64,000 nt of DNA. It comes from Lampropedia hyalina DSM 16112 (GTDB lineage Bacteria > Pseudomonadota > Gammaproteobacteria > Burkholderiales > Burkholderiaceae_C). The position numbers were made by a program, and so were the translations under genes. The stretch covers positions 62,001 to 126,000 of the forward strand of contig NZ_FQUZ01000005.1 in assembly GCF_900129055.1 (NCBI RefSeq), given 5' to 3'. Under the pieces are notes generated by a model. That model ran no database searches. It saw only the letters and a list, made by a program, of their open reading frames with translations, and was not told the DNA's origin. Shown here in pieces: positions 1 through 64,000 of the stretch. Every line of letters starts with the position of its first letter. Within the stretch, counting starts at the first letter, position 1.

Positions 1-430
1 CGATGCCGCCGCCGCCGTGGTGCTGGCCGAGCGCAAGGCCGCCGAGGCCCGTGGCCTCAAGCCCCTGGCACGCCTGGTGGCCTACGCCCACGCCGGCGTG
101 GATCCACAGTACATGGGCATCGGCCCTGTGCCCGCTTCCAAGCTGGCCCTGCAAAAAGCCGGTCTGAGCATCAACGACATCGACGTGATCGAAGCCAACG
201 AAGCCTTTGCCGCCCAGGCCTGCGCCGTCAGCCGCGATCTGGGCCTCGACCCGGCCAAGCTGAATCCGAACGGTTCCGGCATTTCGCTGGGCCACCCCAT
301 TGGTGCCACCGGCGCACTGATTACCGTCAAGGCCATTCACGAGCTGCACCGCATCCAGGGTCGTTACGCACTGGTGACCATGTGTATCGGCGGCGGCCAG
401 GGCATTGCCGCCATCTTTGAACGCCTGTAA
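1..430 (+). CDS. Acetyl-CoA acetyltransferase (thiolase), C-terminal part, cut by the window edge
   Basis: Only the last ~142 residues are present; the reading frame is already open at base 2. Thiolases condense or cleave acetoacetyl-CoA in the cytoplasm. Three signature blocks of the C-terminal half are visible: NEAFAAQ, the GHPIGATGA block with the catalytic histidine, and the terminal CIGGGQG block with the second catalytic cysteine, followed by the usual short tail ending in FERL. The nucleophilic cysteine of the N-terminal half lies outside the window. It could serve PHB synthesis (PhaA) or fatty-acid and ketone metabolism (AtoB-like); the fragment cannot tell these apart. A strong hairpin terminator follows about 40 bp downstream. 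Confidence 0.93.
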   Translation, partial: DAAAAVVLAERKAAEARGLKPLARLVAYAHAGVDPQYMGIGPVPASKLALQKAGLSINDIDVIEANEAFAAQACAVSRDLGLDPAKLNPNGSGISLGHPIGATGALITVKAIHELHRIQGRYALVTMCIGGGQGIAAIFERL

Positions 431-469
431 GCCTGTAATGGCTTGAACGCCTGAGAAGGTGCAAAGGCC

Positions 470-506
470 AAGGGCTGCATTCCCGACAGGGAATGCAGCC
501 CTTTTC
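470..506. terminator. Bidirectional rho-independent terminator between thiolase and cls
   Basis: A perfect 15-bp stem (470-484 with 489-503) with a 4-base loop is followed by a short T-run on the plus strand. The left arm starts with AA, but no long T-run is seen on the minus strand. It sits between the convergent thiolase and cardiolipin synthase genes and probably ends both transcripts. Confidence 0.8.
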
Positions 507-519
507 AATTCCACACCAC

Positions 520-1974
520 TCACAGCATGGGCGATGCCAGTCGGGCAGCGGCTTCCAGCAACCGTTGCCCGAATGGGAGCAGACGCTGCTGGGGCACGGG
601 GCGGCACAATTGCTTCTCGCGTTCAAACTGCTGCGCCAGCACCTCGGCAAAGCCGGTGTCATACACCCCCACGGCCACTTCATAATTCAGACGGAAACTG
701 CGAATGTCGAAATTGGCCGTACCGATGTAGCCAAAACGCTCATCCACCACCATCGTTTTGGCATGCAGCATCCGCGCCTCGAACTCCCAGATCTGCACGC
801 CGGCTCCGCGCAGTTCATCGAAATAGGAGCGCGCCGCCAGCGTGACCAGCCGGGAGTCGGACTGCCGGGGCACCATGATCTGCACATCCACGCCACGCAG
901 GGCGGCATTCGTCAGAGCCATCATGGCAGCTTCGGTGGGCACGAAATACGGCGTGGTGAGCAGCACCCGCTTGCGGGCGGCGTGAATGGCCTCGACCAGA
1001 ATGCGGTGAATCGGCTCATCCGGGTTGTTGGGGCCGGAAGCGAACAGTTGCACATCGTAGCGACCCACATCCGCCACCTTCAGGTATTGCCGCCACTCGG
1101 GCAGGCAGTCGCCGATCTTCATGTCGCGGGCATAGCACCAGTCTTCCAGAAACACGAACTGCAACCAGAACACCAGGTTGCCCTGCACGCGCAGATGCAG
1201 GTCGTGATAGGCATCGGAGCGCACGCGCCGATCCTGCTTGTCGGAAATATTCACCCCACCGGTGAAGGCCGTGGTGCCGTCACAGACCACGATTTTGCGG
1301 TGGGTGCGGTAGTTGATGACGGGCCGCCAGCGGCGGCCCAGCCGGGAGTCGTGGAACAGGGCCACCTCCCCCCCCGCATCCAGCAACGGTTGCAGGAACT
1401 TGCGGCGAACCTTCTTCGACCCCAGCGCGTCCAGCAGCAGGCGCACCTGTACGCCTTCGCGGGCCTTCTGCACCAACAGATCGCGCAGGCGGGTGCCGGT
1501 GCGGTCGGGATGGTAGATGTAATACTCCAGATGGACATGGTGCTGTGCAGCGGCAATCGCCGCCATGATGGCATCGAAGGTTTCGGCACCCCCTACCAGC
1601 AGATCCACATGGTGCGCCGTGCTGGGGAAAATGCCGGTGGTGCCCAGCCCGAGACGGGCAATCTGCAACAGGTCGGCCGGGGCATGGCTGGTACGGTTTT
1701 TCAGGGTCTGAAGCTCGTCGCTGACATAGGGCATCACGCCGTTGCGCAAACGCCGGAACACCTGCTTGCGCAGACGCTGCGGCCCCAGGAAATAAAAGAT
1801 CAGAAATCCCACATAGGGCAGCAGCCCCAGCACCAGAATCCAGCTGATGGTCGCCACCGGTGCGCGTTTTTGCAGAATCACCCAGCCGATCAGGGCAACC
1901 ACATACATGAACCAGGCCGTCAGCAAAATGCCCCACAGCAGTGGCGAAGGTTGCAGGTTCGCGAAGATTTCCAT
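520..1974 (-). CDS. cls: Cardiolipin synthase, two-HKD phospholipase D type
   Basis: 484 aa, the normal length for bacterial ClsA-type enzymes, which join two phosphatidylglycerols to cardiolipin at the inner membrane. Two N-terminal membrane segments (about residues 10-30 and 40-62) precede a soluble part with two PLD motifs: HRKIVVCD in the first half and HAKTMVVD in the second, each giving the HxKx4D triad and followed by the GG or N residues of the family. The ATG at 1974 precedes the hydrophobic segment directly; no clear Shine-Dalgarno is visible. The gene converges on the thiolase and follows the SDR gene with a 47-bp gap, so the two minus-strand genes may be co-transcribed. Confidence 0.93.
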   Translation of the reverse strand: MEIFANLQPSPLLWGILLTAWFMYVVALIGWVILQKRAPVATISWILVLGLLPYVGFLIFYFLGPQRLRKQVFRRLRNGVMPYVSDELQTLKNRTSHAPADLLQIARLGLGTTGIFPSTAHHVDLLVGGAETFDAIMAAIAAAQHHVHLEYYIYHPDRTGTRLRDLLVQKAREGVQVRLLLDALGSKKVRRKFLQPLLDAGGEVALFHDSRLGRRWRPVINYRTHRKIVVCDGTTAFTGGVNISDKQDRRVRSDAYHDLHLRVQGNLVFWLQFVFLEDWCYARDMKIGDCLPEWRQYLKVADVGRYDVQLFASGPNNPDEPIHRILVEAIHAARKRVLLTTPYFVPTEAAMMALTNAALRGVDVQIMVPRQSDSRLVTLAARSYFDELRGAGVQIWEFEARMLHAKTMVVDERFGYIGTANFDIRSFRLNYEVAVGVYDTGFAEVLAQQFEREKQLCRPVPQQRLLPFGQRLLEAAARLASPML

Positions 1975-2021
1975 GCGGATTTTTGTGTCAGGAGTGAACG
2001 GCAGTTTTTCCAGGCCGATTC

Positions 2022-3005
2022 TCAGGCCACAGCATCACCGCCACAAGACAGCAGCCCATCTGCCACCGTCGGGTAGCGAAAACGCAACTTCAGCTCCTGC
2101 TGCACACGCCGGTTCACCAAGCGGCGCGATTCCGTCCAGAAACCCAGCATGGCAGGTGACAGCACCTTTTTGGCCTGCTCCAGGCTCAGGCTCGGCGGTG
2201 GCGGCAGGCCGTACAGCGCGGCCGCCCAGGTGAAGTACGCGCCCATTTTCAGCTGGGTATCGTCGTTCAGATTGAAGACCCGTCCCGGTCTGGCACGCCA
2301 CAGGGCCAGCCAGCAGGCACGCGCCAGATCATCGGCATGGATGTGGTTGGTGTACACATCGTCTGCCTCGCACAGAATCGGTGTGCCGCGCAGCAGGCGT
2401 TCCTTGGGCGTGCCCTGTGGGCGGTCGGCGGCATAAATGCCGGGCGCGCGCAGAACCGACACACGCACCCCCTGATGGCGCAGTCCCCGCACCACCCGCT
2501 CGGCCGCCACGCGCCGCCGGGCACGCAGGGTCTGGGGCCGGGGCATGCGCCGCTCATCCACCCACTGCCCCTGGCAGTCGCCATACACGCCACTGGTCGA
2601 TACATAGGCCAGCGCACGCGGCAAACGCCCTCGCCGCAAGGCACGCACCAAGGCCAGCGTGCGCGCATCCCCCCCATCGGCGGCCGTGGCCAGAGGAGGA
2701 GCCAGATGCACACAATGCGTCGCCAGCCCAACCAGCCGCCGCAGCGATGCGGGCCGATCCAGATCACCCCGCAAGGGCACGACACCAACCTCGCGCAAGG
2801 ACTGGGCCTGGGCCTCGTTGCGAATCAGTGCATAGAACTGCACGGCAGGGCGTGTGCGCCGTGCCGTATCGCCCACCTTGCCCGGCGCAGCGGCCACGCG
2901 CTGGCGCAGCAGCCGCGTGCCGACATCCCCACAGCCGATGACCAGCACCCGTTGCCGACGAAAACGCGCGGGTAATGCCACAAAACGGGCGGTGAAAGGG
3001 GGCAC
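2022..3005 (-). CDS. NAD(P)-binding SDR-family epimerase or dehydratase-like protein
   Basis: About 327 aa with an N-terminal Rossmann signature VLVIGCGDVGTRLL, a VSTSGVYG segment typical of extended SDRs, and a C-terminal substrate-domain-like tail. The catalytic YxxxK pattern is not evident, so activity is uncertain; family members of this kind are annotated only as NAD-dependent epimerases. I place the start at a GTG (3005) because AAGGG lies 7 nt upstream. The open frame continues to 3134 but would then overlap the divergent reductase gene starting at 3111. The 105-bp gap to that gene must hold both promoters. Confidence 0.8.
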   Translation of the reverse strand: MPPFTARFVALPARFRRQRVLVIGCGDVGTRLLRQRVAAAPGKVGDTARRTRPAVQFYALIRNEAQAQSLREVGVVPLRGDLDRPASLRRLVGLATHCVHLAPPLATAADGGDARTLALVRALRRGRLPRALAYVSTSGVYGDCQGQWVDERRMPRPQTLRARRRVAAERVVRGLRHQGVRVSVLRAPGIYAADRPQGTPKERLLRGTPILCEADDVYTNHIHADDLARACWLALWRARPGRVFNLNDDTQLKMGAYFTWAAALYGLPPPPSLSLEQAKKVLSPAMLGFWTESRRLVNRRVQQELKLRFRYPTVADGLLSCGGDAVA

Positions 3006-3110
3006 AATGAAACCCTTGTTCGTTTGATTGGAATACTTCGCCCACGCTTCAGGAACACCGCCGGATGGCAGGCACTGCCCCTGCGGGAAGCCCCGGCACA
3101 ATAACACACC

Positions 3111-4169
3111 ATGCCCACGACCGTTTCCTCCCACTCTGTCAGCGTCTTACCCAGCCACCGCACTTTCACCACCCACGCCAACGAAACCATTCTGGCAGCG
3201 GCCATCCGCCAGAACATCACCCTGCCCTACGGCTGCAAGGATGGAGCCTGTGGTTCGTGCAAATGCAAAATGCTGCAAGGCACGGTGTCCATGCAGTCGC
3301 ATTCATCCCACGCGCTCAGTGATGCGGAAAAAGCCCAGAACTACATCCTCACCTGCCGAGCCACCCCGCAGTCGGACATCGCCATCGAATCGCGCCAGGT
3401 CACGCACCAGGATGCCTTTCCAATCCGCAAGATGCCTGTGCGCGTCACCACACTGGAGCCACTCTCGCACGATGTCATGCGTGTGCAACTGCAACTGCCC
3501 GCACAGCAGAGCAACTTCCGCTACCACGCCGGGCAGTACCTCGAATTCGTGCTCAAGGACGGCTCACGCCGCGCCTACTCGATGGCCACCGCGCCCCATG
3601 CCGTCCAGGAAATGCCCACGCCCGGACTGGAACTGCACATCCGCCACCTGCCCGGCGGACTGTTCACCGACCATGTATTCCAGGACATGAAGCCGCGCGA
3701 CATCCTGCGCATCGAAGGCCCGTTCGGCAGCTTCTACCTGCGCGAGGATTCGGAACGCCCCATCGTGCTGCTGGCATCGGGAACCGGCTTCGCCCCCATC
3801 AAGGCCATGCTGGAACACATGCAGCATCGCTGCATCCAGCGGCCCGTCTCGCTGTACTGGGGTAGCCGCCGCCCTGCCGACCTGTACCTGCACGACTGGG
3901 TGCTGGAGCAAGCCGAGGCCATGCCGCAGTTGCGCTATATTCCCGTCATCTCCGATGCCCAGCCCGAAGATGCCTGGCAAGGGCGCACCGGTTACGTCCA
4001 CCAGGCCGTGCTGCAAGACACCCCCAGCCTTGCCGGACACGAAGTCTATGCCTGCGGCGCACCCACCATGGTAGAGGCAGCCCGGCAAGGCTACTGCCAG
4101 CATGGGCAACTCTGCCCGGATGACTTTCACGCCGACGCATTCACCAGCGCGGCCGACAAGGCGGCATAA
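3111..4169 (+). CDS. 2Fe-2S ferredoxin / FAD / NAD(P)H oxidoreductase, CDP-6-deoxy-delta-3,4-glucoseen reductase type
   Basis: 352 aa in three domains. The N-terminal plant-type 2Fe-2S ferredoxin carries cysteines at 42, 47 and 50 (CKDGACGSC) and a fourth at 82. A ferredoxin-reductase FAD domain follows with RRAYSMA near the middle, then an NAD-binding domain with LLASGTGFAP and a terminal CGAPTMVEAA. This layout matches the CDP-6-deoxy-glucoseen reductase group (AscD-like) and the reductase subunits of phenol/methane monooxygenases. No sugar-deoxygenation or oxygenase genes are nearby, so the electron acceptor is unknown. It is a stand-alone gene, divergent from the SDR gene. Confidence 0.85.
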   Translation: MPTTVSSHSVSVLPSHRTFTTHANETILAAAIRQNITLPYGCKDGACGSCKCKMLQGTVSMQSHSSHALSDAEKAQNYILTCRATPQSDIAIESRQVTHQDAFPIRKMPVRVTTLEPLSHDVMRVQLQLPAQQSNFRYHAGQYLEFVLKDGSRRAYSMATAPHAVQEMPTPGLELHIRHLPGGLFTDHVFQDMKPRDILRIEGPFGSFYLREDSERPIVLLASGTGFAPIKAMLEHMQHRCIQRPVSLYWGSRRPADLYLHDWVLEQAEAMPQLRYIPVISDAQPEDAWQGRTGYVHQAVLQDTPSLAGHEVYACGAPTMVEAARQGYCQHGQLCPDDFHADAFTSAADKAA

Positions 4170-4432
4170 TCCCCTTGCTGCCTCGCCACGGCAGCCGCAC
4201 GTTGCCTCTGGACAACAGAGCAGAAACTGTTTTCAATCGTAACCATACCGTCATCCTGTTTCCAGGCCTTGACACTTGTCAGCATTTTTCTTTGCTGCTA
4301 TCGTGCCGTCACGCAATAATGCGCAAGGAAAGGTCTGCCGGGTCGGGTGAATCGCCTCTTGTGAGGAGAAGTGATTGCCGCACACACGACCCGTCCCCTG
4401 CCCTCGCCACACAATAAATTCAATTGCAAACA

Positions 4433-7400
4433 ATGTCATACATGCACCGTTGGAAACACTCAGCCCTGGCGGCTGCCATTCTGGTATCGACCGCCCTGCC
4501 TCTGACCGGAGCGTCGGCCCTGACCCTTGGACAGCTTCGCGTTCAGTCCGCCTTGGGTGAGCCACTGCGTGCCCAGATTGCCATCACCAGCCTGTCAGCC
4601 AACGAAGCCGAGTCGCTGCGGGCCAATGCCGCATCGCCAGACGCATTCAACCGGCACGGTGTCGGCTATTCACCCCTCATGGCGCAGTTGCAAATCAATC
4701 TGCAACGGCGTGCGGATGGCACGGCCTTTCTGCAACTGAGCACCCGTGCTCCCGTCAATGAGCCGTTCCTGGACCTTGTGCTCAATGCAGCCTGGAACGG
4801 TGGGGAGATCGTGCGCAGCTATACCGTGCTGCTGGACCCGGCTCCCACCGCTGCGGCCGATACCCCCCGCACCATCGATCGCCCAGTCATCCCAAGCCCG
4901 AATGTGCCCGCCGTGGCCGCAGACACTGGTGTCCCTGCTCCTGCGGCCACCACCGAGACCACGGCCTCCAGCCCATCACCGGCTCCTGTACCCGCTGAAG
5001 CCGCACCGGTTGAGGCAACACCTGCCACTGCCAGCGCGCCCCACAGCAACGACACTTACGCGCGTGCCTACGCCTGGCTGCAATCGCAAAGTGCCGAAGA
5101 AAACCCCCGATCTGCTGCCCCTGCCGTGACCGGCATCACCCGCGCCAGCGACGCCAGTGGTGCAACCCCAGCGGCTTCTGCCACCACCGGCACCCCTGCG
5201 ACCGCCCCATCTCCCACTGCCTCCAGCACCCGTGCCAGCAGCCAGGCAGCAGGCTACACGGCCGGGGCCACCATCACGACCCGCCGAGGCGACAATGCCA
5301 GCCGCATTGCCCGCCGCCATCTGCCTGCCAACGTCTCGCTGGACCAAATGCTGGTGGCACTGCAACGCACCAACCCCGAGGCATTCATCCAGGGCAACAT
5401 CAACCTGTTGCGGGCCGGCGTGGCCCTGGCGATGCCAGAACTGGCAACCATCCAGTCCGTCTCTGCCCAGGAAGCCCGCAGCATCGTGGCCGCCCAAACC
5501 CAGGACTTCCGCCGCTACCAGGCCAAGGTCGCACAGGCAGCTCCACGCATCAGTGCAGACAGCAGCGGCCAGCGCACCCTCAGTGGCGTGGTCACGCGCG
5601 TCACCGATGGCGCAGTCAGTGGCAGGCCCGAGCTGGTGGTGGGTTCGCCCTCCTCCGATGATGTGCGCCGTGCAGAAGAAGAACGCCTGGCACAGCAGCG
5701 ACAGCAGCAGGAAAACACCGAGCGCGAACAGGCGTTGCAGGCCAATATTCGCCGCCTGGAAGAGTTGCAGAAACAGGCCGCGGACATCTCCCAGAAACCC
5801 GCCAGCGACCCAGCGGATGCCAGCGACAGTGGTGGGGCCGCCGCTGCCACAGGATCGCCCTCGAGCAGCGACAGCACGGGTGCGGGCATTGAGGTAACAC
5901 CGCCTGTACCATTGCCTTCCACCGCAAGTGAGCCCCAGCCGGACACTGCCACCACACCAGATGCACCAGCACCCGATGGCAGTGCAAGCGAAGGCACGAC
6001 TGCCCCTGCTGCTGCCACGCAAACCCCCGGTACCCCCACGCCAGACACGCCCAGCAGCAATACCGAGCCTGCCCCAGCTCCAGTGCCGCCTGCGGCGCAG
6101 CCCGTGGCCAGTGCCGCAGGTGTTCAGGACAATCCCTCTCTGCTCTGGGGAGCCGCGGCCATTGTCCTGCTGCTGGCAGGATATGGTGCCTATCGCTGGC
6201 GCAAAAACCGGGTGCAATCTGAAGAAGACCAAGACCCAGACGAAGATGCACCCGCTCCCAACAACAACCTGCGCCGCACCTTCTTCGGGGACGACACCAC
6301 CGAGCAAGACGACCAGGAAAAAGCTGGCGAGAACACAGCACCTGGAGAGGCCTCCTCCGCCGGCTATTCGACTGGCGTGTCGTCCATGTCCTACTCCCCC
6401 AGCCAGATCGATGCCAGCGGTGAGGGCGACCCCGTCCTCGAAGCCGATGTGCTGCTGGCCTACGGGCGCGACCAGCAGGCCGAGGAAGTGCTCAAGGAGG
6501 CTCTCCAGAACAACCCGGAGCGCACCGCCATCCATGTGCGCCTGGCCGAAATCCACGCCACCCGCCAGGATCGTCAGGCATTTGCTGCCACCGCCAGAAC
6601 CCTGCAAACACTCACGCAGGCACAGGGCAGCGACTGGCTGAAAGTGGCAGAGCTGGGACGCAACCTCGACCCGAGCAACCCGCTCTATCAGGCTGGAGCA
6701 CCGCTCCAGAGCCCGGATCACAGCAGCCAGGCCCCATCCCCGATACCCCCGGTTCTCACTGCAACGGCCTCGGTGGAGGCGGCTGCAGGCACGGAATCCG
6801 GGCTGGACTTCGACCTTCAGGCATCCTCGCCTGCCAGCCCACAGGCCCATGCCCGCCAGGAAATGGCCGACCTGGATGCCGGACTGGACTTCCAGACCGA
6901 TGCCGAGGTGGAGAAGGCCGCGCTGGCACCCACAGTCGGCACCGCATCGGCGGCTGCGGGGAGCCAGAGCGATAGCCGTTTCCATGGTCTGGATCTCGAC
7001 CTGGATTTGAGCCTTGGTGATGTGGCCACGCCCACCACGAAGCCTGCCGAAGACCCCCTGCCCAAGGCTGCCACGGAAAAAACCCTGGATCTGCCGGAAC
7101 TGTCCTTCTCGGATTCCACTGCTCCAGACCTGCAACCCGGTAAAGAGCGCGACGACGATCCATTGACCAGCACACTGGAATTCGACCTGGCGGCCTTGTC
7201 CCTTGACCTTGACACCCCGAGCAGTGACAAGCCACAGAGTCCTACCCCAGCCCAGGAAAACGCTCCATCCACCCCATCGGAATTCGACCTGGATATGGGA
7301 CTGGAGTTGGACGAGGCCAGCAGCAGCCCAGCCACCGACGACCCGCTCAGCACCAAGCTGGCCTTGGCGCGGGAATTCCACGCACTGGGTGATGACGAAG

Positions 7401-7489
7401 GTGCGCGCGCTCTGGCCCAGGAAGTGCTGGACGATGCCAGTGGCAGCCTGAAGCAACAGGCGCAAGCACTGCTGAAAGAATTGGGCTGA
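4433..7489 (+). CDS. fimV: FimV/TspA-family peptidoglycan-associated motility and pilus-assembly protein
   Basis: About 1018 aa. Residues 1-30 form a signal peptide ending at GASA. The conserved FimV N-terminal domain begins with LTLGQLRVQSALGEPLRA and contains the LysM-like stretch near GATITTRRGDNASRIA. A coiled-coil rich in Q/E (around LAQQRQQQ) and a long Pro/Ala/Ser/Thr linker lead to one membrane segment (about residues 565-585, WGAAAIVLLLAGYGAYRWRKNR). The cytoplasmic C-terminal part is acidic and ends in the FimV C-terminal motif DDEGARALAQEVL. In relatives FimV organises polar type IV pili and motility. Of the closely spaced ATGs at 4433 and 4442 I chose the first; neither has a clear Shine-Dalgarno. 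The 260 bp upstream contain a TTGACA at 4269 but no convincing -10 partner. Confidence 0.9.
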   Translation: MSYMHRWKHSALAAAILVSTALPLTGASALTLGQLRVQSALGEPLRAQIAITSLSANEAESLRANAASPDAFNRHGVGYSPLMAQLQINLQRRADGTAFLQLSTRAPVNEPFLDLVLNAAWNGGEIVRSYTVLLDPAPTAAADTPRTIDRPVIPSPNVPAVAADTGVPAPAATTETTASSPSPAPVPAEAAPVEATPATASAPHSNDTYARAYAWLQSQSAEENPRSAAPAVTGITRASDASGATPAASATTGTPATAPSPTASSTRASSQAAGYTAGATITTRRGDNASRIARRHLPANVSLDQMLVALQRTNPEAFIQGNINLLRAGVALAMPELATIQSVSAQEARSIVAAQTQDFRRYQAKVAQAAPRISADSSGQRTLSGVVTRVTDGAVSGRPELVVGSPSSDDVRRAEEERLAQQRQQQENTEREQALQANIRRLEELQKQAADISQKPASDPADASDSGGAAAATGSPSSSDSTGAGIEVTPPVPLPSTASEPQPDTATTPDAPAPDGSASEGTTAPAAATQTPGTPTPDTPSSNTEPAPAPVPPAAQPVASAAGVQDNPSLLWGAAAIVLLLAGYGAYRWRKNRVQSEEDQDPDEDAPAPNNNLRRTFFGDDTTEQDDQEKAGENTAPGEASSAGYSTGVSSMSYSPSQIDASGEGDPVLEADVLLAYGRDQQAEEVLKEALQNNPERTAIHVRLAEIHATRQDRQAFAATARTLQTLTQAQGSDWLKVAELGRNLDPSNPLYQAGAPLQSPDHSSQAPSPIPPVLTATASVEAAAGTESGLDFDLQASSPASPQAHARQEMADLDAGLDFQTDAEVEKAALAPTVGTASAAAGSQSDSRFHGLDLDLDLSLGDVATPTTKPAEDPLPKAATEKTLDLPELSFSDSTAPDLQPGKERDDDPLTSTLEFDLAALSLDLDTPSSDKPQSPTPAQENAPSTPSEFDLDMGLELDEASSSPATDDPLSTKLALAREFHALGDDEGARALAQEVLDDASGSLKQQAQALLKELG

Positions 7490-7591
7490 CCTGGGGACGG
7501 TACATCCATCCCATACGCCCTCACTTCCCCCCGCCAACGCCGAACACTGCTTCGGCGTTGGCGTTTGGAGCCACCACACCTTAGCCACCAC

Positions 7592-8437
7592 ATGCGCATT
7601 GCCCTGGGAATCAGCTACAACGGCCAGTCCTACCACGGCTGGCAAAGTCAGCCGAACGGCCACACCGTGCAGGATCATCTGCAAAAAGCCCTGACGCAGA
7701 TTGCCGGGCATCCCGTCACCGTGCTGTGCGCAGGCCGCACCGATGCGGGGGTTCACGCGCTGCAACAGGTGGTGCATTTCGACACGCCCGTGGTACGCCC
7801 GCACATGTCCTGGGTGCGTGGTGTGAATGCACTGCTGCCCGGTGATATTGCCGTGCAGTGGGCACGCGAAGTCCCCACCCGCTTCCATGCCCGCAACTGC
7901 GCCACCAGCCGACGCTACGCCTATGTGCTGCTGCAATCGCCCGTGCGCCCCAGCCTGGAACAGGGGCGTGTGGGCTGGACTTTCCTGCCACTGGAGCAGC
8001 AGGCCATGCAGCAGGCTACCGCGTATCTGCTGGGCGAGCACGACTTCAGCTCCTTTCGCGCATCGGGCTGCCAGTCCATCACGCCTGTCAAGACCATTGC
8101 CGACATCCGCATCCAGCGCACCCTGCTGCAACACGGCCACCCGCCTTCCATACAGGAACACCGGGGCGTGCCCAGTTGCTACTGGCGGTTCGAGTTTCAG
8201 GCCAACGCCTTTCTGCACCACATGATCCGCAACATTATGGGCTGCCTGCTCGCCGTGGGACAGGGCCGCCAGCCTCCGCAATGGATGCAGCAGGTGCTGC
8301 TGGCACGCTCGCGCACCGTGGCCGCGCCCACCTTCGCCCCCGATGGCCTGTATTTTCTCGGCCCCCAGTACGATGCCATCTGGAACCTGCCCGATGCCAA
8401 CGCCCTGTTCGACTACCTGCCCGGCAACCCCTTATGA
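7592..8437 (+). CDS. truA: tRNA pseudouridine(38-40) synthase
   Basis: 281 aa. It isomerises uridines 38-40 in the tRNA anticodon arm. The catalytic aspartate is D51 in CAGRTDAGVHA, and family blocks YHGWQSQ, RYAYVL, HDFSSFRASGC and HHMIRNIMG are all present in order. The start is the ATG before RIALGISYNG, the normal TruA N terminus, rather than an upstream in-frame codon. Its stop overlaps the trpF start in an ATGA, so the two are probably translationally coupled. The fimV-truA-trpF order is common in Burkholderiales. Confidence 0.96.
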   Translation: MRIALGISYNGQSYHGWQSQPNGHTVQDHLQKALTQIAGHPVTVLCAGRTDAGVHALQQVVHFDTPVVRPHMSWVRGVNALLPGDIAVQWAREVPTRFHARNCATSRRYAYVLLQSPVRPSLEQGRVGWTFLPLEQQAMQQATAYLLGEHDFSSFRASGCQSITPVKTIADIRIQRTLLQHGHPPSIQEHRGVPSCYWRFEFQANAFLHHMIRNIMGCLLAVGQGRQPPQWMQQVLLARSRTVAAPTFAPDGLYFLGPQYDAIWNLPDANALFDYLPGNPL

Positions 8438-9144
8438 CTTCCATCTCTGCGCCCTTTCGCACCCGCGTCAAGTTCTGCGGCCTCACCCGCGAACAGGACG
8501 TGCAGACGGCCATCCATGCCGGAGCCGATGCCATCGGCTTCGTGCTCTATCCGCCCAGTCCGCGCCACGTCAGCCTGGCGCGGGCCGCCGAACTGGCACG
8601 GCTGCTGCCCGCCTTCATCACCCCGGTGCTGCTGTTCGTCAATGCCAGCGAAACGCAAGTGGCACAAGCCATGCAGGCCATTCCTCAGGCACTGCTGCAA
8701 TTCCACGGCGACGAAAGCCCGCAGCAATGCCATGCCCTGAGCCAGCAGGGCCGCTACCGCTATCTGCGCGCGGCACGCATTCCACTGGATGGCCCCGCAC
8801 CGGGGTTTGATCTCGTAGAATATGCCCATTCGTTTTCAGAGGCTCAGGCCATCCTGCTCGATGCCCACGTCACGGGCTACGGCGGTGGCGGACACACATT
8901 CAATTGGTCACTCCTTCCAACAAGCGTCACCTCTCACCTCGTCTTGAGTGGTGGACTCACACCTGCAAACGTGGGCGATGGCATCGTCCAGGTGCGTTCG
9001 CGCGGCCTCTCGCTGGCCGTTGATGTGAGTTCCGGCATCGAACTGGACGGCCCGGACGGCAAGCCCGTCAAAGGCGTCAAGAGTGCCGAAAAAATGATGC
9101 AATTCATGGCTGCCGTGCGTGCAGCCGATGTTTCTGGAAGTTAA
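8434..9144 (+). CDS. trpF: Phosphoribosylanthranilate isomerase
   Basis: 236 aa, (beta/alpha)8 enzyme of tryptophan synthesis that converts PRA to CdRP. The catalytic cysteine is in VKFCGLTRE (C15) and the catalytic aspartate in LLDAHV, followed by the phosphate-binding GYGGGGHTFNW and LSGGLTPANV. It overlaps truA by 4 bp and touches trpB (the TAA is immediately followed by ATG), forming the tight trpF-trpB-trpA unit. Confidence 0.96.
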   Translation: MTSISAPFRTRVKFCGLTREQDVQTAIHAGADAIGFVLYPPSPRHVSLARAAELARLLPAFITPVLLFVNASETQVAQAMQAIPQALLQFHGDESPQQCHALSQQGRYRYLRAARIPLDGPAPGFDLVEYAHSFSEAQAILLDAHVTGYGGGGHTFNWSLLPTSVTSHLVLSGGLTPANVGDGIVQVRSRGLSLAVDVSSGIELDGPDGKPVKGVKSAEKMMQFMAAVRAADVSGS

Positions 9145-10422
9145 ATGACAAACCCATCCCAACCCTACCAGCAGCCCGATGCCACAGGGCATTTCGGCAT
9201 TTATGGCGGCAGTTTCATCAGCGAAACCCTGACCTATGCCATCGACGAACTGCGCCAAGCCTACGCGAAATACCAGAACGACCCAGAATTCATCGCAGAA
9301 TTCCAGTATGAACTGGCGCATTATGTAGGCCGCCCTTCCCCGATTTACCATGCCAAGCGCATCAGTGACGAAGCCGGTGGTGCGCAAATCTTTCTCAAGC
9401 GTGAAGACCTGAACCACACCGGTGCGCACAAGATCAACAACGTCATCGGGCAAGCATTGCTGGCCAGACGGATGGGCAAGCCCCGCATCATTGCCGAAAC
9501 CGGCGCAGGCCAGCACGGCGTGGCCACTGCCACCATCTGCGCCCGCTATGGCCTGGAGTGCGTGGTGTACATGGGCGCGGAAGATGTCAAACGCCAAAGC
9601 CCCAACGTCTATCGCATGAAGCTGCTGGGAGCCACCGTCGTTCCGGTGGAATCGGGCAGCAAGACCCTCAAAGATGCACTCAACGAAGCCATGCGCGACT
9701 GGGTCGCCAACGTGGACAGCACCTTCTACATCATCGGTACGGTGGCAGGCCCACACCCCTACCCGATGATGGTGCGCGACTTCCAGAGCGTCATCGGCAA
9801 CGAGTGCCTGGAGCAAATGCCTGCCATGTTCCAGCACCTGCACATGGCCCAGCAGCAACCCGATGCCGTGGTCGCCTGCGTGGGCGGTGGCAGCAATGCC
9901 ATGGGCATTTTCTACCCCTACATCCATCACACCGGTACGCGTCTGATCGGTGTGGAAGCAGCCGGACAGGGGCTGGACAGTGGCAAGCACTCCGCCAGCA
10001 TCCAGCGCGGCAGCCCCGGCGTGCTGCACGGCAACCGCACCATGATCCTGCAAGACGACAACGGCCAGATCACCGAAACCCACAGCATCAGTGCCGGACT
10101 GGACTACCCCGGTGTCGGCCCCGAGCACGTCTGGCTGCATGAAATCGGCCGGGCAGAATACGTCGGCATCACCGATGCCCAAGCCCTGCACGCCTTCCAT
10201 TACCTGTGCCGCGCCGAGGGTATCATCCCCGCGCTCGAATCCAGCCACGCCGTGGCCTACGCCCTCCAGCTTGCCAAGACCATGCGCAAGGATCAAGGCA
10301 TTCTGGTCAATCTGTCGGGCCGGGGCGACAAGGACATCGGCACCGTGGCCGATCTGTCCGGCGCGGACTTCTACGACCGCCCGTCGGAACGCGGCCATGC
10401 CGTGAAAGGAGGCCAACAATGA
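9145..10422 (+). CDS. trpB: Tryptophan synthase beta chain
   Basis: 425 aa PLP enzyme condensing indole with serine. The Schiff-base lysine is K96 in HTGAHKINN, and the PLP-phosphate loop [10 protein letters not shown] is clear. Upstream residues FGIYGGSF and the C-terminal [11 protein letters not shown] complete the family signature. The N terminus begins directly after the trpF stop and the end overlaps trpA by 4 bp, consistent with coupled synthesis of the alpha2-beta2 complex. Confidence 0.97.
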
Positions 10423-11237
10423 ACCGCATCGCCCTCACCTTTGACCGCCTGAAGGCCGAAAACCGCAAGGCACTGATTCCCTACGTCACCACCGGCTACC
10501 CCCACGCCGACATCACCCCTGCCCTCATGCACGGCATGGTGCAGGCCGGGGCCGATGTGATCGAACTGGGGGTGCCGTTTTCCGACCCGTCCGCCGATGG
10601 CTCCACCATCCAGCAGGCCGGAGAACAGGCCCTGCGTGCAGGCATCGGCCTGCCCCAGGTGCTGGCCAATGTGCATACATTCCGCCAGCAGGACACCACC
10701 ACCCCCGTGGTGCTGATGGGCTATGCCAACCCGATCGAACGCTACGACCAGTTGCGCCGCCCCAACGCCTTCGTGGAAGATGCCGCCGCCGCAGGGGTTG
10801 ATGGCGTGCTGGTGGTGGACTACCCGCCCGAAGAATGCGAAGCCTTCGCCGCACAACTGCGCCAGCACGGGCTGGATCTGATTTTCCTGCTCGCGCCCAC
10901 CTCCACCGACGCACGCATCCAGCAGATTGCCGCCATTGCCAGCGGCTACGTCTATTACGTCTCCATCAAGGGCGTGACCGGCAGCAAGACCCTGGATGTG
11001 GCGCAGGTGCAGCAGATGCTGGAGCGCATCCGCCAGCATGTGGCCATTCCGGTCGGCGTGGGCTTCGGCATCCGGGACGCACAGACCGCACAAAGCATTG
11101 CACAGACTGCCGATGCCGTGGTGATTGGCTCCAAAATCATCGAACTGCTCAAAGACCAGCCCGCCGAAGCAGCGATTGCCGCCGCACAGGAGTTCCTGCG
11201 CGGCATCCGGGCAGCCATTGATGGCGATGCCCCGTAA
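10419..11237 (+). CDS. trpA: Tryptophan synthase alpha chain
   Basis: 272 aa TIM-barrel subunit that cleaves indole-3-glycerol phosphate. Catalytic residues E49 ([10 protein letters not shown]) and D60 (DPSADG) and the phosphate-binding GVGFGI loop are present. A perfect AGGAGG lies 6 nt before the ATG, inside the end of trpB, which is unusual strength for this cluster. A terminator follows 35 bp after the stop, so the transcript ends here; accD and folC, which often follow trpA in Betaproteobacteria, are absent. Confidence 0.97.
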
Positions 11238-11271
11238 ATCCTGAATCCGTGCCTTGCTGGCGCAGCATGAA

Positions 11272-11306
11272 AAAACCGCCTTGGTTCAAAATACCAAGGC
11301 GGTTTT
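11272..11306. terminator. Bidirectional terminator between trpA and bamC
   Basis: Stem CCGCCTTGG (11276-11284) with CCAAGGCGG (11294-11302), extended by A4/T4 on both sides, 9-base loop. The flanking A and T runs make it work on either strand, ending trpFBA from the left and dapA-bamC from the right. Confidence 0.85.
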
Positions 11307-11342
11307 GCTATTTTCGTTCAGCCTCAAAGGGCTATCTAACCT

Positions 11343-12482
11343 TTATTGCATGTCTTCCTGCAACAGCTTCACAATCGCGCTGGCCTGCTCGGCCGGAGCG
11401 GGTTCACCGGCTTCGGTGAGGATGCGCACCACCGCGCCTTCGGCCTGGGAGGTCACCAGAATGCGGTATTTGACCAGCTCGGAAGTCTGGCCAGAGCGGC
11501 CCAGCAGGCGACCGAAGAAGCCGGGCTTCTTGTCCTGATCGGCCTTGGCGACATAGCGCACATAGTAGAGGCCCTGGCTGAGGTTGCGGTCTTCGACGGT
11601 GAAGCCGGTGCGGTCCAGTGCCGTGCCGACGCGCCGCCAGGCACGGTCGAAATTGTCTTCGGGCAACAGCAAGGCGGGCACGCCCCCTGCCTGCACGACG
11701 CGCACCTGCGATTGTGGGCTGGTTTGGGTGGCAGCCGCCGCCGTGGCAGCGGTGACATCGGCTTGCAGGATGGCGCGGGACTGTTCTTCGCTGATGCCCA
11801 GCGTCACCATCAGGCGGCGCAGAAACTCGGCTTCGAGTTCAGGATCGTTCGGGCGCGGTTGCCAGATGGTGTTTTCCTTGGAAGGCGAGCTGAATTCTTC
11901 CGACATGCCTCGGTGGGTGATGAAGATGTCGGTGCCGCCATCGCTGCGGCGTTCCAGCCGGGTGCGGAACTTGTCGCGCTCGCCGGTGGAATACAGCGAG
12001 TCCAGCACCCGCCCGAGGGTGGCGCGGATCACGTCCTGCGGCAGTTTGGCGCGGTTTTCGGCCCAGTCGGTTTCCATGATGCCCAGTTCGGGCTGGTCCA
12101 TGGCCAGCACAAAGCCGTTGTCCAGCCAGAACTGGCGCACCGGATCCCAGAGAACATCGGGGCCGCGCGGGACGCTGAGCCAGCGCACGCCGTTTTCGCG
12201 CTGAATCTGCACGTCGGCCACGCTGCTGGCCGCCACGTTGCTGGCCGCACCGCGCTGGGCCTGCACGCCCAGCATGGCATTGGCAGAGACGACACCGCCG
12301 GGCACGTTGTAGCGGGCATCGGGCATGAGCTGGGTCAGGTCGGGAGGGACTTCCAGCGAAACGCCACGGCTGGCACTTTTATAGTCGATCTTGTCTTCCT
12401 GAAAGACCGAACAGCCTGACAGCACCACAGCGGTGGCCAGAAGGGTGGTCTTGAATGCAAGGGGCTGGGATTTCACGTTCAT
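11343..12482 (-). CDS. bamC: Outer membrane assembly lipoprotein BamC (NlpB)
   Basis: 379 aa. A lipoprotein signal peptide ends in the lipobox LSGC at about residue 23, followed by the unstructured DKIDYKSASRG...LEVPPDLTQL region that binds BamD in homologues, then two helix-grip domains (about residues 90-220 and 265-375). It is a subunit of the BAM complex inserting beta-barrel proteins into the outer membrane. The start at 12482 is supported by AAGGAACC just upstream; the frame is open further but lacks a signal peptide there. It is the second gene of the dapA-bamC unit, 65 bp after dapA. Confidence 0.9.
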   Translation of the reverse strand: MNVKSQPLAFKTTLLATAVVLSGCSVFQEDKIDYKSASRGVSLEVPPDLTQLMPDARYNVPGGVVSANAMLGVQAQRGAASNVAASSVADVQIQRENGVRWLSVPRGPDVLWDPVRQFWLDNGFVLAMDQPELGIMETDWAENRAKLPQDVIRATLGRVLDSLYSTGERDKFRTRLERRSDGGTDIFITHRGMSEEFSSPSKENTIWQPRPNDPELEAEFLRRLMVTLGISEEQSRAILQADVTAATAAAATQTSPQSQVRVVQAGGVPALLLPEDNFDRAWRRVGTALDRTGFTVEDRNLSQGLYYVRYVAKADQDKKPGFFGRLLGRSGQTSELVKYRILVTSQAEGAVVRILTEAGEPAPAEQASAIVKLLQEDMQ

Positions 12483-12547
12483 GGTTCCTTGTATGGGAAT
12501 GCGCTGTCGATGGCAGGTGCAGGGCAGGCCGCTGCACGCTGCGCCAG

Positions 12548-13444
12548 TCAGACCAGTTGCAGGTCTTGCAGGGCCTTTTCCACGACAGCGGTGTATCCGG
12601 CCGACAATGGAGTCATGGGAAGGCGCAATGTTCCGCCGATGATGCCCATGCGATGCAGTGCCCACTTCACGGGAATGGGATTGGCCTCGACGAACAGGGA
12701 TTTGTGCAGCGGCAGCAGGCGTTTCTGGATGTCCATGGCGCGGCGGGTATCGCCTGCCAGCGCGGCACGGCAAAGGTCGCTCATCAGGCGAGGGGCGACG
12801 TTGGCAGTGACGCTGACGTTGCCATGTCCACCGCAGAGCATCAGGGCCACGGCAGTGGGGTCATCACCGGAATAGATACCGAAGCCTTCGGGCACATCGC
12901 GGATGAGCCACTGGGCACGTTCGATGTTGCCGGTGGCTTCCTTGATGCCAATGATGCCGGGCACTTCGGCCAGGCGCAGCACGGTGTCGTGCGCCAGATC
13001 GGCCACGGAACGCCCCGGCACGTTGTAGAGGTAGATGGGCAGATCGCCAGTGGCTTCGGCAATGGCCTTGAAGTGCTGGAACTGGCCTTCCTGGGTGGGC
13101 TTGTTGTAGTAGGGCACGACCTGCAACTGGCTGTCCGCACCCACTTGCTGGGCATAGCGTGCCAGCGAGATGGCCTCGTGCGTGGAGTTGGCCCCGCAAC
13201 CGGCCATGATGGGCACCCGGCCAGCCGCCTGTTCGACGGCCACGCGAATGACTTCGTGGTGCTCCTGCACGTCGATGGTGGGCGATTCGCCGGTGGTGCC
13301 CACCACACTGATGCAGTCCGTACCCTGATCGACATGCCAGTCCACCAGTTTTCGCAGGCTGTCGTAATCCACGCTACCGTCTTCGTTGAAGGGAGTCACC
13401 AGGGCAACAATGCTGCCGGTCAAACGTACTGTGGCTGCTGTCAT
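12548..13444 (-). CDS. dapA: 4-Hydroxy-tetrahydrodipicolinate synthase
   Basis: 298 aa, first committed enzyme of the diaminopimelate/lysine pathway, condensing pyruvate with aspartate semialdehyde. The N terminus [19 protein letters not shown], the YNVPGR tyrosine motif and the Schiff-base lysine in GIKEATG are all visible. I chose the ATG at 13444 ([10 protein letters not shown]) over upstream in-frame codons because it matches the family N terminus. It leads the dapA-bamC pair, an arrangement conserved in Burkholderiales and gammaproteobacteria. Confidence 0.96.
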
Positions 13445-13593
13445 AAAAATCAGGGGTTGGCCTATAAAAACAGAAATGGGCAAGAACGGCCCGACTGCCA
13501 TTCTAACGATTTCATGGCTGGCATTCGCAATTGGCAGATGCCAGTACGCGACTGCTCGCTGTTTCCAAGAACCTGTTCACGATCTTCAGGCCA

Positions 13594-14538
13594 TCACCCC
13601 CACAGCACCGACTGCATGGAAATGGAGCCATGCTGGAAGCCAGCGTTGAAGAACTGCGCATTGTCGCCTTCGTGTGCAGCACCGGCGGCATACAGCAGCG
13701 GCAGATAGTGATCGTGCGTGGGATGCGCCAGCCGCATGGTCTCGCCCAGTTGCTGCACCTGCACCAGCGCGTCGGTGTCGCCGCTGGCAATGCGTTGGTG
13801 GACGTGCTGGTCGAAGGCGTGCGCCCAGTCGAATGCCTGATCGGGCGACGCATCCCGGCTCATGCGCCGCAGGTTGTGGACGATGTTGCCACTGCCCACG
13901 ATCAATACGCCACGCTCGCGCAGATGGCGCAACTGTCGCCCCAGCGCGTAATGCTCGGACAGGGGGCGTGAGTAGTCGATGCTCAACTGGATGACCGGAA
14001 TGCGCGCCTGCGGGAACATGGGCAGCAGCACCGACCAGGTGCCGTGATCCAGCCCCCACTCTTCGTGGTCCAGCCCCAACGGGGTCTGCGGCTGCGCCGG
14101 GTCGTGCAGCTCCTGCGCCAGTTGCCGCGCCACCTGCGGCGCGCCAGGGGCGGGGTACTGCATCTCGTACAGCGGCTGGGGGAAACCGCCAAAATCGTGA
14201 ATGGTGCGCGGGGTATCCATGCCGGTCAGGTACCAGCCTTCGCGGGTGAGCCAGTGCGCCGAGATGCACAGAATCAACTGCGGTGGCTCGGGGCGTTGCA
14301 GCAACTCCTGCCCCAGCAGTTCCCAGCGGTCGCGCCAGGCATTGCCGGGCAGCACGTTCATCGGGCTGCCGTGCCCTACAAACAGCACGGGCTGGCGGGC
14401 AGAGGGCTTGAGCGCATCCAGCCATTCGCCTGCCGGGGCCAGAGCGGATGCAGACTGCACCCAGCCGGCTCCCGCTGCACCAGCGGCCACGGTGGCAAGA
14501 CCGGACAGACCGGCCATATAGGTTCTACGGTTCATCAT
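13594..14538 (-). CDS. DODA-type extradiol ring-cleavage dioxygenase (YgiD-like), Tat-exported
   Basis: About 314 aa. The N terminus has a twin-arginine motif (NRRTYMAGL) followed by a hydrophobic Ala/Gly stretch, so it is probably exported folded through Tat. The mature part matches class III extradiol (LigB-type) dioxygenases of the 4,5-DOPA dioxygenase group: VGHGSPMNV (H56) and ISAHWLT supply metal-ligand histidines, with LDHGTWSVL in the middle. The natural substrate is not indicated by neighbours: dapA lies 149 bp upstream of its 3' end and a CoA-transferase gene diverges. Most YgiD relatives are cytoplasmic, so the Tat signal is noteworthy. Confidence 0.85.
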   Translation of the reverse strand: MMNRRTYMAGLSGLATVAAGAAGAGWVQSASALAPAGEWLDALKPSARQPVLFVGHGSPMNVLPGNAWRDRWELLGQELLQRPEPPQLILCISAHWLTREGWYLTGMDTPRTIHDFGGFPQPLYEMQYPAPGAPQVARQLAQELHDPAQPQTPLGLDHEEWGLDHGTWSVLLPMFPQARIPVIQLSIDYSRPLSEHYALGRQLRHLRERGVLIVGSGNIVHNLRRMSRDASPDQAFDWAHAFDQHVHQRIASGDTDALVQVQQLGETMRLAHPTHDHYLPLLYAAGAAHEGDNAQFFNAGFQHGSISMQSVLWG

Positions 14539-14717
14539 GAAGGGCTTTCTGTATCGTTGTGCTGGGTATCATGCGCAGGTGAAACTGCTTTCCAGGCATT
14601 GTAGAGAGCCTGTTCCGTGGGAAAAATCCCCCTGTACAGGCCATACTGTTGCATCTTTGGATGCAATCCACCGCCAGAATTCGCCCCGCCGTTACCCCCA
14701 ATCAGGAGACATACACC

Positions 14718-15608
14718 ATGAGCACCCGTTTTCTGCCCCTGCAAGGCATCCGCATCCTCAGCCTGGCCCTGAACGTCCCCGGCCCGGCCGCCCTCTATCG
14801 CTGTCGGGCACTGGGTGCGAGCTGCACCAAGCTGGAAGCCCCGCCGCCGCCCGGAAAGCGCACCGGCGACCCGATGGACATCTACAGCCCCCAGGCTTAC
14901 GACGAACTGCACGATGGCCTCGAAACCGTCCACGCCAACCTCAAGACCGAGGAAGGTCAGGCCATCCTGCACAGCCTGCTGGCGCAGTCGCAGGTGCTGC
15001 TGACATCGTTCCGGCTTTCGGCCACCCGCAAGCTGGGGCTGGACTGGGAGAGCCTGCACCCGCGTTACCCGAACCTGTCGCTGGTGCGCATCGTGGGCGC
15101 ACCGGGCGAACGCGCCGATGAAGCCGGGCACGACCTGACCTACCAGGCCGAGGCCGGACTGCTCAACAGCCTGTCCATGCCCACCTCGCTGTATGCCGAC
15201 ATGTCAGGGGCGTTGATGGCCAGCGAAGCCATCTTGCAGACGCAACTGGCCCGCCTGCAAGGACAGGGCAGCCAGCAGATCGAAGTGGCACTTTCGGAAG
15301 GCGCGCGCTGGATGGCATGGCCAGTGCGCTGGCACATGGTGCAGCCCGGCAGCGAAACGGGCGGCGCACATGTGGGCTACCGCCTCTACCCCTGCGCCGA
15401 TGGCCGCGTGGCACTGGCCGCACTGGAGCGGCACTTCGCGCTGTATCTGTGGCGGCAAATCCAGAACGATCCGGCACTCGACACCCCGCCCGACATGCAC
15501 AGCCCGGCCACTGCCGAAGCCATTGCCGCCTTCCTGCGCACCCGCACGCGCGCCGAACTGGACACACTGGCACAGCGGTTCGACATCCCGCTCTATACCT
15601 TGCCCTGA
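14718..15608 (+). CDS. CaiB/BaiF family (class III) CoA-transferase or racemase, short form
   Basis: 296 aa. The N terminus GIRILSLALNVPGP and the segment LGASCTKLEAP are typical of the CaiB/AMACR fold, and GHDLTYQAEAGLL contains the conserved aspartate (D139) used by alpha-methylacyl-CoA racemases. The usual length is 360-400 aa; here the C-terminal part is shorter, but the reading frame is intact. AGGAG stands 9 nt before the ATG. Probable substrate is a branched acyl-CoA, inferred from the GHD motif only. It converges on a small membrane-protein gene. Confidence 0.8.
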   Translation: MSTRFLPLQGIRILSLALNVPGPAALYRCRALGASCTKLEAPPPPGKRTGDPMDIYSPQAYDELHDGLETVHANLKTEEGQAILHSLLAQSQVLLTSFRLSATRKLGLDWESLHPRYPNLSLVRIVGAPGERADEAGHDLTYQAEAGLLNSLSMPTSLYADMSGALMASEAILQTQLARLQGQGSQQIEVALSEGARWMAWPVRWHMVQPGSETGGAHVGYRLYPCADGRVALAALERHFALYLWRQIQNDPALDTPPDMHSPATAEAIAAFLRTRTRAELDTLAQRFDIPLYTLP

Positions 15609-15626
15609 GATACTGACTGACTTTTC

Positions 15627-15908
15627 TTACTTAACAGGCAGTGGCCGCAACAGCAGCCACTGCACACTGGCCAGCACCACCACCAGCAGCGCGTAGGTCA
15701 GCATGGAGCCATCCTGCCCGGTCAGCGGCAAACCCAGCAGCAGCACCAGACTGCCACTCAAACCCAGGGCAGCCCAGTTGGCCAGCAGCGCGAGGCGGCA
15801 GGCATAGCCCTTCCAAATCACTCGGGTACTGAGGGCCAGCAACAGCCCCAGCCCCCAGGCGGGCAGGCACAGGCAGAGCAGATGAAAAAGCAGGGTTGGG
15901 AGGGGCAT
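15627..15908 (-). CDS. Small hydrophobic membrane protein, unknown function
   Basis: About 93 aa with three likely membrane spans (LLFHLLCLCLPAWGLGLLLA, a second around LLANWAALGLSG..., a third around YALLVVVLASVQWLLL). I do not recognise a family. The start is uncertain: the ATG at 15908 lacks a good ribosome site, and the frame stays open upstream into the 267-bp inverted-repeat element, which suggests the upstream part is not coding. It lies tail-to-tail with the CoA-transferase gene, 18 bp apart. Confidence 0.4.
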   Translation of the reverse strand: MPLPTLLFHLLCLCLPAWGLGLLLALSTRVIWKGYACRLALLANWAALGLSGSLVLLLGLPLTGQDGSMLTYALLVVVLASVQWLLLRPLPVK

Positions 15909-16058
15909 AACACGGGTCAAAGCCGCCTGTTGCAGCCATATCGGCGAAATAACGGAATGCCAGACCGCCACGCCTTGCGATGGCGCACCAGTGGGCCATG
16001 CACAAATCCAATCGCTGCGATAGCCAGTTTGCAAAGACAAACCGGTGCAATCGGCGCG

Positions 16059-16325
16059 GGGCGTATCATCCATGAGATTCACCCCCGCGTTGGAGTCCAA
16101 AAAGGCTGTGAGCAAGGCGCAAAACACAGCAAGGCTTTATTGCCTTGCGAGGCTTTGCAACGCCGCGCACGGCCTTTTTGGGCCCAACCCTTCGGGCCAG
16201 CGTGCCCCGACAGGCCACTCGTCGTTGCACACCTTGCCCGTATCGACATACGGGCGGCGGCGTGCGCCTAGATTGGCCTGTCGGGGCACACTGGCGCGGG
16301 GGTGAATCTCATGGATGACACGCCC
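16059..16325. mobile_element. 267-bp nested inverted-repeat element (MITE-like), upstream of hemA
   Basis: The ends are 31-bp inverted repeats (16059-16089 and 16295-16325) identical at 30 of 31 positions. Inside lie two further long hairpins. Hairpin A pairs about 16089-16110 with 16168-16188 with few mismatches. Hairpin B pairs 16195-16216 with 16274-16295 almost perfectly and has a smaller perfect hairpin, GCCCGTAT/ATACGGGC (16236-16255), at its centre. The whole element can fold into a three-way cruciform. No transposase or target duplication is visible. Short open frames inside it have no family resemblance. It ends 4 bp before the putative hemA -35 box. Confidence 0.75.
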
Positions 16326-16329
16326 TAGG

Positions 16330-16358
16330 CTGGCATACATCAACCGGCATTCTATAAT
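16330..16358 (+). promoter_or_regulatory. Putative sigma-70 promoter of hemA
   Basis: CTGGCA at 16330-16335, a 17-bp spacer, and a perfect TATAAT at 16353-16358. The predicted transcription start, 7 nt after the -10 box, is the A of the hemA ATG, so the mRNA would be leaderless. No Shine-Dalgarno is visible before the ATG, which agrees. Confidence 0.6.
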
Positions 16359-16364
16359 TCAGTC

Positions 16365-17660
16365 ATGGCAGTATGGACATTAGGCATCAACCACACGACC
16401 GCACCGATTGATCTGCGCGGTCGTTTTGCTTACGCGCTCGACCAGATTGCGCCGGCCCTGCACGCGCTGCGCCAGAATCTGGCAGGCCAGAGCAGCAATG
16501 CCGTGGAAACCGCCATTCTCTCCACCTGCAACCGCACCGAAATCTACTGCTGCGCCCCGGCCAGCCAGATGCAGACCTCGCTGGACTGGCTGGCGCACAG
16601 CGGCGGTGTCAGCCCCGAAGCCCTGCGCCAGCATTCCTACCTGCTGGAAGACGGCCAATCGGCACGCCATGCCTTCCGTGTGGCCAGCGGGCTGGACTCG
16701 ATGGTGCTGGGCGAAGCGCAGATTCTCGGTCAGATGAAAAACGCGGTGCGCGTGGCCGACAAGGCAGGCGCGCTGGGCAGTACGCTGAACCAGTTGTTCC
16801 AGCGTTCCTTCGCCGTGGCCAAGGAAGTGCGCACCAGCACCGACATCGGCGCGCACTCCATCAGCATGGCCGCTGCCGCCGTGCGCCTGGCCAATCAGTT
16901 GTTCGAGGATTTCTCGCGCCTGAAAGTGCTGTTCGTCGGCGCAGGCGAGATGATCGAACTGGTCAGCACCCACTTTGCCGCGCAACGCCCGGAATCCATT
17001 GCCATTGCCAACCGCACGCTGGAGCGCGGCCAGAAACTCGCCGACCGGCTGGGGGCACAGGCCGTGCGCATTGCCGATTTGCCGGCACGCCTGCACGAAT
17101 TCGACATCATCGTCACCTCCACCGCCAGCAGTGTGCCCATCATCGGGCTGGGCGCGGTGGAACGTGCCCTGAAAAAACGCCGCAACAAGCCCATGTTCAT
17201 GGTCGATCTGGCGGTGCCGCGCGACATTGAACCCGAAGTGAACGAGCACGACAACGTCTATCTCTACACCGTGGACGATCTGGCCCACGTCGTGCAATCG
17301 GGCAAGGCCAACCGGCAGGCCGCCGTGGAGCAGGCCGAAGCCATCATCGATACCGGCGTGCAAAGCTTCGTGCGCTGGCTGGAGCAGCGCAACCCACACA
17401 CCGGGGTCGTGCCGCTGATCCAGCAGCTCAACACCCAGGCCGATGCCTGGAGCCAGCAGGAAATCCAGCGTGCCCGCAAAATGCTGGCCAAGGGGCAGGA
17501 CGTGGATGCCGTGCTGCAAGCCCTGGCACGCGGCCTGTCGCAAAAAATGCTGCATGGCACAATGGCCGAACTGCGCAATGCCGACCAGATTGAGCGCGAG
17601 CAGACCACGCAACTCGTCTCCCGCCTGTTTCTGCGCGGTGAAGCCACCACAAGGCATTAG
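16365..17660 (+). CDS. hemA: Glutamyl-tRNA reductase
   Basis: 431 aa. It reduces glutamyl-tRNA(Glu) to glutamate-1-semialdehyde, the first step of C5 haem synthesis. The N terminus [16 protein letters not shown] and the catalytic cysteine C55 in [10 protein letters not shown] are present, then the NADPH domain with VGAGEMIEL and the C-terminal dimerisation helices. The start codon sits 6 nt after a consensus TATAAT, which suggests leaderless translation. Downstream, prfA follows after 122 bp without an obvious terminator; hemA-prfA-prmC is a conserved order in many proteobacteria. Confidence 0.97.
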
Positions 17661-17782
17661 CGACGCGCCCTGTCGGCTCTGCCACACTCCTGCGGCATGG
17701 CATTCCACCGGTGCGCGGCCCTCTCCCGCACCATTCCCCTGTCCCGAACCGCTTCAGATGCCCTGCCCTGCGGCCCCCGTCC

Positions 17783-18883
17783 ATGCAAACCTTTCTGATC
17801 CAGCAGCTTGAACGCTACACCGAACGCCTGCGCGAACTGGACTTCCTGCTCTCGCGCGAGGACATCATGGCCGACATGCAGCAGTACCGCCTGATCGCAC
17901 GGGAGCACGCCGAAGTCACCCAGATCGCCGGACGCTACGAACGCCACCAGCAACGCAGCCGCGATCTGCAAGTGGCCCATGAGCTGCTGGACGAACCCGG
18001 TTGCGATGCGGAAACCACGCTAATGGCCGAGGAAGAAATCGCCGATGCCCGCGAGGAGCTGGACAAGCTGGAAGCCGAAATCCAGCGGCTGCTGTTGCCC
18101 AAAGACCCCGACGATGCCCGCAACGCCTTTCTGGAAATCCGTGCCGGCACGGGCGGCGACGAATCCGCGCTGTTTGCCGCCGACCTGTTGCGCATGTACA
18201 CCCGCCATGCCGACAGCATGGGCTGGCGCGTGGAAATCATCAGCGCGACCGACAGCGAACTCGGCGGCTACAAGGAAGTGGTGATTCGCCTCGAAGGTGA
18301 TGGCGTGTATGGCCGTCTGCGCTTCGAATCCGGCGGCCACCGCGTGCAGCGCGTGCCCGTCACCGAAACCCAGGGGCGCGTTCACACCAGTGCCTGCACG
18401 GTCGCCGTGCTGCCGGAACCCGACGAAACCCAGGCCGTGCAGATCAACCCCGCCGAACTGCGCATCGACACCTACCGTGCCAGCGGTGCGGGCGGCCAGC
18501 ACATCAACAAGACCGATTCGGCCGTGCGCGTCACCCACCTGCCCACCGGCATCGTGGCCGAATGCCAGGACGACCGCAGCCAGCACCGCAACAAGGCCAA
18601 GGCCCTGCAAGTGCTGCTGGCACGCCTGCAAGAGAAAGAACGCAGCGAAAAAGCCACCAAGGATGCCGCCCTGCGCAAAGGGCTGATCGGCAGTGGCGAC
18701 CGCTCCGACCGCATCCGCACCTACAACTTCCCGCAAGGGCGGCTCACCGACCACCGCATCAACCTCACGCTCTACAAACTCAGCACCATCATGGAAGGCG
18801 ATCTGGGCGATGTGCTGAATGCGCTGGTCAGTGCCCGCGAAGCCGAACTACTGGCCGAGCTGGCCCCGGATGCCCTGCCATGA
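17783..18883 (+). CDS. prfA: Peptide chain release factor 1
   Basis: 366 aa, slightly longer than the ~360 aa norm. It recognises UAA and UAG and releases nascent peptides. The anticodon-like PxT motif is PVT at 192-194 within [13 protein letters not shown], and the catalytic GGQ is at 237-239 in [10 protein letters not shown]. The ATG at 17783 gives the family N terminus. The stop overlaps the prmC start (ATGA), coupling it to the enzyme that methylates its GGQ glutamine. Confidence 0.97.
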
Positions 18884-19740
18884 CCCATTCACTCCCCCAG
18901 CCCCTCAACGTGGCACAGGCATTGCAACACGCCCGGCAGGCCGGACTGGAGCGGCTGGATGCGCAGATTCTGCTGCTGCACACCCTGGGCCAGAACCCCC
19001 ATGACCGTGCATGGCTGATCTCGCACGACCGGGACAACCTGTCTGGTGAACAGCAACGGCATTTCGCCAGCCTGTGCCAACGCCGCCTGCAACAGGAGCC
19101 GGTGGCCTACCTGACCGGGCACAAGGCCTTCTACGGCCTGCACCTGCACATCAGCTCCGACGTACTCGACCCGCGCTCCGACACCGAAACCCTGGTGGAC
19201 TGGGCCTTGCAATGCGTACAGGCCCTGCACCAGCCCCGCATTCTTGATCTGGGAACCGGCAGCGGAGCCATCGCGCTGGCCCTCCAGCAACAACGCCCCG
19301 ATGCCACGGTAGTAGCCGTGGATGCCAGCGCGGCCGCCCTGTGCGTGGCACAGGCCAATGGGCAACGCCTGAACCTGCCGGTGCAATGGCTGCACGGCCA
19401 CTGGTTTGCCCCGCTGCTCCAGCAGGCAGTGCCCGCATTCGATCTCATCGTGAGCAACCCGCCCTATCTGGCCGACACCGACGAGCACCTGCCCGCCCTG
19501 CTGCACGAACCCCGTACCGCCCTGGTCAGCGAAGGCCCCCAGCGCGACGGCCTGGACGATCTGCGCCACATCATCCACCACGCCCGCCCGCACCTGCGCC
19601 CTGGCGGCTGGCTGCTGCTGGAGCACGGCTGGCAACAGCACGATGCCGTGCGCACACTGTTGCAAACGGCGGACTTTGCGGCACTTGAGCATCGCCACGA
19701 CCTGGCCGGACACATTCGCTGCACCGGCGGATGCCGATAG
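18880..19740 (+). CDS. prmC: Release factor glutamine methyltransferase (N5-glutamine)
   Basis: 286 aa SAM-dependent methyltransferase that modifies the GGQ glutamine of RF1 and RF2. The SAM-binding motif DLGTGSGA (123-130) and the catalytic NPPY (193-196) are clear, with the N-terminal helical RF-binding domain containing [14 protein letters not shown]. It overlaps prfA by 4 bp. A gap of 91 bp leads to the cyclophilin gene. Confidence 0.96.
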
Positions 19741-19831
19741 AATAGGCCGTCTTCCGTGCGGGGCGCAGGTATCGCAGTATTTCTTGCCACGCTCCATGCG
19801 CCGCCTTCACCATCCATTCGTCCGCCCCACC

Positions 19832-20428
19832 ATGTCCCTGTTCAACTCCAAACGCCACACCCTTCACGCCTTGCTGGCCGTCACGCTGGGTGGCATGTGC
19901 CTGCCTGCCGTACAGGCCCAGAGCCGTGCTGCCGCGCCCCAAGTCAAGCTGCACACCAGCCAGGGCGACATCGTGCTGGAGCTGAACCCCGAGAAAGCCC
20001 CGCAAACCGTCGCCAACTTCCTGCAATACGTCGATGACAAGCACTACGATGGCACGGTGTTTCACCGCGTCATCGGCAACTTCATGATTCAGGGTGGCGG
20101 CTTCGATGCCAATCTCGTGCAGAAGAAAACCCGCCCGGCCATTCCACTGGAAGCCTTCAATGGCCTGAAAAATGAACGCGGCACCATTGCGATGGCCCGC
20201 ACCGGTGCGCCCCACTCGGCCACCTCGCAATTCTTCATCAACGTCGAAAACAACACCAGCCTGAACGCCCGCTCGCCCCGCGACGGCTATGCGGTATTCG
20301 GCAAGGTCGTGCAAGGCATGGACGTGGTCGATGCCATCCGCAAGGTTCCCACTGGCCGACGCGGCCCGCACAGCGACGTTCCAGTGGAAGCCGTCACCAT
20401 TCTCTCGGCCAGCCGCGTGCAGCCCTGA
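19832..20428 (+). CDS. ppiA: Periplasmic peptidyl-prolyl cis-trans isomerase (cyclophilin, PpiA-like)
   Basis: 198 aa. A signal peptide ends at PAVQA (about residue 29), so the mature enzyme is periplasmic. The cyclophilin core shows the active-site motifs [15 protein letters not shown] and the later [18 protein letters not shown] chose the ATG at 19832; an in-frame ATG at 19796 would give a longer leader, and neither has a clear Shine-Dalgarno. It is followed in the same direction by a cytoplasmic paralogue, as in several Burkholderiales. Confidence 0.92.
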
Positions 20429-20464
20429 GTCCCATCTTTTTTACTTCACCCAAGGAAAAACCTT

Positions 20465-20974
20465 ATGAGCAACCCCCAAGTCGAACTGCACATCGATGGC
20501 CACGGCACCATCACGCTGGAACTGGACGCTGAAAAAGCCCCGAAATCCACCGAGAATTTCCTGAACTACGTGAACAGCGGCCACTACGACGGCACCATTT
20601 TCCACCGCATCATCGATGGCTTCATGATTCAAGGCGGCGGCTTCATCCCCGGCCTCGACCAGAAGCCGCCCACCCAGGCCCCCATCGAAAACGAAGCCAA
20701 CAACGGCCTGAAAAACAACGCCTACACGATTGCAATGGCCCGCACCAGCGACCCGCACTCGGCCTCGGCGCAGTTCTTCATCAACGTCAAGAACAACGAC
20801 TTCCTGAACCACACCGCCCCCACCTCCCAGGGCTGGGGCTATGCCGTCTTTGGCAAGGTCGTTTCGGGTCAGGACGTGGTCGATGCCATCCGCAAGGTTC
20901 CCACTGGCCGTCGTGGCTACCACGACGATGTGCCCAAGACCGACGTGCTCATCAGCAAGGCCGTAGCCATCTGA
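20465..20974 (+). CDS. ppiB: Cytoplasmic peptidyl-prolyl cis-trans isomerase (cyclophilin, PpiB)
   Basis: 169 aa, no signal peptide, otherwise very close to the upstream periplasmic cyclophilin. The active-site blocks [15 protein letters not shown] and [17 protein letters not shown] are complete. AAGGAAAAA precedes the ATG. The 36-bp gap upstream and the 11-bp gap to lpxH suggest a ppiA-ppiB-lpxH transcript. Confidence 0.95.
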
Positions 20975-20985
20975 AGCCCTGCCCC

Positions 20986-21792
20986 ATGCCCGCCCTGCCG
21001 GACGAACACCTGCACTTCGGCGAAATCGCCACCCCGTTCGATGCCGATACGGTGGTCGATTTCGTCTCCGACCTGCACTTGCAGGCCGACGATCCGGCCA
21101 CCTTGCTGCGCTGGGAGCACTATTTGCAGACCACCCCGGCACAGGCTCTGTTCCTGCTGGGCGACCTGTTCAAGGTCTGGATTGGGGACGATGCGATGGG
21201 CGAGCACGGCAGTTTTGAATCGCGTGCCTGTGCCAGCCTGCGCGAGGCGGCTTCGCGCAGGGCCTGCTACTTCATGCACGGCAACCGGGATTTTCTGGTG
21301 GGCGAGGGATTTTCCCGTGCCACCGGCATTGCCCTGTTGCACGACCCCACTGCCATCACACTGGGTGAACAACGCGTGTTGCTCACCCACGGCGATATTC
21401 TGTGCATTGACGACGTGGACTACCAGCAATTCCGCCAGCTCAGCCGCAGTGCCGCCTGGCAACAAGGCTTTCTGGCGCAACCGCTGGCCGCACGGCGCGC
21501 CTTTGGCCGCAAGGCACGCCAGCACAGCGAATCGCGCAAATCCGATGCCGCACAGGTGGTCGTCGATCTGGATCACCCCGCCAGCAAGGCATGGCTGCAC
21601 CACACCCGCTGCACCACGCTGCTGCACGGCCACACCCATAAACCCGGCACGCACGATCTGGGCGACGGCCAGCAACGGCTGGTGCTGAGCGACTGGGACA
21701 TGCAGGCCAGCCCCCCACGCGCCGAAATTCTGCGTTGGCAGCAGGGCGATCTTCGCCGCATCGATTGGACAGACGCAAAAACACCAGCCTGA
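20986..21792 (+). CDS. lpxH: UDP-2,3-diacylglucosamine diphosphatase
   Basis: 268 aa metallophosphoesterase that makes lipid X in lipid A synthesis, at the inner face of the membrane. Metal-binding motifs appear in order: SDLHLQ, LGDLFKVWIGDD, HGNRDFLVG, LTHGD and HGHTHKPGTH. The last codons run into the left arm of a terminator hairpin shared with infC. The ppiB-lpxH linkage is common in Comamonadaceae and gammaproteobacteria. Confidence 0.94.
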   Translation: MPALPDEHLHFGEIATPFDADTVVDFVSDLHLQADDPATLLRWEHYLQTTPAQALFLLGDLFKVWIGDDAMGEHGSFESRACASLREAASRRACYFMHGNRDFLVGEGFSRATGIALLHDPTAITLGEQRVLLTHGDILCIDDVDYQQFRQLSRSAAWQQGFLAQPLAARRAFGRKARQHSESRKSDAAQVVVDLDHPASKAWLHHTRCTTLLHGHTHKPGTHDLGDGQQRLVLSDWDMQASPPRAEILRWQQGDLRRIDWTDAKTPA

Positions 21793-21823
21793 TGCAGATT
21801 TTCTGCATCAGGCTGGTGTTTTC
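21777..21823. terminator. Bidirectional terminator between lpxH and infC
   Basis: A perfect 17-bp stem (21781-21797 with 21803-21819), 5-base ATTTT loop, flanked by A4 and T4. The left arm includes the lpxH stop codon. Symmetric flanks allow it to end both lpxH and infC transcripts. Confidence 0.88.
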
Positions 21824-21835
21824 TTCAGACCAGAC

Positions 21836-22465
21836 TCAAGCGGAGGGGACGGTGTCCGTATCCGGTGTATTGCGCGGCTGCTGGGGTTTGTTGCCCTGAC
21901 CGCTTGCACCGCCGGAAGCCTTCTTGCGCTGGGGCGCGAGCATCATGATCATCTGACGGCCTTCCAGCTTGGGGAATTGCTCCACCACGATGGAATCGGC
22001 CAAGTCATCGCGCAGGCGGCTGAGCAAGTCCAGACCCAGGTTCTGGTGGGTGATTTCACGCCCTCTGAAGCGCAGCGTGACCTTCACCTTGTCGCCCTCT
22101 TCAAGGAAGCGGCGGATGTTGCGCAGCTTGATGTTGTAGTCGCCATCATCCGTACCGGGACGGAATTTCACTTCCTTGATGTCGATCACGGTCTGCTTGG
22201 CCTTGGCCTCGGCAGCGCGTTTCTGTTCCTGGTACTTGAACTTTCCGTAATCAATCAGTCGTGCGACTGGCGGAGTGGCATGGGGTGCAATTTCCACCAG
22301 ATCGACATCCAGATCCCCTGCCATGCGCAGGGCCTCGTTCAGGCTGATGATGCCGATGGGTTCATTTTCTGGGCCGGTCACGCGCAACTCTGGCACGTTG
22401 ATTTCACGGTTCAGGCGGTGTTTGCGTTCTTCCCGGTGACGGCGGTCACGATATTCCGTAGCGAT
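21836..22465 (-). CDS. infC: Translation initiation factor IF-3, starting at a non-canonical AUC codon
   Basis: About 209 aa. The N-terminal domain [24 protein letters not shown], the linker with [11 protein letters not shown], and the C-terminal domain [19 protein letters not shown] are typical, followed by a charged low-complexity tail. No ATG, GTG or TTG is suitable: the family N terminus (xATEYRDRR) begins at an ATC (22465) that has AGGTGA 5 nt upstream. The in-frame GTG at 22474 overlaps that site. infC is known to use AUU (E. coli) or AUC (Myxococcus), allowing IF-3 to repress itself. It follows thrS by 98 bp. rpmI and rplT, usually next, are missing; lpxH converges instead. Confidence 0.92.
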
Positions 22466-22563
22466 GGTTCTCACCTTCAATGGTTGGTCTATGAACAATA
22501 CCGGTGCGTGGCAGGCCATTCAGGCGGCCTGCCACTGCCCCGGCGTATGGGTTGCGGGCACGG

Positions 22564-24483
22564 TCAGAGTCTGTCGGCAATATGCTGCGCCAGAAGCTGG
22601 GCAAACTGCTCGACGGGCATCACTCCCAGATCCTGATTGCCCCGCGCACGCACTGCAACGGTTCCCGCAGCTTTCTCCTTGTCTCCTGCAACCAGAATGA
22701 AGGGGATTTTCTGCAATGCGTTCTCGCGTATTTTATAAGTGATCTTTTCGTTGCGCAGATCGAGTTTGGGCCGCAATGGCTGATGGGGCAGGAGTTTCTG
22801 GATTTTTGCGGCAATTTCACGACAGTAATCGGCCTGTGCGTCGGTGATGTTGAGCACCACGAACTGTTCCGGGTTCAGCCAGACCGGCAGTGCTCCCGCG
22901 TAATGTTCGATCAGGATGCCGATGAAACGTTCCAGACTGCCGACAATGGCGCGGTGCAGCATGATGGGCCGGTGGCGCGCGCCATCCTCGCCGACGTATT
23001 CCGCATCCAGCCGTTCGGGCATGGAAGGATCGACCTGAATCGTGCCGCACTGCCACTCGCGCCCCAGCGCGTCGCGCAGCGTGTACTCCAGCTTGGGGCC
23101 GTAGAACGCACCGTCGCCTTCGGAAATACGGTATTCGACACCCGCAGCCTTCAGGCTATCGATCAGCGCGGCTTCGGCCTTGTCCCAGCTTTCCTCGGAA
23201 CCAATGCGCTTTTCCGGGCGGGTGGCGACCTTGTAGATGATGTCGGTAAAGCCGAAGTCCTGATAAACGCTCTGCAACAGCGCGGTGAAGTGGGCGCATT
23301 CCTGCTGAATCTGGTCTTCGGTGCAGAAAATATGGCCATCATCCTGCGTGAAGGCCCGCACCCGCATGATGCCGTGCAGACCGCCCGATGGCTCGTTGCG
23401 GTGGCACTGACCAAATTCGCCATAGCGCAGCGGCAGGTCGCGGTAGCTCTTGATGCCCTGATTGAAGATCAGCAGGTGGCCGGGACAGTTCATGGGCTTG
23501 AGGGCGTAGTCGCGTTTCTCGCTCTCGGTGGTGAACATGTTCTCGCGGTACTTGTCCCAGTGGCCGGTTTTTTCCCACAGTCCCTTGTCCAGAATCTGCG
23601 GCCCCTTGACCTCCTGGTAGCCGTTTTCGCGGTACACATTGCGCATGTACTGTTCCACCTGCTGCCAGATGATCCAGCCCTTGGGATGCCAGAACACCGT
23701 GCCGGGCGAATGCTCGTCCTGGTGGAACAGGTCCAGCTCGCGCCCGAGGCGACGGTGGTCGCGCTTTTCCGCTTCCTCGATGCGCTTGATGTAGGCATCG
23801 AGTTGCTTCTTGTCCGCCCAGGCAGTGCCGTAGATGCGCTGCAACTGCTCGTTCTTCGCATCGCCGCGCCAGTAGGCTCCGGCCAACTTGGTGAGCTTGA
23901 AGGATTTCAGAAAGCGCGTATTGGGCACATGCGGGCCACGGCACATGTCCACGTATTCCTCGTGGAAGTACAGGCCCATCTGCGTTTCGTTCGGCATGTC
24001 CTCGATCAGGCGCAGCTTGTAGTCCTCGCCACGCTCCTGGAACAGGCGAATCACCTCGTCACGCGGGGTCATGCGCTTGATGACATCGTAGTCCTTGGCG
24101 ATCAACTCCTTCATGCGTGCCTCAATCGCCTGCAAGTCATCCGGCGTGAAAGGCCGCTCGTAGGCAATGTCGTAGTAGAAGCCTTCATCGATCACCGGGC
24201 CGATCACCATGCGGGCGGTGGGATAGAGCTGCTTGACGGCATGCCCGACCAAGTGCGCACAGGAGTGGCGGATGATTTCCACGCCCTCGTCATCCCGGGG
24301 GGTGATGATTTGCAGGCGGGCATCGTGGTCAATGGTCTCGCAGGCATCCACCAGACGGCCATCGACCTTGCCGGCCACCGTGTTCTTGGCCAGTCCCGCG
24401 CCAATCGCGCCGGCCACCTCGGCCACGGAAACAGGATGCTCGAATTGACGCTGGGAACCGTCGGGAAGGGTAATGTGAATCAT
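22564..24483 (-). CDS. thrS: Threonyl-tRNA synthetase
   Basis: 639 aa class II synthetase. An N-terminal TGS domain ([14 protein letters not shown]) is followed by the editing domain with [16 protein letters not shown], and the catalytic core with the zinc-ligand cysteine in PMNCPGHLL, motif 2 around [15 protein letters not shown] and the zinc-ligand histidine in the IMLHRAI block; a C-terminal anticodon-binding domain ends the protein. The ATG has no clear Shine-Dalgarno. A terminator-like hairpin with a long U-run lies only 10-45 nt upstream on the coding strand, suggesting attenuation. Confidence 0.96.
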
Positions 24484-24493
24484 GCTGTGTGTG

Positions 24494-24692
24494 GAAAAAA
24501 ATAAAAACGCGGCCAGAGGGGCCGCGCATCAAATTCTGGAAATGGCTCTCAAAGCCAGGCGCGCGGCCACACATCCATCTGCCTGTCAGAGGCAGCGGTA
24601 CTGGAGGTGGTAGTCGTTCGCGGTGTCATAACCCATGTGCTGGAAAGCCAGAAAAAAATAAACCAGCGGGCATTTTCCCACAAAATGAACGC
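24494..24692 (-). promoter_or_regulatory. Structured thrS leader with terminator and competing antiterminator
   Basis: On the minus strand, a GC-rich stem (24526-24520 with 24514-24508) is followed by a U-run broken once by A (24507-24494), just before thrS. Its 5' arm GCGCGGCC is exactly complementary to GGCCGCGC at 24568-24561, giving an alternative antiterminator that encloses a small hairpin (24556-24544). Further upstream are hairpins at about 24596-24582 and 24692-24666. This looks like transcription attenuation of thrS, but the sensed signal is not evident. An alternative is a terminator for a separate short RNA. Confidence 0.55.
24586..24636 (-). CDS. Possible 16-residue leader peptide upstream of thrS
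   Basis: An ATG at 24636 opens a 16-codon frame rich in Tyr and Asp and ending in YHLQYRCL, with its stop inside the 24582-24596 hairpin. Only one Thr codon is present, so classical Thr-codon attenuation is not supported. No Shine-Dalgarno is seen. It is listed because its stop lies directly before the antiterminator arm, where a stalled ribosome could choose the fold. Confidence 0.25.
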   Translation of the reverse strand: MGYDTANDYHLQYRCL

Positions 24693-24754
24693 GGCGGCAC
24701 ATATCACGCCTGCCCTGCCCACACCGGAGGTGGCCGCCCGGCAAAGTCATCTTT

Positions 24755-24788
24755 TCCACTGGACGCCAGCCAGTGGAGCTTGTATAAA
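24755..24788 (+). promoter_or_regulatory. Putative coaBC promoter overlapped by an inverted repeat
   Basis: TGGACG at 24760-24765, a 17-bp spacer and TATAAA at 24783-24788 form a reasonable sigma-70 promoter, placing the start about 27 nt before the coaBC ATG. An 8-bp inverted repeat TCCACTGG/CCAGTGGA with a 7-bp centre (24755-24777) covers the -35 box and may be an operator. Confidence 0.45.
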
Positions 24789-24821
24789 GCGGCACTGTTT
24801 CGAACCACCGTGCCGCACGCC

Positions 24822-26141
24822 ATGCCCCATTCTGCCCCTTCCTCCTCCCACAACTACCCGGTCACCCACATTGGCGAAACTGCCAGCCTGGGGCAGGTAG
24901 AGCCACCGGCACTGCCACTGGATGAGCTGGTTCCACGGGAACTGGCAGGCAAGCGCATCGTGCTGGGGCTGAGCGGCGGCATCGCCTGCTACAAATCGGC
25001 CGAACTGTGTCGGCTGCTCGTCAAGGCCGGGGCCAGCGTCCATGTGGTCATGACCGAGGCAGCCACCCAGTTCATCAGCACCATCACCATGCAGGCCCTG
25101 TCGGGCAACCCCGTGTATCTTTCGCAATGGGATGCGCGCGATGCCAACAACATGCCCCATATCAACCTGGGGCGCGACACCGATGCCATCCTGATCGCTC
25201 CTTGCAGTGCCGACTTTCTGGCCCAGTTGGTACAGGGCCGGGCCGACGAGCTGCTGAGCCTGATGTGCCTGGCACGCCCGATTGGTCGCACCCCGTTGCT
25301 GATCGCCCCCGCCATGAACCGTGAAATGTGGGCGCATCCCGCCACCCAGCGCAATCTGCAACAGGCAGAAAACGATGGCGCACACATCCTGGGCGTGGGT
25401 CAGGGCGAGCAGGCATGTGGCGAAACGGGCGACGGGCGGATGCTGGAGCCAGATGAAATCCTGCATGACCTCATCTCTTTCTTCACCCCGAATGTACTGG
25501 CAGGCCACCACATGCTGGTGACCGCTGGCCCAACCTTCGAAGCCATCGACCCGGTGCGTGGCATCACAAACCGCTCCAGCGGCAAGATGGGCTTTGCGAT
25601 TGCGAGGGCCGCACAGGAGGCCGGAGCCAAGGTCACGCTCATCAGCGGCCCGGTGGCCCTGGAAACCCCGCGCAATGTGCAGCGCATCAATGTGCAATCC
25701 GCCCAGCAAATGCTCGATGCCGCCCAGGAGCACATCACCAGTGCCAATATCCTGGTGGCCACCGCAGCGGTGGCCGACTGGCGACCCGCCACCACAGCCA
25801 CCGAAAAAATCAAGAAGAATCCGCAAGAAGCAGTGCCAGCCCTGCACTTCGTTGAAAACCCGGATATTCTGGCCACACTGGCCCAGTCACCCCGTGCCCA
25901 GAGCGGACAACTCTACTGCGTCGGCTTTGCGGCCGAAAGCCAGAATCTGGTGGAATTTGCCACCGCCAAGCGTGTGCGCAAAGGCGTGCCGCTGCTGGTG
26001 GGCAACATCGGCCCAAGCACCTTCGGTCAGGATGACAACGTACTGGTACTGTTCGACGAACACGGCCACCACACCCTGCCGCGCGCCAGCAAGCGCACCC
26101 TCGCCAAACAGCTCATCCGGGAAATCGCTCAGCGGCTTTGA
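24822..26141 (+). CDS. coaBC: Bifunctional phosphopantothenoylcysteine decarboxylase / phosphopantothenate-cysteine ligase
   Basis: 439 aa. The CoaC half has LGLSGGIACYKSAEL with the FMN site and PAMNREMW; GETGDGRMLEP closes its active-site flap. The CoaB half begins with VTAGPTFEAIDPVRGITNRSSGKMG. Together they make 4'-phosphopantetheine for coenzyme A. There is an unusual ~45-residue N-terminal extension before ELAGKRIVLGLSG; the frame has no later ATG before the core, so either the extension is real or a non-ATG start is used. The gene is divergent from thrS. Confidence 0.94.
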   Translation: MPHSAPSSSHNYPVTHIGETASLGQVEPPALPLDELVPRELAGKRIVLGLSGGIACYKSAELCRLLVKAGASVHVVMTEAATQFISTITMQALSGNPVYLSQWDARDANNMPHINLGRDTDAILIAPCSADFLAQLVQGRADELLSLMCLARPIGRTPLLIAPAMNREMWAHPATQRNLQQAENDGAHILGVGQGEQACGETGDGRMLEPDEILHDLISFFTPNVLAGHHMLVTAGPTFEAIDPVRGITNRSSGKMGFAIARAAQEAGAKVTLISGPVALETPRNVQRINVQSAQQMLDAAQEHITSANILVATAAVADWRPATTATEKIKKNPQEAVPALHFVENPDILATLAQSPRAQSGQLYCVGFAAESQNLVEFATAKRVRKGVPLLVGNIGPSTFGQDDNVLVLFDEHGHHTLPRASKRTLAKQLIREIAQRL

Positions 26142-26612
26142 GCAGCTCACGACATACCAGCGTGAAGCGGCATCGTCGCTCCGCTCACCAAGGCGTAACG
26201 CCTGCGCAACCAGACTGAGCGTACCGAGGGCACAGCACATGCTGGTGCCAGCAAAAAATATCCAGCGTGGTGCATCCAAAGCTCTCAAGCCATAGGATCG
26301 CAGCGGCCATCCCAAGAGATTCACAGACTATTTTTTGCTCTTTGTAACAAAAAAGAGGGGAACTCCTCTATCACCATCCCTGCGGTATATACGATACGAA
26401 ATTTTCCCTAGATCAATATCGCATTACAATTGCCACCAAAAGTTGCTTTTAAGCAACATTTTGGCACCATCACAGTGCGCGGCCTCCCCTTTGAGGGGAT
26501 AACAATCTTCATAAAATGTAGCAGTACGCAACACTGGACCACATGCACCGTGGCCCAAGCATTAAACTGTCACACCATTACCACTACGTCTTTCGCGCGG
26601 GAGAAACATTCC
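26142..26612. other. Intergenic region upstream of the Tad locus
   Basis: 471 bp without a convincing gene. No Flp-pilin-like frame is present. The right half is AT-rich. A TACAAT (26425-26430) could be a -10 box, but its -35 partner TTTTCC is weak. A perfect hairpin GTTGCTT/AAGCAAC lies at 26442-26457 and could be an operator or leader structure. The left part up to about 26340 holds no recognisable signal beyond a weak A/T-rich inverted repeat (26331-26355). Confidence 0.5.
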
Positions 26613-27710
26613 ATGAATTTCACAAAACTGATTGCTGGCATTCTGGTAGTGCTGGCCTTGGCCCTGGGTTTGCTGGCCTGGCAAATTGGCAGCCGCCCTG
26701 AACCTGCTTCAGTTGCCTCTACCGACCCCAGTCTCTCGGTACAAGTTCCCGCTACGGAGCAAAATCCCGCCGAAGCGTTGCACGACATGGTGATTCTGAC
26801 CCAGTCTGTTCCGGCAGGCCACAAACTCACGATGGCAGATCTCAAGGTCATTCAGGTTGCCACTCCCGTGCCCGGCAGTTTCGACAATCTGGAAGACGTA
26901 CTGGGCAAGGTCACGGTACAGCCCATGTACGCTGACAGTCCGATTTTCGAGCCCAACCTGCTGCAAGGCCTGTCGCTGCAACTGGAGCAAGGCGAGCGGG
27001 CCGTCTCGATTGCCGTCAATGAAACCATGGCCGCAGGCCACCGCGTGCGCCCTGGTGACTTTGTGGACGTATTCTTCACACTCAACGGCCAAGACGAACA
27101 AACCCCGGTGGACACCCAGACCCGCCTGCTGATGGCACGCACCCGGGTGCTGGCCTACGGCGGTGCCAGTGTCGAAACACCTCCACCCACCGAAGCCCAG
27201 CTGCGTGAAGAGCAAGCCCAAAACGCATCGGGCAGCGGTCGCAACAATAACGCCGCCGACACCAACCACTTGCGCCCGGAGAATGCCCGCACCGCCGTGC
27301 TGGCCGTGCCACTGGAAGAGGTGCACCGCCTGACCCTGGCCGAAAAATATGGCCAACTGACCCTGGCCCTGCGTCACCCGGATGATCTGGGCATCCCCGA
27401 CGAGTCCCTGTTTGCCAATCTGCCCCCCGCCTTGCGTCCTGCATCGGGCCGCCTGGCTCCTGGACAGCAACTCGAGAGCATCGACCGCGCCTATGCAGGC
27501 CTGCGCTTCAATGATCTGGCACGCGGAGCCGATCCACAGAACCGCAAGAGCACGCCTCCTCCCTCGGCCCTGAATCCCAGCTTGCTGGCGCAGCAGGCCC
27601 CTGTCGCTGCCAGCCCTGCGGCAGCAGCCGAAGCCACACAACCCAAGCGTCCACGCCAACACGAGGTGGAGCTTTACACCGGCAGCACCGTACAAACGGT
27701 GCGGTACTGA
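26613..27710 (+). CDS. cpaB: Flp pilus assembly protein CpaB/RcpC
   Basis: 365 aa. One N-terminal membrane anchor (about residues 5-27, LIAGILVVLALALGLLAWQIG), then a SAF domain (SVPAGHKLTMADLKV) and the RcpC core (GERAVSIAVNETMAAGHRVRPGDFVDVF), ending in a Pro/Ala-rich periplasmic tail. CpaB acts with the secretin in the Tad pilus machine. The ATG at 26613 gives the family N terminus. It is the first recognisable gene of the Tad cluster; in most loci one or more flp genes and a prepilin peptidase would precede it. Confidence 0.92.
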   Translation: MNFTKLIAGILVVLALALGLLAWQIGSRPEPASVASTDPSLSVQVPATEQNPAEALHDMVILTQSVPAGHKLTMADLKVIQVATPVPGSFDNLEDVLGKVTVQPMYADSPIFEPNLLQGLSLQLEQGERAVSIAVNETMAAGHRVRPGDFVDVFFTLNGQDEQTPVDTQTRLLMARTRVLAYGGASVETPPPTEAQLREEQAQNASGSGRNNNAADTNHLRPENARTAVLAVPLEEVHRLTLAEKYGQLTLALRHPDDLGIPDESLFANLPPALRPASGRLAPGQQLESIDRAYAGLRFNDLARGADPQNRKSTPPPSALNPSLLAQQAPVAASPAAAAEATQPKRPRQHEVELYTGSTVQTVRY

Positions 27711-27802
27711 GCCAGGCGGCATACGCCTTGCAAGTTCCCAGTCGTTTTGATGTTTCGCCAAGCATTTGCCTTCGCCCCGGTAACCTTCAACACTACGCGC
27801 CA

Positions 27803-29191
27803 ATGTCCACCAATACCCCTCCCTCCCAGCTCTCCCTCCTGTCTCAGGCTGCACACACGCCTTGGCGTACCATGCTGGCAAGCACCCTGCTGTGCGCCAT
27901 GACCACCGCCGTCGGCACGGCACATGCAGAAGAAAACGACACTGCCAGCTACGATGCCACCGGTGCCAATACCGCCATCGGAGAACTGCTGCAAATGACG
28001 GTAGGCACGCAGCAGCGCATCAATCCAGGCTACGGCGTGAGCCGCATTGCCATTGCCAATCCTGCCGTGCTGGATGTCAAGGTATTGCGCCAGGACCCCG
28101 GCAGCAGCTCTGACCTCGCCGAGCTGCTGCTGACGCCGCAGGCGGCTGGAACCACCACCTTGCTGGTCTGGCCCCGCCAGTCCGGCACGCCACAGACCTG
28201 GACCGTGCAAGTGAAGGGACAGCGACTGGAGCTGGATCGCCAACTCAAGTCCCTGCCAGAACATGCCCAGGCAGTGGAGAACCTGCGCCTGGGCGCAGCA
28301 GCCGAAACACCGCTTCAGGATCGTTCGCAAATCGCCGTCAAGAGCAATACGGTGCAGGTGGATGTGCAGGTGGTGGAGTTCAGGAAATCCGCCATGAAGC
28401 GCGCTGGCATCAATATTTTCAGCCAAGGGGCCAATGACCACGGCTTCAACTTTGGGCTGTACAACCCGGCCACTGGAACCGGTCAGACCCCCTTTGCCGA
28501 AGCCATGAATCTGGTCATGGGCTTTGGCAAAGCGTTCAGCGGTGCCGGACTCGACGTGCGCCTGAGCGTGCTGGAAGGCAATGGACTGGCCCGGGTGCTG
28601 GCCAAACCCACCCTGCTGGCCCATTCCGGCCAGACTGCCAGTTTCCTCGCCGGTGGAGAGTTGCCGATTCCCATCTCCAACCGAGATGGCAACATCACCA
28701 TCGAATACAAGGAATTCGGTATCAGCCTGCAACTGACTCCCACGATCCTGTCCAATGAACGCATTGCCCTGAAAGTCGCTCCGGAAGCCAGCGATCTGGA
28801 CTACAGCAACTCCGTGTCGGTAGGTGGGGTATCGGTTCCTGCCATCACCACCCGCCGCGCCGACACCATGGTGGAACTGGCCGATGGCGAGAGCTTCGTC
28901 ATTGGGGGTCTGGTCAGCCGCAACACCGCATCGAATGTAAACAAGGTGCCTTTGCTGGGCGACCTTCCCATCATTGGCTCCTTCTTCAAGAACCTGAGCT
29001 ACACCCAGGATGAAACCGAACTGGCCATCGTCGTCACGCCACGTCTGGTTCAGCCCCTGCCAGCCAACACCGATCTGGATCGCCTGCTGCCCGGTGCCAG
29101 TTCGGAGCGGCCCAACGCTTCCCAGGTCTGGGAACCGTTCTTTGCCGGTGGCCTCAAGCCCGATGCAGCCCTGCCAGGATTCTCGTACTGA
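27803..29191 (+). CDS. cpaC: Tad pilus secretin CpaC/RcpA
   Basis: 462 aa with a signal peptide cleaved after about residue 42 (GTAHA). The pilus-formation N-terminal domain includes VGTQQRINPGYGVSRIAIANPAVLDVK, and the secretin domain includes GNGLARVLAKPTLLAHSGQTASFLAGGELPIP, ending in TELAIVVTPRLVQPL. It forms the outer-membrane ring through which the Flp pilus passes. It follows cpaB by 92 bp. Most of the distance between start and core is the long signal sequence. Confidence 0.93.
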   Translation: MSTNTPPSQLSLLSQAAHTPWRTMLASTLLCAMTTAVGTAHAEENDTASYDATGANTAIGELLQMTVGTQQRINPGYGVSRIAIANPAVLDVKVLRQDPGSSSDLAELLLTPQAAGTTTLLVWPRQSGTPQTWTVQVKGQRLELDRQLKSLPEHAQAVENLRLGAAAETPLQDRSQIAVKSNTVQVDVQVVEFRKSAMKRAGINIFSQGANDHGFNFGLYNPATGTGQTPFAEAMNLVMGFGKAFSGAGLDVRLSVLEGNGLARVLAKPTLLAHSGQTASFLAGGELPIPISNRDGNITIEYKEFGISLQLTPTILSNERIALKVAPEASDLDYSNSVSVGGVSVPAITTRRADTMVELADGESFVIGGLVSRNTASNVNKVPLLGDLPIIGSFFKNLSYTQDETELAIVVTPRLVQPLPANTDLDRLLPGASSERPNASQVWEPFFAGGLKPDAALPGFSY

Positions 29192-29213
29192 TGATGAATG
29201 CCATTGAGACTGT

Positions 29214-30932
29214 ATGAGCAAGCCCACCTTTCCACCCAGGTCCACCCCTGACGCGGCTTCCGCCGCGGGCTCTGCCACGCCTGCCGACACAGCGGCGACA
29301 TCGCCTGCGGCTGTGCGGGTGACACTGGATGCCATGTTGGCCGCCCTGCCAGCCACACGTCAGACTGCCACAGAGCAACCGCCGCCCGCTGGCACCGCCA
29401 GTCCTCTGCACACAAGTACAGGCGGGGTGGAAAACAATGGGTTCGGTACATCCTCTCTGTCCCAGCATGCCGATACTGGCGCAGACGCAGAGAGCCAGCG
29501 ACTGCTGGCCCTGCACCGCCCGCTGGAAATACTGCAAGCCCAGCCCGCACGCCCCACGCCAGCGGCCGTGGAACTGGATGTCGATCTGTTGTTCGTTCAC
29601 AGCGGCAACAGCAATGCACTGGCACAAACCTGGGTGCGCCGGGTATTCGACGGCACACGCCTGCACACCGCACAGCTACAGGCCAACGTGGCAGAGCAGA
29701 TTCTGCTGCTGCGTCCCCAGATTGTGCTGATTCACTTCGAGCAACCATTGCTCAGCCTTTCCAGCCAGGTTGTCGAGCAGTTGCGGATATCGCATCCCCA
29801 TATGCCCCTTGTGGCAGTGGGCCACCAAAAAGACCCGCAAGCCACCCTGACCGCTCTGCGCGCAGGGGTACAGGATTTCCTGGATATGGATGCCTCGGCA
29901 CAGGCAGCACAGGAAACCATTCGCAATCTGCTCCAACGTCAGCCCAAAATGGTGCAGTTGGCCGAAGCATCCTGCCCCATGACTGCCATCCTGTCGGCCC
30001 GGGCAGGCATCGGCACATCGCTGCTCGCCTCCCATCTGGCCTGGTATCTGCAAACCCAGTTGCACCAGCAGTCTCCCGAGCAGATTGCCCACGAGCAGTC
30101 TGCCATGCGCCACGGGCCTGAACTCGACGCACACGGCGGCACGCCGATGCCCATCGGCGACACTGCCGAAGAATCCCTGCACACCCTGCTGCTGGATCTG
30201 GGAACGCCCAATGGCGACACGGCCATGTACCTGAATGCCCAGGGCGGTCTCAACTTTGCCGATGCCGTGCGCAACCTGCGTCGGTTCGATCGCAAGATGG
30301 CCAGTTCGGGCCTGGGACAGGCGGCCAGCGGCCTGCGCATGCTGACACTGGCCAACAATGCCAGCGTGGACGGGGCAGTCTCTGCCATGGCCCAGGCCCC
30401 CACCCCATCGCAAGCCGATGCCGACATGCTGCTCATGCGTCTGCGGCAGTACTTCCGCCACGTCATTGCCGATCTTGGCCCCGCCCTGCCCAACAGCATC
30501 GCCATGCGTGCGGCCCTGCGGGCCAATGAAATCTGGCTGATGTGCGACCAGAGCGTGCTGGGTGTGGTCTCCACCGCCGAATTGCTGCGCCAGTTGGAGC
30601 GGCAGAAGGTGGACCGCAGCCGCATACACCTCATCATCACCCAGCACGACAGCCGCCTGGAACTCGATGCACAGCACATAGCCCAGCAATTGCAATTGCC
30701 GCTCATTGCCATCATTGCAGAGCGTCGGCTGCAACTGATGCAGGCCGTAAACCAAGGGCAATTGCTGCCCCCCAAGGCCCGCAGCGAGCCCTATGTGCAG
30801 GCGGTGGAAAAGCTCACCACCACCTTGATGAACGCCTACCACAGCGACTCCCCCCTGAAAAACAGCACCAGTGCCAGTGCGCACAGCGGCACAGGGCTGT
30901 TGAACAAACTCATTCACCGCATCAGGAGCTGA
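29214..30932 (+). CDS. tadZ: TadZ/CpaE-type pilus localisation ATPase-like protein
   Basis: 572 aa, longer than the ~400 aa norm because of a Pro/Ala/Ser/Thr-rich N-terminal ~110 residues. A receiver-like domain (about 120-240, DVDLLFVHSGNSN...) is followed by a MinD/ParA-like domain. Its Walker A position reads SARAGIGTSL (261-270), lacking the signature lysine and the GKT, as is typical of TadZ proteins, so ATP hydrolysis is doubtful. TadZ places the Tad machine at the cell pole in Aggregatibacter. Start ATG lies 22 bp after the secretin gene. Confidence 0.85.
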   Translation: MSKPTFPPRSTPDAASAAGSATPADTAATSPAAVRVTLDAMLAALPATRQTATEQPPPAGTASPLHTSTGGVENNGFGTSSLSQHADTGADAESQRLLALHRPLEILQAQPARPTPAAVELDVDLLFVHSGNSNALAQTWVRRVFDGTRLHTAQLQANVAEQILLLRPQIVLIHFEQPLLSLSSQVVEQLRISHPHMPLVAVGHQKDPQATLTALRAGVQDFLDMDASAQAAQETIRNLLQRQPKMVQLAEASCPMTAILSARAGIGTSLLASHLAWYLQTQLHQQSPEQIAHEQSAMRHGPELDAHGGTPMPIGDTAEESLHTLLLDLGTPNGDTAMYLNAQGGLNFADAVRNLRRFDRKMASSGLGQAASGLRMLTLANNASVDGAVSAMAQAPTPSQADADMLLMRLRQYFRHVIADLGPALPNSIAMRAALRANEIWLMCDQSVLGVVSTAELLRQLERQKVDRSRIHLIITQHDSRLELDAQHIAQQLQLPLIAIIAERRLQLMQAVNQGQLLPPKARSEPYVQAVEKLTTTLMNAYHSDSPLKNSTSASAHSGTGLLNKLIHRIRS

Positions 30933-30938
30933 TGTCCC

Positions 30939-32273
<1,335 letters not shown>

Positions 32274-32281
32274 CTCCCGCC

Positions 32282-32369
32282 CTAGGGAAGGTCTGCAAAA
32301 CTCTTTCGGTAAGCCCGCGCCCAGTGGCGGGATGCGGGCGGCGCAACGGGTTTTGCAGACCTTCCCTAG
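32282..32369. mobile_element. 88-bp palindromic miniature element, copy 1 (between tadA and tadB)
   Basis: The ends are perfect 20-bp inverted repeats (32282-32301 and 32350-32369), starting with CTAG so that TA borders the core on each side. The interior is GC-rich. It matches copy 2 (54237-54399) in inverted orientation: 34 bp next to one end are identical and the other side differs by two bases. A transcript through it would form a long hairpin in the tad mRNA. Confidence 0.8.
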
Positions 32370-32441
32370 CCATCGCATACCACAATGGAATCACCCCCCC
32401 ATGCCTGGGGTGCACCAGACTCAAAGACAGGGAGGCTCTCA

Positions 32442-33419
32442 ATGACATCCATGGTTCCGCTCGTGCTCATCATGATTGCCGTGGCCAGCCTGTTCATAGC
32501 CATGGCACTGTGGCTGTTCAGCCATGCACACCAGCGAGAAAAAGAACAATCTGCGGCAGAACACCTCAAGCGCAGCGTCAAGCAACGGCTCAGCCCCAGC
32601 CTGATGCAAACGCGCGATGCGGCCCTGGGCGAAGAGAGCATCAACGTCATCGGTGCGCTGGAAGCTTCCGCGCAGGAAGAAGGCTGGCAAGGCTGGCTCA
32701 ACCAGCACCTGGGACTGCGCGCCTGGGGCATCACCCCCGTGGCATTCGCCATTCTGGCAGGCATTGGCCTGGTGCTGTCGCTGTTGGCCCTGGCCCAGAT
32801 AGGCCCGGTCGCGGCCGCGCTGGTACTGGCGGTCTATGGCCTGCTCGCCGCCTTTGGCGTATGGCAACGGATGAACAAACGCCGCCGCCAATTGCTGGAG
32901 CAACTGCCCGGCTTTCTCGACAACATGGTGCGGCTGCTGTCCATCGGCAATTCACCCCATGCCTCCTTCCAGATGGCAGTGGGCAGCGTACCAGCCCCCC
33001 TGGGCGATGCCCTTCAGGAAGCATCCGGCCTGCTGCGCGTCAATCCCGACATTGGCGAATCCATGGAGCAACTCGAACGCACCTGGGGCCTGCATGAATT
33101 TGGCCTGCTCGCCGCTGTCTTTCGCATGAGCACCCGCTATGGTGGCCGTGCCGACCTGGTACTGGAGCGGGTGGCCGCCTACATCCGCGACCGGCAATCG
33201 GCCGAGCGCGAACTGCGTGCCCTCTCTGCGGAAATCCGGCTTTCGGCCTGGATTCTGGCCCTGCTGCCGATTGTGGTCGGCGCGCTCATCATGGTGCTCA
33301 ACTCAGGCTACTTCATGCGCATGTGGGAAGACGAAAGCGGCAAGAACATGATACTGCTGGCCGCCGGGCTGCAAGCTGGCGGCTCCTTCATCCTCTACCG
33401 CCTTGCCCGCCTGAAATAG
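32442..33419 (+). CDS. tadB: Tad inner-membrane platform protein TadB
   Basis: 325 aa with an N-terminal membrane segment, a central pair (about residues 100-150, ITPVAFAILAGIGLVLSLLALA...) and C-terminal spans (ILALLPIVVGALIMVL and the terminal LLAAGLQAGGSFILYRL). A GspF-like T2SS-F domain lies between (QLPGFLDNMVRLLSIGNS...). TadB and TadC form the membrane platform on which TadA acts. GGAGG precedes the ATG at 32442. It follows the palindromic element by 72 bp. Confidence 0.92.
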   Translation: MTSMVPLVLIMIAVASLFIAMALWLFSHAHQREKEQSAAEHLKRSVKQRLSPSLMQTRDAALGEESINVIGALEASAQEEGWQGWLNQHLGLRAWGITPVAFAILAGIGLVLSLLALAQIGPVAAALVLAVYGLLAAFGVWQRMNKRRRQLLEQLPGFLDNMVRLLSIGNSPHASFQMAVGSVPAPLGDALQEASGLLRVNPDIGESMEQLERTWGLHEFGLLAAVFRMSTRYGGRADLVLERVAAYIRDRQSAERELRALSAEIRLSAWILALLPIVVGALIMVLNSGYFMRMWEDESGKNMILLAAGLQAGGSFILYRLARLK

Positions 33420-33510
33420 ACCCCAGGCCCGACTCCAAACGATTTTCAAGGGGCGCACATCCAAAAACCACCAACCGGTTTCACGAACAAGCCCACACAA
33501 GGAATGTGAC

Positions 33511-34527
33511 ATGACTGCTCAAAAGCTATTCATCATCAGTCTGTGCATCGGTGCCCTGGGTCTGGCACTGTGGGCAGGTGCCCTGCTGTGGCAATTGCGA
33601 CGCAGTGCCAAGGCATCTGGACGTGTCGAAGAAGTGCTGCAAACACGCAAGGACAACGCCCAGCAAGCCAGCAACAACGCACTGGCGGGCATCATGGGAG
33701 CAGACCGCAACCCATTCTCCAGTGGCTTTCGCCCCATCCAGACCGGCAGCGACCCCCTGGCCGACGAACTGACCGCCAACCTCAAGCCTCCTGCATGGCT
33801 GGAAACCGGCTGGGCACGCGCACTGCTGGCCGACGAAGACCGCCAACTGCTCGATCAGGCCGGTGTCTCGCTGCGCAAGGGCAGCCCCATCTACATTGCC
33901 ACGCGCGCCATACTCGCCATCGCCCTGCCGCTGCTGGGCCTGCTGCTGGTGGCACCGCAAGGTCTGATGAAAGTCGTGCTTACCGTCTTCTTCGGCTTTG
34001 CGCTGGGAGTCATGTTGCCCAAGTGGTACATGCGCATCCGTGCCAACCAACGCCGCGAGCAAATGATCGAGGAAATGCCCCTGTTCATCGACCTGCTGCG
34101 CCTGCTGCAAGGCGTGGGCCTGAGCATCGACCAAAGCCTGCACATCATGGTCAATGAATTCAGCAACGTACTGCGCATCATCAGCGGCGAACTGGCCCTG
34201 GCCAACCAACTCTACGCCACCGGCAGAAGCCGTGAAAGCTCCTTCCAGCGCATGATAAACCTCAGTGCCGACGAAGACATGGCCGCCATCGTCAGCCTGC
34301 TGGTACAGGTGGACAAACACGGTGGAGCCGTTCAGGAGCCTCTCAAGCAGTTCGGCATTCGATTGCGCGAAAAACGCCAGGCCAGCTTCAAGGAAAAAAT
34401 CGGCCAGATCACCGTCAAAATGACGGCCGTCATGGTGCTCACCCTGCTGCCAGCCCTCATGGTCATCACCGCTGGCCCCGGCTTCATGGCCGTCATCCGC
34501 TCCCTTGGCAAAATGAGTGGAGGTTAA
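33511..34527 (+). CDS. tadC: Tad inner-membrane platform protein TadC
   Basis: 338 aa, one N-terminal membrane segment, then two central spans (ILAIALPLLGLLLV and VVLTVFFGFALGVMLP), a T2SS-F domain (EEMPLFIDLLRLLQGVGLSIDQSL) and a final span (MTAVMVLTLLPALMVITAGPG). Paralogue and partner of TadB. The 91-bp gap from tadB contains no clear signal. The next gene, tadD, starts within 2 bp of its stop. Confidence 0.92.
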   Translation: MTAQKLFIISLCIGALGLALWAGALLWQLRRSAKASGRVEEVLQTRKDNAQQASNNALAGIMGADRNPFSSGFRPIQTGSDPLADELTANLKPPAWLETGWARALLADEDRQLLDQAGVSLRKGSPIYIATRAILAIALPLLGLLLVAPQGLMKVVLTVFFGFALGVMLPKWYMRIRANQRREQMIEEMPLFIDLLRLLQGVGLSIDQSLHIMVNEFSNVLRIISGELALANQLYATGRSRESSFQRMINLSADEDMAAIVSLLVQVDKHGGAVQEPLKQFGIRLREKRQASFKEKIGQITVKMTAVMVLTLLPALMVITAGPGFMAVIRSLGKMSGG

Positions 34528-34528
34528 A

Positions 34529-35641
34529 GTGCGCCCCACTCACGCCTCCACAGCCACAATGGCCACAATGGCCACAATGGCCACAATGGCCCGTGCCACA
34601 CTGCTGGCCAGCAGCACCCTGTTGCTGCTGGCTGCATGCGGCACCTCGCCCCAGGGCTACGGCCTGATGGCCGAACGCAACACCGCCGCCCAGGCCCAGG
34701 AACAACTACAGGCAGCCGAACAGGCCACCCAGGTGGATACCGCACAGACCTACCTCGATCTGATCGCCCAAATGCAGCAGGCAGGCCAATGGTATGCCTC
34801 GCTGGCGCACACCGACGCCTTCGACCAGGAACATGGCGCGCGCCCCGAATCGCAAATCCTGCGTGCCGATGCCCTGCGCAGCACCGGCCAATTTGCCGCC
34901 GCGCAACTGCACTACCTCAGCCTGCTGGGCACAGCCAACACCAGCACCCGCCTGCAAGCGCGGGCACGGCATGGCCTGGGTCTGCTGCACGCCAGCCAAG
35001 GGCAATACACACAGGCACTCGAGCAGCTTGAACAAGCCCGCCGCCTGCACCCCATCGACCCCAATATCCTCAGTGATATCGCCTACGCCTACATGCTCAA
35101 CGGCTACCTGGAAACGGCGCGCATCCCCGTTCAGCAGGCCGCCCAACTCGCTCCAGGCAATGCCCGCGTGCAACTGAACCTCGCACTGTACTGGCTGGCT
35201 GCCGGCGAACCGGCGCAGGCCCACCGCCTGCTGCAACGCCTGGCACAACCGGCTGCGCCCAACACCCCACCGCTGGTTCCGAATGCCTCTGCCGCCATGC
35301 TGCAACCGCAGTTGGCCCTCATCCAGAAAGCCGTAGCCGACCGCCTTTACGCCCAAAGCCTGGCCACCAGTCTGCGCACCCGTGCGCAGACTGCACCCGC
35401 ACCGGCGGCGTCCGCACCTTCTGTACAGTCCACCTCAGCCACACCGGCTGCCGCTCGGCCCACCACTTCAGAAGACACAGGCACGGGCACCAACCCCGCC
35501 ACCTCCGCACCACCTCCTGCCCCCCCACCGGCACCCACCGTGGAAACGCCACCCAGTGTCACCCGTTCATCCATGCCATCGCACCCGCCAGCCCAAGCTG
35601 TGCGGGCCGATGCGGATGACAGCAACCATTACAGAAACTAG
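34529..35641 (+). CDS. tadD: Tad pilus TPR lipoprotein TadD
   Basis: About 370 aa if it starts at GTG 34529, which has GGAGG 6 nt upstream inside tadC's last codons. The N terminus then contains four Ala-Thr-Met repeats before a lipobox LLAAC (C37). A start at the fourth repeat Met (residue 20) would give a more usual lipoprotein signal but has no ribosome site. The body holds TPR-type repeats (RADALRSTGQFAAAQLHYL, ...GLLHASQGQYTQALEQLEQA) and a long Pro/Ala/Ser/Thr tail. TadD is an outer-membrane pilotin-like factor needed for Tad assembly. Confidence 0.85.
   Translation: MRPTHASTATMATMATMATMARATLLASSTLLLLAACGTSPQGYGLMAERNTAAQAQEQLQAAEQATQVDTAQTYLDLIAQMQQAGQWYASLAHTDAFDQEHGARPESQILRADALRSTGQFAAAQLHYLSLLGTANTSTRLQARARHGLGLLHASQGQYTQALEQLEQARRLHPIDPNILSDIAYAYMLNGYLETARIPVQQAAQLAPGNARVQLNLALYWLAAGEPAQAHRLLQRLAQPAAPNTPPLVPNASAAMLQPQLALIQKAVADRLYAQSLATSLRTRAQTAPAPAASAPSVQSTSATPAAARPTTSEDTGTGTNPATSAPPPAPPPAPTVETPPSVTRSSMPSHPPAQAVRADADDSNHYRN
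34553..34588 (+). repeat. Four perfect tandem copies of a 9-bp unit in the tadD signal region
   Basis: The unit GCCACAATG is repeated four times without mismatch, encoding Ala-Thr-Met each time. Being a multiple of three, copy changes would alter signal-peptide length and the number of possible ATG starts without shifting the frame. Confidence 0.9.
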
Positions 35642-35652
35642 GAGTTCTTGCC

Positions 35653-36090
35653 ATGCACGCAACCAACATGCCACACCTGATCCCTGCGCACCAAGCCGCA
35701 CCACGCACCCGCCGTCCACTCACTCTGGCACTGTGCACCGCAGCCCTGCTGGGCCTGGGCTTCACCCAGGCCGTACAGGCACAATCGGAAGACCCCGCAC
35801 ACCCATCCACCACACCAGCGGAAGCCGCCCTCACCCACTGGCCAGCCGCAGGCAATGCCAACTACCCCGAAGGCGAAGCCTCTCCCATTGCACGCCGCGC
35901 CCCATCGCAGCGCACCGAAATCGGCCTGGCGACCGACACGCTGCTCGACCTGCAACGCAACAGCGAAGGCCAACACCTGCGCTACATCGATGGCGAACAG
36001 GCCAGCCGCAGCTATGCCCGCTACCTCAAGAGCTTTGAGACCACCATTCCTGAGCAATTTGACACTGGCATCGACACCGGAGTCGATTGA
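35653..36090 (+). CDS. DUF3613-family small exported protein of the Tad locus
   Basis: 145 aa. A signal peptide ends near AVQAQ (about residue 44). The mature part ends with the block RTEIGLATDTLLDLQRNSEG...ASRSYARYLKSFETTIPEQF, which I recognise as the DUF3613 pattern found beside tad genes in Betaproteobacteria. Function is unknown; genomic context suggests a periplasmic pilus accessory. It starts 11 bp after tadD. Confidence 0.75.
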   Translation: MHATNMPHLIPAHQAAPRTRRPLTLALCTAALLGLGFTQAVQAQSEDPAHPSTTPAEAALTHWPAAGNANYPEGEASPIARRAPSQRTEIGLATDTLLDLQRNSEGQHLRYIDGEQASRSYARYLKSFETTIPEQFDTGIDTGVD

Positions 36091-36221
36091 TCCACGCTCG
36101 GCAGCATTTCCACCCACCCACTGGCACACCACCAGTGGGCCAGTAGTTCCAAACCCGCATCTCCCATCCCGCCAGCGAAGCACCTGACTGCACGGCATAC
36201 ACCACAAACCAAGGGGTATCC

Positions 36222-36338
36222 ATGTTGAAGCCCCGTGCAAAACAAGGTTCAGCCTCGCAGAAAGCACACTGGCACACAAACCCTCACGCACTTCACAGCT
36301 TTCTGCAACACCTTGACACGCCTGAAACAAAGCACTAA
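36222..36338 (+). CDS. Possible 38-residue small protein between DUF3613 and tadE
   Basis: The frame begins at an ATG with AAGGGG 6 nt upstream, better than several real tad genes, and encodes a basic, His-rich peptide without a membrane segment. It has no family I recognise. The region is 276 bp wide, so translation is plausible but unproven. Its last codons overlap a putative internal promoter. Confidence 0.3.
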   Translation: MLKPRAKQGSASQKAHWHTNPHALHSFLQHLDTPETKH

Positions 36339-36341
36339 AAC
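36313..36341 (+). promoter_or_regulatory. Putative internal promoter for tadE-tadF-tadG
   Basis: A perfect TTGACA (36313-36318), 17-bp spacer, and TAAAAC (36336-36341) place a start near 36348, about 20 nt before tadE. This would allow the minor pilins to be made independently of the machine genes. Confidence 0.45.
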
Positions 36342-36366
36342 GATTGCCAGCACAAGGAGCATTGCC

Positions 36367-36915
36367 ATGCGTTCCCCCTCCACACCGCCTCCTCCCACCA
36401 GACGCCCGCAACGCGGCATATATGCGCTGGAATGGGCCATCATTTTTCCGGTTTTCTTTGCTCTGCTCTACGGCATCATCTCCTATGGCCTGACTTTTTT
36501 GGTGCGCGAATCCATGCAATTCGCCGTGGAAGAAGGTGCGCGTGCGGCTCTGCGGTATCCCAGCACGGCCACCCTCGCCGGAGCCAGCCAACCCACCTGG
36601 CTGCACCGCCAGACCGAAGCGAGAGCCGCTGTCATCGACAAGCTCAATTGGCTGCCCACTGCCTTGCGCCCCAGCAATGCCAGCGTGAACTTCAACGTCT
36701 GCCATCTCGACGACACCGCCTGCCAGACCGAAACATCGCTGCAAAACAGCAATATTCTGTGCTCTGCCGCACAACCCTGCCTGGTGCTGGTCTCATACGA
36801 AATTGAGGACTATGCGAGCAACGCCATCGCCCCACCATTGCCGGGCTTCAGCATCCTGCTGCCCGATTCCCTCAATGCCCGCGCCAGCATACTGGCAGAC
36901 CGGAGGATGCTGTAA
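36367..36915 (+). CDS. tadE: TadE-family pseudopilin-like protein
   Basis: 182 aa. The TadE motif appears at the N terminus: a basic stretch RRPQRGIYALEWAIIFPVFFALLYGIISYGL with the glycine before the hydrophobic segment where the prepilin peptidase cuts and the conserved glutamate at +5. The rest is a Cys-containing periplasmic domain. AAGGAG precedes the ATG. Its stop overlaps the next ATG (TAATG). TadE and TadF are processed pseudopilins essential for Flp pili. Confidence 0.85.
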   Translation: MRSPSTPPPPTRRPQRGIYALEWAIIFPVFFALLYGIISYGLTFLVRESMQFAVEEGARAALRYPSTATLAGASQPTWLHRQTEARAAVIDKLNWLPTALRPSNASVNFNVCHLDDTACQTETSLQNSNILCSAAQPCLVLVSYEIEDYASNAIAPPLPGFSILLPDSLNARASILADRRML

Positions 36916-37415
36916 TGATGCCTGCGCACCCCCTACCAGCTTTGCATAAAAATCGCCAGCGTGGCATGGCATCGATTGAATTTGCCCTGATTGCCATGTT
37001 CATGGTAGTTCTCCTGATGGGCCTGTTCGTGTATTGGCGGGCCTTCCAGGCCCAGCAATCGCTGACCCGTGCCACCGGCGACGGTGCCCGCATGGTGCTC
37101 AGCCTCATCAATACTGGCACGCGCTACCCCTGCGCCCCCCATGCCAATGCCGCCAACAACCAGAGTTTCATCGCAGGCCGACTGACAGAAGTGGTCAAGC
37201 AGAGCCTGAAACAAAGTGGCATGCCTGGCGCAGTGGACAGCGATCTGACAGTCAAAAATTTTGCGTTGAACTGCACCCAAGGAACAAACTACGGCAGTGT
37301 CAGTTTCACCGTGGAATACCAACTCCCATCCTTGTTGGGCAACAGCACCATCCTCAGCACAGAACCCAAACTGCTGTTCGAGAACAGCACCGTCCATTTT
37401 CAGCACCTGCTGTAA
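36915..37415 (+). CDS. tadF: TadE/TadF-family pseudopilin-like protein
   Basis: 166 aa with the same architecture as the preceding gene: QRGMASIEFALIAMFMVVLLMGLFVYW contains the G|xxxxxE processing pattern and one membrane helix, followed by a periplasmic domain with two cysteines. I assign tadF by position; sequence alone only supports the TadE-like family. It overlaps the tadE stop by 1 bp, so translation is coupled. Confidence 0.78.
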   Translation: MMPAHPLPALHKNRQRGMASIEFALIAMFMVVLLMGLFVYWRAFQAQQSLTRATGDGARMVLSLINTGTRYPCAPHANAANNQSFIAGRLTEVVKQSLKQSGMPGAVDSDLTVKNFALNCTQGTNYGSVSFTVEYQLPSLLGNSTILSTEPKLLFENSTVHFQHLL

Positions 37416-37441
37416 CCCGACTGCACAGGAGCCTTAGCCTT

Positions 37442-39310
37442 ATGTCCACTCAACCCCGTAACCGCCCAGCCCATAGCGGCAGATTGGCCCAGCGTCACCA
37501 GTCCGGCTCGATTCTGGTGCAATTTGCCTTGCTTTCCACCGTGATCCTCGCCATTCTTGCCACGGTGCAGGTTGGCTATATGTACTATGCCAAGCGCGAC
37601 CTGCAACGCATTGCCGATCTGGCCGCACTGGAAGCCGTCAATGCCCTCACTTATGGCGACTCCAGCACCTGCAACCGCGCTGAAACAGCCGGCAACCGCA
37701 GTGTGACCGAGCAGTTGCACATTGCCTTGGATGGCCCTGCACCCCGGATCGAATGCGGTAACTGGAATGCCAGCCGTGCCGATGCACAGCGATTTCTCGG
37801 CCATGGTGGAGCCAATCCACTGAATGCCGCCCGAGTGACTCTGGAAGGGCAAACCCTGCAACTTTTCCCTGGACTGGGGGACCGCACCATTTCGGCGCAG
37901 GCGACTGCATCCAAGAACAGCGAACCTATTGCGGCTTTCTCGGTGGGTTCCCAGCTATTGCAATTCAATAACGATCGTTTATTAGGAAAAATTACGGAAG
38001 CAGTAGGTTTGGATATCACCCGTTTAACCGTTCTAGACAAAAATGGTATAGCCAACGCAAAGATTACTCCGTCTGGCCTGTTGCAGTTCCTCGGATTACC
38101 GGTAGGAGTGAGTGACCTTGCATTGCTCACACCGAATGATGTAGCCAATGTAGAAGCATCACTACTCGACTTAATCGATGCAGCAGTCAATGCAGCGGGC
38201 AACGACGTTCTCAATGCTGGCGTCGATATTGGAGCACTTCAGGCATTACGTGCTTATGTGGCTGCATTCCCACTGGCTAATATTAAAGTACCTTTAGCTG
38301 GAGATAATGGAATTTTTGCCTTCATCAACGCAGGCAGCAACTCCTCACCTCTTGGCAATGGCCTGGATGTCATACTTGATGTAGCAGATTTGGTGCGCAC
38401 ACAGATCGCTATTGCCAACGGCGAGAACACTATCGCTCTGAATCTCGGTGTCCTCAATTTGATTAATATTGATTTGACAGTAGTGGAGCCTCCCACTATT
38501 GCCATTGGCCCGGCCAATGGCAATATCAAGGCACGAAGTGCTCAAGTAAGGCTTGCATTGCACATTGGTGGCGATCAAAGTAAAAATGTTGCACTTGGAT
38601 TATTTGGTTTACTTGGAACCTTGGGGGTAAACATCAATCTTGACCTCCCCATACAGCTTGATGTGGTTCGCAGCACCGGTACTCTGGAAAAAATCCAATG
38701 CACCGCATCACAAAGTGGACAAACCGTGAACATCTCCGTCAATTCGGCAGTCGGTGACGTTTGCATTGGAAAACTTGATGAATCTTGGAATTGCCAAGAT
38801 GCAGACTTAGTCCATGTTGAACTTCTACATAATTCAATCTTGAATATGACTTTACGCGGTCATTTGACAGAATCCATCCTACAATCGTCAGGAAGTTCTT
38901 TGTCACACCCTCCGAATCCAGTCGCATGTCCATTCGAGAGTAGCGATGAATGTTTGGTTGATTTAAAAGTAGGCGATAAAGTTTGGAGTGGTCCAAACGG
39001 ACTAAGACTAGGTGACACTGTGATTGGATTATTGGACAGCATTCTCGATCTCGTCAAAGACCTGGCCAAAAACTCTCAACTTGAAGGACTTCTAGGATCG
39101 TTACTTGGTATAGTGCTTGGCCTTCTCGGGATTCTCGGCTCCGTATTGGACGCAATTGTTGATTTGGTCAGTATCATCTTGACTCCAGTATTGAATGCTG
39201 TTGGCTCCATACTTGATGGAGTATTGACCGGAATTCTCGGAGTAGAAGTAGGCCGGGCAGAAGTAGAAGTGCTCGCGATTGAATGCGACACCGCCCAACT
39301 GGTGCAATAA
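37442..39310 (+). CDS. tadG: TadG-like pilus-associated protein with an AT-richer C-terminal region
   Basis: 622 aa. The N-terminal ~75 residues show the TadG pattern: basic leader, membrane helix SILVQFALLSTVILAILATVQVGYMYY, then KRDLQRIADLAALEA. From about 37950 the base composition and codon use change sharply to AT-rich with many TTA, ATT and GAT codons; this persists to the stop. That part encodes aliphatic, asparagine-rich repeats and near the end a strongly hydrophobic Leu/Ile/Gly/Val stretch (LLGSLLGIVLGLLGILGSV...). In Comamonadaceae such tails are attached to TadG-like proteins, but their role is unknown. Likely surface or periplasmic and under different selection or recently acquired. 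Confidence 0.8.
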   Translation: MSTQPRNRPAHSGRLAQRHQSGSILVQFALLSTVILAILATVQVGYMYYAKRDLQRIADLAALEAVNALTYGDSSTCNRAETAGNRSVTEQLHIALDGPAPRIECGNWNASRADAQRFLGHGGANPLNAARVTLEGQTLQLFPGLGDRTISAQATASKNSEPIAAFSVGSQLLQFNNDRLLGKITEAVGLDITRLTVLDKNGIANAKITPSGLLQFLGLPVGVSDLALLTPNDVANVEASLLDLIDAAVNAAGNDVLNAGVDIGALQALRAYVAAFPLANIKVPLAGDNGIFAFINAGSNSSPLGNGLDVILDVADLVRTQIAIANGENTIALNLGVLNLINIDLTVVEPPTIAIGPANGNIKARSAQVRLALHIGGDQSKNVALGLFGLLGTLGVNINLDLPIQLDVVRSTGTLEKIQCTASQSGQTVNISVNSAVGDVCIGKLDESWNCQDADLVHVELLHNSILNMTLRGHLTESILQSSGSSLSHPPNPVACPFESSDECLVDLKVGDKVWSGPNGLRLGDTVIGLLDSILDLVKDLAKNSQLEGLLGSLLGIVLGLLGILGSVLDAIVDLVSIILTPVLNAVGSILDGVLTGILGVEVGRAEVEVLAIECDTAQLVQ

Positions 39311-39335
39311 CGGTAGCAATCTTCTCAACTAACAA

Positions 39336-39368
39336 GCCCCACAGAATTGCTTCCTGTGGGGCTTTTTT
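39336..39368 (+). terminator. Rho-independent terminator of the tad operon
   Basis: Stem GCCCCACAG (39336-39344) with CTGTGGGGC (39354-39362), 9-base loop, followed by six T. It lies 25 bp after tadG. The convergent M48 gene ends at 39393. Confidence 0.9.
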
Positions 39369-39392
39369 GATCGATGATTCAGCCTCTATCGC

Positions 39393-41048
39393 TCACGGGC
39401 TTTCCCGCCCCCGCTCCTTGTCGGTCTTCTCGCGCTCACGTTGCAGGCCTTGTACCGCCTGCAAACGGCTGGTGAGGATGGCAGTTTCCACGGCATCGGC
39501 TCCCTGGCCCTGAGAGGCTTGGGCATCCTGTTGCCGCGCCAGAGCCAATCCGGCCTTGAAGCGGTCGATGGCCGCGCTGTAGTCCAGCCGTGCCACATGG
39601 GCTTCGGCTTCGGCCCGCACGGCGCGCAGGGCATGACCGGATGCGGCCCATAACTGGGCCAGTGCCTGCCATGCGGCTGCATCCTGCGGGTGATCCAGTA
39701 CCCAGGTTTGCAAAGGCTCAATGATGTGGGAGCGGGCCAATACAGGCTCGGCATTCTGGTGGGTGGCAGTGGCCAAGGCCTGCGCCCGCAGCAGCAATTC
39801 CGGGCGTTTGCGGGCCTGCGCATCCACGGCAGCCAGTGCCGTGGCAATCCAGGCGGGGTCGGCAGCGGCAATGGCGGCCTCCAGTTCCAGCAAGTCGGCC
39901 AATCGGCTGGCACGCGCATCGTGTGCCACGCTGACCCGGAGGCTGGGCAGCCACTGCCGGGCCTGTGCGTAGTCTCGGGAATGCACGGCGGACAGGATGC
40001 CCGCATACCATTGCCCGGCCTGCTCTGCCAATGTGTTGCCATCGACAGGCGACGTATCGGACGATTGCACCAGTGCCGCCCGCTGACTGGCCACCTGCAT
40101 GGCCTGGCGCAATACATCGACTTCACTGCGCGACAGAATGCGTGAGCGCGCCACGATCAGGGCGTGCTCCAGCGTCAGCGGCAGGGCCTGGGCATGTTCA
40201 CGCACGTCGGGCATGCGTGCCTGCATGTCGGAGATGCGCTGCGCTGTCAGCGGGTGGGTGCGCAGATAGGGGTAGGCTCCCGTATCGTTGATGCGGTTGG
40301 CCTGGTAGAGCTTGTCGAACATCAGCACAAAGCCACGCTGTTCAAAACCAGCCGGCTCCATCAGCCCCAGCCCCACGCGGTCGGCCTCCTGCTCCATGCT
40401 GCGCGAAAAGTTCAGGCTGTTCTGTGCCGCCAGTGCATGGCCGCCGACCATGAGTGCCTGCGCGGCTTCGGGGCTTTTGCTGGCAGCCAACGCGCCCAGA
40501 ATCATGCTGGCAATCAGGATGGGGGTCTGGCGGGTGTTCTGTAGCACCATGCGCGAAATGTGCCGCTGGGAAACGTGCGAGAGTTCATGCGCCATGACGG
40601 AAGCCAGTTCGTCGCGGCTGCCCACCACATTGATAAGCCCCAGGTGCAGGCCAAAGTAGCCCCCAGGCAAGGCAAAGGCATTGACGGAGCGATCCTTGCT
40701 GAGCAGCACCTTCCAGGCAAACTGCTCGCGCAGGGAATCGCCCAACGCGCCTTTTTGCTGGGCGGCGGCCATCAGGGCCGCCCAGATGTTGTCCACATAC
40801 TCCTGCAAGATGGGGTCGTCGAGGTAATCGGGGTCGCGGTAGAGATGCTGAATGATCTGGTCTCCAATGCGCCGCTCCTGCCCCACACCCAGGCCATCGG
40901 ACTCCCCCAGGGAAGGCAGGGACTGGCCTTGCGCCTGTACCGGTGGTTGCCACAGCAGGGCACTGCCGGACACAAGCAACGCGGCCAGAGCCGCCATGCG
41001 CAGCGCACGCAGGCGTGAAGGAATAAAAGGGAGTTTGACAATACGCAT
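39393..41048 (-). CDS. Exported M48-family metallopeptidase with TPR-like C terminus (BepA-like)
   Basis: 551 aa. A signal peptide ends around QAQ (residue 40). The peptidase domain has the zinc motif HELSH (H154, E155, H158) inside SVMAHELSHVSQRH and the downstream glutamate ligand in SMEQEADRVG. The C-terminal 220 residues are Ala-rich helical repeats. This matches BepA/YfgC-like periplasmic chaperone-proteases that police outer-membrane protein assembly. The ATG at 41048 begins the signal peptide; the frame is open further upstream without a plausible start. Confidence 0.88.
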   Translation of the reverse strand: MRIVKLPFIPSRLRALRMAALAALLVSGSALLWQPPVQAQGQSLPSLGESDGLGVGQERRIGDQIIQHLYRDPDYLDDPILQEYVDNIWAALMAAAQQKGALGDSLREQFAWKVLLSKDRSVNAFALPGGYFGLHLGLINVVGSRDELASVMAHELSHVSQRHISRMVLQNTRQTPILIASMILGALAASKSPEAAQALMVGGHALAAQNSLNFSRSMEQEADRVGLGLMEPAGFEQRGFVLMFDKLYQANRINDTGAYPYLRTHPLTAQRISDMQARMPDVREHAQALPLTLEHALIVARSRILSRSEVDVLRQAMQVASQRAALVQSSDTSPVDGNTLAEQAGQWYAGILSAVHSRDYAQARQWLPSLRVSVAHDARASRLADLLELEAAIAAADPAWIATALAAVDAQARKRPELLLRAQALATATHQNAEPVLARSHIIEPLQTWVLDHPQDAAAWQALAQLWAASGHALRAVRAEAEAHVARLDYSAAIDRFKAGLALARQQDAQASQGQGADAVETAILTSRLQAVQGLQREREKTDKERGRESP

Positions 41049-41206
41049 AAGAAATCTCGTCTCCAGAAAACACCCGCCGATGCCGGTTTTCCTTGGGAAT
41101 CGGCCAGCGGCAGATGGTTCAAGAAACATACCAGCAAGCCATGCAACAAAAACCATTTGAGCGTGGCATATACACCATATCGTATGGACAAATAACAAAT
41201 AATTGT

Positions 41207-41234
41207 TTGACGCTATATGCGCCATCCCTAGAAT
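41207..41234 (+). promoter_or_regulatory. Putative sigma-70 promoter of metQ
   Basis: TTGACG (41207-41212), 16-bp spacer, TAGAAT (41229-41234). The predicted start is about 26 nt before the metQ ATG. The surrounding region is locally AT-rich. Confidence 0.6.
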
Positions 41235-41267
41235 CAACAGGTTTTCATTCCGCACCAAAGGATTGCC

Positions 41268-42053
41268 ATGATTCGCAAACTGCTTCCCGCACTGGCTCTG
41301 GCCACCCTGACGCTGAGTGCCCATGCCCAGGAGAAACTCAGCATTGCCGCCACTCCCGTGCCACACGCGGAGATTCTGGAATTCGTGGTACCGGCCCTGA
41401 AGAAACAAGGCATCGACCTGGAGGTGCGCGAGTTCACTGACTATGTGCTGCCCAATACCGCTGTGGAAGAAAAGCAGATCGATGCCAATTACTTCCAGCA
41501 CCTGCCCTACCTGACCAGCTTCAATGCCGACCGCAAGACCAGCATTGTGGCCGTGCCGCAAGGAGGCATTCATGTGGAGCCATTCGGTGCCTATTCCAAG
41601 AAAGTGAAATCCATCGAGGAATTGCGCCCTGGTGCGATCGTCGCCATTCCGAACGACCCGACCAATTCAGGCCGCGCATTGCTGCTGCTGCAACACTTCG
41701 GGGTCATCCGCCTGAAAGATCCCACCAATATCAGTGCCACAGCCGGAGAAATTGCCGACAACCCGCGCAAGCTCCAGTTCCGCGAACTGGAAGCGGCCAT
41801 GCTGCCGCGCGTGCTCGATGATGTGGACCTGGCCCTCATCAACACCAACTATGCGCTGGAAGCCAACCTCAGCCCCACGCGCGATGCCATCCTGATCGAA
41901 GGGGCAGACTCGGTGTATGTGAACTTCATTGCCACCCGCTCCGACCAGGTGAACGACCCACGCATCCAGAAACTGGTGCAGGCGCTGCGCACCGAGGAAG
42001 TGCGCCAGTTCATCCTCACCAGGTACAAGGGGGCAGTGTTCCCGGTATTCTGA
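41268..42053 (+). CDS. metQ: MetQ/NlpA-family D-methionine-binding protein, solitary
   Basis: 261 aa. The signal peptide ends at SAHA|QEK with no lipobox cysteine, so it is a soluble periplasmic protein rather than a lipoprotein. The mature sequence has the family pattern (VPHAEILEFVVPALKKQGIDLEVREFTDYVLPN..., FQHLPYL, IPNDPTNSGRALLLLQ). Methionine uptake would need the ATPase MetN and permease MetI, which are not beside it, so the partner is elsewhere or the ligand differs. GGATTG lies before the ATG. A terminator closes it as a single-gene unit. Confidence 0.88.
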   Translation: MIRKLLPALALATLTLSAHAQEKLSIAATPVPHAEILEFVVPALKKQGIDLEVREFTDYVLPNTAVEEKQIDANYFQHLPYLTSFNADRKTSIVAVPQGGIHVEPFGAYSKKVKSIEELRPGAIVAIPNDPTNSGRALLLLQHFGVIRLKDPTNISATAGEIADNPRKLQFRELEAAMLPRVLDDVDLALINTNYALEANLSPTRDAILIEGADSVYVNFIATRSDQVNDPRIQKLVQALRTEEVRQFILTRYKGAVFPVF

Positions 42054-42077
42054 AAACAGACCAGCACCCAACCGCCA

Positions 42078-42116
42078 TCCGATGGAACACCGTTGCAGTG
42101 CTCCATCGGATTTTTT
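42078..42116 (+). terminator. Terminator of metQ
   Basis: Inverted repeat 42078-42090 with 42098-42110 with one internal mismatch, followed by T6 (42111-42116). Confidence 0.85.
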
Positions 42117-42143
42117 GCGCCCGCGCTCTGCCTTATACTTCGT

Positions 42144-44264
<2,121 letters not shown>

Positions 44265-44290
44265 TCCGATCCTCGCCCCCCTAATGGAAC

Positions 44291-45574
44291 TCAACCGCTG
44301 CGGCGGTTGAGCAGTGCGTAGAGGATGATGGCTCCGAATGTGGCTGTGCCGATGCCGGACATGGCAAAGCCGCCAAAGTGCAGGGTGAAGTCACCCGTGC
44401 CCAGAATCAGCGTGATGGCAGCCACCAGCAGGTTCTTGCTTTTGGAGAAATCCACCTGGTTGTCCACCCAGATTTTCGCGCCCGCCACGGCAATCAGGCC
44501 AAACACCACAATGGAGACCCCGCCCATCACCGGTAGCGGAATGGTCTGGATGACGGCCCCGAACTTGGGCGAGAAACCCAGCAGCACGGCCACCACCGCA
44601 GCCACCAGAAACACGGCCGTGGAGTAGATGCGGGTGGCCGCCATGACCCCGATGTTCTCGGCATAGGTGGTGACACCCGGCCCACCCACGCCACCGCTGA
44701 GCATGGTGGCCAGACCGTCGCCCACGAAGGCACGGCCCATGTAGCGGTCGATATTGCGCCCGGTCATGGCAGTGACGGCCTTGATGTGCCCCAGGTTTTC
44801 AGCCACCAGAATGATGGCGACGGGCGCAATCAACCAGGCCGCCTGCATGTCGAAGCGCGGCGCAGTAAAGCTGGGCATGCCCCACCACGCCGCCTGTGAC
44901 ACGGCAGTGAAGTCCACCGGCTTGCCCCAGCCCAGAACATTGGTGAACAGCATGTACAGCAGGCTGGCAACAATCAGCCCCACCAGAATCAGCAGCCGCT
45001 GCACCATGCCGCGCGTGAACACGGCCACCAGCGCGACACAAAGAAAGGTCAGGGCCTGCATCCAGCTTTCAAAATGGTTGCTGGCCATGTTCTTGATGGG
45101 AACCTGCGCCAGATTCAGGCCGATCACCGCGACGATGGAGCCGGTGACCACCGGCGGTATCAGGCGTTCGATCCAGCGTGTGCCCACGGCATGCACCACC
45201 AGCCCGATCAGGGTATAGAGCAGCCCACAGGCCACGATGCCCCCCAGGGCCAGCGCGATATTCGGGTTCACACCGCCACCCTGGTGCCCCGTCACCGCCA
45301 GCACCACTGCAATGAAGGCAAAGCTCGACCCCAGATAGCTGGGCACTTTGCCACCCGTCACCACAAAGAACAGCAGCGTGCCCACGCCGCTCATCAACAC
45401 CGCCACGTTCGGGTCGAAGCCCATGAGCAGTGGAGCCAGCACCGTGGAGCCAAACATGGCAATGACGTGCTGGATGCCCATCGTGCAGGTATGGGGCCAG
45501 GGCAGCCGTTCGTCGGGGGCAATCGTGCCACCGTCGGACAGGGTTTGCAGGGATTGGGGAGTCCAGTGGAACAT
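44291..45574 (-). CDS. Nucleobase/uracil permease, NCS2 (SLC23) family, UraA/RutG-like
   Basis: 427 aa with about 14 hydrophobic segments. The NCS2 signatures are visible: QHVIAMFGSTVLAPLLMGF at the first spans, the substrate-helix motif VAENLGHIKAVTAMTG and the downstream GGVGGPGVTTYAENIGVMAATR. The E and G residues of these motifs match uracil transporters better than xanthine ones. It may share a transcript with the M20 amidohydrolase gene 34 bp upstream on the same strand. A GC-rich hairpin (44290-44311) covers its stop codon, but without a T-run. Confidence 0.9.
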   Translation of the reverse strand: MFHWTPQSLQTLSDGGTIAPDERLPWPHTCTMGIQHVIAMFGSTVLAPLLMGFDPNVAVLMSGVGTLLFFVVTGGKVPSYLGSSFAFIAVVLAVTGHQGGGVNPNIALALGGIVACGLLYTLIGLVVHAVGTRWIERLIPPVVTGSIVAVIGLNLAQVPIKNMASNHFESWMQALTFLCVALVAVFTRGMVQRLLILVGLIVASLLYMLFTNVLGWGKPVDFTAVSQAAWWGMPSFTAPRFDMQAAWLIAPVAIILVAENLGHIKAVTAMTGRNIDRYMGRAFVGDGLATMLSGGVGGPGVTTYAENIGVMAATRIYSTAVFLVAAVVAVLLGFSPKFGAVIQTIPLPVMGGVSIVVFGLIAVAGAKIWVDNQVDFSKSKNLLVAAITLILGTGDFTLHFGGFAMSGIGTATFGAIILYALLNRRSG

Positions 45575-45608
45575 GGCGGATGGTTTCTTTCTCAGTGAAT
45601 CCAGTGGA

Positions 45609-46823
45609 TCAAGCAGTTTCCGTTCCAGCCTGCGCGAACCAGCGTTGCACCAGCCGCACCCAGTAGGTCGCCCCCAGCGGAATCAGGTTATCGTTGAAAT
45701 CGTAGCTGGGGTTGTGCAGATTGCACGGCCCCAGCCCGTGGCCTGCCTCGCGGTGTTCGCCATCGCCATTGGCAATGAACACATACGCCCCCGGCTTGGC
45801 TTGCAGCATGTAGGCGAAATCCTCGGCAGCCAGCGATGGCTCCTGCAAAAGTGCGTGCTCGGCTCCGACGATGTCGGCCATGACGGCACGCGCCAGCGCG
45901 GCTTCGGCAGTGGTGTTCACCGTGGCCGGATAGTTGCGCTGGAAGTGGAATTGCACCGTGGCTCCTGCGGCCTGGCAAATGCCGTGCACGATCTGCTCCA
46001 TGCGCTGCTGCACCAGATCGAGCACCTCGACACGGAAACAGCGCACCGTGCCGCGCAGCTCCAGTGCATCGGGCACGACGTTGCTGGCTTCGCCACCGTG
46101 CATCATGGTCACAGAGACGACGGCGGAATCAATCGGCTTGACATTGCGGCTGACAATGGTCTGCAAGGCCAGCACGATCTGGCAGGCCACCGGCACGGGG
46201 TCGATCACCATGTGCGGCATGGCAGCATGGCCCCCCTTGCCCTGCACCGTGATGCGAAACTCGTTGGTGGATGCCATCACCGGCCCGGCTCCAGCCGCCA
46301 TGGTTCCGGCTGCCATGCCGGGCCAGTTGTGCATGCCGAACACCGCATCCATCGGGAACCGCTCGAACAGGCCATCCTCGATCATGCGCCGCGCACCACC
46401 GCCACCCTCCTCGGCAGGCTGGAAAATCAGGTACACCGTACCGTCAAAGTCACGGTGCTGTGCCAGATGCCGGGCCGCAGCCAGCAGCATGGTGGTGTGG
46501 CCATCGTGGCCGCAGGCGTGCATCTTGCCGGGGTGCTGGCTGGCGTGGTCAAAGGTGTTGAATTCCTGCATGGGCAGCGCATCCATATCGGCACGCAGGC
46601 CAATGGCCCGCCCCGATGCACCACCGTCGCGTCCCGGCACGATGCCCACCACACCGGTACCGCCCAGCCCCCGGTGCAGCCCAATGCCCCATTCGGTGAG
46701 TTTTTGCGCCACCAGATCGGCGGTGCGGAATTCCTCATAGGCCAGCTCAGGGTGGGCATGGATGTCACGGCGCAATGCCGCCATCTCGGCAGACTGATGG
46801 ACGATGGAGTCGATGAGTTTCAT
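45609..46823 (-). CDS. M20-family amidohydrolase (hippurate hydrolase/aminoacylase type)
   Basis: 404 aa. The zinc-site motifs are present: RRDIHAHPELAYEE at the N terminus, LRADMDALPM, HACGHDGHTTMLL and EEGGGGARRMIEDGL, then the dimerisation insert and the terminal HNPSYDFND. Relatives hydrolyse N-acyl amino acids or hippurate. The ATG at 46823 matches the family start. It lies upstream of the permease in a probable two-gene unit, hinting that the cleaved product is linked to uptake of a nitrogen source; this is inference. Confidence 0.88.
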   Translation of the reverse strand: MKLIDSIVHQSAEMAALRRDIHAHPELAYEEFRTADLVAQKLTEWGIGLHRGLGGTGVVGIVPGRDGGASGRAIGLRADMDALPMQEFNTFDHASQHPGKMHACGHDGHTTMLLAAARHLAQHRDFDGTVYLIFQPAEEGGGGARRMIEDGLFERFPMDAVFGMHNWPGMAAGTMAAGAGPVMASTNEFRITVQGKGGHAAMPHMVIDPVPVACQIVLALQTIVSRNVKPIDSAVVSVTMMHGGEASNVVPDALELRGTVRCFRVEVLDLVQQRMEQIVHGICQAAGATVQFHFQRNYPATVNTTAEAALARAVMADIVGAEHALLQEPSLAAEDFAYMLQAKPGAYVFIANGDGEHREAGHGLGPCNLHNPSYDFNDNLIPLGATYWVRLVQRWFAQAGTETA

Positions 46824-46903
46824 GGCGCGGGTTTTCCTGCAAGGCAACGGTCAATCGGAAATGCCCCATTATCGGGGCATTTGACACAGGAGCCTGGAGC
46901 GAA

Positions 46904-47422
46904 TCACTCGCCGCGCCGCCAGCGCAGAACCTCCGCCAGCAGAATGGCAATCACGCCCACGGTGATGGCCGAATCGGCCAGATTGAAGGAAGGAAAGTGG
47001 TAGCCCGCCCAGTGAAAGTCCAGAAAATCCACCACATAGCCATGCACAAAGCGATCAACCACATTGCCGATGGCTCCCCCCAGAATGCAGGCCAGCCCGA
47101 AGGATGCCAGCTTCTGCTCCCCATGACTGCGCAACTGCCAGATGATGAAAGCCGATGCCACAAAACCGATGCCGATAAAGAACCAGCGTTGCCAGCCACT
47201 GTGCCCAGCCAGGAACGAAAAAGCCGCGCCGGTATTGTGCGCCCGCACGATGTTGAAGAAACTGGTGATGGTGGTGGAATCGCCCCACTGGTAGTTTTGC
47301 AGAATCCACCACTTGCTCCACTGGTCAAGCACCACGAGAAGCAAGGCCAGCCCCAGCCAGCGGGCAAAGGGACGGGCTGCGGGGACGGCATCGCCGGAAG
47401 GAAGAACAGAAGAAGATGGCAT
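46904..47422 (-). CDS. lspA: Lipoprotein signal peptidase (signal peptidase II)
   Basis: 172 aa, four membrane spans. The catalytic aspartates are in GNVVDRF and FNLADSAI, with the supporting [10 protein letters not shown] motif. It removes signal peptides from lipoproteins such as BamC and TadD in this window. The ATG at 47422 gives the usual short cytoplasmic N terminus. In many proteobacteria ileS precedes lspA; here msrA diverges 136 bp away. Confidence 0.96.
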
Positions 47423-47558
47423 GAGAAGTGTGCGTGGGAATGGCAAAAACGAACCGGTGACAATAGCACAAGCCCCTGCCGCCCAAAGGCAATGTCGTGA
47501 AACGGCAAGGGCCAAGGCCACGAACCATGGCATCATGCCCTTTCGCAAAAGGAAAACC

Positions 47559-48095
47559 ATGAACGAATCAGTGATTACCTTGGGTGGCGGCTGCTTCTGG
47601 TGCACCGAAGCCGTGTTTCAGCGGGTGCGCGGCATCGGCCATGTGGAATGCGGCTATGCCAACGGCCATCAGCCCGCCCGGCCAGACTATGAGGCCGTGT
47701 GCAGCGGCGAGACCGGCTATGCCGAAGTGGTGCGCGTGCAGTTCGATCCCGACATCATCGACCTGCCCACCGTGCTGAAGATATTCTTTGCCACCCACGA
47801 CCCCACCAGCCTGAACCGCCAGGGTGCGGATGTGGGAACCCAGTACCGCAGTGGCATCTACACGCACAGTGCGCAGCAGCAGGCCATCGCCACGGCATTG
47901 GTGGAAGAATTGCAGGCCAGCGGCGTTTTTCCATACCCCATCGTGACCGAAGTGCAGGCTCTGCACCAATACTGGCCCGCAGAAGACTACCACCAGAACT
48001 ATTTTGCCCAGCATCCGCACCAGCCATACTGCGCCGTGGTGATCGCTCCCAAGCTGGAAAAACTGGCGTTACACCTACCAGACTGGCTGAAATAA
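47559..48095 (+). CDS. msrA: Peptide-methionine (S)-S-oxide reductase
   Basis: 178 aa. The active-site GCFWCTE has the catalytic C12 and a neighbouring C15. The core motifs [40 protein letters not shown] and YHQNY are all present. It repairs oxidised methionine using thioredoxin. AAAGGAAAA precedes the ATG. It stands alone between lspA (divergent) and icd. Confidence 0.96.
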
Positions 48096-48276
48096 AGTCC
48101 ATGCGCCTGCACTTGCCGCATTGCGGGAAATAGTTTCAGACAGGGTCAATACTGGGGTGAGGAAACAGGATTTGTCAGTAGAATGTGCAGGATTTTGTTC
48201 GTGCAGGGCATGACCTGCACATTGATTGCCGCTTGCACTGGGCACGGTGCAGCACAGCCCAAGGAGACTCCATAAA

Positions 48277-49533
48277 ATGACCTACCAGCACATCAAGGTT
48301 CCCGCAGCAGGCCAGAAAATCACCGTCAATGCCGACAACAGCCTGAATGTGCCAGACCATCCCATCATCCCGTTCATCGAAGGCGACGGCACTGGCCAGG
48401 ACATCACTCCAGTGATGATTAAAGTGGTGGATGCCGCTGTCGAGAAGACCTATGGTGGCAAGCGCAAGATTCACTGGATGGAAGTCTATGCCGGTGAGAA
48501 ATCCACCAACGTCTACGGCCCCGATGTCTGGCTGCCCGAAGAAACCCTGGATGCCGTGCGTGACTATGTGGTGTCCATCAAAGGCCCGCTGACCACACCC
48601 GTCGGTGGCGGCATCCGTTCGTTGAACGTGGCCCTGCGCCAGCAACTGGATCTGTACGTCTGTCTGCGCCCCATTCAGTACTTTGACGGTGTGCCTTCCC
48701 CCGTGAAGGAACCGCAAAAAACCAATATGGTGATCTTCCGCGAAAACTCCGAAGACATCTATGCAGGCATCGAATTCGAAGCCGAGTCCGACAAGGCCAA
48801 GAAGCTGATCGAGTTCCTGCAAAAAGAACTGGGCGTCACCAAGATTCGCTTCCCTGAGACTTCCGGCATTGGTGTCAAGCCTGTCTCGCGCGAAGGCACC
48901 GAGCGTCTGGTGCGCAAGGCCATTCAGTACGCCATCGACAATGACAAGCCCAGCGTGACCCTGGTTCACAAGGGCAACATCATGAAGTTCACCGAAGGCG
49001 GCTTCCGTGACTGGGGTTATGCCCTGGCGCAGAATGAATTCGGCGGTGTGGAAATCGACGGCGGCCCCTGGCTCAACGTCAAGAACCCCAAGACCGGCAA
49101 GGACATCATCATCAAGGACAGCATCGCCGATGCGTTCCTGCAACAGATCCTGCTGCGCCCTGCCGAATACAGCGTCATTGCCACACTGAACCTGAACGGT
49201 GACTATGTCTCCGACGCGCTGGCCGCACAGGTTGGCGGTATCGGCATTGCCCCCGGTGCGAACCTGTCCGACACCGTCGCCATGTTCGAGGCCACCCACG
49301 GCACGGCCCCCAAGTACGCCGGCAAGGATTATGTGAACCCCGGTTCTGAAATTCTGTCCGCAGAAATGATGCTGCGCCACCTCGGCTGGACGGAAGCGGC
49401 CGACACCATCATCAGCGCAGTGGGCAAGGCCATCCAGAGCAAGAAAGTCACCTATGACTTCGCCCGCCTGATGGAAGGTGCAACCCAGGTGAGCTGCTCG
49501 GGCTTCGGTGACGTGCTGATCGAAAACATGTAA
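48277..49533 (+). CDS. icd: Isocitrate dehydrogenase (NADP+), homodimeric type
   Basis: 418 aa. Substrate-binding GGGIRSLN contains the serine (S115) phosphorylated by AceK in E. coli, and [21 protein letters not shown] and [14 protein letters not shown] complete the signature. It oxidises isocitrate to 2-oxoglutarate in the TCA cycle. AAGGAG lies about 10 nt upstream of the ATG. A strong terminator follows the stop by about 60 bp. Confidence 0.97.
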
Positions 49534-49590
49534 TCATCCCCCACAGAGACAGTCCGCTTGCTTGTGCAAGACGGAGGTGTCGTTTGTGTC

Positions 49591-49626
49591 AAACGCCTGC
49601 ATGGTCTTGTGCCATGCAGGCGTTTT
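49591..49626 (+). terminator. Terminator of icd
   Basis: A perfect stem GCCTGCATGG/CCATGCAGGC (49595-49604 with 49612-49621), extended by flanking A/T bases, 7-base loop, followed by TTTTC and a further T4. Confidence 0.85.
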
Positions 49627-49677
49627 CATTTTGGTGCACGGCAGAACAGTGCGGAATCTGTTCCAATTCCCAAACTT

Positions 49678-51210
49678 ATGAAGACTTACCCCTCGTCCAC
49701 TCCCCCCACCCCATCCGAAACACCGCTCCAAGGCCCTGTCCACCGCTGGCTGGTGCTGGCCCTGGTGTCCGTGGCCCTGTCGATGATCGTGGTGGATGTG
49801 ACCGTGCTCTACACCGCACTGCCGACCTTGACCCACGCGCTGTCGGCATCGGCCAAGGAAAAACTCTGGATCGTGAACATGTACCCGCTGGTGGTGGCCG
49901 GGCTGTTGCCTGGAGCCGGTGCATTGGGAGACCGCTATGGCCACCGGCGCGTCTTCATGCGCGGACTCGTGGTGTTTGGCGTGGCATCGCTGTGGGCCGC
50001 CTATTCGCCCACAGCCACTTCGTTGATTGCCGCCCGCGCCATGCTGGCCGTGGGGGCAGCCTTGATGATGCCTGCAACGCTGGCCATCATTCGCCACAGT
50101 TTCCCGGATCAAAAAGAGCGCGGCTTTGCGATTGGCGTATGGGCTGCCGTCGCTTCGGGCGGAGCCGCTCTGGGGCCGGTGGTCGGGGGTTTTCTGCTGG
50201 AATATTTCTGGTGGGGCGCGGTGTTTCTCATCAATGTGCCGGTGGTGGTGCTCGCCCTGCCGCTGGTGGCCTGGTTCATTGCCAACGATGCCGGTAACGC
50301 CCAGCGCGACTGGGATCGCATCGGCTCGGTGCTGGTGCTGCTCGGCCTGTTGGGAAGCACCTATGCCATCAAGGCGGCGGCACAGAACCAGCCTGCGTGG
50401 CTGGAAGTGCTGGGCACCGCTTTGCTGGGCGTGGCCTTTCTGGCGGCATTCGCATGGCGGCAAGTGCACATTCACAACCCGTTGATTGATTTCAGTCTGT
50501 TTCGCCAGCGCGATTTTTCTTCTGGCGTGCTGGCAGCCGTGACCGTGGCTCTGGCCTTGGTGGGCTTCCAACTGGTATTCAGCCAATGGCTGCAACTGGT
50601 GCTGGGGCTGTCGCCACTGACCGCCGCCTACTACATGCTGCCAATGCCGGTGGCGGCTTTTCTGGCTGGGCCGGTGGCCGGGTTGTGGCTGCCCCGTGCA
50701 GGCTCCAAGACGATTCTGGTAGCGGGAATGACAATGGCAGGGCTGGGGCTTCTGGCGGCTGTGTGGCACTATGAAGCCGCCTCCTGGCCCCTGCTGATCG
50801 GTCTGGCCGTCTTTGGCCTGGGGGCGGGCACGGCCATTACGGGTGCATCCAGTGCCATCATGTTCACGGCACCGCCGCACAAGGCGGGCATGGCGGCCTC
50901 CATCGAAGAAGTCTCCTACGAGTTGGGCGGCTCGCTGGGTGTGGCCCTGATGGGCAGCCTGATGACCGCCAGCTATGCTGCCGCACTGTACCTGCCAGAG
51001 GCACAGAACTTCAGCCCCGTGGTGTTCGACAGCCTGGACGAAGCCCTGCTGGTCGCAGCTTCCCTGCCCCCTGCCACGGCCAATGCCCTGGTCACGGCGG
51101 CACATGCCGCATTCGCACACGCCTTTGTCGTGGTGGCGGGCAGCATCGGGGGCCTGCTGTTGTTGGCCGCGCTGGTGGTAGGGTTGAGGCGCAGGGATGG
51201 GCACGCATGA
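49678..51210 (+). CDS. MFS transporter, DHA2 (14-span drug:H+ antiporter) family
   Basis: 510 aa with about 14 hydrophobic segments. The MFS motif A appears as GALGDRYGHRRVF after the second span, and motif C-like glycine-rich GGAALGPVVGGFLLEY in span 5; both are typical of EmrB/QacA-like exporters. The first span has the VVDVTVLYTALP pattern with the acidic residue of DHA2 members. Substrate unknown; no partner EmrA or TolC gene is adjacent, and no local regulator. The start follows the icd terminator by 51 bp. Confidence 0.88.
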   Translation: MKTYPSSTPPTPSETPLQGPVHRWLVLALVSVALSMIVVDVTVLYTALPTLTHALSASAKEKLWIVNMYPLVVAGLLPGAGALGDRYGHRRVFMRGLVVFGVASLWAAYSPTATSLIAARAMLAVGAALMMPATLAIIRHSFPDQKERGFAIGVWAAVASGGAALGPVVGGFLLEYFWWGAVFLINVPVVVLALPLVAWFIANDAGNAQRDWDRIGSVLVLLGLLGSTYAIKAAAQNQPAWLEVLGTALLGVAFLAAFAWRQVHIHNPLIDFSLFRQRDFSSGVLAAVTVALALVGFQLVFSQWLQLVLGLSPLTAAYYMLPMPVAAFLAGPVAGLWLPRAGSKTILVAGMTMAGLGLLAAVWHYEAASWPLLIGLAVFGLGAGTAITGASSAIMFTAPPHKAGMAASIEEVSYELGGSLGVALMGSLMTASYAAALYLPEAQNFSPVVFDSLDEALLVAASLPPATANALVTAAHAAFAHAFVVVAGSIGGLLLLAALVVGLRRRDGHA

Positions 51211-51269
51211 CTCTTGTTTTGCGCCAGAATCTGTCATCCATTCCATGACTTTTGCATGCGAGCATCACC

Positions 51270-51641
51270 ATGAGCCACACCCCCATCACTCCCGGCCATG
51301 CCACCATCTACCACAATGGCCGTTGCGCAACCTCCCGTCAGGCCCTTCAGTTGCTACAGGAGCATGACTACGCGATCACCATCGTGGACTACCTTGCCAC
51401 GCCGCCCGACCGTGCCACCCTGCAACGGCTCATCCACGACAGCGGCCTGAGCGTGAGAGAAGTGGTGCGCAGCAAGGAAGCCCTCTTCACGGAACTGAGA
51501 CTGGACTCCAGCGACACCACCGATGAACAGTTGCTGGATGCCATGTCGCAACACCCGATACTCATCAACCGCCCACTGGTGGTCACACCCAAAGGCACAC
51601 GGCTGGCGCGCCCGCCGGAAGTCTTGCAGGAGATTATTTGA
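51270..51641 (+). CDS. ArsC-family thiol-disulfide reductase-like protein (arsenate reductase-like, YfgD type)
   Basis: 123 aa thioredoxin-fold protein. The catalytic cysteine is C19 in IYHNGRCATSRQAL and the anion-binding Arg lies in LINRPLVV, matching glutaredoxin-linked ArsC proteins. No ars operon (arsB, arsR) is near, so arsenate resistance is not assured; many solitary members have unknown substrates. The ATG at 51270 gives the family N terminus. Confidence 0.85.
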   Translation: MSHTPITPGHATIYHNGRCATSRQALQLLQEHDYAITIVDYLATPPDRATLQRLIHDSGLSVREVVRSKEALFTELRLDSSDTTDEQLLDAMSQHPILINRPLVVTPKGTRLARPPEVLQEII

Positions 51642-51729
51642 CAGAGCCAGTGGCCACCCCAACGGCTGCCCGATGATTTGTCACACAAAGCCCATAGCAT
51701 GGTCGTTCCACCAACCACTGGAGCGCACC

Positions 51730-51978
51730 ATGTCCGACGAGAAGTACCAATCTGCCGCCATCCTGGCCGACAACTACATTGAAGTCATCCTCTCCACCAG
51801 CCCGGAACTGCTGGTGGCCGACATCACCGAAAGCGACGAAGAAGGCGTACAGGATGCTGCCCGCCGTCTGGCGATTTTCCGTGCCAGCCTCGTCGAGGAA
51901 TTGCTGGATCAGCCTCTGGTCGAATACGGCTCCAGCGACGATGACGAAGAGGAAGAAGAAGACGACGAGCAGAACTGA
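51730..51978 (+). CDS. Small acidic protein, unknown function
   Basis: 82 aa, strongly acidic, with an extended Asp/Glu tail (SSDDDEEEEEDDEQN) and a helical centre (AARRLAIFRASLVEELL). GGAG lies 7 nt before the ATG. I do not recognise a family. It follows the ArsC-like gene by 88 bp on the same strand and may be co-transcribed. Confidence 0.55.
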   Translation: MSDEKYQSAAILADNYIEVILSTSPELLVADITESDEEGVQDAARRLAIFRASLVEELLDQPLVEYGSSDDDEEEEEDDEQN

Positions 51979-52106
51979 ATGCAGGCGGGCCGTTCAGGCC
52001 AGCACGGCATGAATCCGGCCCACGCATTCTGAGAACGCAAACACGCTCTGAAGACGTGAGCCACCACCCAAAGCGGGCGTGCTACCTGGCACCCCCGCTT
52101 TTGCTT

Positions 52107-52775
52107 TTACCGGTGGGGATAGGGGGCATCGAAACGCTGTCGCTGCCAATGGCGATCCGGTGGCGGGCCATAGGAAACGCCGGGGCGTGGTGCAGGTGCC
52201 GCCTGCCAGTGCGGTCGCTGCGGATGCACCGGCGCAGGCACTGCCGCATGATGCCGTGGCACCACCACGCGGTGCGGTGGCGGTGGGGGCGGCGGCCCTC
52301 GGTGATGTACCACCCGTGGTGGTGGCTGATGGCGTACAGCCGGTGGCACAAAACGGGGAGGTGGCGGTGGATACGGTGCCACGACGACCGGCGCGACCAT
52401 GGGTGGCACCACATGGACAGGCCGGGTGTGTGGCCAGACCGTGACGGGCGAATAATGCACCACAGGCGGCCTGACATAAACCACTCCGGGAGTTGCCACC
52501 CCCACAGCCCCATGCTGCACCACAGTCTGATGGTGCCGGTAGTAGGGCAGGCGGCTGTGCACGTTCACCGAGGCGCGGGGCTGTGCATGAAAGCCACCCG
52601 ATCCGACGCTAATCGACCAACCCACGCCCGATGCGGCTGCGGGCAATGCCATGGCACAGCCCAGACCCAGCAGCATGGCCATGCTTCTGAAACCCCGGCC
52701 ATGAAGAAGCGCGCGACGTGCCTGGGCAGTGGCCCGCTGCACTCCCTGTGAAACCACACTTGCGATATATTCCAT
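52107..52775 (-). CDS. Exported proline- and histidine-rich protein, unknown function
   Basis: About 222 aa. The ATG at 52775 has AGGAGG 11 nt upstream. A hydrophobic segment (around MAMLLGLGCAMALPAAAS) acts as signal or anchor after an unusually long basic leader. The rest is dominated by Pro, His, Val and Arg, including long proline runs and HH or PH pairs, giving many potential metal ligands. I do not recognise a family. It lies downstream of a TerC-family gene on the same strand, 161 bp apart, so a metal link is possible but inferred. Confidence 0.6.
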   Translation of the reverse strand: MEYIASVVSQGVQRATAQARRALLHGRGFRSMAMLLGLGCAMALPAAASGVGWSISVGSGGFHAQPRASVNVHSRLPYYRHHQTVVQHGAVGVATPGVVYVRPPVVHYSPVTVWPHTRPVHVVPPMVAPVVVAPYPPPPPRFVPPAVRHQPPPRVVHHRGPPPPPPPHRVVVPRHHAAVPAPVHPQRPHWQAAPAPRPGVSYGPPPDRHWQRQRFDAPYPHR

Positions 52776-52936
52776 GAAACCCACCTCCTGATTCTGTATG
52801 GTCATTGACTATTCCATCGTGGCAGGAAATTCGGTTCCTTTGGATTACAAAGGTTCCAGCGCGACAAGCAAGGGGCGGCAGGTTTACATGGGCTTTACCA
52901 GAGAAAGCCGCCGCCAAAACAGGGGCAGCCCCATCA

Positions 52937-53911
52937 TCAGGCATCCTGCTTGCGGAACACCAGGCTGGCCACGGTCGCCACCGTCATGGCACCGACGATC
53001 ACCGCCAGCGAAGTCCAGGTGGAAATCTCAGGTGCCCACAGCACGGGTTGGCCACCATTGATGAACGGCACTTCATTGACGTGCATGGCATGGAAGAACA
53101 GCTTCGCCCCGATGAAGGCCAGAATGAAGGCAATGCCCAGGTGCAGATAGGCCAGTTTGTCCAGCAGCCCCCCCAGCAAGAAGTACAACTGGCGCAGACC
53201 CATCAGCGCGAAAATATTGGCCGTGAACACGATGAACGGGCTTTGCGTGATGCCGAAGATCGCCGGAATCGAGTCAATCGCAAAGATCAGGTCGGTAAAG
53301 CCAATGGCGATGAACACAATAATCATCGGTGTCCAGACCTTGCGTCCTTCAAACACCGTGCGGATTTTTGCGCCATCGAAGTGCGGGGCAATTTCCATGC
53401 GCTTGCGCACCAGCCGCACGATGGCAGGCTCGTGATTCTCGTCTTCATCGCCACCGGCAAACGCCTGCTTGTAGGCGGTATAGACCAGGAAGGCACCGAA
53501 GATATAGAAAATCCAGCTGAAGTTCTGGATCAGTTGCGCACCCAGCAGAATGAAGATGCCGCGCAGCACCAGTGCCAGGATGATGCCCACCATCAGCACC
53601 TCCTGCTGGTACTTCTTGGGCACCTTGAACTGCGACATCAGCAGCACAAACACGAACAGATTGTCGATGGAAAGCGAATATTCGGTCAGCCACCCGGCCA
53701 CGAACTGGCCCGCGGACTCGCCCCCGGCGAACACGAACATCAGCGCGGCAAACACCAGTGCCAGACCGATATAGAACGTCACCCAGCCAGTGGCCTCCTT
53801 CATCGAAGGAATGTGCGGGCGTTTGATGATGATGAGCAGGTCGGCGACGAGAATCAGCGTCAGAATGACGAGCGAGCCGACTTCAAACCAGAGAGGAAGT
53901 GCGAGATCCAT
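52937..53911 (-). CDS. TerC-family integral membrane protein (Alx/YceF-like)
   Basis: 324 aa with about nine hydrophobic segments. The TerC signatures are clear: LTEYSLSIDNLFVFVLLM and TDLIFAIDSIPAIFGITQSPFIVFTANIFALMGLRQLYF, both with conserved acidic residues inside membrane helices. Relatives export manganese (Alx/MntP-linked) or take part in tellurite resistance and metalation of exported proteins. I use the ATG at 53911 (AAGG 8 nt upstream); one at 53935 is also possible. I looked for a manganese (yybP-ykoY) riboswitch upstream and did not find its conserved core. Confidence 0.9.
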   Translation of the reverse strand: MDLALPLWFEVGSLVILTLILVADLLIIIKRPHIPSMKEATGWVTFYIGLALVFAALMFVFAGGESAGQFVAGWLTEYSLSIDNLFVFVLLMSQFKVPKKYQQEVLMVGIILALVLRGIFILLGAQLIQNFSWIFYIFGAFLVYTAYKQAFAGGDEDENHEPAIVRLVRKRMEIAPHFDGAKIRTVFEGRKVWTPMIIVFIAIGFTDLIFAIDSIPAIFGITQSPFIVFTANIFALMGLRQLYFLLGGLLDKLAYLHLGIAFILAFIGAKLFFHAMHVNEVPFINGGQPVLWAPEISTWTSLAVIVGAMTVATVASLVFRKQDA

Positions 53912-54469
53912 GCTGTGTACCTTGTTGTATGCCATCAGCCCAGGCCGATGGCAATGAAATGGAGGTTTGCGGGCACGAAAGTCTCTCCCCCGTCCGCAGC
54001 CGCACAGCACAACGCTGGCACAGCCACACTGGCGGTACTGCACCCGGAAGCGGCCACCGCCCCATTCAGGCCGGATGTACACTCCGTGATGACGGATGCA
54101 GCAATTGCGGGATACTCCCTTTCGGGGACTTTCGGGAAGTCGAACCTATGTATGTGGTCAAACTTCCCGAAGGCGACGTATTAAACCACAATTCGCCCGG
54201 CAGTGCCTGCGCGCCCTGCCCGGTTGCACCACCCTAAGGAAGGTCTGCAAAACCCGTTGCGCCGCCCGCATCCCGCCACTGGGCGCATCGCCGCGTTGGC
54301 TTTTGCGGTCAATAGCCCCGCTATTGACCGCAAAAGCCGCCTTGCGCTGCATCCCACTGGCGGGCGCGGGCTTACCGCAAGGGTTTTGCAGACCTTCCCT
54401 AATGCTGTACCATTTCACCCCCTGAACCGATTCCCCGACCCGCGCCCCGGCATGCCCGGCATCCGCTCC
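53912..54469. other. Intergenic region between terC and the DUF815 ATPase gene
   Basis: 558 bp. It must hold divergent promoters. The only clear structure is the 163-bp palindromic element at 54237-54399; outside it I see no conserved signal. An open frame runs through the element into the ATPase gene, but its translation matches no family, so I regard it as a by-product of the repeat. Confidence 0.5.
54237..54399. mobile_element. 163-bp palindromic miniature element, copy 2, with a nested perfect hairpin
   Basis: Terminal inverted repeats of 19 bp (54237-54255 and 54381-54399; 18 of 19 match) are flanked on both sides by TA (54235-54236, 54400-54401), like a TA target duplication. Next to the left end 34 bp equal copy 1 read inverted. 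About 75 bp absent from copy 1 occupy the centre and contain a perfect 19-bp hairpin with a CCC loop (54298-54338). TA duplication is the hallmark of the IS630/Tc1-mariner superfamily, so a related transposase may mobilise it; that is inference. Confidence 0.8.
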
Positions 54470-55345
54470 ATGAACGAAACATTCACCCACCTGCTGGCCA
54501 AGGCCGACCGGCTGCTCGACCGGCTCGATGCCCTGTTGCCCACCCCGCTGACCGCGCCCGACTGGGACGAGGCCGTGGCCTGGCGGTATCGCAAGACCGT
54601 CAATGGCCGCGCCCGGCTGGAAGCAGTGCGCCACGTCGCCCCGCTGGCTCTGGATGCCCTGCGCGAAGTGGATACGCAAAAAGAGCGCATCGTCGCCAAC
54701 ACGCGCCAGTTCGTGCAGGGGCGGCCCGCCAACAACGTGCTGCTGACCGGCGCGCGCGGCACGGGCAAATCCTCGCTCATCAAGGCCTGCCTGCACCACT
54801 TTGCCCCCCAGGGACTGCGCCTCATCGAGGTGGACAAGGACGATCTGGTGGACTTGCCGGACATCGTGGAGACCGTGGCCGATTCTCCGCTGCACTTCAT
54901 CATCTACAGCGACGACCTCAGCTTCGATGAAGGCGAAAAAGGCTACAAGGCCCTCAAATCCATTCTGGATGGCTCGATTGCCAGTGCCACGCCCAATGTG
55001 CTGGTCTATGCCACCAGCAACCGCCGCCACCTGCTGCCCGAATACATGGCCGACAACCAGTCCGTCAAGCATACGGCCAGCGGCGAAATTCATCCCGGCG
55101 AAGCCATCGAGGAAAAAGTGTCGCTGTCCGAACGCTTTGGCCTGTGGATCAGCTTCTACCCGTTCAGCCAGAACGAATACCTGGCGATTGCCATGCAATG
55201 GCTGCGCCATTTCGGCCTGCCCGAAGCCCAACTGGCCCAGGCCCGCCCCGAAGCCCTGGTCTGGGCACTGGAGCGCGGCTCGCGCAGTGGCCGGGTGGCC
55301 TACCAGTTTGCCCGCGACTACCTGGGTCGTCAGGGCCAAGCCTGA
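54470..55345 (+). CDS. DUF815-family AAA ATPase
   Basis: 291 aa. Walker A is GARGTGKS (94-101), followed by the DUF815 blocks LIEVDKDDLVDLPDI, FIIYSDDLSFDEGEKGYKALKS and VYATSNRRHLLPE. Function is not established; it resembles helicase-loader-like AAA proteins. The ATG at 54470 was chosen; another in-frame ATG is at 54452. In Comamonadaceae this ATPase and a Nudix gene are commonly adjacent, as here (22-bp gap). Confidence 0.87.
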   Translation: MNETFTHLLAKADRLLDRLDALLPTPLTAPDWDEAVAWRYRKTVNGRARLEAVRHVAPLALDALREVDTQKERIVANTRQFVQGRPANNVLLTGARGTGKSSLIKACLHHFAPQGLRLIEVDKDDLVDLPDIVETVADSPLHFIIYSDDLSFDEGEKGYKALKSILDGSIASATPNVLVYATSNRRHLLPEYMADNQSVKHTASGEIHPGEAIEEKVSLSERFGLWISFYPFSQNEYLAIAMQWLRHFGLPEAQLAQARPEALVWALERGSRSGRVAYQFARDYLGRQGQA

Positions 55346-55367
55346 ACCCTACACACACTCCCTACTC

Positions 55368-55802
55368 ATGAACGCCACACTCACCCCATCCACCCCGCCC
55401 CGGGTCGAAGTCGCCGTTGCCATCCTGCTGCGCGACGACGACCGCGAATTCCTGCTCGGCTCCCGCCCGCACGGCAAGCCCTATGCGGGCTACTGGGAGT
55501 TTCCGGGCGGCAAGCTGGAGGCCGGGGAAAGCGTGGCACAGGCCCTGCAACGCGAAATGCACGAAGAACTGGGCATCCAGATCGACCACCAGCACGTTGA
55601 AATCTGGCGCACCACCGAACACGACTATCCCCACGCCCAGGTGCGCCTGCACTGGTGCAAGGTGCGCCTCTGGCAGGGCAATCCCCAGCCACAGGAAGGC
55701 CAGCAAATCGCCTGGCAAAGCCTGCCTCCCACCGTCGAGCCGATTCTGCCCGGCGCATTTCCGGTGCTGGATGCACTGCAACACAGCACACCCCAAATCT
55801 GA
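55368..55802 (+). CDS. mutT: MutT-like Nudix hydrolase (probable 8-oxo-dGTP diphosphatase)
   Basis: 144 aa. The Nudix box runs from G48 to I70 (GKLEAGESVAQALQREMHEELGI) with all GX5EX7REUXEEXGU positions. YWEFPGGK before it and AWQSLPP near the end match MutT proteins that sanitise oxidised guanine nucleotides. It follows the DUF815 ATPase by 22 bp and ends 5 bp before rlmB, so the three genes are probably one transcript. Confidence 0.9.
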   Translation: MNATLTPSTPPRVEVAVAILLRDDDREFLLGSRPHGKPYAGYWEFPGGKLEAGESVAQALQREMHEELGIQIDHQHVEIWRTTEHDYPHAQVRLHWCKVRLWQGNPQPQEGQQIAWQSLPPTVEPILPGAFPVLDALQHSTPQI

Positions 55803-55807
55803 CCGCC

Positions 55808-56545
55808 ATGACCGCTCACAAAGTTCTCTTTGGCTTCCATGCCATCACCGTGCGGCTCAAGACCGCCCCCGAATCCGTTCAGGAAGTGCTGTTCGATGCC
55901 TCGCGGCGCGATGCCCGCATGAAGCAGTTCCTGACCCGTGCGCGCGAGGCCAATGTCCGCCTCATCGAGGCCGACTCCCTGCGCATCGCCAAGATGGCCG
56001 GCAGCCACGGCCACCAGGGCGTGGCCGCGCGCGTCGCCGCCCTGCCCTCGGCCCACAGCCTCGATGACCTGCTCGACCAACTGCCCGCCAACGCCCTGCT
56101 GCTGGTGCTCGACGGCGTGACCGACCCGCACAATCTGGGAGCCTGCCTGCGCGTGGCCGACGGCGCGGGCGCGCATGCCATCATCGCGCCCAAGGACCAT
56201 GCCGCCGGCATCAATGCCACCGTGGCCAAGGTGGCCAGCGGCGCGGCCGAAACCGTGCCCTACTTCATGGTCACGAATCTGGCGCGCACCCTCAACGAGC
56301 TGAAAGAGCGCAACATCTGGATCATCGGCACCAGCGACGATGCCGACAAGACCATCTACCAGACCGACCTGCGCGGCCCGATCGCCCTGGTACTGGGTGC
56401 AGAGGGAGTAGGCATGCGCCAGCTCACCCGCAAGACCTGCGACGAACTGGTCGGCATTCCGATGCAGGGTGCAGTGGAAAGCCTCAACGTCTCGGTCGCC
56501 AGTGCCGTCTGCCTGTACGAGGCCCTGCGCCAGCGGCAAGGTTGA
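55808..56545 (+). CDS. rlmB: 23S rRNA (guanosine-2'-O-)-methyltransferase RlmB
   Basis: 245 aa SPOUT enzyme methylating G2251 in the ribosomal P-loop. An N-terminal substrate domain with LFGFHAITVRL is followed by motif 1 VLDGVTDPHNLGACLRVAD, motif 2 LGAEGVGMRQLT and motif 3 IPMQGAVESLNVSVASAVCLYEA, forming the SAM knot. It overlaps no other gene; upstream is the Nudix gene by 5 bp. The following gene starts 149 bp later. Confidence 0.95.
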   Translation: MTAHKVLFGFHAITVRLKTAPESVQEVLFDASRRDARMKQFLTRAREANVRLIEADSLRIAKMAGSHGHQGVAARVAALPSAHSLDDLLDQLPANALLLVLDGVTDPHNLGACLRVADGAGAHAIIAPKDHAAGINATVAKVASGAAETVPYFMVTNLARTLNELKERNIWIIGTSDDADKTIYQTDLRGPIALVLGAEGVGMRQLTRKTCDELVGIPMQGAVESLNVSVASAVCLYEALRQRQG

Positions 56546-56694
56546 AACCAACAGGCCGGTGTTGCCTTCGTGTCGTTGCTCAACACGTTGCATCTTGGCC
56601 AAATCGGGGGAAAATACAGGCCGCGCTTCGTCCCTGACACAACCGTGTCTTTTTTCAACCACGGGGCCTCTGTGCCCCCGCAGCACCCTCCATC

Positions 56695-57501
56695 ATGAAA
56701 AAACGCACCCTGCTCCTCATGCTGTCCGCCACCGCCTTGCTGATGGCCTGTGGCAAGAATGAACCCGCCGCTCCATCGGCAGCCGCACCGGCACCTGCCA
56801 CACCGGCCGCCATCACGAAAATCGTGGTGGGGCTGGACGACAACTTCCCGCCCATGGGCTTTCGCAACGAGCAGAACGAACTGGTCGGCTTTGACATCGA
56901 CATGGCACGCGAAGCGGCCAAACGCCTGAACATCAATGCCGAGTTCAAGCCCATCGACTGGAATGCCAAGGAGGCCGAACTCAACGGCAAGCGCGTCGAT
57001 GTGCTCTGGAACGGTCTGACCATCACCGAAGAGCGCAAGAAGAACATTGCCTTCACCGCGCCCTACATGGAAAACCACCAGATCATCATCGTCACCATTG
57101 CCTCGCCCATTCAGACCAAGGCAGACCTGCGCAGCAAGACCGTAGGGGCACAGGAAGGCAGCAGTGCCGTGGGAGCCATCGAGAAAGAAGCCGAAGTGGC
57201 CCGCAGCTTCAAGGAACTGAAGACCTTTGGCGACAACATCACCGCCCTGATGGACCTGGGCACTGGCCGCCTGGATGCCGTAGTGGTCGATGAAGTGGTG
57301 GGCCGCTACTATGTGGCCAAGCGTTCCAGCGAATTCCGCGTGCTCGACGAACACTTCGGCACCGAGGAATACGGTGTCGGCACGCGCCTGGAAGACACCG
57401 AGCTGCTCAAGCAACTCGACGAGACCCTGGCCAGCATGAAGCAGGATGGCACGGCCGCCCGCATCTCCACACAATGGTTCGGGGCCAACGTCACCAAGTG
57501 A
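56695..57501 (+). CDS. Amino-acid ABC transporter substrate-binding lipoprotein, solitary
   Basis: 268 aa. The signal peptide ends in a lipobox LMAC (C19). The mature SBP_bac_3 domain shows [34 protein letters not shown] and [15 protein letters not shown], typical for polar or cationic amino-acid binding proteins. No permease or ATPase gene is beside it. Its last 11 bp overlap the end of convergent rapZ. A short Ala/Pro linker follows the lipid cysteine. Confidence 0.9.
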
Positions 57502-58405
57502 CCGGTCGGGAGCCGGCATCCGTGGCATCTTCCACGAGGTGGCTGGCAATCTCACGGTGGCGTTTCAGCGTGGTCCATTGCGGCTCGCGCTGAAACGCCG
57601 TTGCCAATTGCTCCACCAGGAACACCGAGCGGTGCTGCCCGCCGGTGCAGCCAATCGCCACACTGACATAGCTGCGGTGGTTCTGGGCATGTTGCGGCAA
57701 CCACTTGTGCAGAAACTGGGCAATGTCCTGCTCCATGGCCTGTGCCGCAGGCTCTGCGGCCAGAAACTCGGCCACGGGTTTGTCCCGTCCGGTCAGTGGG
57801 CGCAATTCGGGCTGGTAGTAGGGGTTGGGCAACATGCGCACGTCGAACACATAGTCAGCATCGCGCGGAATGCCGCGCTTGAAGGCAAATGACTGGAACA
57901 GCAGCGTCAGGTGCCCCGGCGGAATCTCCAGAAACTGCTTGAGGTTAGCCTGGAGCTGCGCGGCACGACTGTGGCTGGTGTCGATGACCAGCGAGACATC
58001 GCGCAGTTGCGCCAGCAACTCGCGCTCCTTGCCAATGATCTGGGTGAGCGCATCGTCTCCATGGGCATCCGAGCCGCTGGAGAGCGGGTGGCGGCGGCGG
58101 GTTTCGGAGAATCGTCGCACCAGAGCCTCGGTGGAGGCATCCAGAAAAATGACCTGCAAGCGCACATCCTGCTGCTGGCGGATTTCCTGCACGATGCGGG
58201 GCACCAGTGGCAGCGAGGAGGCCGTGCGCACGTCAATCGCAATGGCAATCTTCTGGCTTTGCAGATTGCGGTCCAGCTCCAGGCTGGGCAGCAGCAATTC
58301 GGGCGGCAGGTTGTCGATGCAGAAATAGCCTGCATCTTCCAGCGCGTGCAATGCCACGGATTTGCCTGACCCGGACATCCCGGTGATGATGACCAACTCC
58401 AACAT
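57491..58405 (-). CDS. rapZ: RNase adapter protein RapZ (nucleotide-binding YvcJ family)
   Basis: 304 aa. Walker A GMSGSGKS is at 9-16, and the C-terminal domain contains [17 protein letters not shown], used for metabolite sensing. In E. coli it directs RNase E to the small RNA GlmZ and senses glucosamine-6-phosphate; in other species the RNA target is not known. It follows recN with 3 bp between, in the nadK-recN-rapZ run. The last codons overlap the convergent lipoprotein gene. Confidence 0.92.
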
Positions 58406-58408
58406 GTG

Positions 58409-60106
58409 TCAATTCTTTCTGGACTTTGCCCTGGAACGGGCGACCACAGGGCTTGCAGCAGCCCCGTCGAGCATTTCCCGTGCGTGGGCGCGGGTGGTGG
58501 CCGTGATGGTTTCGCCCCCCAGCATCCGCGCGATTTCTTCCACGCGCTGGGCCTCCTGAACCGGCTGCACGGTACTGCTGACGCTCTGTCCGGTTGGCTG
58601 TTTGCGCACCAGCAGGTGGTGGTGCGCACAGGCCGCCACCTGGGGCAGGTGGGTGACGGCCAGCACCTGCCGGTCGCCACCGAGCTGGCGCATGAGCCGT
58701 CCGACGGTCTCGGCCACTGCACCGCCCACGCCGGAATCGACTTCATCGAAAATCAGCGTAGGAGTAGCCCCCAACTGGCTGGTGGTGACGGCAATCGCCA
58801 GGCTGATGCGGGAGAGCTCCCCGCCCGAAGCAACCTTGCCAATGGGCCGTGGGCTGGCTCCTGCATGGCCTGCCACCTGAAACTCAATGCCATCCAGACC
58901 GTGCGCGGCAGGCTCTGCCAGTGCGTCCAGATGCACGACAAAACGCCCGCCGGGCATTCCCAGTGCCTGCATGGCGGCACTGATGGCCCCGGAGAGCCGG
59001 GGAGCCGCCTGGGCACGCTGGTGTGAGAGTGCCTGCGCCAGCGTCTGGTAGTGCTGCTGTGCCTGTGTCTGCGCGGCCTGCAACTGTTCCAGATCGGCCT
59101 GGTGTTCCAGTGCCGTGAGTTCGTCCTGCCATTGCTGCACCAGCGCAGGCAGTCTATCGGGCGGCACGCGGTAGCGGCGCGCCTGGGAGAGCCATTGTCC
59201 CACCCGTTCATCCAGAGCCTGCAAGGTGTCGGTGTCTGGTTCGGCGGCATCGCCATAGCTGCTGAGGCTGTGGGCCACATCGGCCACCTGATTGGCAGCG
59301 GCTTGCAGAATTTCGCCCCATTCGGCAAAACGCGGCTCCAGCGATGCCTGGGTCTGGAGCAGTTGCAGGGCGCGGTGGATGCCGGTGCTGGCTGCCCCTT
59401 CGTCTTCCAGTGCCGCCCAGGCCTGTCGGGCCGTGTCCTGCAAGGTCTGCGCATGCGACAGGCGGGTGTGGTCGGCGTTGAGTTCTTCCCACTCACCGGG
59501 CCGGGGAGCCAGCTTGGCCAGTTCGCCCAGTTGCCACTGCAACATCTCGCGGCGTTGCTGCAATTGCGCTTCGTTCTGGCGGGCATGTTGCAGGGCCTCC
59601 TGCGCCCTGCGCCAGACCTGCCAGGCCTGCTGCACGGGCTGGGGGTTGCTGCCGGCATAGCCATCGAGCAGGGCGCGCACGGCACTGGCACGGGTCAGGC
59701 TTTGCCAGGCGTGCTGGCCATGAATGTCCACCAAATGTTCGCCCACGGTGCGCAGTTGCGTGGCCGTGGCCACCGAGCCGTTGATCCAGCTTCGGCTGCG
59801 CCCCTGCGTATCCACGGTGCGGCGCAGCACAAGGCCATCGGTAGCGGTGTGATCGAAGCCGTGTTCCGTCAGCCAGTCGAGCAAATCCGGTGGAATGTCG
59901 AACTCGGCAGCGACTTCGGCGCGTTCCTCCCCCTGACGCACCCACAGGGCATCGGCACGTGCACCCAGCACCAGTTGCAGGGCATCGATGAGGATGGACT
60001 TGCCCGCGCCGGTCTCGCCACTGAGCACGGTAAAGCCGGTGTGCAGGTCAAGGTCCAGCGACTGCACGACCACGAAGTGGCGCAACACCATGCGGCGCAA
60101 GGCCAT
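58409..60106 (-). CDS. recN: DNA repair protein RecN (SMC-like ATPase)
   Basis: 565 aa. Walker A GETGAGKS (30-37) and the C-terminal signature LSRISLAIAV and Walker B LIFDEVDSGVGG flank a long coiled coil. RecN acts in double-strand break repair by tethering DNA ends. It starts 1 bp after the nadK stop, a coupling that is conserved across many bacteria. I used the ATG at 60106 because it gives the family start (MALRRMVLRHF); the open frame upstream overlaps nadK. Confidence 0.95.
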   Translation of the reverse strand: MALRRMVLRHFVVVQSLDLDLHTGFTVLSGETGAGKSILIDALQLVLGARADALWVRQGEERAEVAAEFDIPPDLLDWLTEHGFDHTATDGLVLRRTVDTQGRSRSWINGSVATATQLRTVGEHLVDIHGQHAWQSLTRASAVRALLDGYAGSNPQPVQQAWQVWRRAQEALQHARQNEAQLQQRREMLQWQLGELAKLAPRPGEWEELNADHTRLSHAQTLQDTARQAWAALEDEGAASTGIHRALQLLQTQASLEPRFAEWGEILQAAANQVADVAHSLSSYGDAAEPDTDTLQALDERVGQWLSQARRYRVPPDRLPALVQQWQDELTALEHQADLEQLQAAQTQAQQHYQTLAQALSHQRAQAAPRLSGAISAAMQALGMPGGRFVVHLDALAEPAAHGLDGIEFQVAGHAGASPRPIGKVASGGELSRISLAIAVTTSQLGATPTLIFDEVDSGVGGAVAETVGRLMRQLGGDRQVLAVTHLPQVAACAHHHLLVRKQPTGQSVSSTVQPVQEAQRVEEIARMLGGETITATTRAHAREMLDGAAASPVVARSRAKSRKN

Positions 60107-60107
60107 G

Positions 60108-61004
60108 TCAGCTCCCCCCCTCGTTCCAGCCCAACTTGTTGCGCAGCATGGCGTAATAGTTCCAGCCCTTGGGGTGCAGGAAACGGGCACTGTAGGTCGA
60201 GCGGCCCACCAGCAGACGGTCGCCCAGCAGAATGCTGGAGAAAGACAGCATGTCGAAGCTGGCACTCATGTCGCGCCCGCCCAGCACTTCGACGGCAATA
60301 TCGCTGGAATCCGGCAGTACCAGCGGGCGGTTGGAAAGCTTGTGCGGGGCAATCGGCGCGACGACCCAGCCACCCGTGGCCGGATGCACGATAGGCCCGC
60401 CCACCGAAAGCGTGTAGGCCGTGGAGCCGGTGGGCGAGGCAATGATGAGGCCATCGGCGCGCTGGTTGGAGACGAACTGCCCCGACACTTCCATGCGGAT
60501 TTCCAGCATGCCCGACAGCCCGCCCCGGCTGAGCACCACATCATTGACGGCATGGGCCTCGTAGATGCACTCGCCCGCGCGGATGACGCGGGCATGAATG
60601 AGCGGGCGCAAATCTTCATCGTAAGTGCCGTGCAGCATGGGGGCGAGCTGCTCCTGGAACCCTTCCAGCGGCAGATCGGTGACAAAGCCCACCCGGCCCT
60701 GGTTGATGCCGATCAGCGGCGTGCCATAACGCGCCAACTGGCGTGCAATGCCCAGCATGGTGCCGTCGCCACCAATGGCGATGCAGAGGTCGCACTGCTG
60801 GCCGATTTCGTCGGGGGTGAGCACGGGCCAGTGATCCAGCCCCAGATTTTCGCTGGTGTCGGTGTCCAGCACCACCTCGCAGCCCTGGCGGGCGAGGAAC
60901 AGGGCCACATCTTCGACCACGGCACGCGAGATGTTGCTGATTTCCACCGAAGGAATGGTCTGGTATTTGCCAATCAGGGCAATGCGGCGAAACTTGGAAG
61001 GCAT
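60108..61004 (-). CDS. nadK: NAD kinase
   Basis: 298 aa. The glycine-rich catalytic motif AIGGDGTM (77-83) and the NAD-binding block VNDVVLSRG are followed by [15 protein letters not shown]. It makes NADP from NAD. The N terminus [15 protein letters not shown] matches other betaproteobacterial enzymes. The half copy of the palindromic element lies 35-62 bp before the start. Convergent or divergent dnaJ-type heat-shock genes common near nadK (hrcA, grpE) are not here. Confidence 0.95.
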
Positions 61005-61038
61005 AGGATTTCTGTTCAGGCAGGCAGCAACGTGGGGG

Positions 61039-61066
61039 TGGCGCGACGGGTTTGGCAGACCTTCCC
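61039..61066. repeat. Half copy of the palindromic miniature element, copy 3
   Basis: About 28 bp resemble one end of copies 1 and 2: the inner GGCGCxACGGG followed by the terminal TTTGGCAGACCTTCCC, with one mismatch in the end repeat. No partner end is found within 150 bp. It sits in the 5' region of nadK and looks like a remnant. Confidence 0.65.
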
Positions 61067-61245
61067 AAAGGCTCCCCAGCCAGTATAGCGGCTCCCTCTG
61101 GCGGCGCGAACGGCAACGCCCCCAATCCAGAACGGTGGCCCCACGGCCATGCGGATACTGGAGCACGACACAATGTGGATACGACAAGCCGGTATGATGG
61201 TGACCCTGCCGTTTTCCGGTTTCTGCTCCACTGCGGGCCTGTTCC

Positions 61246-62142
61246 ATGACAACGCATCCACTGCCCCTTTCCACCCTGATCGCCACCAAGACCAAAGCCT
61301 ATCTGGACCTGATCCGCTGGAACCGTCCGGCTGGCTGGCTGCTGCTGCTGTGGCCCACCCTCTCGGCCCTGTGGCTGGCCGCCGAAGGTTTTCCGGGCTG
61401 GCATCTGCTGCTGGTCTTTACCCTGGGCACGATTCTCACGCGCAGCGCGGGCTGCTGCATCAACGACATTGCCGACCGCGAATTCGATCGGCATGTCAAG
61501 CGCACGGTGGCGCGCCCCGTCACCAGCGGTCGCATCAGCGTGAAGGAAGCCACTGGCGTGGGGCTGGCCCTGACGCTGCTGGCCTTTGGGCTGGTGCTCA
61601 CCACCAACCGCCTGACCGTGTACTGGTCGTTCTTCGCCGTGGCCATCACGGTGTTCTACCCGTATGCCAAACGCTTTTTTGCCATGCCCCAGGCCGTGCT
61701 GGGCGTGGCCTTCAGCGTGGGCATCCCGATGGCCTTCACTGCCGTGCAGGAGCAGGTTCCCGCCGTGGTATGGCTGCTGCTGGCCAGCAACCTGCTGTGG
61801 ACGATTGCCTACGACACCGAATACGCGATGGTGGATCGGGACGACGATCTGAAGCTCGGCATGAAAACCTCCGCCATCACGCTGGGACGCTGGGACGTGG
61901 CGGGCGTGATGGCCTGCTACATCGTCTCGCTGCTGCTGTGGCTGTGGGCCGTGCAGCCCTACGCGCTGGGCTGGCCACAATGGCTGGCACTGGCGGTTGC
62001 GGCCACCCAGGTCTTCTGGCACTGGCGGTTGATTCGCCTGCGCGAACGCACCGACTGCTTCCGGGCGTTCCGCCTCAACCACTGGCTGGGCTTTACGCTG
62101 TTTCTGGGCATTGTGCTGGGCCTGTGGCTCGCACCTGCCTAA
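61246..62142 (+). CDS. ubiA: 4-Hydroxybenzoate polyprenyltransferase
   Basis: 298 aa, about nine membrane spans. The two metal/pyrophosphate-binding motifs are NDIADREFD (73-81) and [13 protein letters not shown] (189-201). It prenylates 4-hydroxybenzoate in ubiquinone synthesis. It lies 241 bp from divergent nadK. Chorismate lyase (ubiC), which often precedes it, is absent. The next gene starts 42 bp later on the same strand. Confidence 0.95.
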
Positions 62143-62184
62143 GAAGCTGTTCACCTCGCTCAATCTCCACCCCACTCTGCTGCC

Positions 62185-62766
62185 ATGTCCACTCCTGCCC
62201 CGCCCAGTGCCCCTGCCAACCCCTGGTTCGACAGCCCGCGCCGCTACGGACGCATCAGCCGGATGCTGCACTGGGGCATGGCCCTGCTGATGGGCTGGCA
62301 ATTCACCGGCATGGTGCTCAAGGTCACGCTGGACTTGAACCCACGCGAATCCTTCATGGTCGGCACGCACAACAGCGTGGGCATCGTGCTGCTGGTACTG
62401 GTCTTGCTGCGCGGCCTGTGGGCCTTGCTGAACCTGAAGCGCAGGCCAGCGCACGAGGCCACGCTGCTGGGCTGGGCCGCCATGCTCGGGCATGTGGGCC
62501 TGTACGGGCTGATGGTGCTGGTGCCCACCCTCGCGCTGCTGCGGCTCATCGGCTCTGGCCGCCCTTTCAGCCTGTTCGGCGTGGTGCCCTTGTTCGATGC
62601 CAGCGAACGGGTCGATTGGATGATGGCCCCTGCCAATGCTGCGCATGGCGTGCTGGGCTGGGTATTGCTGGCCCTGATTGCCGGGCACATCGGCATGGTC
62701 ATCGTGCACCATTTCCTCTGGAAGGATGACACGCTGCACCGCATGGCAGGGCCTCGGCTGAAGTAA
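62185..62766 (+). CDS. Cytochrome b561 family protein (CybB-like)
   Basis: 193 aa with four membrane spans. Haem-ligand histidines are in RISRMLHWGMALLMGWQF, VGTHNSVGIVLL, and the last span HGVLGWVLLALIAGHIGMVIVHHF. Such diheme proteins transfer electrons from quinol at the inner membrane; CybB acts as a superoxide:ubiquinone oxidoreductase in E. coli. Its place after ubiA fits a quinone link. It ends 21 bp before the convergent AraC-type regulator gene. Confidence 0.88.
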   Translation: MSTPAPPSAPANPWFDSPRRYGRISRMLHWGMALLMGWQFTGMVLKVTLDLNPRESFMVGTHNSVGIVLLVLVLLRGLWALLNLKRRPAHEATLLGWAAMLGHVGLYGLMVLVPTLALLRLIGSGRPFSLFGVVPLFDASERVDWMMAPANAAHGVLGWVLLALIAGHIGMVIVHHFLWKDDTLHRMAGPRLK

Positions 62767-62787
62767 ATCGACTCCTCCCAACCGCAT

Positions 62788-63876
62788 TCAGCCCGAATCC
62801 AAAGGCTGGTGCTGCTGGCGGTACTGCTGTGGTGTTTGTCCCGTCCAGCCCAGGAAGGCACGCGCAAAGCTCTTGACGTTGTCGAAGCCGGACATGGCCG
62901 CAATCTGCTTGACCGGGTGGCGCGTGCGCACCAGCAGTTCGGTGGCGCGTTCGCGTCGCACCTCGTTCTTGATGGATTGCAGCGTCACGCCTTCTTCCTG
63001 GAGCAACCGGTGCAGACTGCGCACCGACAGATGCAGCTCGTGCGCCAGCGTCTGTGCGGTCTGCGGCGTGGCGTAGGGCGTGCTCAAACTGGCCCGCAAT
63101 CGCTGGCGCACCCGGCGCAGCAGCGAACGGTCGCGCCGGTACGGCTTGACCATGACGTACAGCGCGCGGCGCAGCATGTCGTTGAGTTCGGTCTCGTTGC
63201 GGCACAGCGGCATCGCCAGGTGAGTGGCATCGAGGTGCAGGCAGGCCACCGGGGCATCGTAGCCAATCGGGCCGGGAAACAGCAGGGCGAGTGCATCGGC
63301 ATAGGCGGGAGCCGGAAACGGCAGCTCCAGCCGCAACAGGCGAATGGGCGAATCCACCAGCCAGCAGGCCACACCATGCAGATTGCGCAGCATCGACACC
63401 AGGCAGAAGATGCGAAACACCCCCAGCGGCCGGTTCTCCTGCAAGACAATGCGCGCCTGCGCAGAGTCGCGCTGCCACTGCAACACCACGTCCTGGGTCA
63501 GCAGGCCGTGGTGGCGGCACCACCGCTGCAAGGCCACGCCCAGCGTGGGCGACGACAGCGATGCCCGCAGCAGCATGCCATAGCTGCCCCAGCGCATGGG
63601 CTGGCTGAACCAGCCCAGAGCCTCATCGTCCAGCTCGTGCATGGCATACGCCGACAGGCGTTCCATTTGCAGCGCGGTGATGCGCTCCACTCCCTCCCCT
63701 CCAGTACCCTGCTGCCACAACGATGGCGTGATTTGTGCCTGCTGCAACGCAGCCTCTGGACTGCGACCATACTTTGCATAGGCTGCCAGCACCGCCTGAA
63801 GAAACTCCACCGGCGTGGCATGTACCGGCCTGTAAAGGGTTTTTGGGGTCTTGCGGACAGACTCAAAATGATTCAT
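62788..63876 (-). CDS. AraC-family transcriptional regulator with N-terminal arabinose-binding-like domain
   Basis: 362 aa. The N-terminal ~240 residues match the AraC_binding (OruR/ArgR-like) domain, including ERITALQMERLSAYAMHELDDEALGWFSQPMRWGSYGMLLRA. The C-terminal HTH block has LAHELHLSVRSLHRLLQEEGVTLQSIKNEVRRERATELL and the second helix pair KQIAAMSGFDNVKSFARAFLGWTGQTPQQYRQQ. The start at 63876 is the first ATG giving the family N terminus. It probably regulates a divergent target beyond the window edge; the last 124 bp of the window contain no gene. Confidence 0.92.
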   Translation of the reverse strand: MNHFESVRKTPKTLYRPVHATPVEFLQAVLAAYAKYGRSPEAALQQAQITPSLWQQGTGGEGVERITALQMERLSAYAMHELDDEALGWFSQPMRWGSYGMLLRASLSSPTLGVALQRWCRHHGLLTQDVVLQWQRDSAQARIVLQENRPLGVFRIFCLVSMLRNLHGVACWLVDSPIRLLRLELPFPAPAYADALALLFPGPIGYDAPVACLHLDATHLAMPLCRNETELNDMLRRALYVMVKPYRRDRSLLRRVRQRLRASLSTPYATPQTAQTLAHELHLSVRSLHRLLQEEGVTLQSIKNEVRRERATELLVRTRHPVKQIAAMSGFDNVKSFARAFLGWTGQTPQQYRQQHQPLDSG

Positions 63877-64000
63877 GACCAAACTCCAGAAGAGAAACCA
63901 TGCGAGACTATGGCCTGAAATGGCATGAATTGCAACCTTTTTGACCCACTTCGCCTGCGCGGTCGGCCTAACATCAAAGCCTTGAACCACAAAGGGCCGG

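Follow-up and report, generated by a model that had tools for sequence, protein, structure and literature searches.

A two-armed miniature element beside hemA in Lampropedia hyalina and a hairpin core common to elements with the ends of two IS families

The inverted-repeat element immediately upstream of hemA in Lampropedia hyalina is a MITE and belongs to a very large set with a common structured interior. One structured interior is found in elements that have the ends of two IS families, IS5 and IS630, and this sharing of a hairpin across unrelated transposon ends hints at an undescribed common function. We think it probable that the full picture joins a MITE moved in trans, an RNA-like module of two arms within it, and an insertion beside hemA that is specific to this lineage.

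The window, i.e. the whole stretch of DNA that was analysed, comprises 64,000 nucleotides of a single L. hyalina DSM 16112 contig and contains the following features.

16059..16325, no strand: two-armed non-autonomous element, whole (inverted ends, folding, copies in own genome)
16059..16089, plus strand: left terminal inverted repeat, 31 bp (end complementarity)
16099..16178, plus strand: arm 1 core hairpin (covariance model R1, 81.0 bits)
16188..16196, plus strand: inter-arm junction CCCTTCGGG, which reads C(UUCG)G on the plus strand
16207..16285, minus strand: arm 2 core hairpin, on the opposite strand (R1, 78.4 bits)
16295..16325, minus strand: right terminal inverted repeat, 31 bp (end complementarity)
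16326..16327, no strand: right-hand TA flank (the left flank, 16057-16058, is CG, not TA)
16330..16358, plus strand: putative hemA promoter, outside the element (consensus match)
16365..17660, plus strand: hemA, glutamyl-tRNA reductase (TIGR01035, 383.9 bits)
54235-54401: second element type, 167 bp from TA to TA, with ends GGAAGGTCTGCAAAACCC

The initial annotation had described 31-bp ends around two hairpins of about 100 bp, and the structure is as it said: the terminal repeats (31 nt, with 205 nt between them) are 97% complementary, and both arm pairs were recovered, at 16097-16113/16165-16181 (88% complementary) and at 16193-16220/16271-16298 (89%). Folding both strands as RNA, as it had also proposed, gave -196.3 kcal/mol for the plus and -200 kcal/mol for the minus strand, far more stable than shuffles that kept the element's dinucleotides (means of -104.8 and -108.1; z = -17.1 and -17.7), none of which folded equally well among 200 per strand.

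A search of the host genome (3.18 Mb in 58 contigs) with the element, likewise proposed at the outset, gave 82 matches at E-values up to 1, including eight full-length copies (query 1-267; contigs C46, which is the window's, C32 twice, C6, C42, C17, C8 and C10) and seven long truncated ones. The full copies are of near-fixed length, at 265-267 bp, and have no transposase gene; of the truncated copies, six run into a contig end and one into a stretch of N, which is what an assembly broken at the repeat would give. Pairwise identity among the full copies ranges from 81.9 to 99.2%, every value below 92% involving a single copy (L009, also L107; G000:C32:93642-93907) in which arm 2 is flipped and the two ends differ, and which is likely a recombinant. 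Another copy in the opposite orientation lies 2.1 kb from it. The absence of a target duplication noted in the initial annotation stands for the hemA copy, because its left flank reads CG, and does not hold for the family, as the flanks of the full copies are TA..TA in five, CA..TA in two and CG..TA only at hemA. Reduced forms also occur: at C31:16757-16857, element positions 1-47 are fused to 213-267, and four loci retain a short piece built of ends, e.g. TA-GGGCGTGTCATCCATTAGATTCGCCC-TA. These end-only scars, three of them between TAs (L096, L102 and L110) and one between CA and TG (L114), would fit deletion between CGCCC repeats. The suggestion that this might be a non-autonomous element is thus well supported, by the multiple copies of near-fixed length, the TA flanks, and the ends of core-bearing relatives, which match those of autonomous ISs.

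For one such relative (L198), a 24-bp end recurs inverted at both ends of two IS630-family ISs, and the end type of another (L247) is found in an IS5-family IS, allowing up to 5 mismatches in both cases:

L296, 1803-1826 and 2938-2961: IS630-family IS, Pandoraea plasmid, L198-type end
L302, 1802-1825 and 2943-2966: IS630-family IS, Methylibium plasmid, L198-type end
L298, 1801-1822 and 2634-2655: IS5-family IS, Nitrosomonas stercoris plasmid, L247-type end

Pfam gives PF13358 for both IS630 elements and, for the IS5 one, PF01609 in one reading frame and PF13340 in the other. The first BLAST E-values of these end matches are weak (5, 0.03 and 0.009), and the IS5 match came among 23 records with no E-value below 0.4, though among the 20 listed it alone has a transposase name; despite this, the case holds because the match position falls at both ends of the IS. 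None of the three has the core inside. For the window's own end type no such autonomous partner was found, and IS5 and IS630 are both candidate families for these ends.

The closed genome G016 (5.3 Mb) provides a second view of the family, with 29 sites that match one end sequence at no more than 3 mismatches, compared to 0 and 1 for controls. These form 12 pairs, 11 of 270 bp and one of 269 bp, with TA at both ends in 9, and beyond them there are one 169-bp pair and three single sites. No gene-sized stretch is enclosed by any of the end pairs, and there is no match to PF13358 or PF01609 in G016, so the parent transposase is either absent there or of another kind. Nor was a parent seen for the window's end type, sought as an inverted end pair around a gene-sized stretch within 1.5 kb on each side of 15 of the 30 retrieved loci. 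The idea that every element-rich genome has an IS630 or IS4/5 transposase was rejected, with PF13358 present in 4 and PF01609 in 7 of 12, and neither in G003, G010, G016, G106 and G217.

On plasmids and phages, the whole element has no match (blastn, E up to 1e-3), and searches of plasmids with the window-type and L246-type ends gave only weak matches (E 5). Core-bearing relatives with other end types do occur on plasmids (L297, L300 and L324-L326), and plasmids of Azotobacter chroococcum and Pseudomonas aeruginosa bear relatives over match spans of 245-270 bp, each with a core. On one P. aeruginosa plasmid the element lies between tandem acyl-CoA dehydrogenase and CoA-transferase genes, a pair that is found on another P. 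aeruginosa plasmid with no element, but the spacers do not align and the two plasmids thus give no clean empty site. Two stretches of viral contigs match the strict core pattern. Automatic folding placed TA at the ends of 37 of 93 untruncated loci, with folds that often overran the element. Among the self-complementary end dinucleotides of single-arm cores, GC is the commonest (64, followed by TA with 55, CG with 29 and AT with 13), so the claim of TA ends does not rest on that count; there are 40 distinct TA..TA elements, out of 119 single-arm cores.

Each arm is a bulged hairpin core of about 80 nt, in which GCAAGGCGC ... GCAACGCCGC flank a variable apical hairpin. The alignment of 37 arm cores has 80 columns, 12 of them invariant, and a nearly fixed geometry of 79-80 nt. 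RNAalifold predicts 21 pairs on this alignment, 17 of which have sequences changed on both sides. A structure written by hand, with its two inner helices one column off, has 91.3%, 31.8% and 26.6% of cells paired in its three helices; its covariation score of 0.530, compared to 0.159 when shuffled, beat 500 of 500 shuffles and every slid version. The cells changed on both sides are also above shuffles, and the number of pairs changed on both sides is not (18 against a shuffle mean of 18.9).

The core is widespread. With BLAST (E up to 0.01), 26 of 60 genomes have a match, our own included, and the relatives found in this way differ in their outer ends in the loci read. The R1 covariance model, the E-values of which are rough, identifies it in 48 of 185 genomes of the class (E up to 1e-4, at most 25 candidates scored per genome) and in 62 of 398 genomes of the phylum (E up to 1e-6, at most 11 candidates per genome), both including L. 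hyalina, with 27 of the 62 lying outside the class. Among the matches listed, carriers of the strict pattern include Comamonas, Acidovorax, Variovorax, Polaromonas, Roseateles, Herbaspirillum and Castellaniella. As side observations, one core lies at a contig end of a Desulfovibrionaceae bin (L192), which may be a true host or a case of mis-binning. One core-bearing hairpin (L054, between 1408 and 1664, in G024) sits, in an array where 12 tRNA genes are called, inside what by eye appears to be a tRNA-Arg gene; no tRNA-Arg is called by ARAGORN at the site of the hairpin. A known Rfam family was rejected, as neither the window nor 20 further element loci (21 sources in all) have a match at the gathering score; a permissive search of 15950-16450 gave 6 matches, all sub-threshold. 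In the literature we recognised no description of this element, although the P. fluorescens R6/R178, P. aeruginosa Pae-1 and Bordetella Bor-1 families could overlap with it.

The two strands of the core are not equivalent. In the outer arm stems of 65 clusters, which are not fully independent and include a few false cores admitted by the core regular expression (at least L212- and L217-), the core-sense strand has 64 G-U against 9 A-C, with 41 clusters leaning to G-U and 5 to A-C. In elements with two arms on opposite strands, the only arm pairs taken into this count, the two arms, each read in its own sense, give 33:4 and 22:1. As a 79-nt unit, the sense strand folds better than the antisense in 72 of 89 distinct cores. 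The asymmetry is not confined to the arm, since in single-arm elements the end repeats are also rich in G-U (36:8, compared to a strong 25:2 in the outer arm stem), with no clear excess in the stretch between (18:11). In the end repeats, the cause may be that left and right IS ends differed from the start and passed this on. Whole arms counted by folding, with loop pairs mixed in, show the opposite strand bias (79 vs 173), and this we put down to the conserved loops making G-U on the antisense strand.

The arrangement of the arms is similarly regular. Of 39 distinct pairs of adjacent arms, several of which are copies within the L. hyalina genome and not independent, 38 face inward, and the one exception is the flipped copy described above. 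Between CCC and GG, 35 of 38 junction triplets read TNC or the complementary GNA, where 4.75 would be expected with equal triplets, and such a junction is a C(UNCG)G RNA loop on one strand. The account of the STAXI motif argues likewise from a UNCG-type loop (PMC2864571). For our element, the strand-asymmetric G-U and the UNCG-type junction lend indirect support to a possible structured RNA, which the initial annotation had offered as one option.

The simplest alternative is that these are plain MITEs, with an interior that is a passenger and stays palindromic through DNA template switching and recombination, and with a core conserved only by descent and by exchange between elements. We regard this as a serious possibility, though one that we would not put at even chances. 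It gains from five own copies (L001, L004, L005, L006 and L007) that have identical substitutions in both ends, at positions 12-16, as correction of a palindrome at the DNA level can yield paired changes without selection. It also gains from the copy with a flipped arm 2, and from the orientation of single-arm cores between tandem genes, which shows no bias (14 sense and 16 antisense by rough ORF calls). The orientation count covers 65 of 96 cores, placed by an ORF heuristic with second arms and cores near contig ends omitted, of which 32 lie between tandem, 14 between convergent and 8 between divergent genes, 6 inside an ORF and 5 at edges. However, passive passengers do not readily account for 12 columns that stay invariant though the stems are rewritten, for a G-U excess that is strand-asymmetric, or for the nearly fixed length of the core.

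On balance, we hold an RNA role with a host factor to be somewhat more likely than a passive palindrome, and not proven. The element inserts at TA and is most likely mobilised in trans by a transposase recognising its ends, and the hemA copy is a lineage-specific insertion. Once the transcript of a neighbouring gene reads through, the module would act as RNA and bind a host factor. The two inward arms would then present one sense core per transcript whatever the orientation of the element. A bolder version, which we offer tentatively and rather doubt, sees in the core an undescribed RNA module, a "parasite of parasites", taken up by unrelated IS5- and IS630-type transposons across Pseudomonadota, since a transcript from either side would bind a common host factor and make the insertion tolerable. 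For instance, the message might be protected or re-processed, or RNA polymerase kept going. If the core does work as RNA, proteobacteria would have in it a very common structured element for which the 21 sources searched give no Rfam match at the gathering score. The likeness inside miniature transposons whose ends differ would then be accounted for, and how small mobile elements come to do no harm within operons could be tested directly. Even if it is passive, a single interior is common to transposons of different families.

It is also conceivable, if unlikely, that the core acts as DNA, in single-stranded or cruciform shape, and is recognised by a transposase or by a DNA-binding factor of the host. 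Each strand has one sense core, the GNA triplet (the complement of the UNCG junction) is stable in DNA, and G-T is better than A-C in DNA too, all of which count for such a reading. Against it, IS5 and IS630 ends are used by different transposases, which makes a core read by one transposase unexpected, and the three autonomous ISs are without it. Additionally, TTCG is described as not particularly stabilising in DNA (PMC2864571).

We consider it very improbable that the element is REP/REPIN-like and owes its movement to a Y1 tyrosine transposase (RAYT). The domain PF01797 is found in 41 of 48 core-bearing genomes of the class compared to 82 of 137 others, but TA flanks and long terminal repeats are at odds with REPIN/RAYT, and neither G158 (73% complete, 20 core matches) nor G203 (95% complete, 6) is among the genomes matching PF01797. 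A requirement for Y1/RAYT was rejected outright, as G106 (100% complete) has 23 core matches and no PF01797.

The neighbouring gene is hemA, as the initial annotation had it, followed by prfA, and the element does end 4 bp before the putative -35 box: the single sigma-70-like match in 15900-16450 (CTGGCA-17-TATAAT, 10/12) starts at 16330 and the element ends at 16325. A local effect of this one insertion on hemA could follow from such proximity. The proposal that it takes part in regulating haem synthesis fares poorly as a conserved role. hemA is present in 9 of 10 genomes of the genus, our own included (G008, 77% complete, has no match), and the R1 model finds the core at hemA in none of the 8 relatives with a hemA match; their loci have two R1 matches of about 15 bits, both within coding sequence. 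Far from being single-copy and present at hemA in all relatives, which together with random drift the initial annotation had named as a refutation, the element is multicopy, and its insertion at hemA is lineage-specific among the genomes examined because these 8 relatives have no core there. A conserved cis-regulator of hemA, which the distance to the -35 match might suggest, is therefore scarcely credible and was rejected for the genus genomes examined, as no relative's hemA carries the core and the remaining own copies sit at other loci.

Elsewhere in the window, the second element type has a core variant (54278-54358, minus strand) that scores 25.7 bits with R1, and a decayed IS5-like copy in the same genome has ends that by eye resemble those of this element. 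At 32283-32368 lies an 86-bp TA-to-TA relative, in which R1 finds no core and which is likely a deletion form of the second type. A weak core match (20.6 bits, minus strand) is seen at 59576-59625.

Several known families of small repeats resemble this element in part, and are set apart here by their descriptions. The Correia/NEMIS repeats of Neisseria also have TA at their ends, terminal repeats, and long RNA hairpins proposed as RNase III targets, but are given as about 107 or 155 bp and armless (PMC2229807), whereas here there are two arms and a three-way junction. CIR, from Caulobacter and Brucella, likewise has TA termini and a pair of hairpin arms with a linker, but is tabled without terminal repeats and with a GANTC motif at the terminal loop (PMC2229807); in our element the ends pair and the conserved bases lie in internal loops. 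ERIC similarly has TA at its ends, a long hairpin and an orientation-dependent effect on messages (PMC2229807), but is presented as a single long stem-loop (PMC2267715). The R0/R2 repeats of P. fluorescens have inverted ends that are those of a resident IS, and a conserved bulged core is not among the features described for them (PMC2718517). Also among the nearest systems are the MITEs of the IS5 and IS630 families. Like them, the element is multicopy, under about 300 bp and without a transposase gene; terminal repeats with TA on both sides are found in 5 of 8 own copies and 9 of 12 in G016, the hemA copy lacking TA on its left, and the L198 and L247 types have ends in common with autonomous ISs. 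Unlike them, one structured interior here spans the ends of two IS families.
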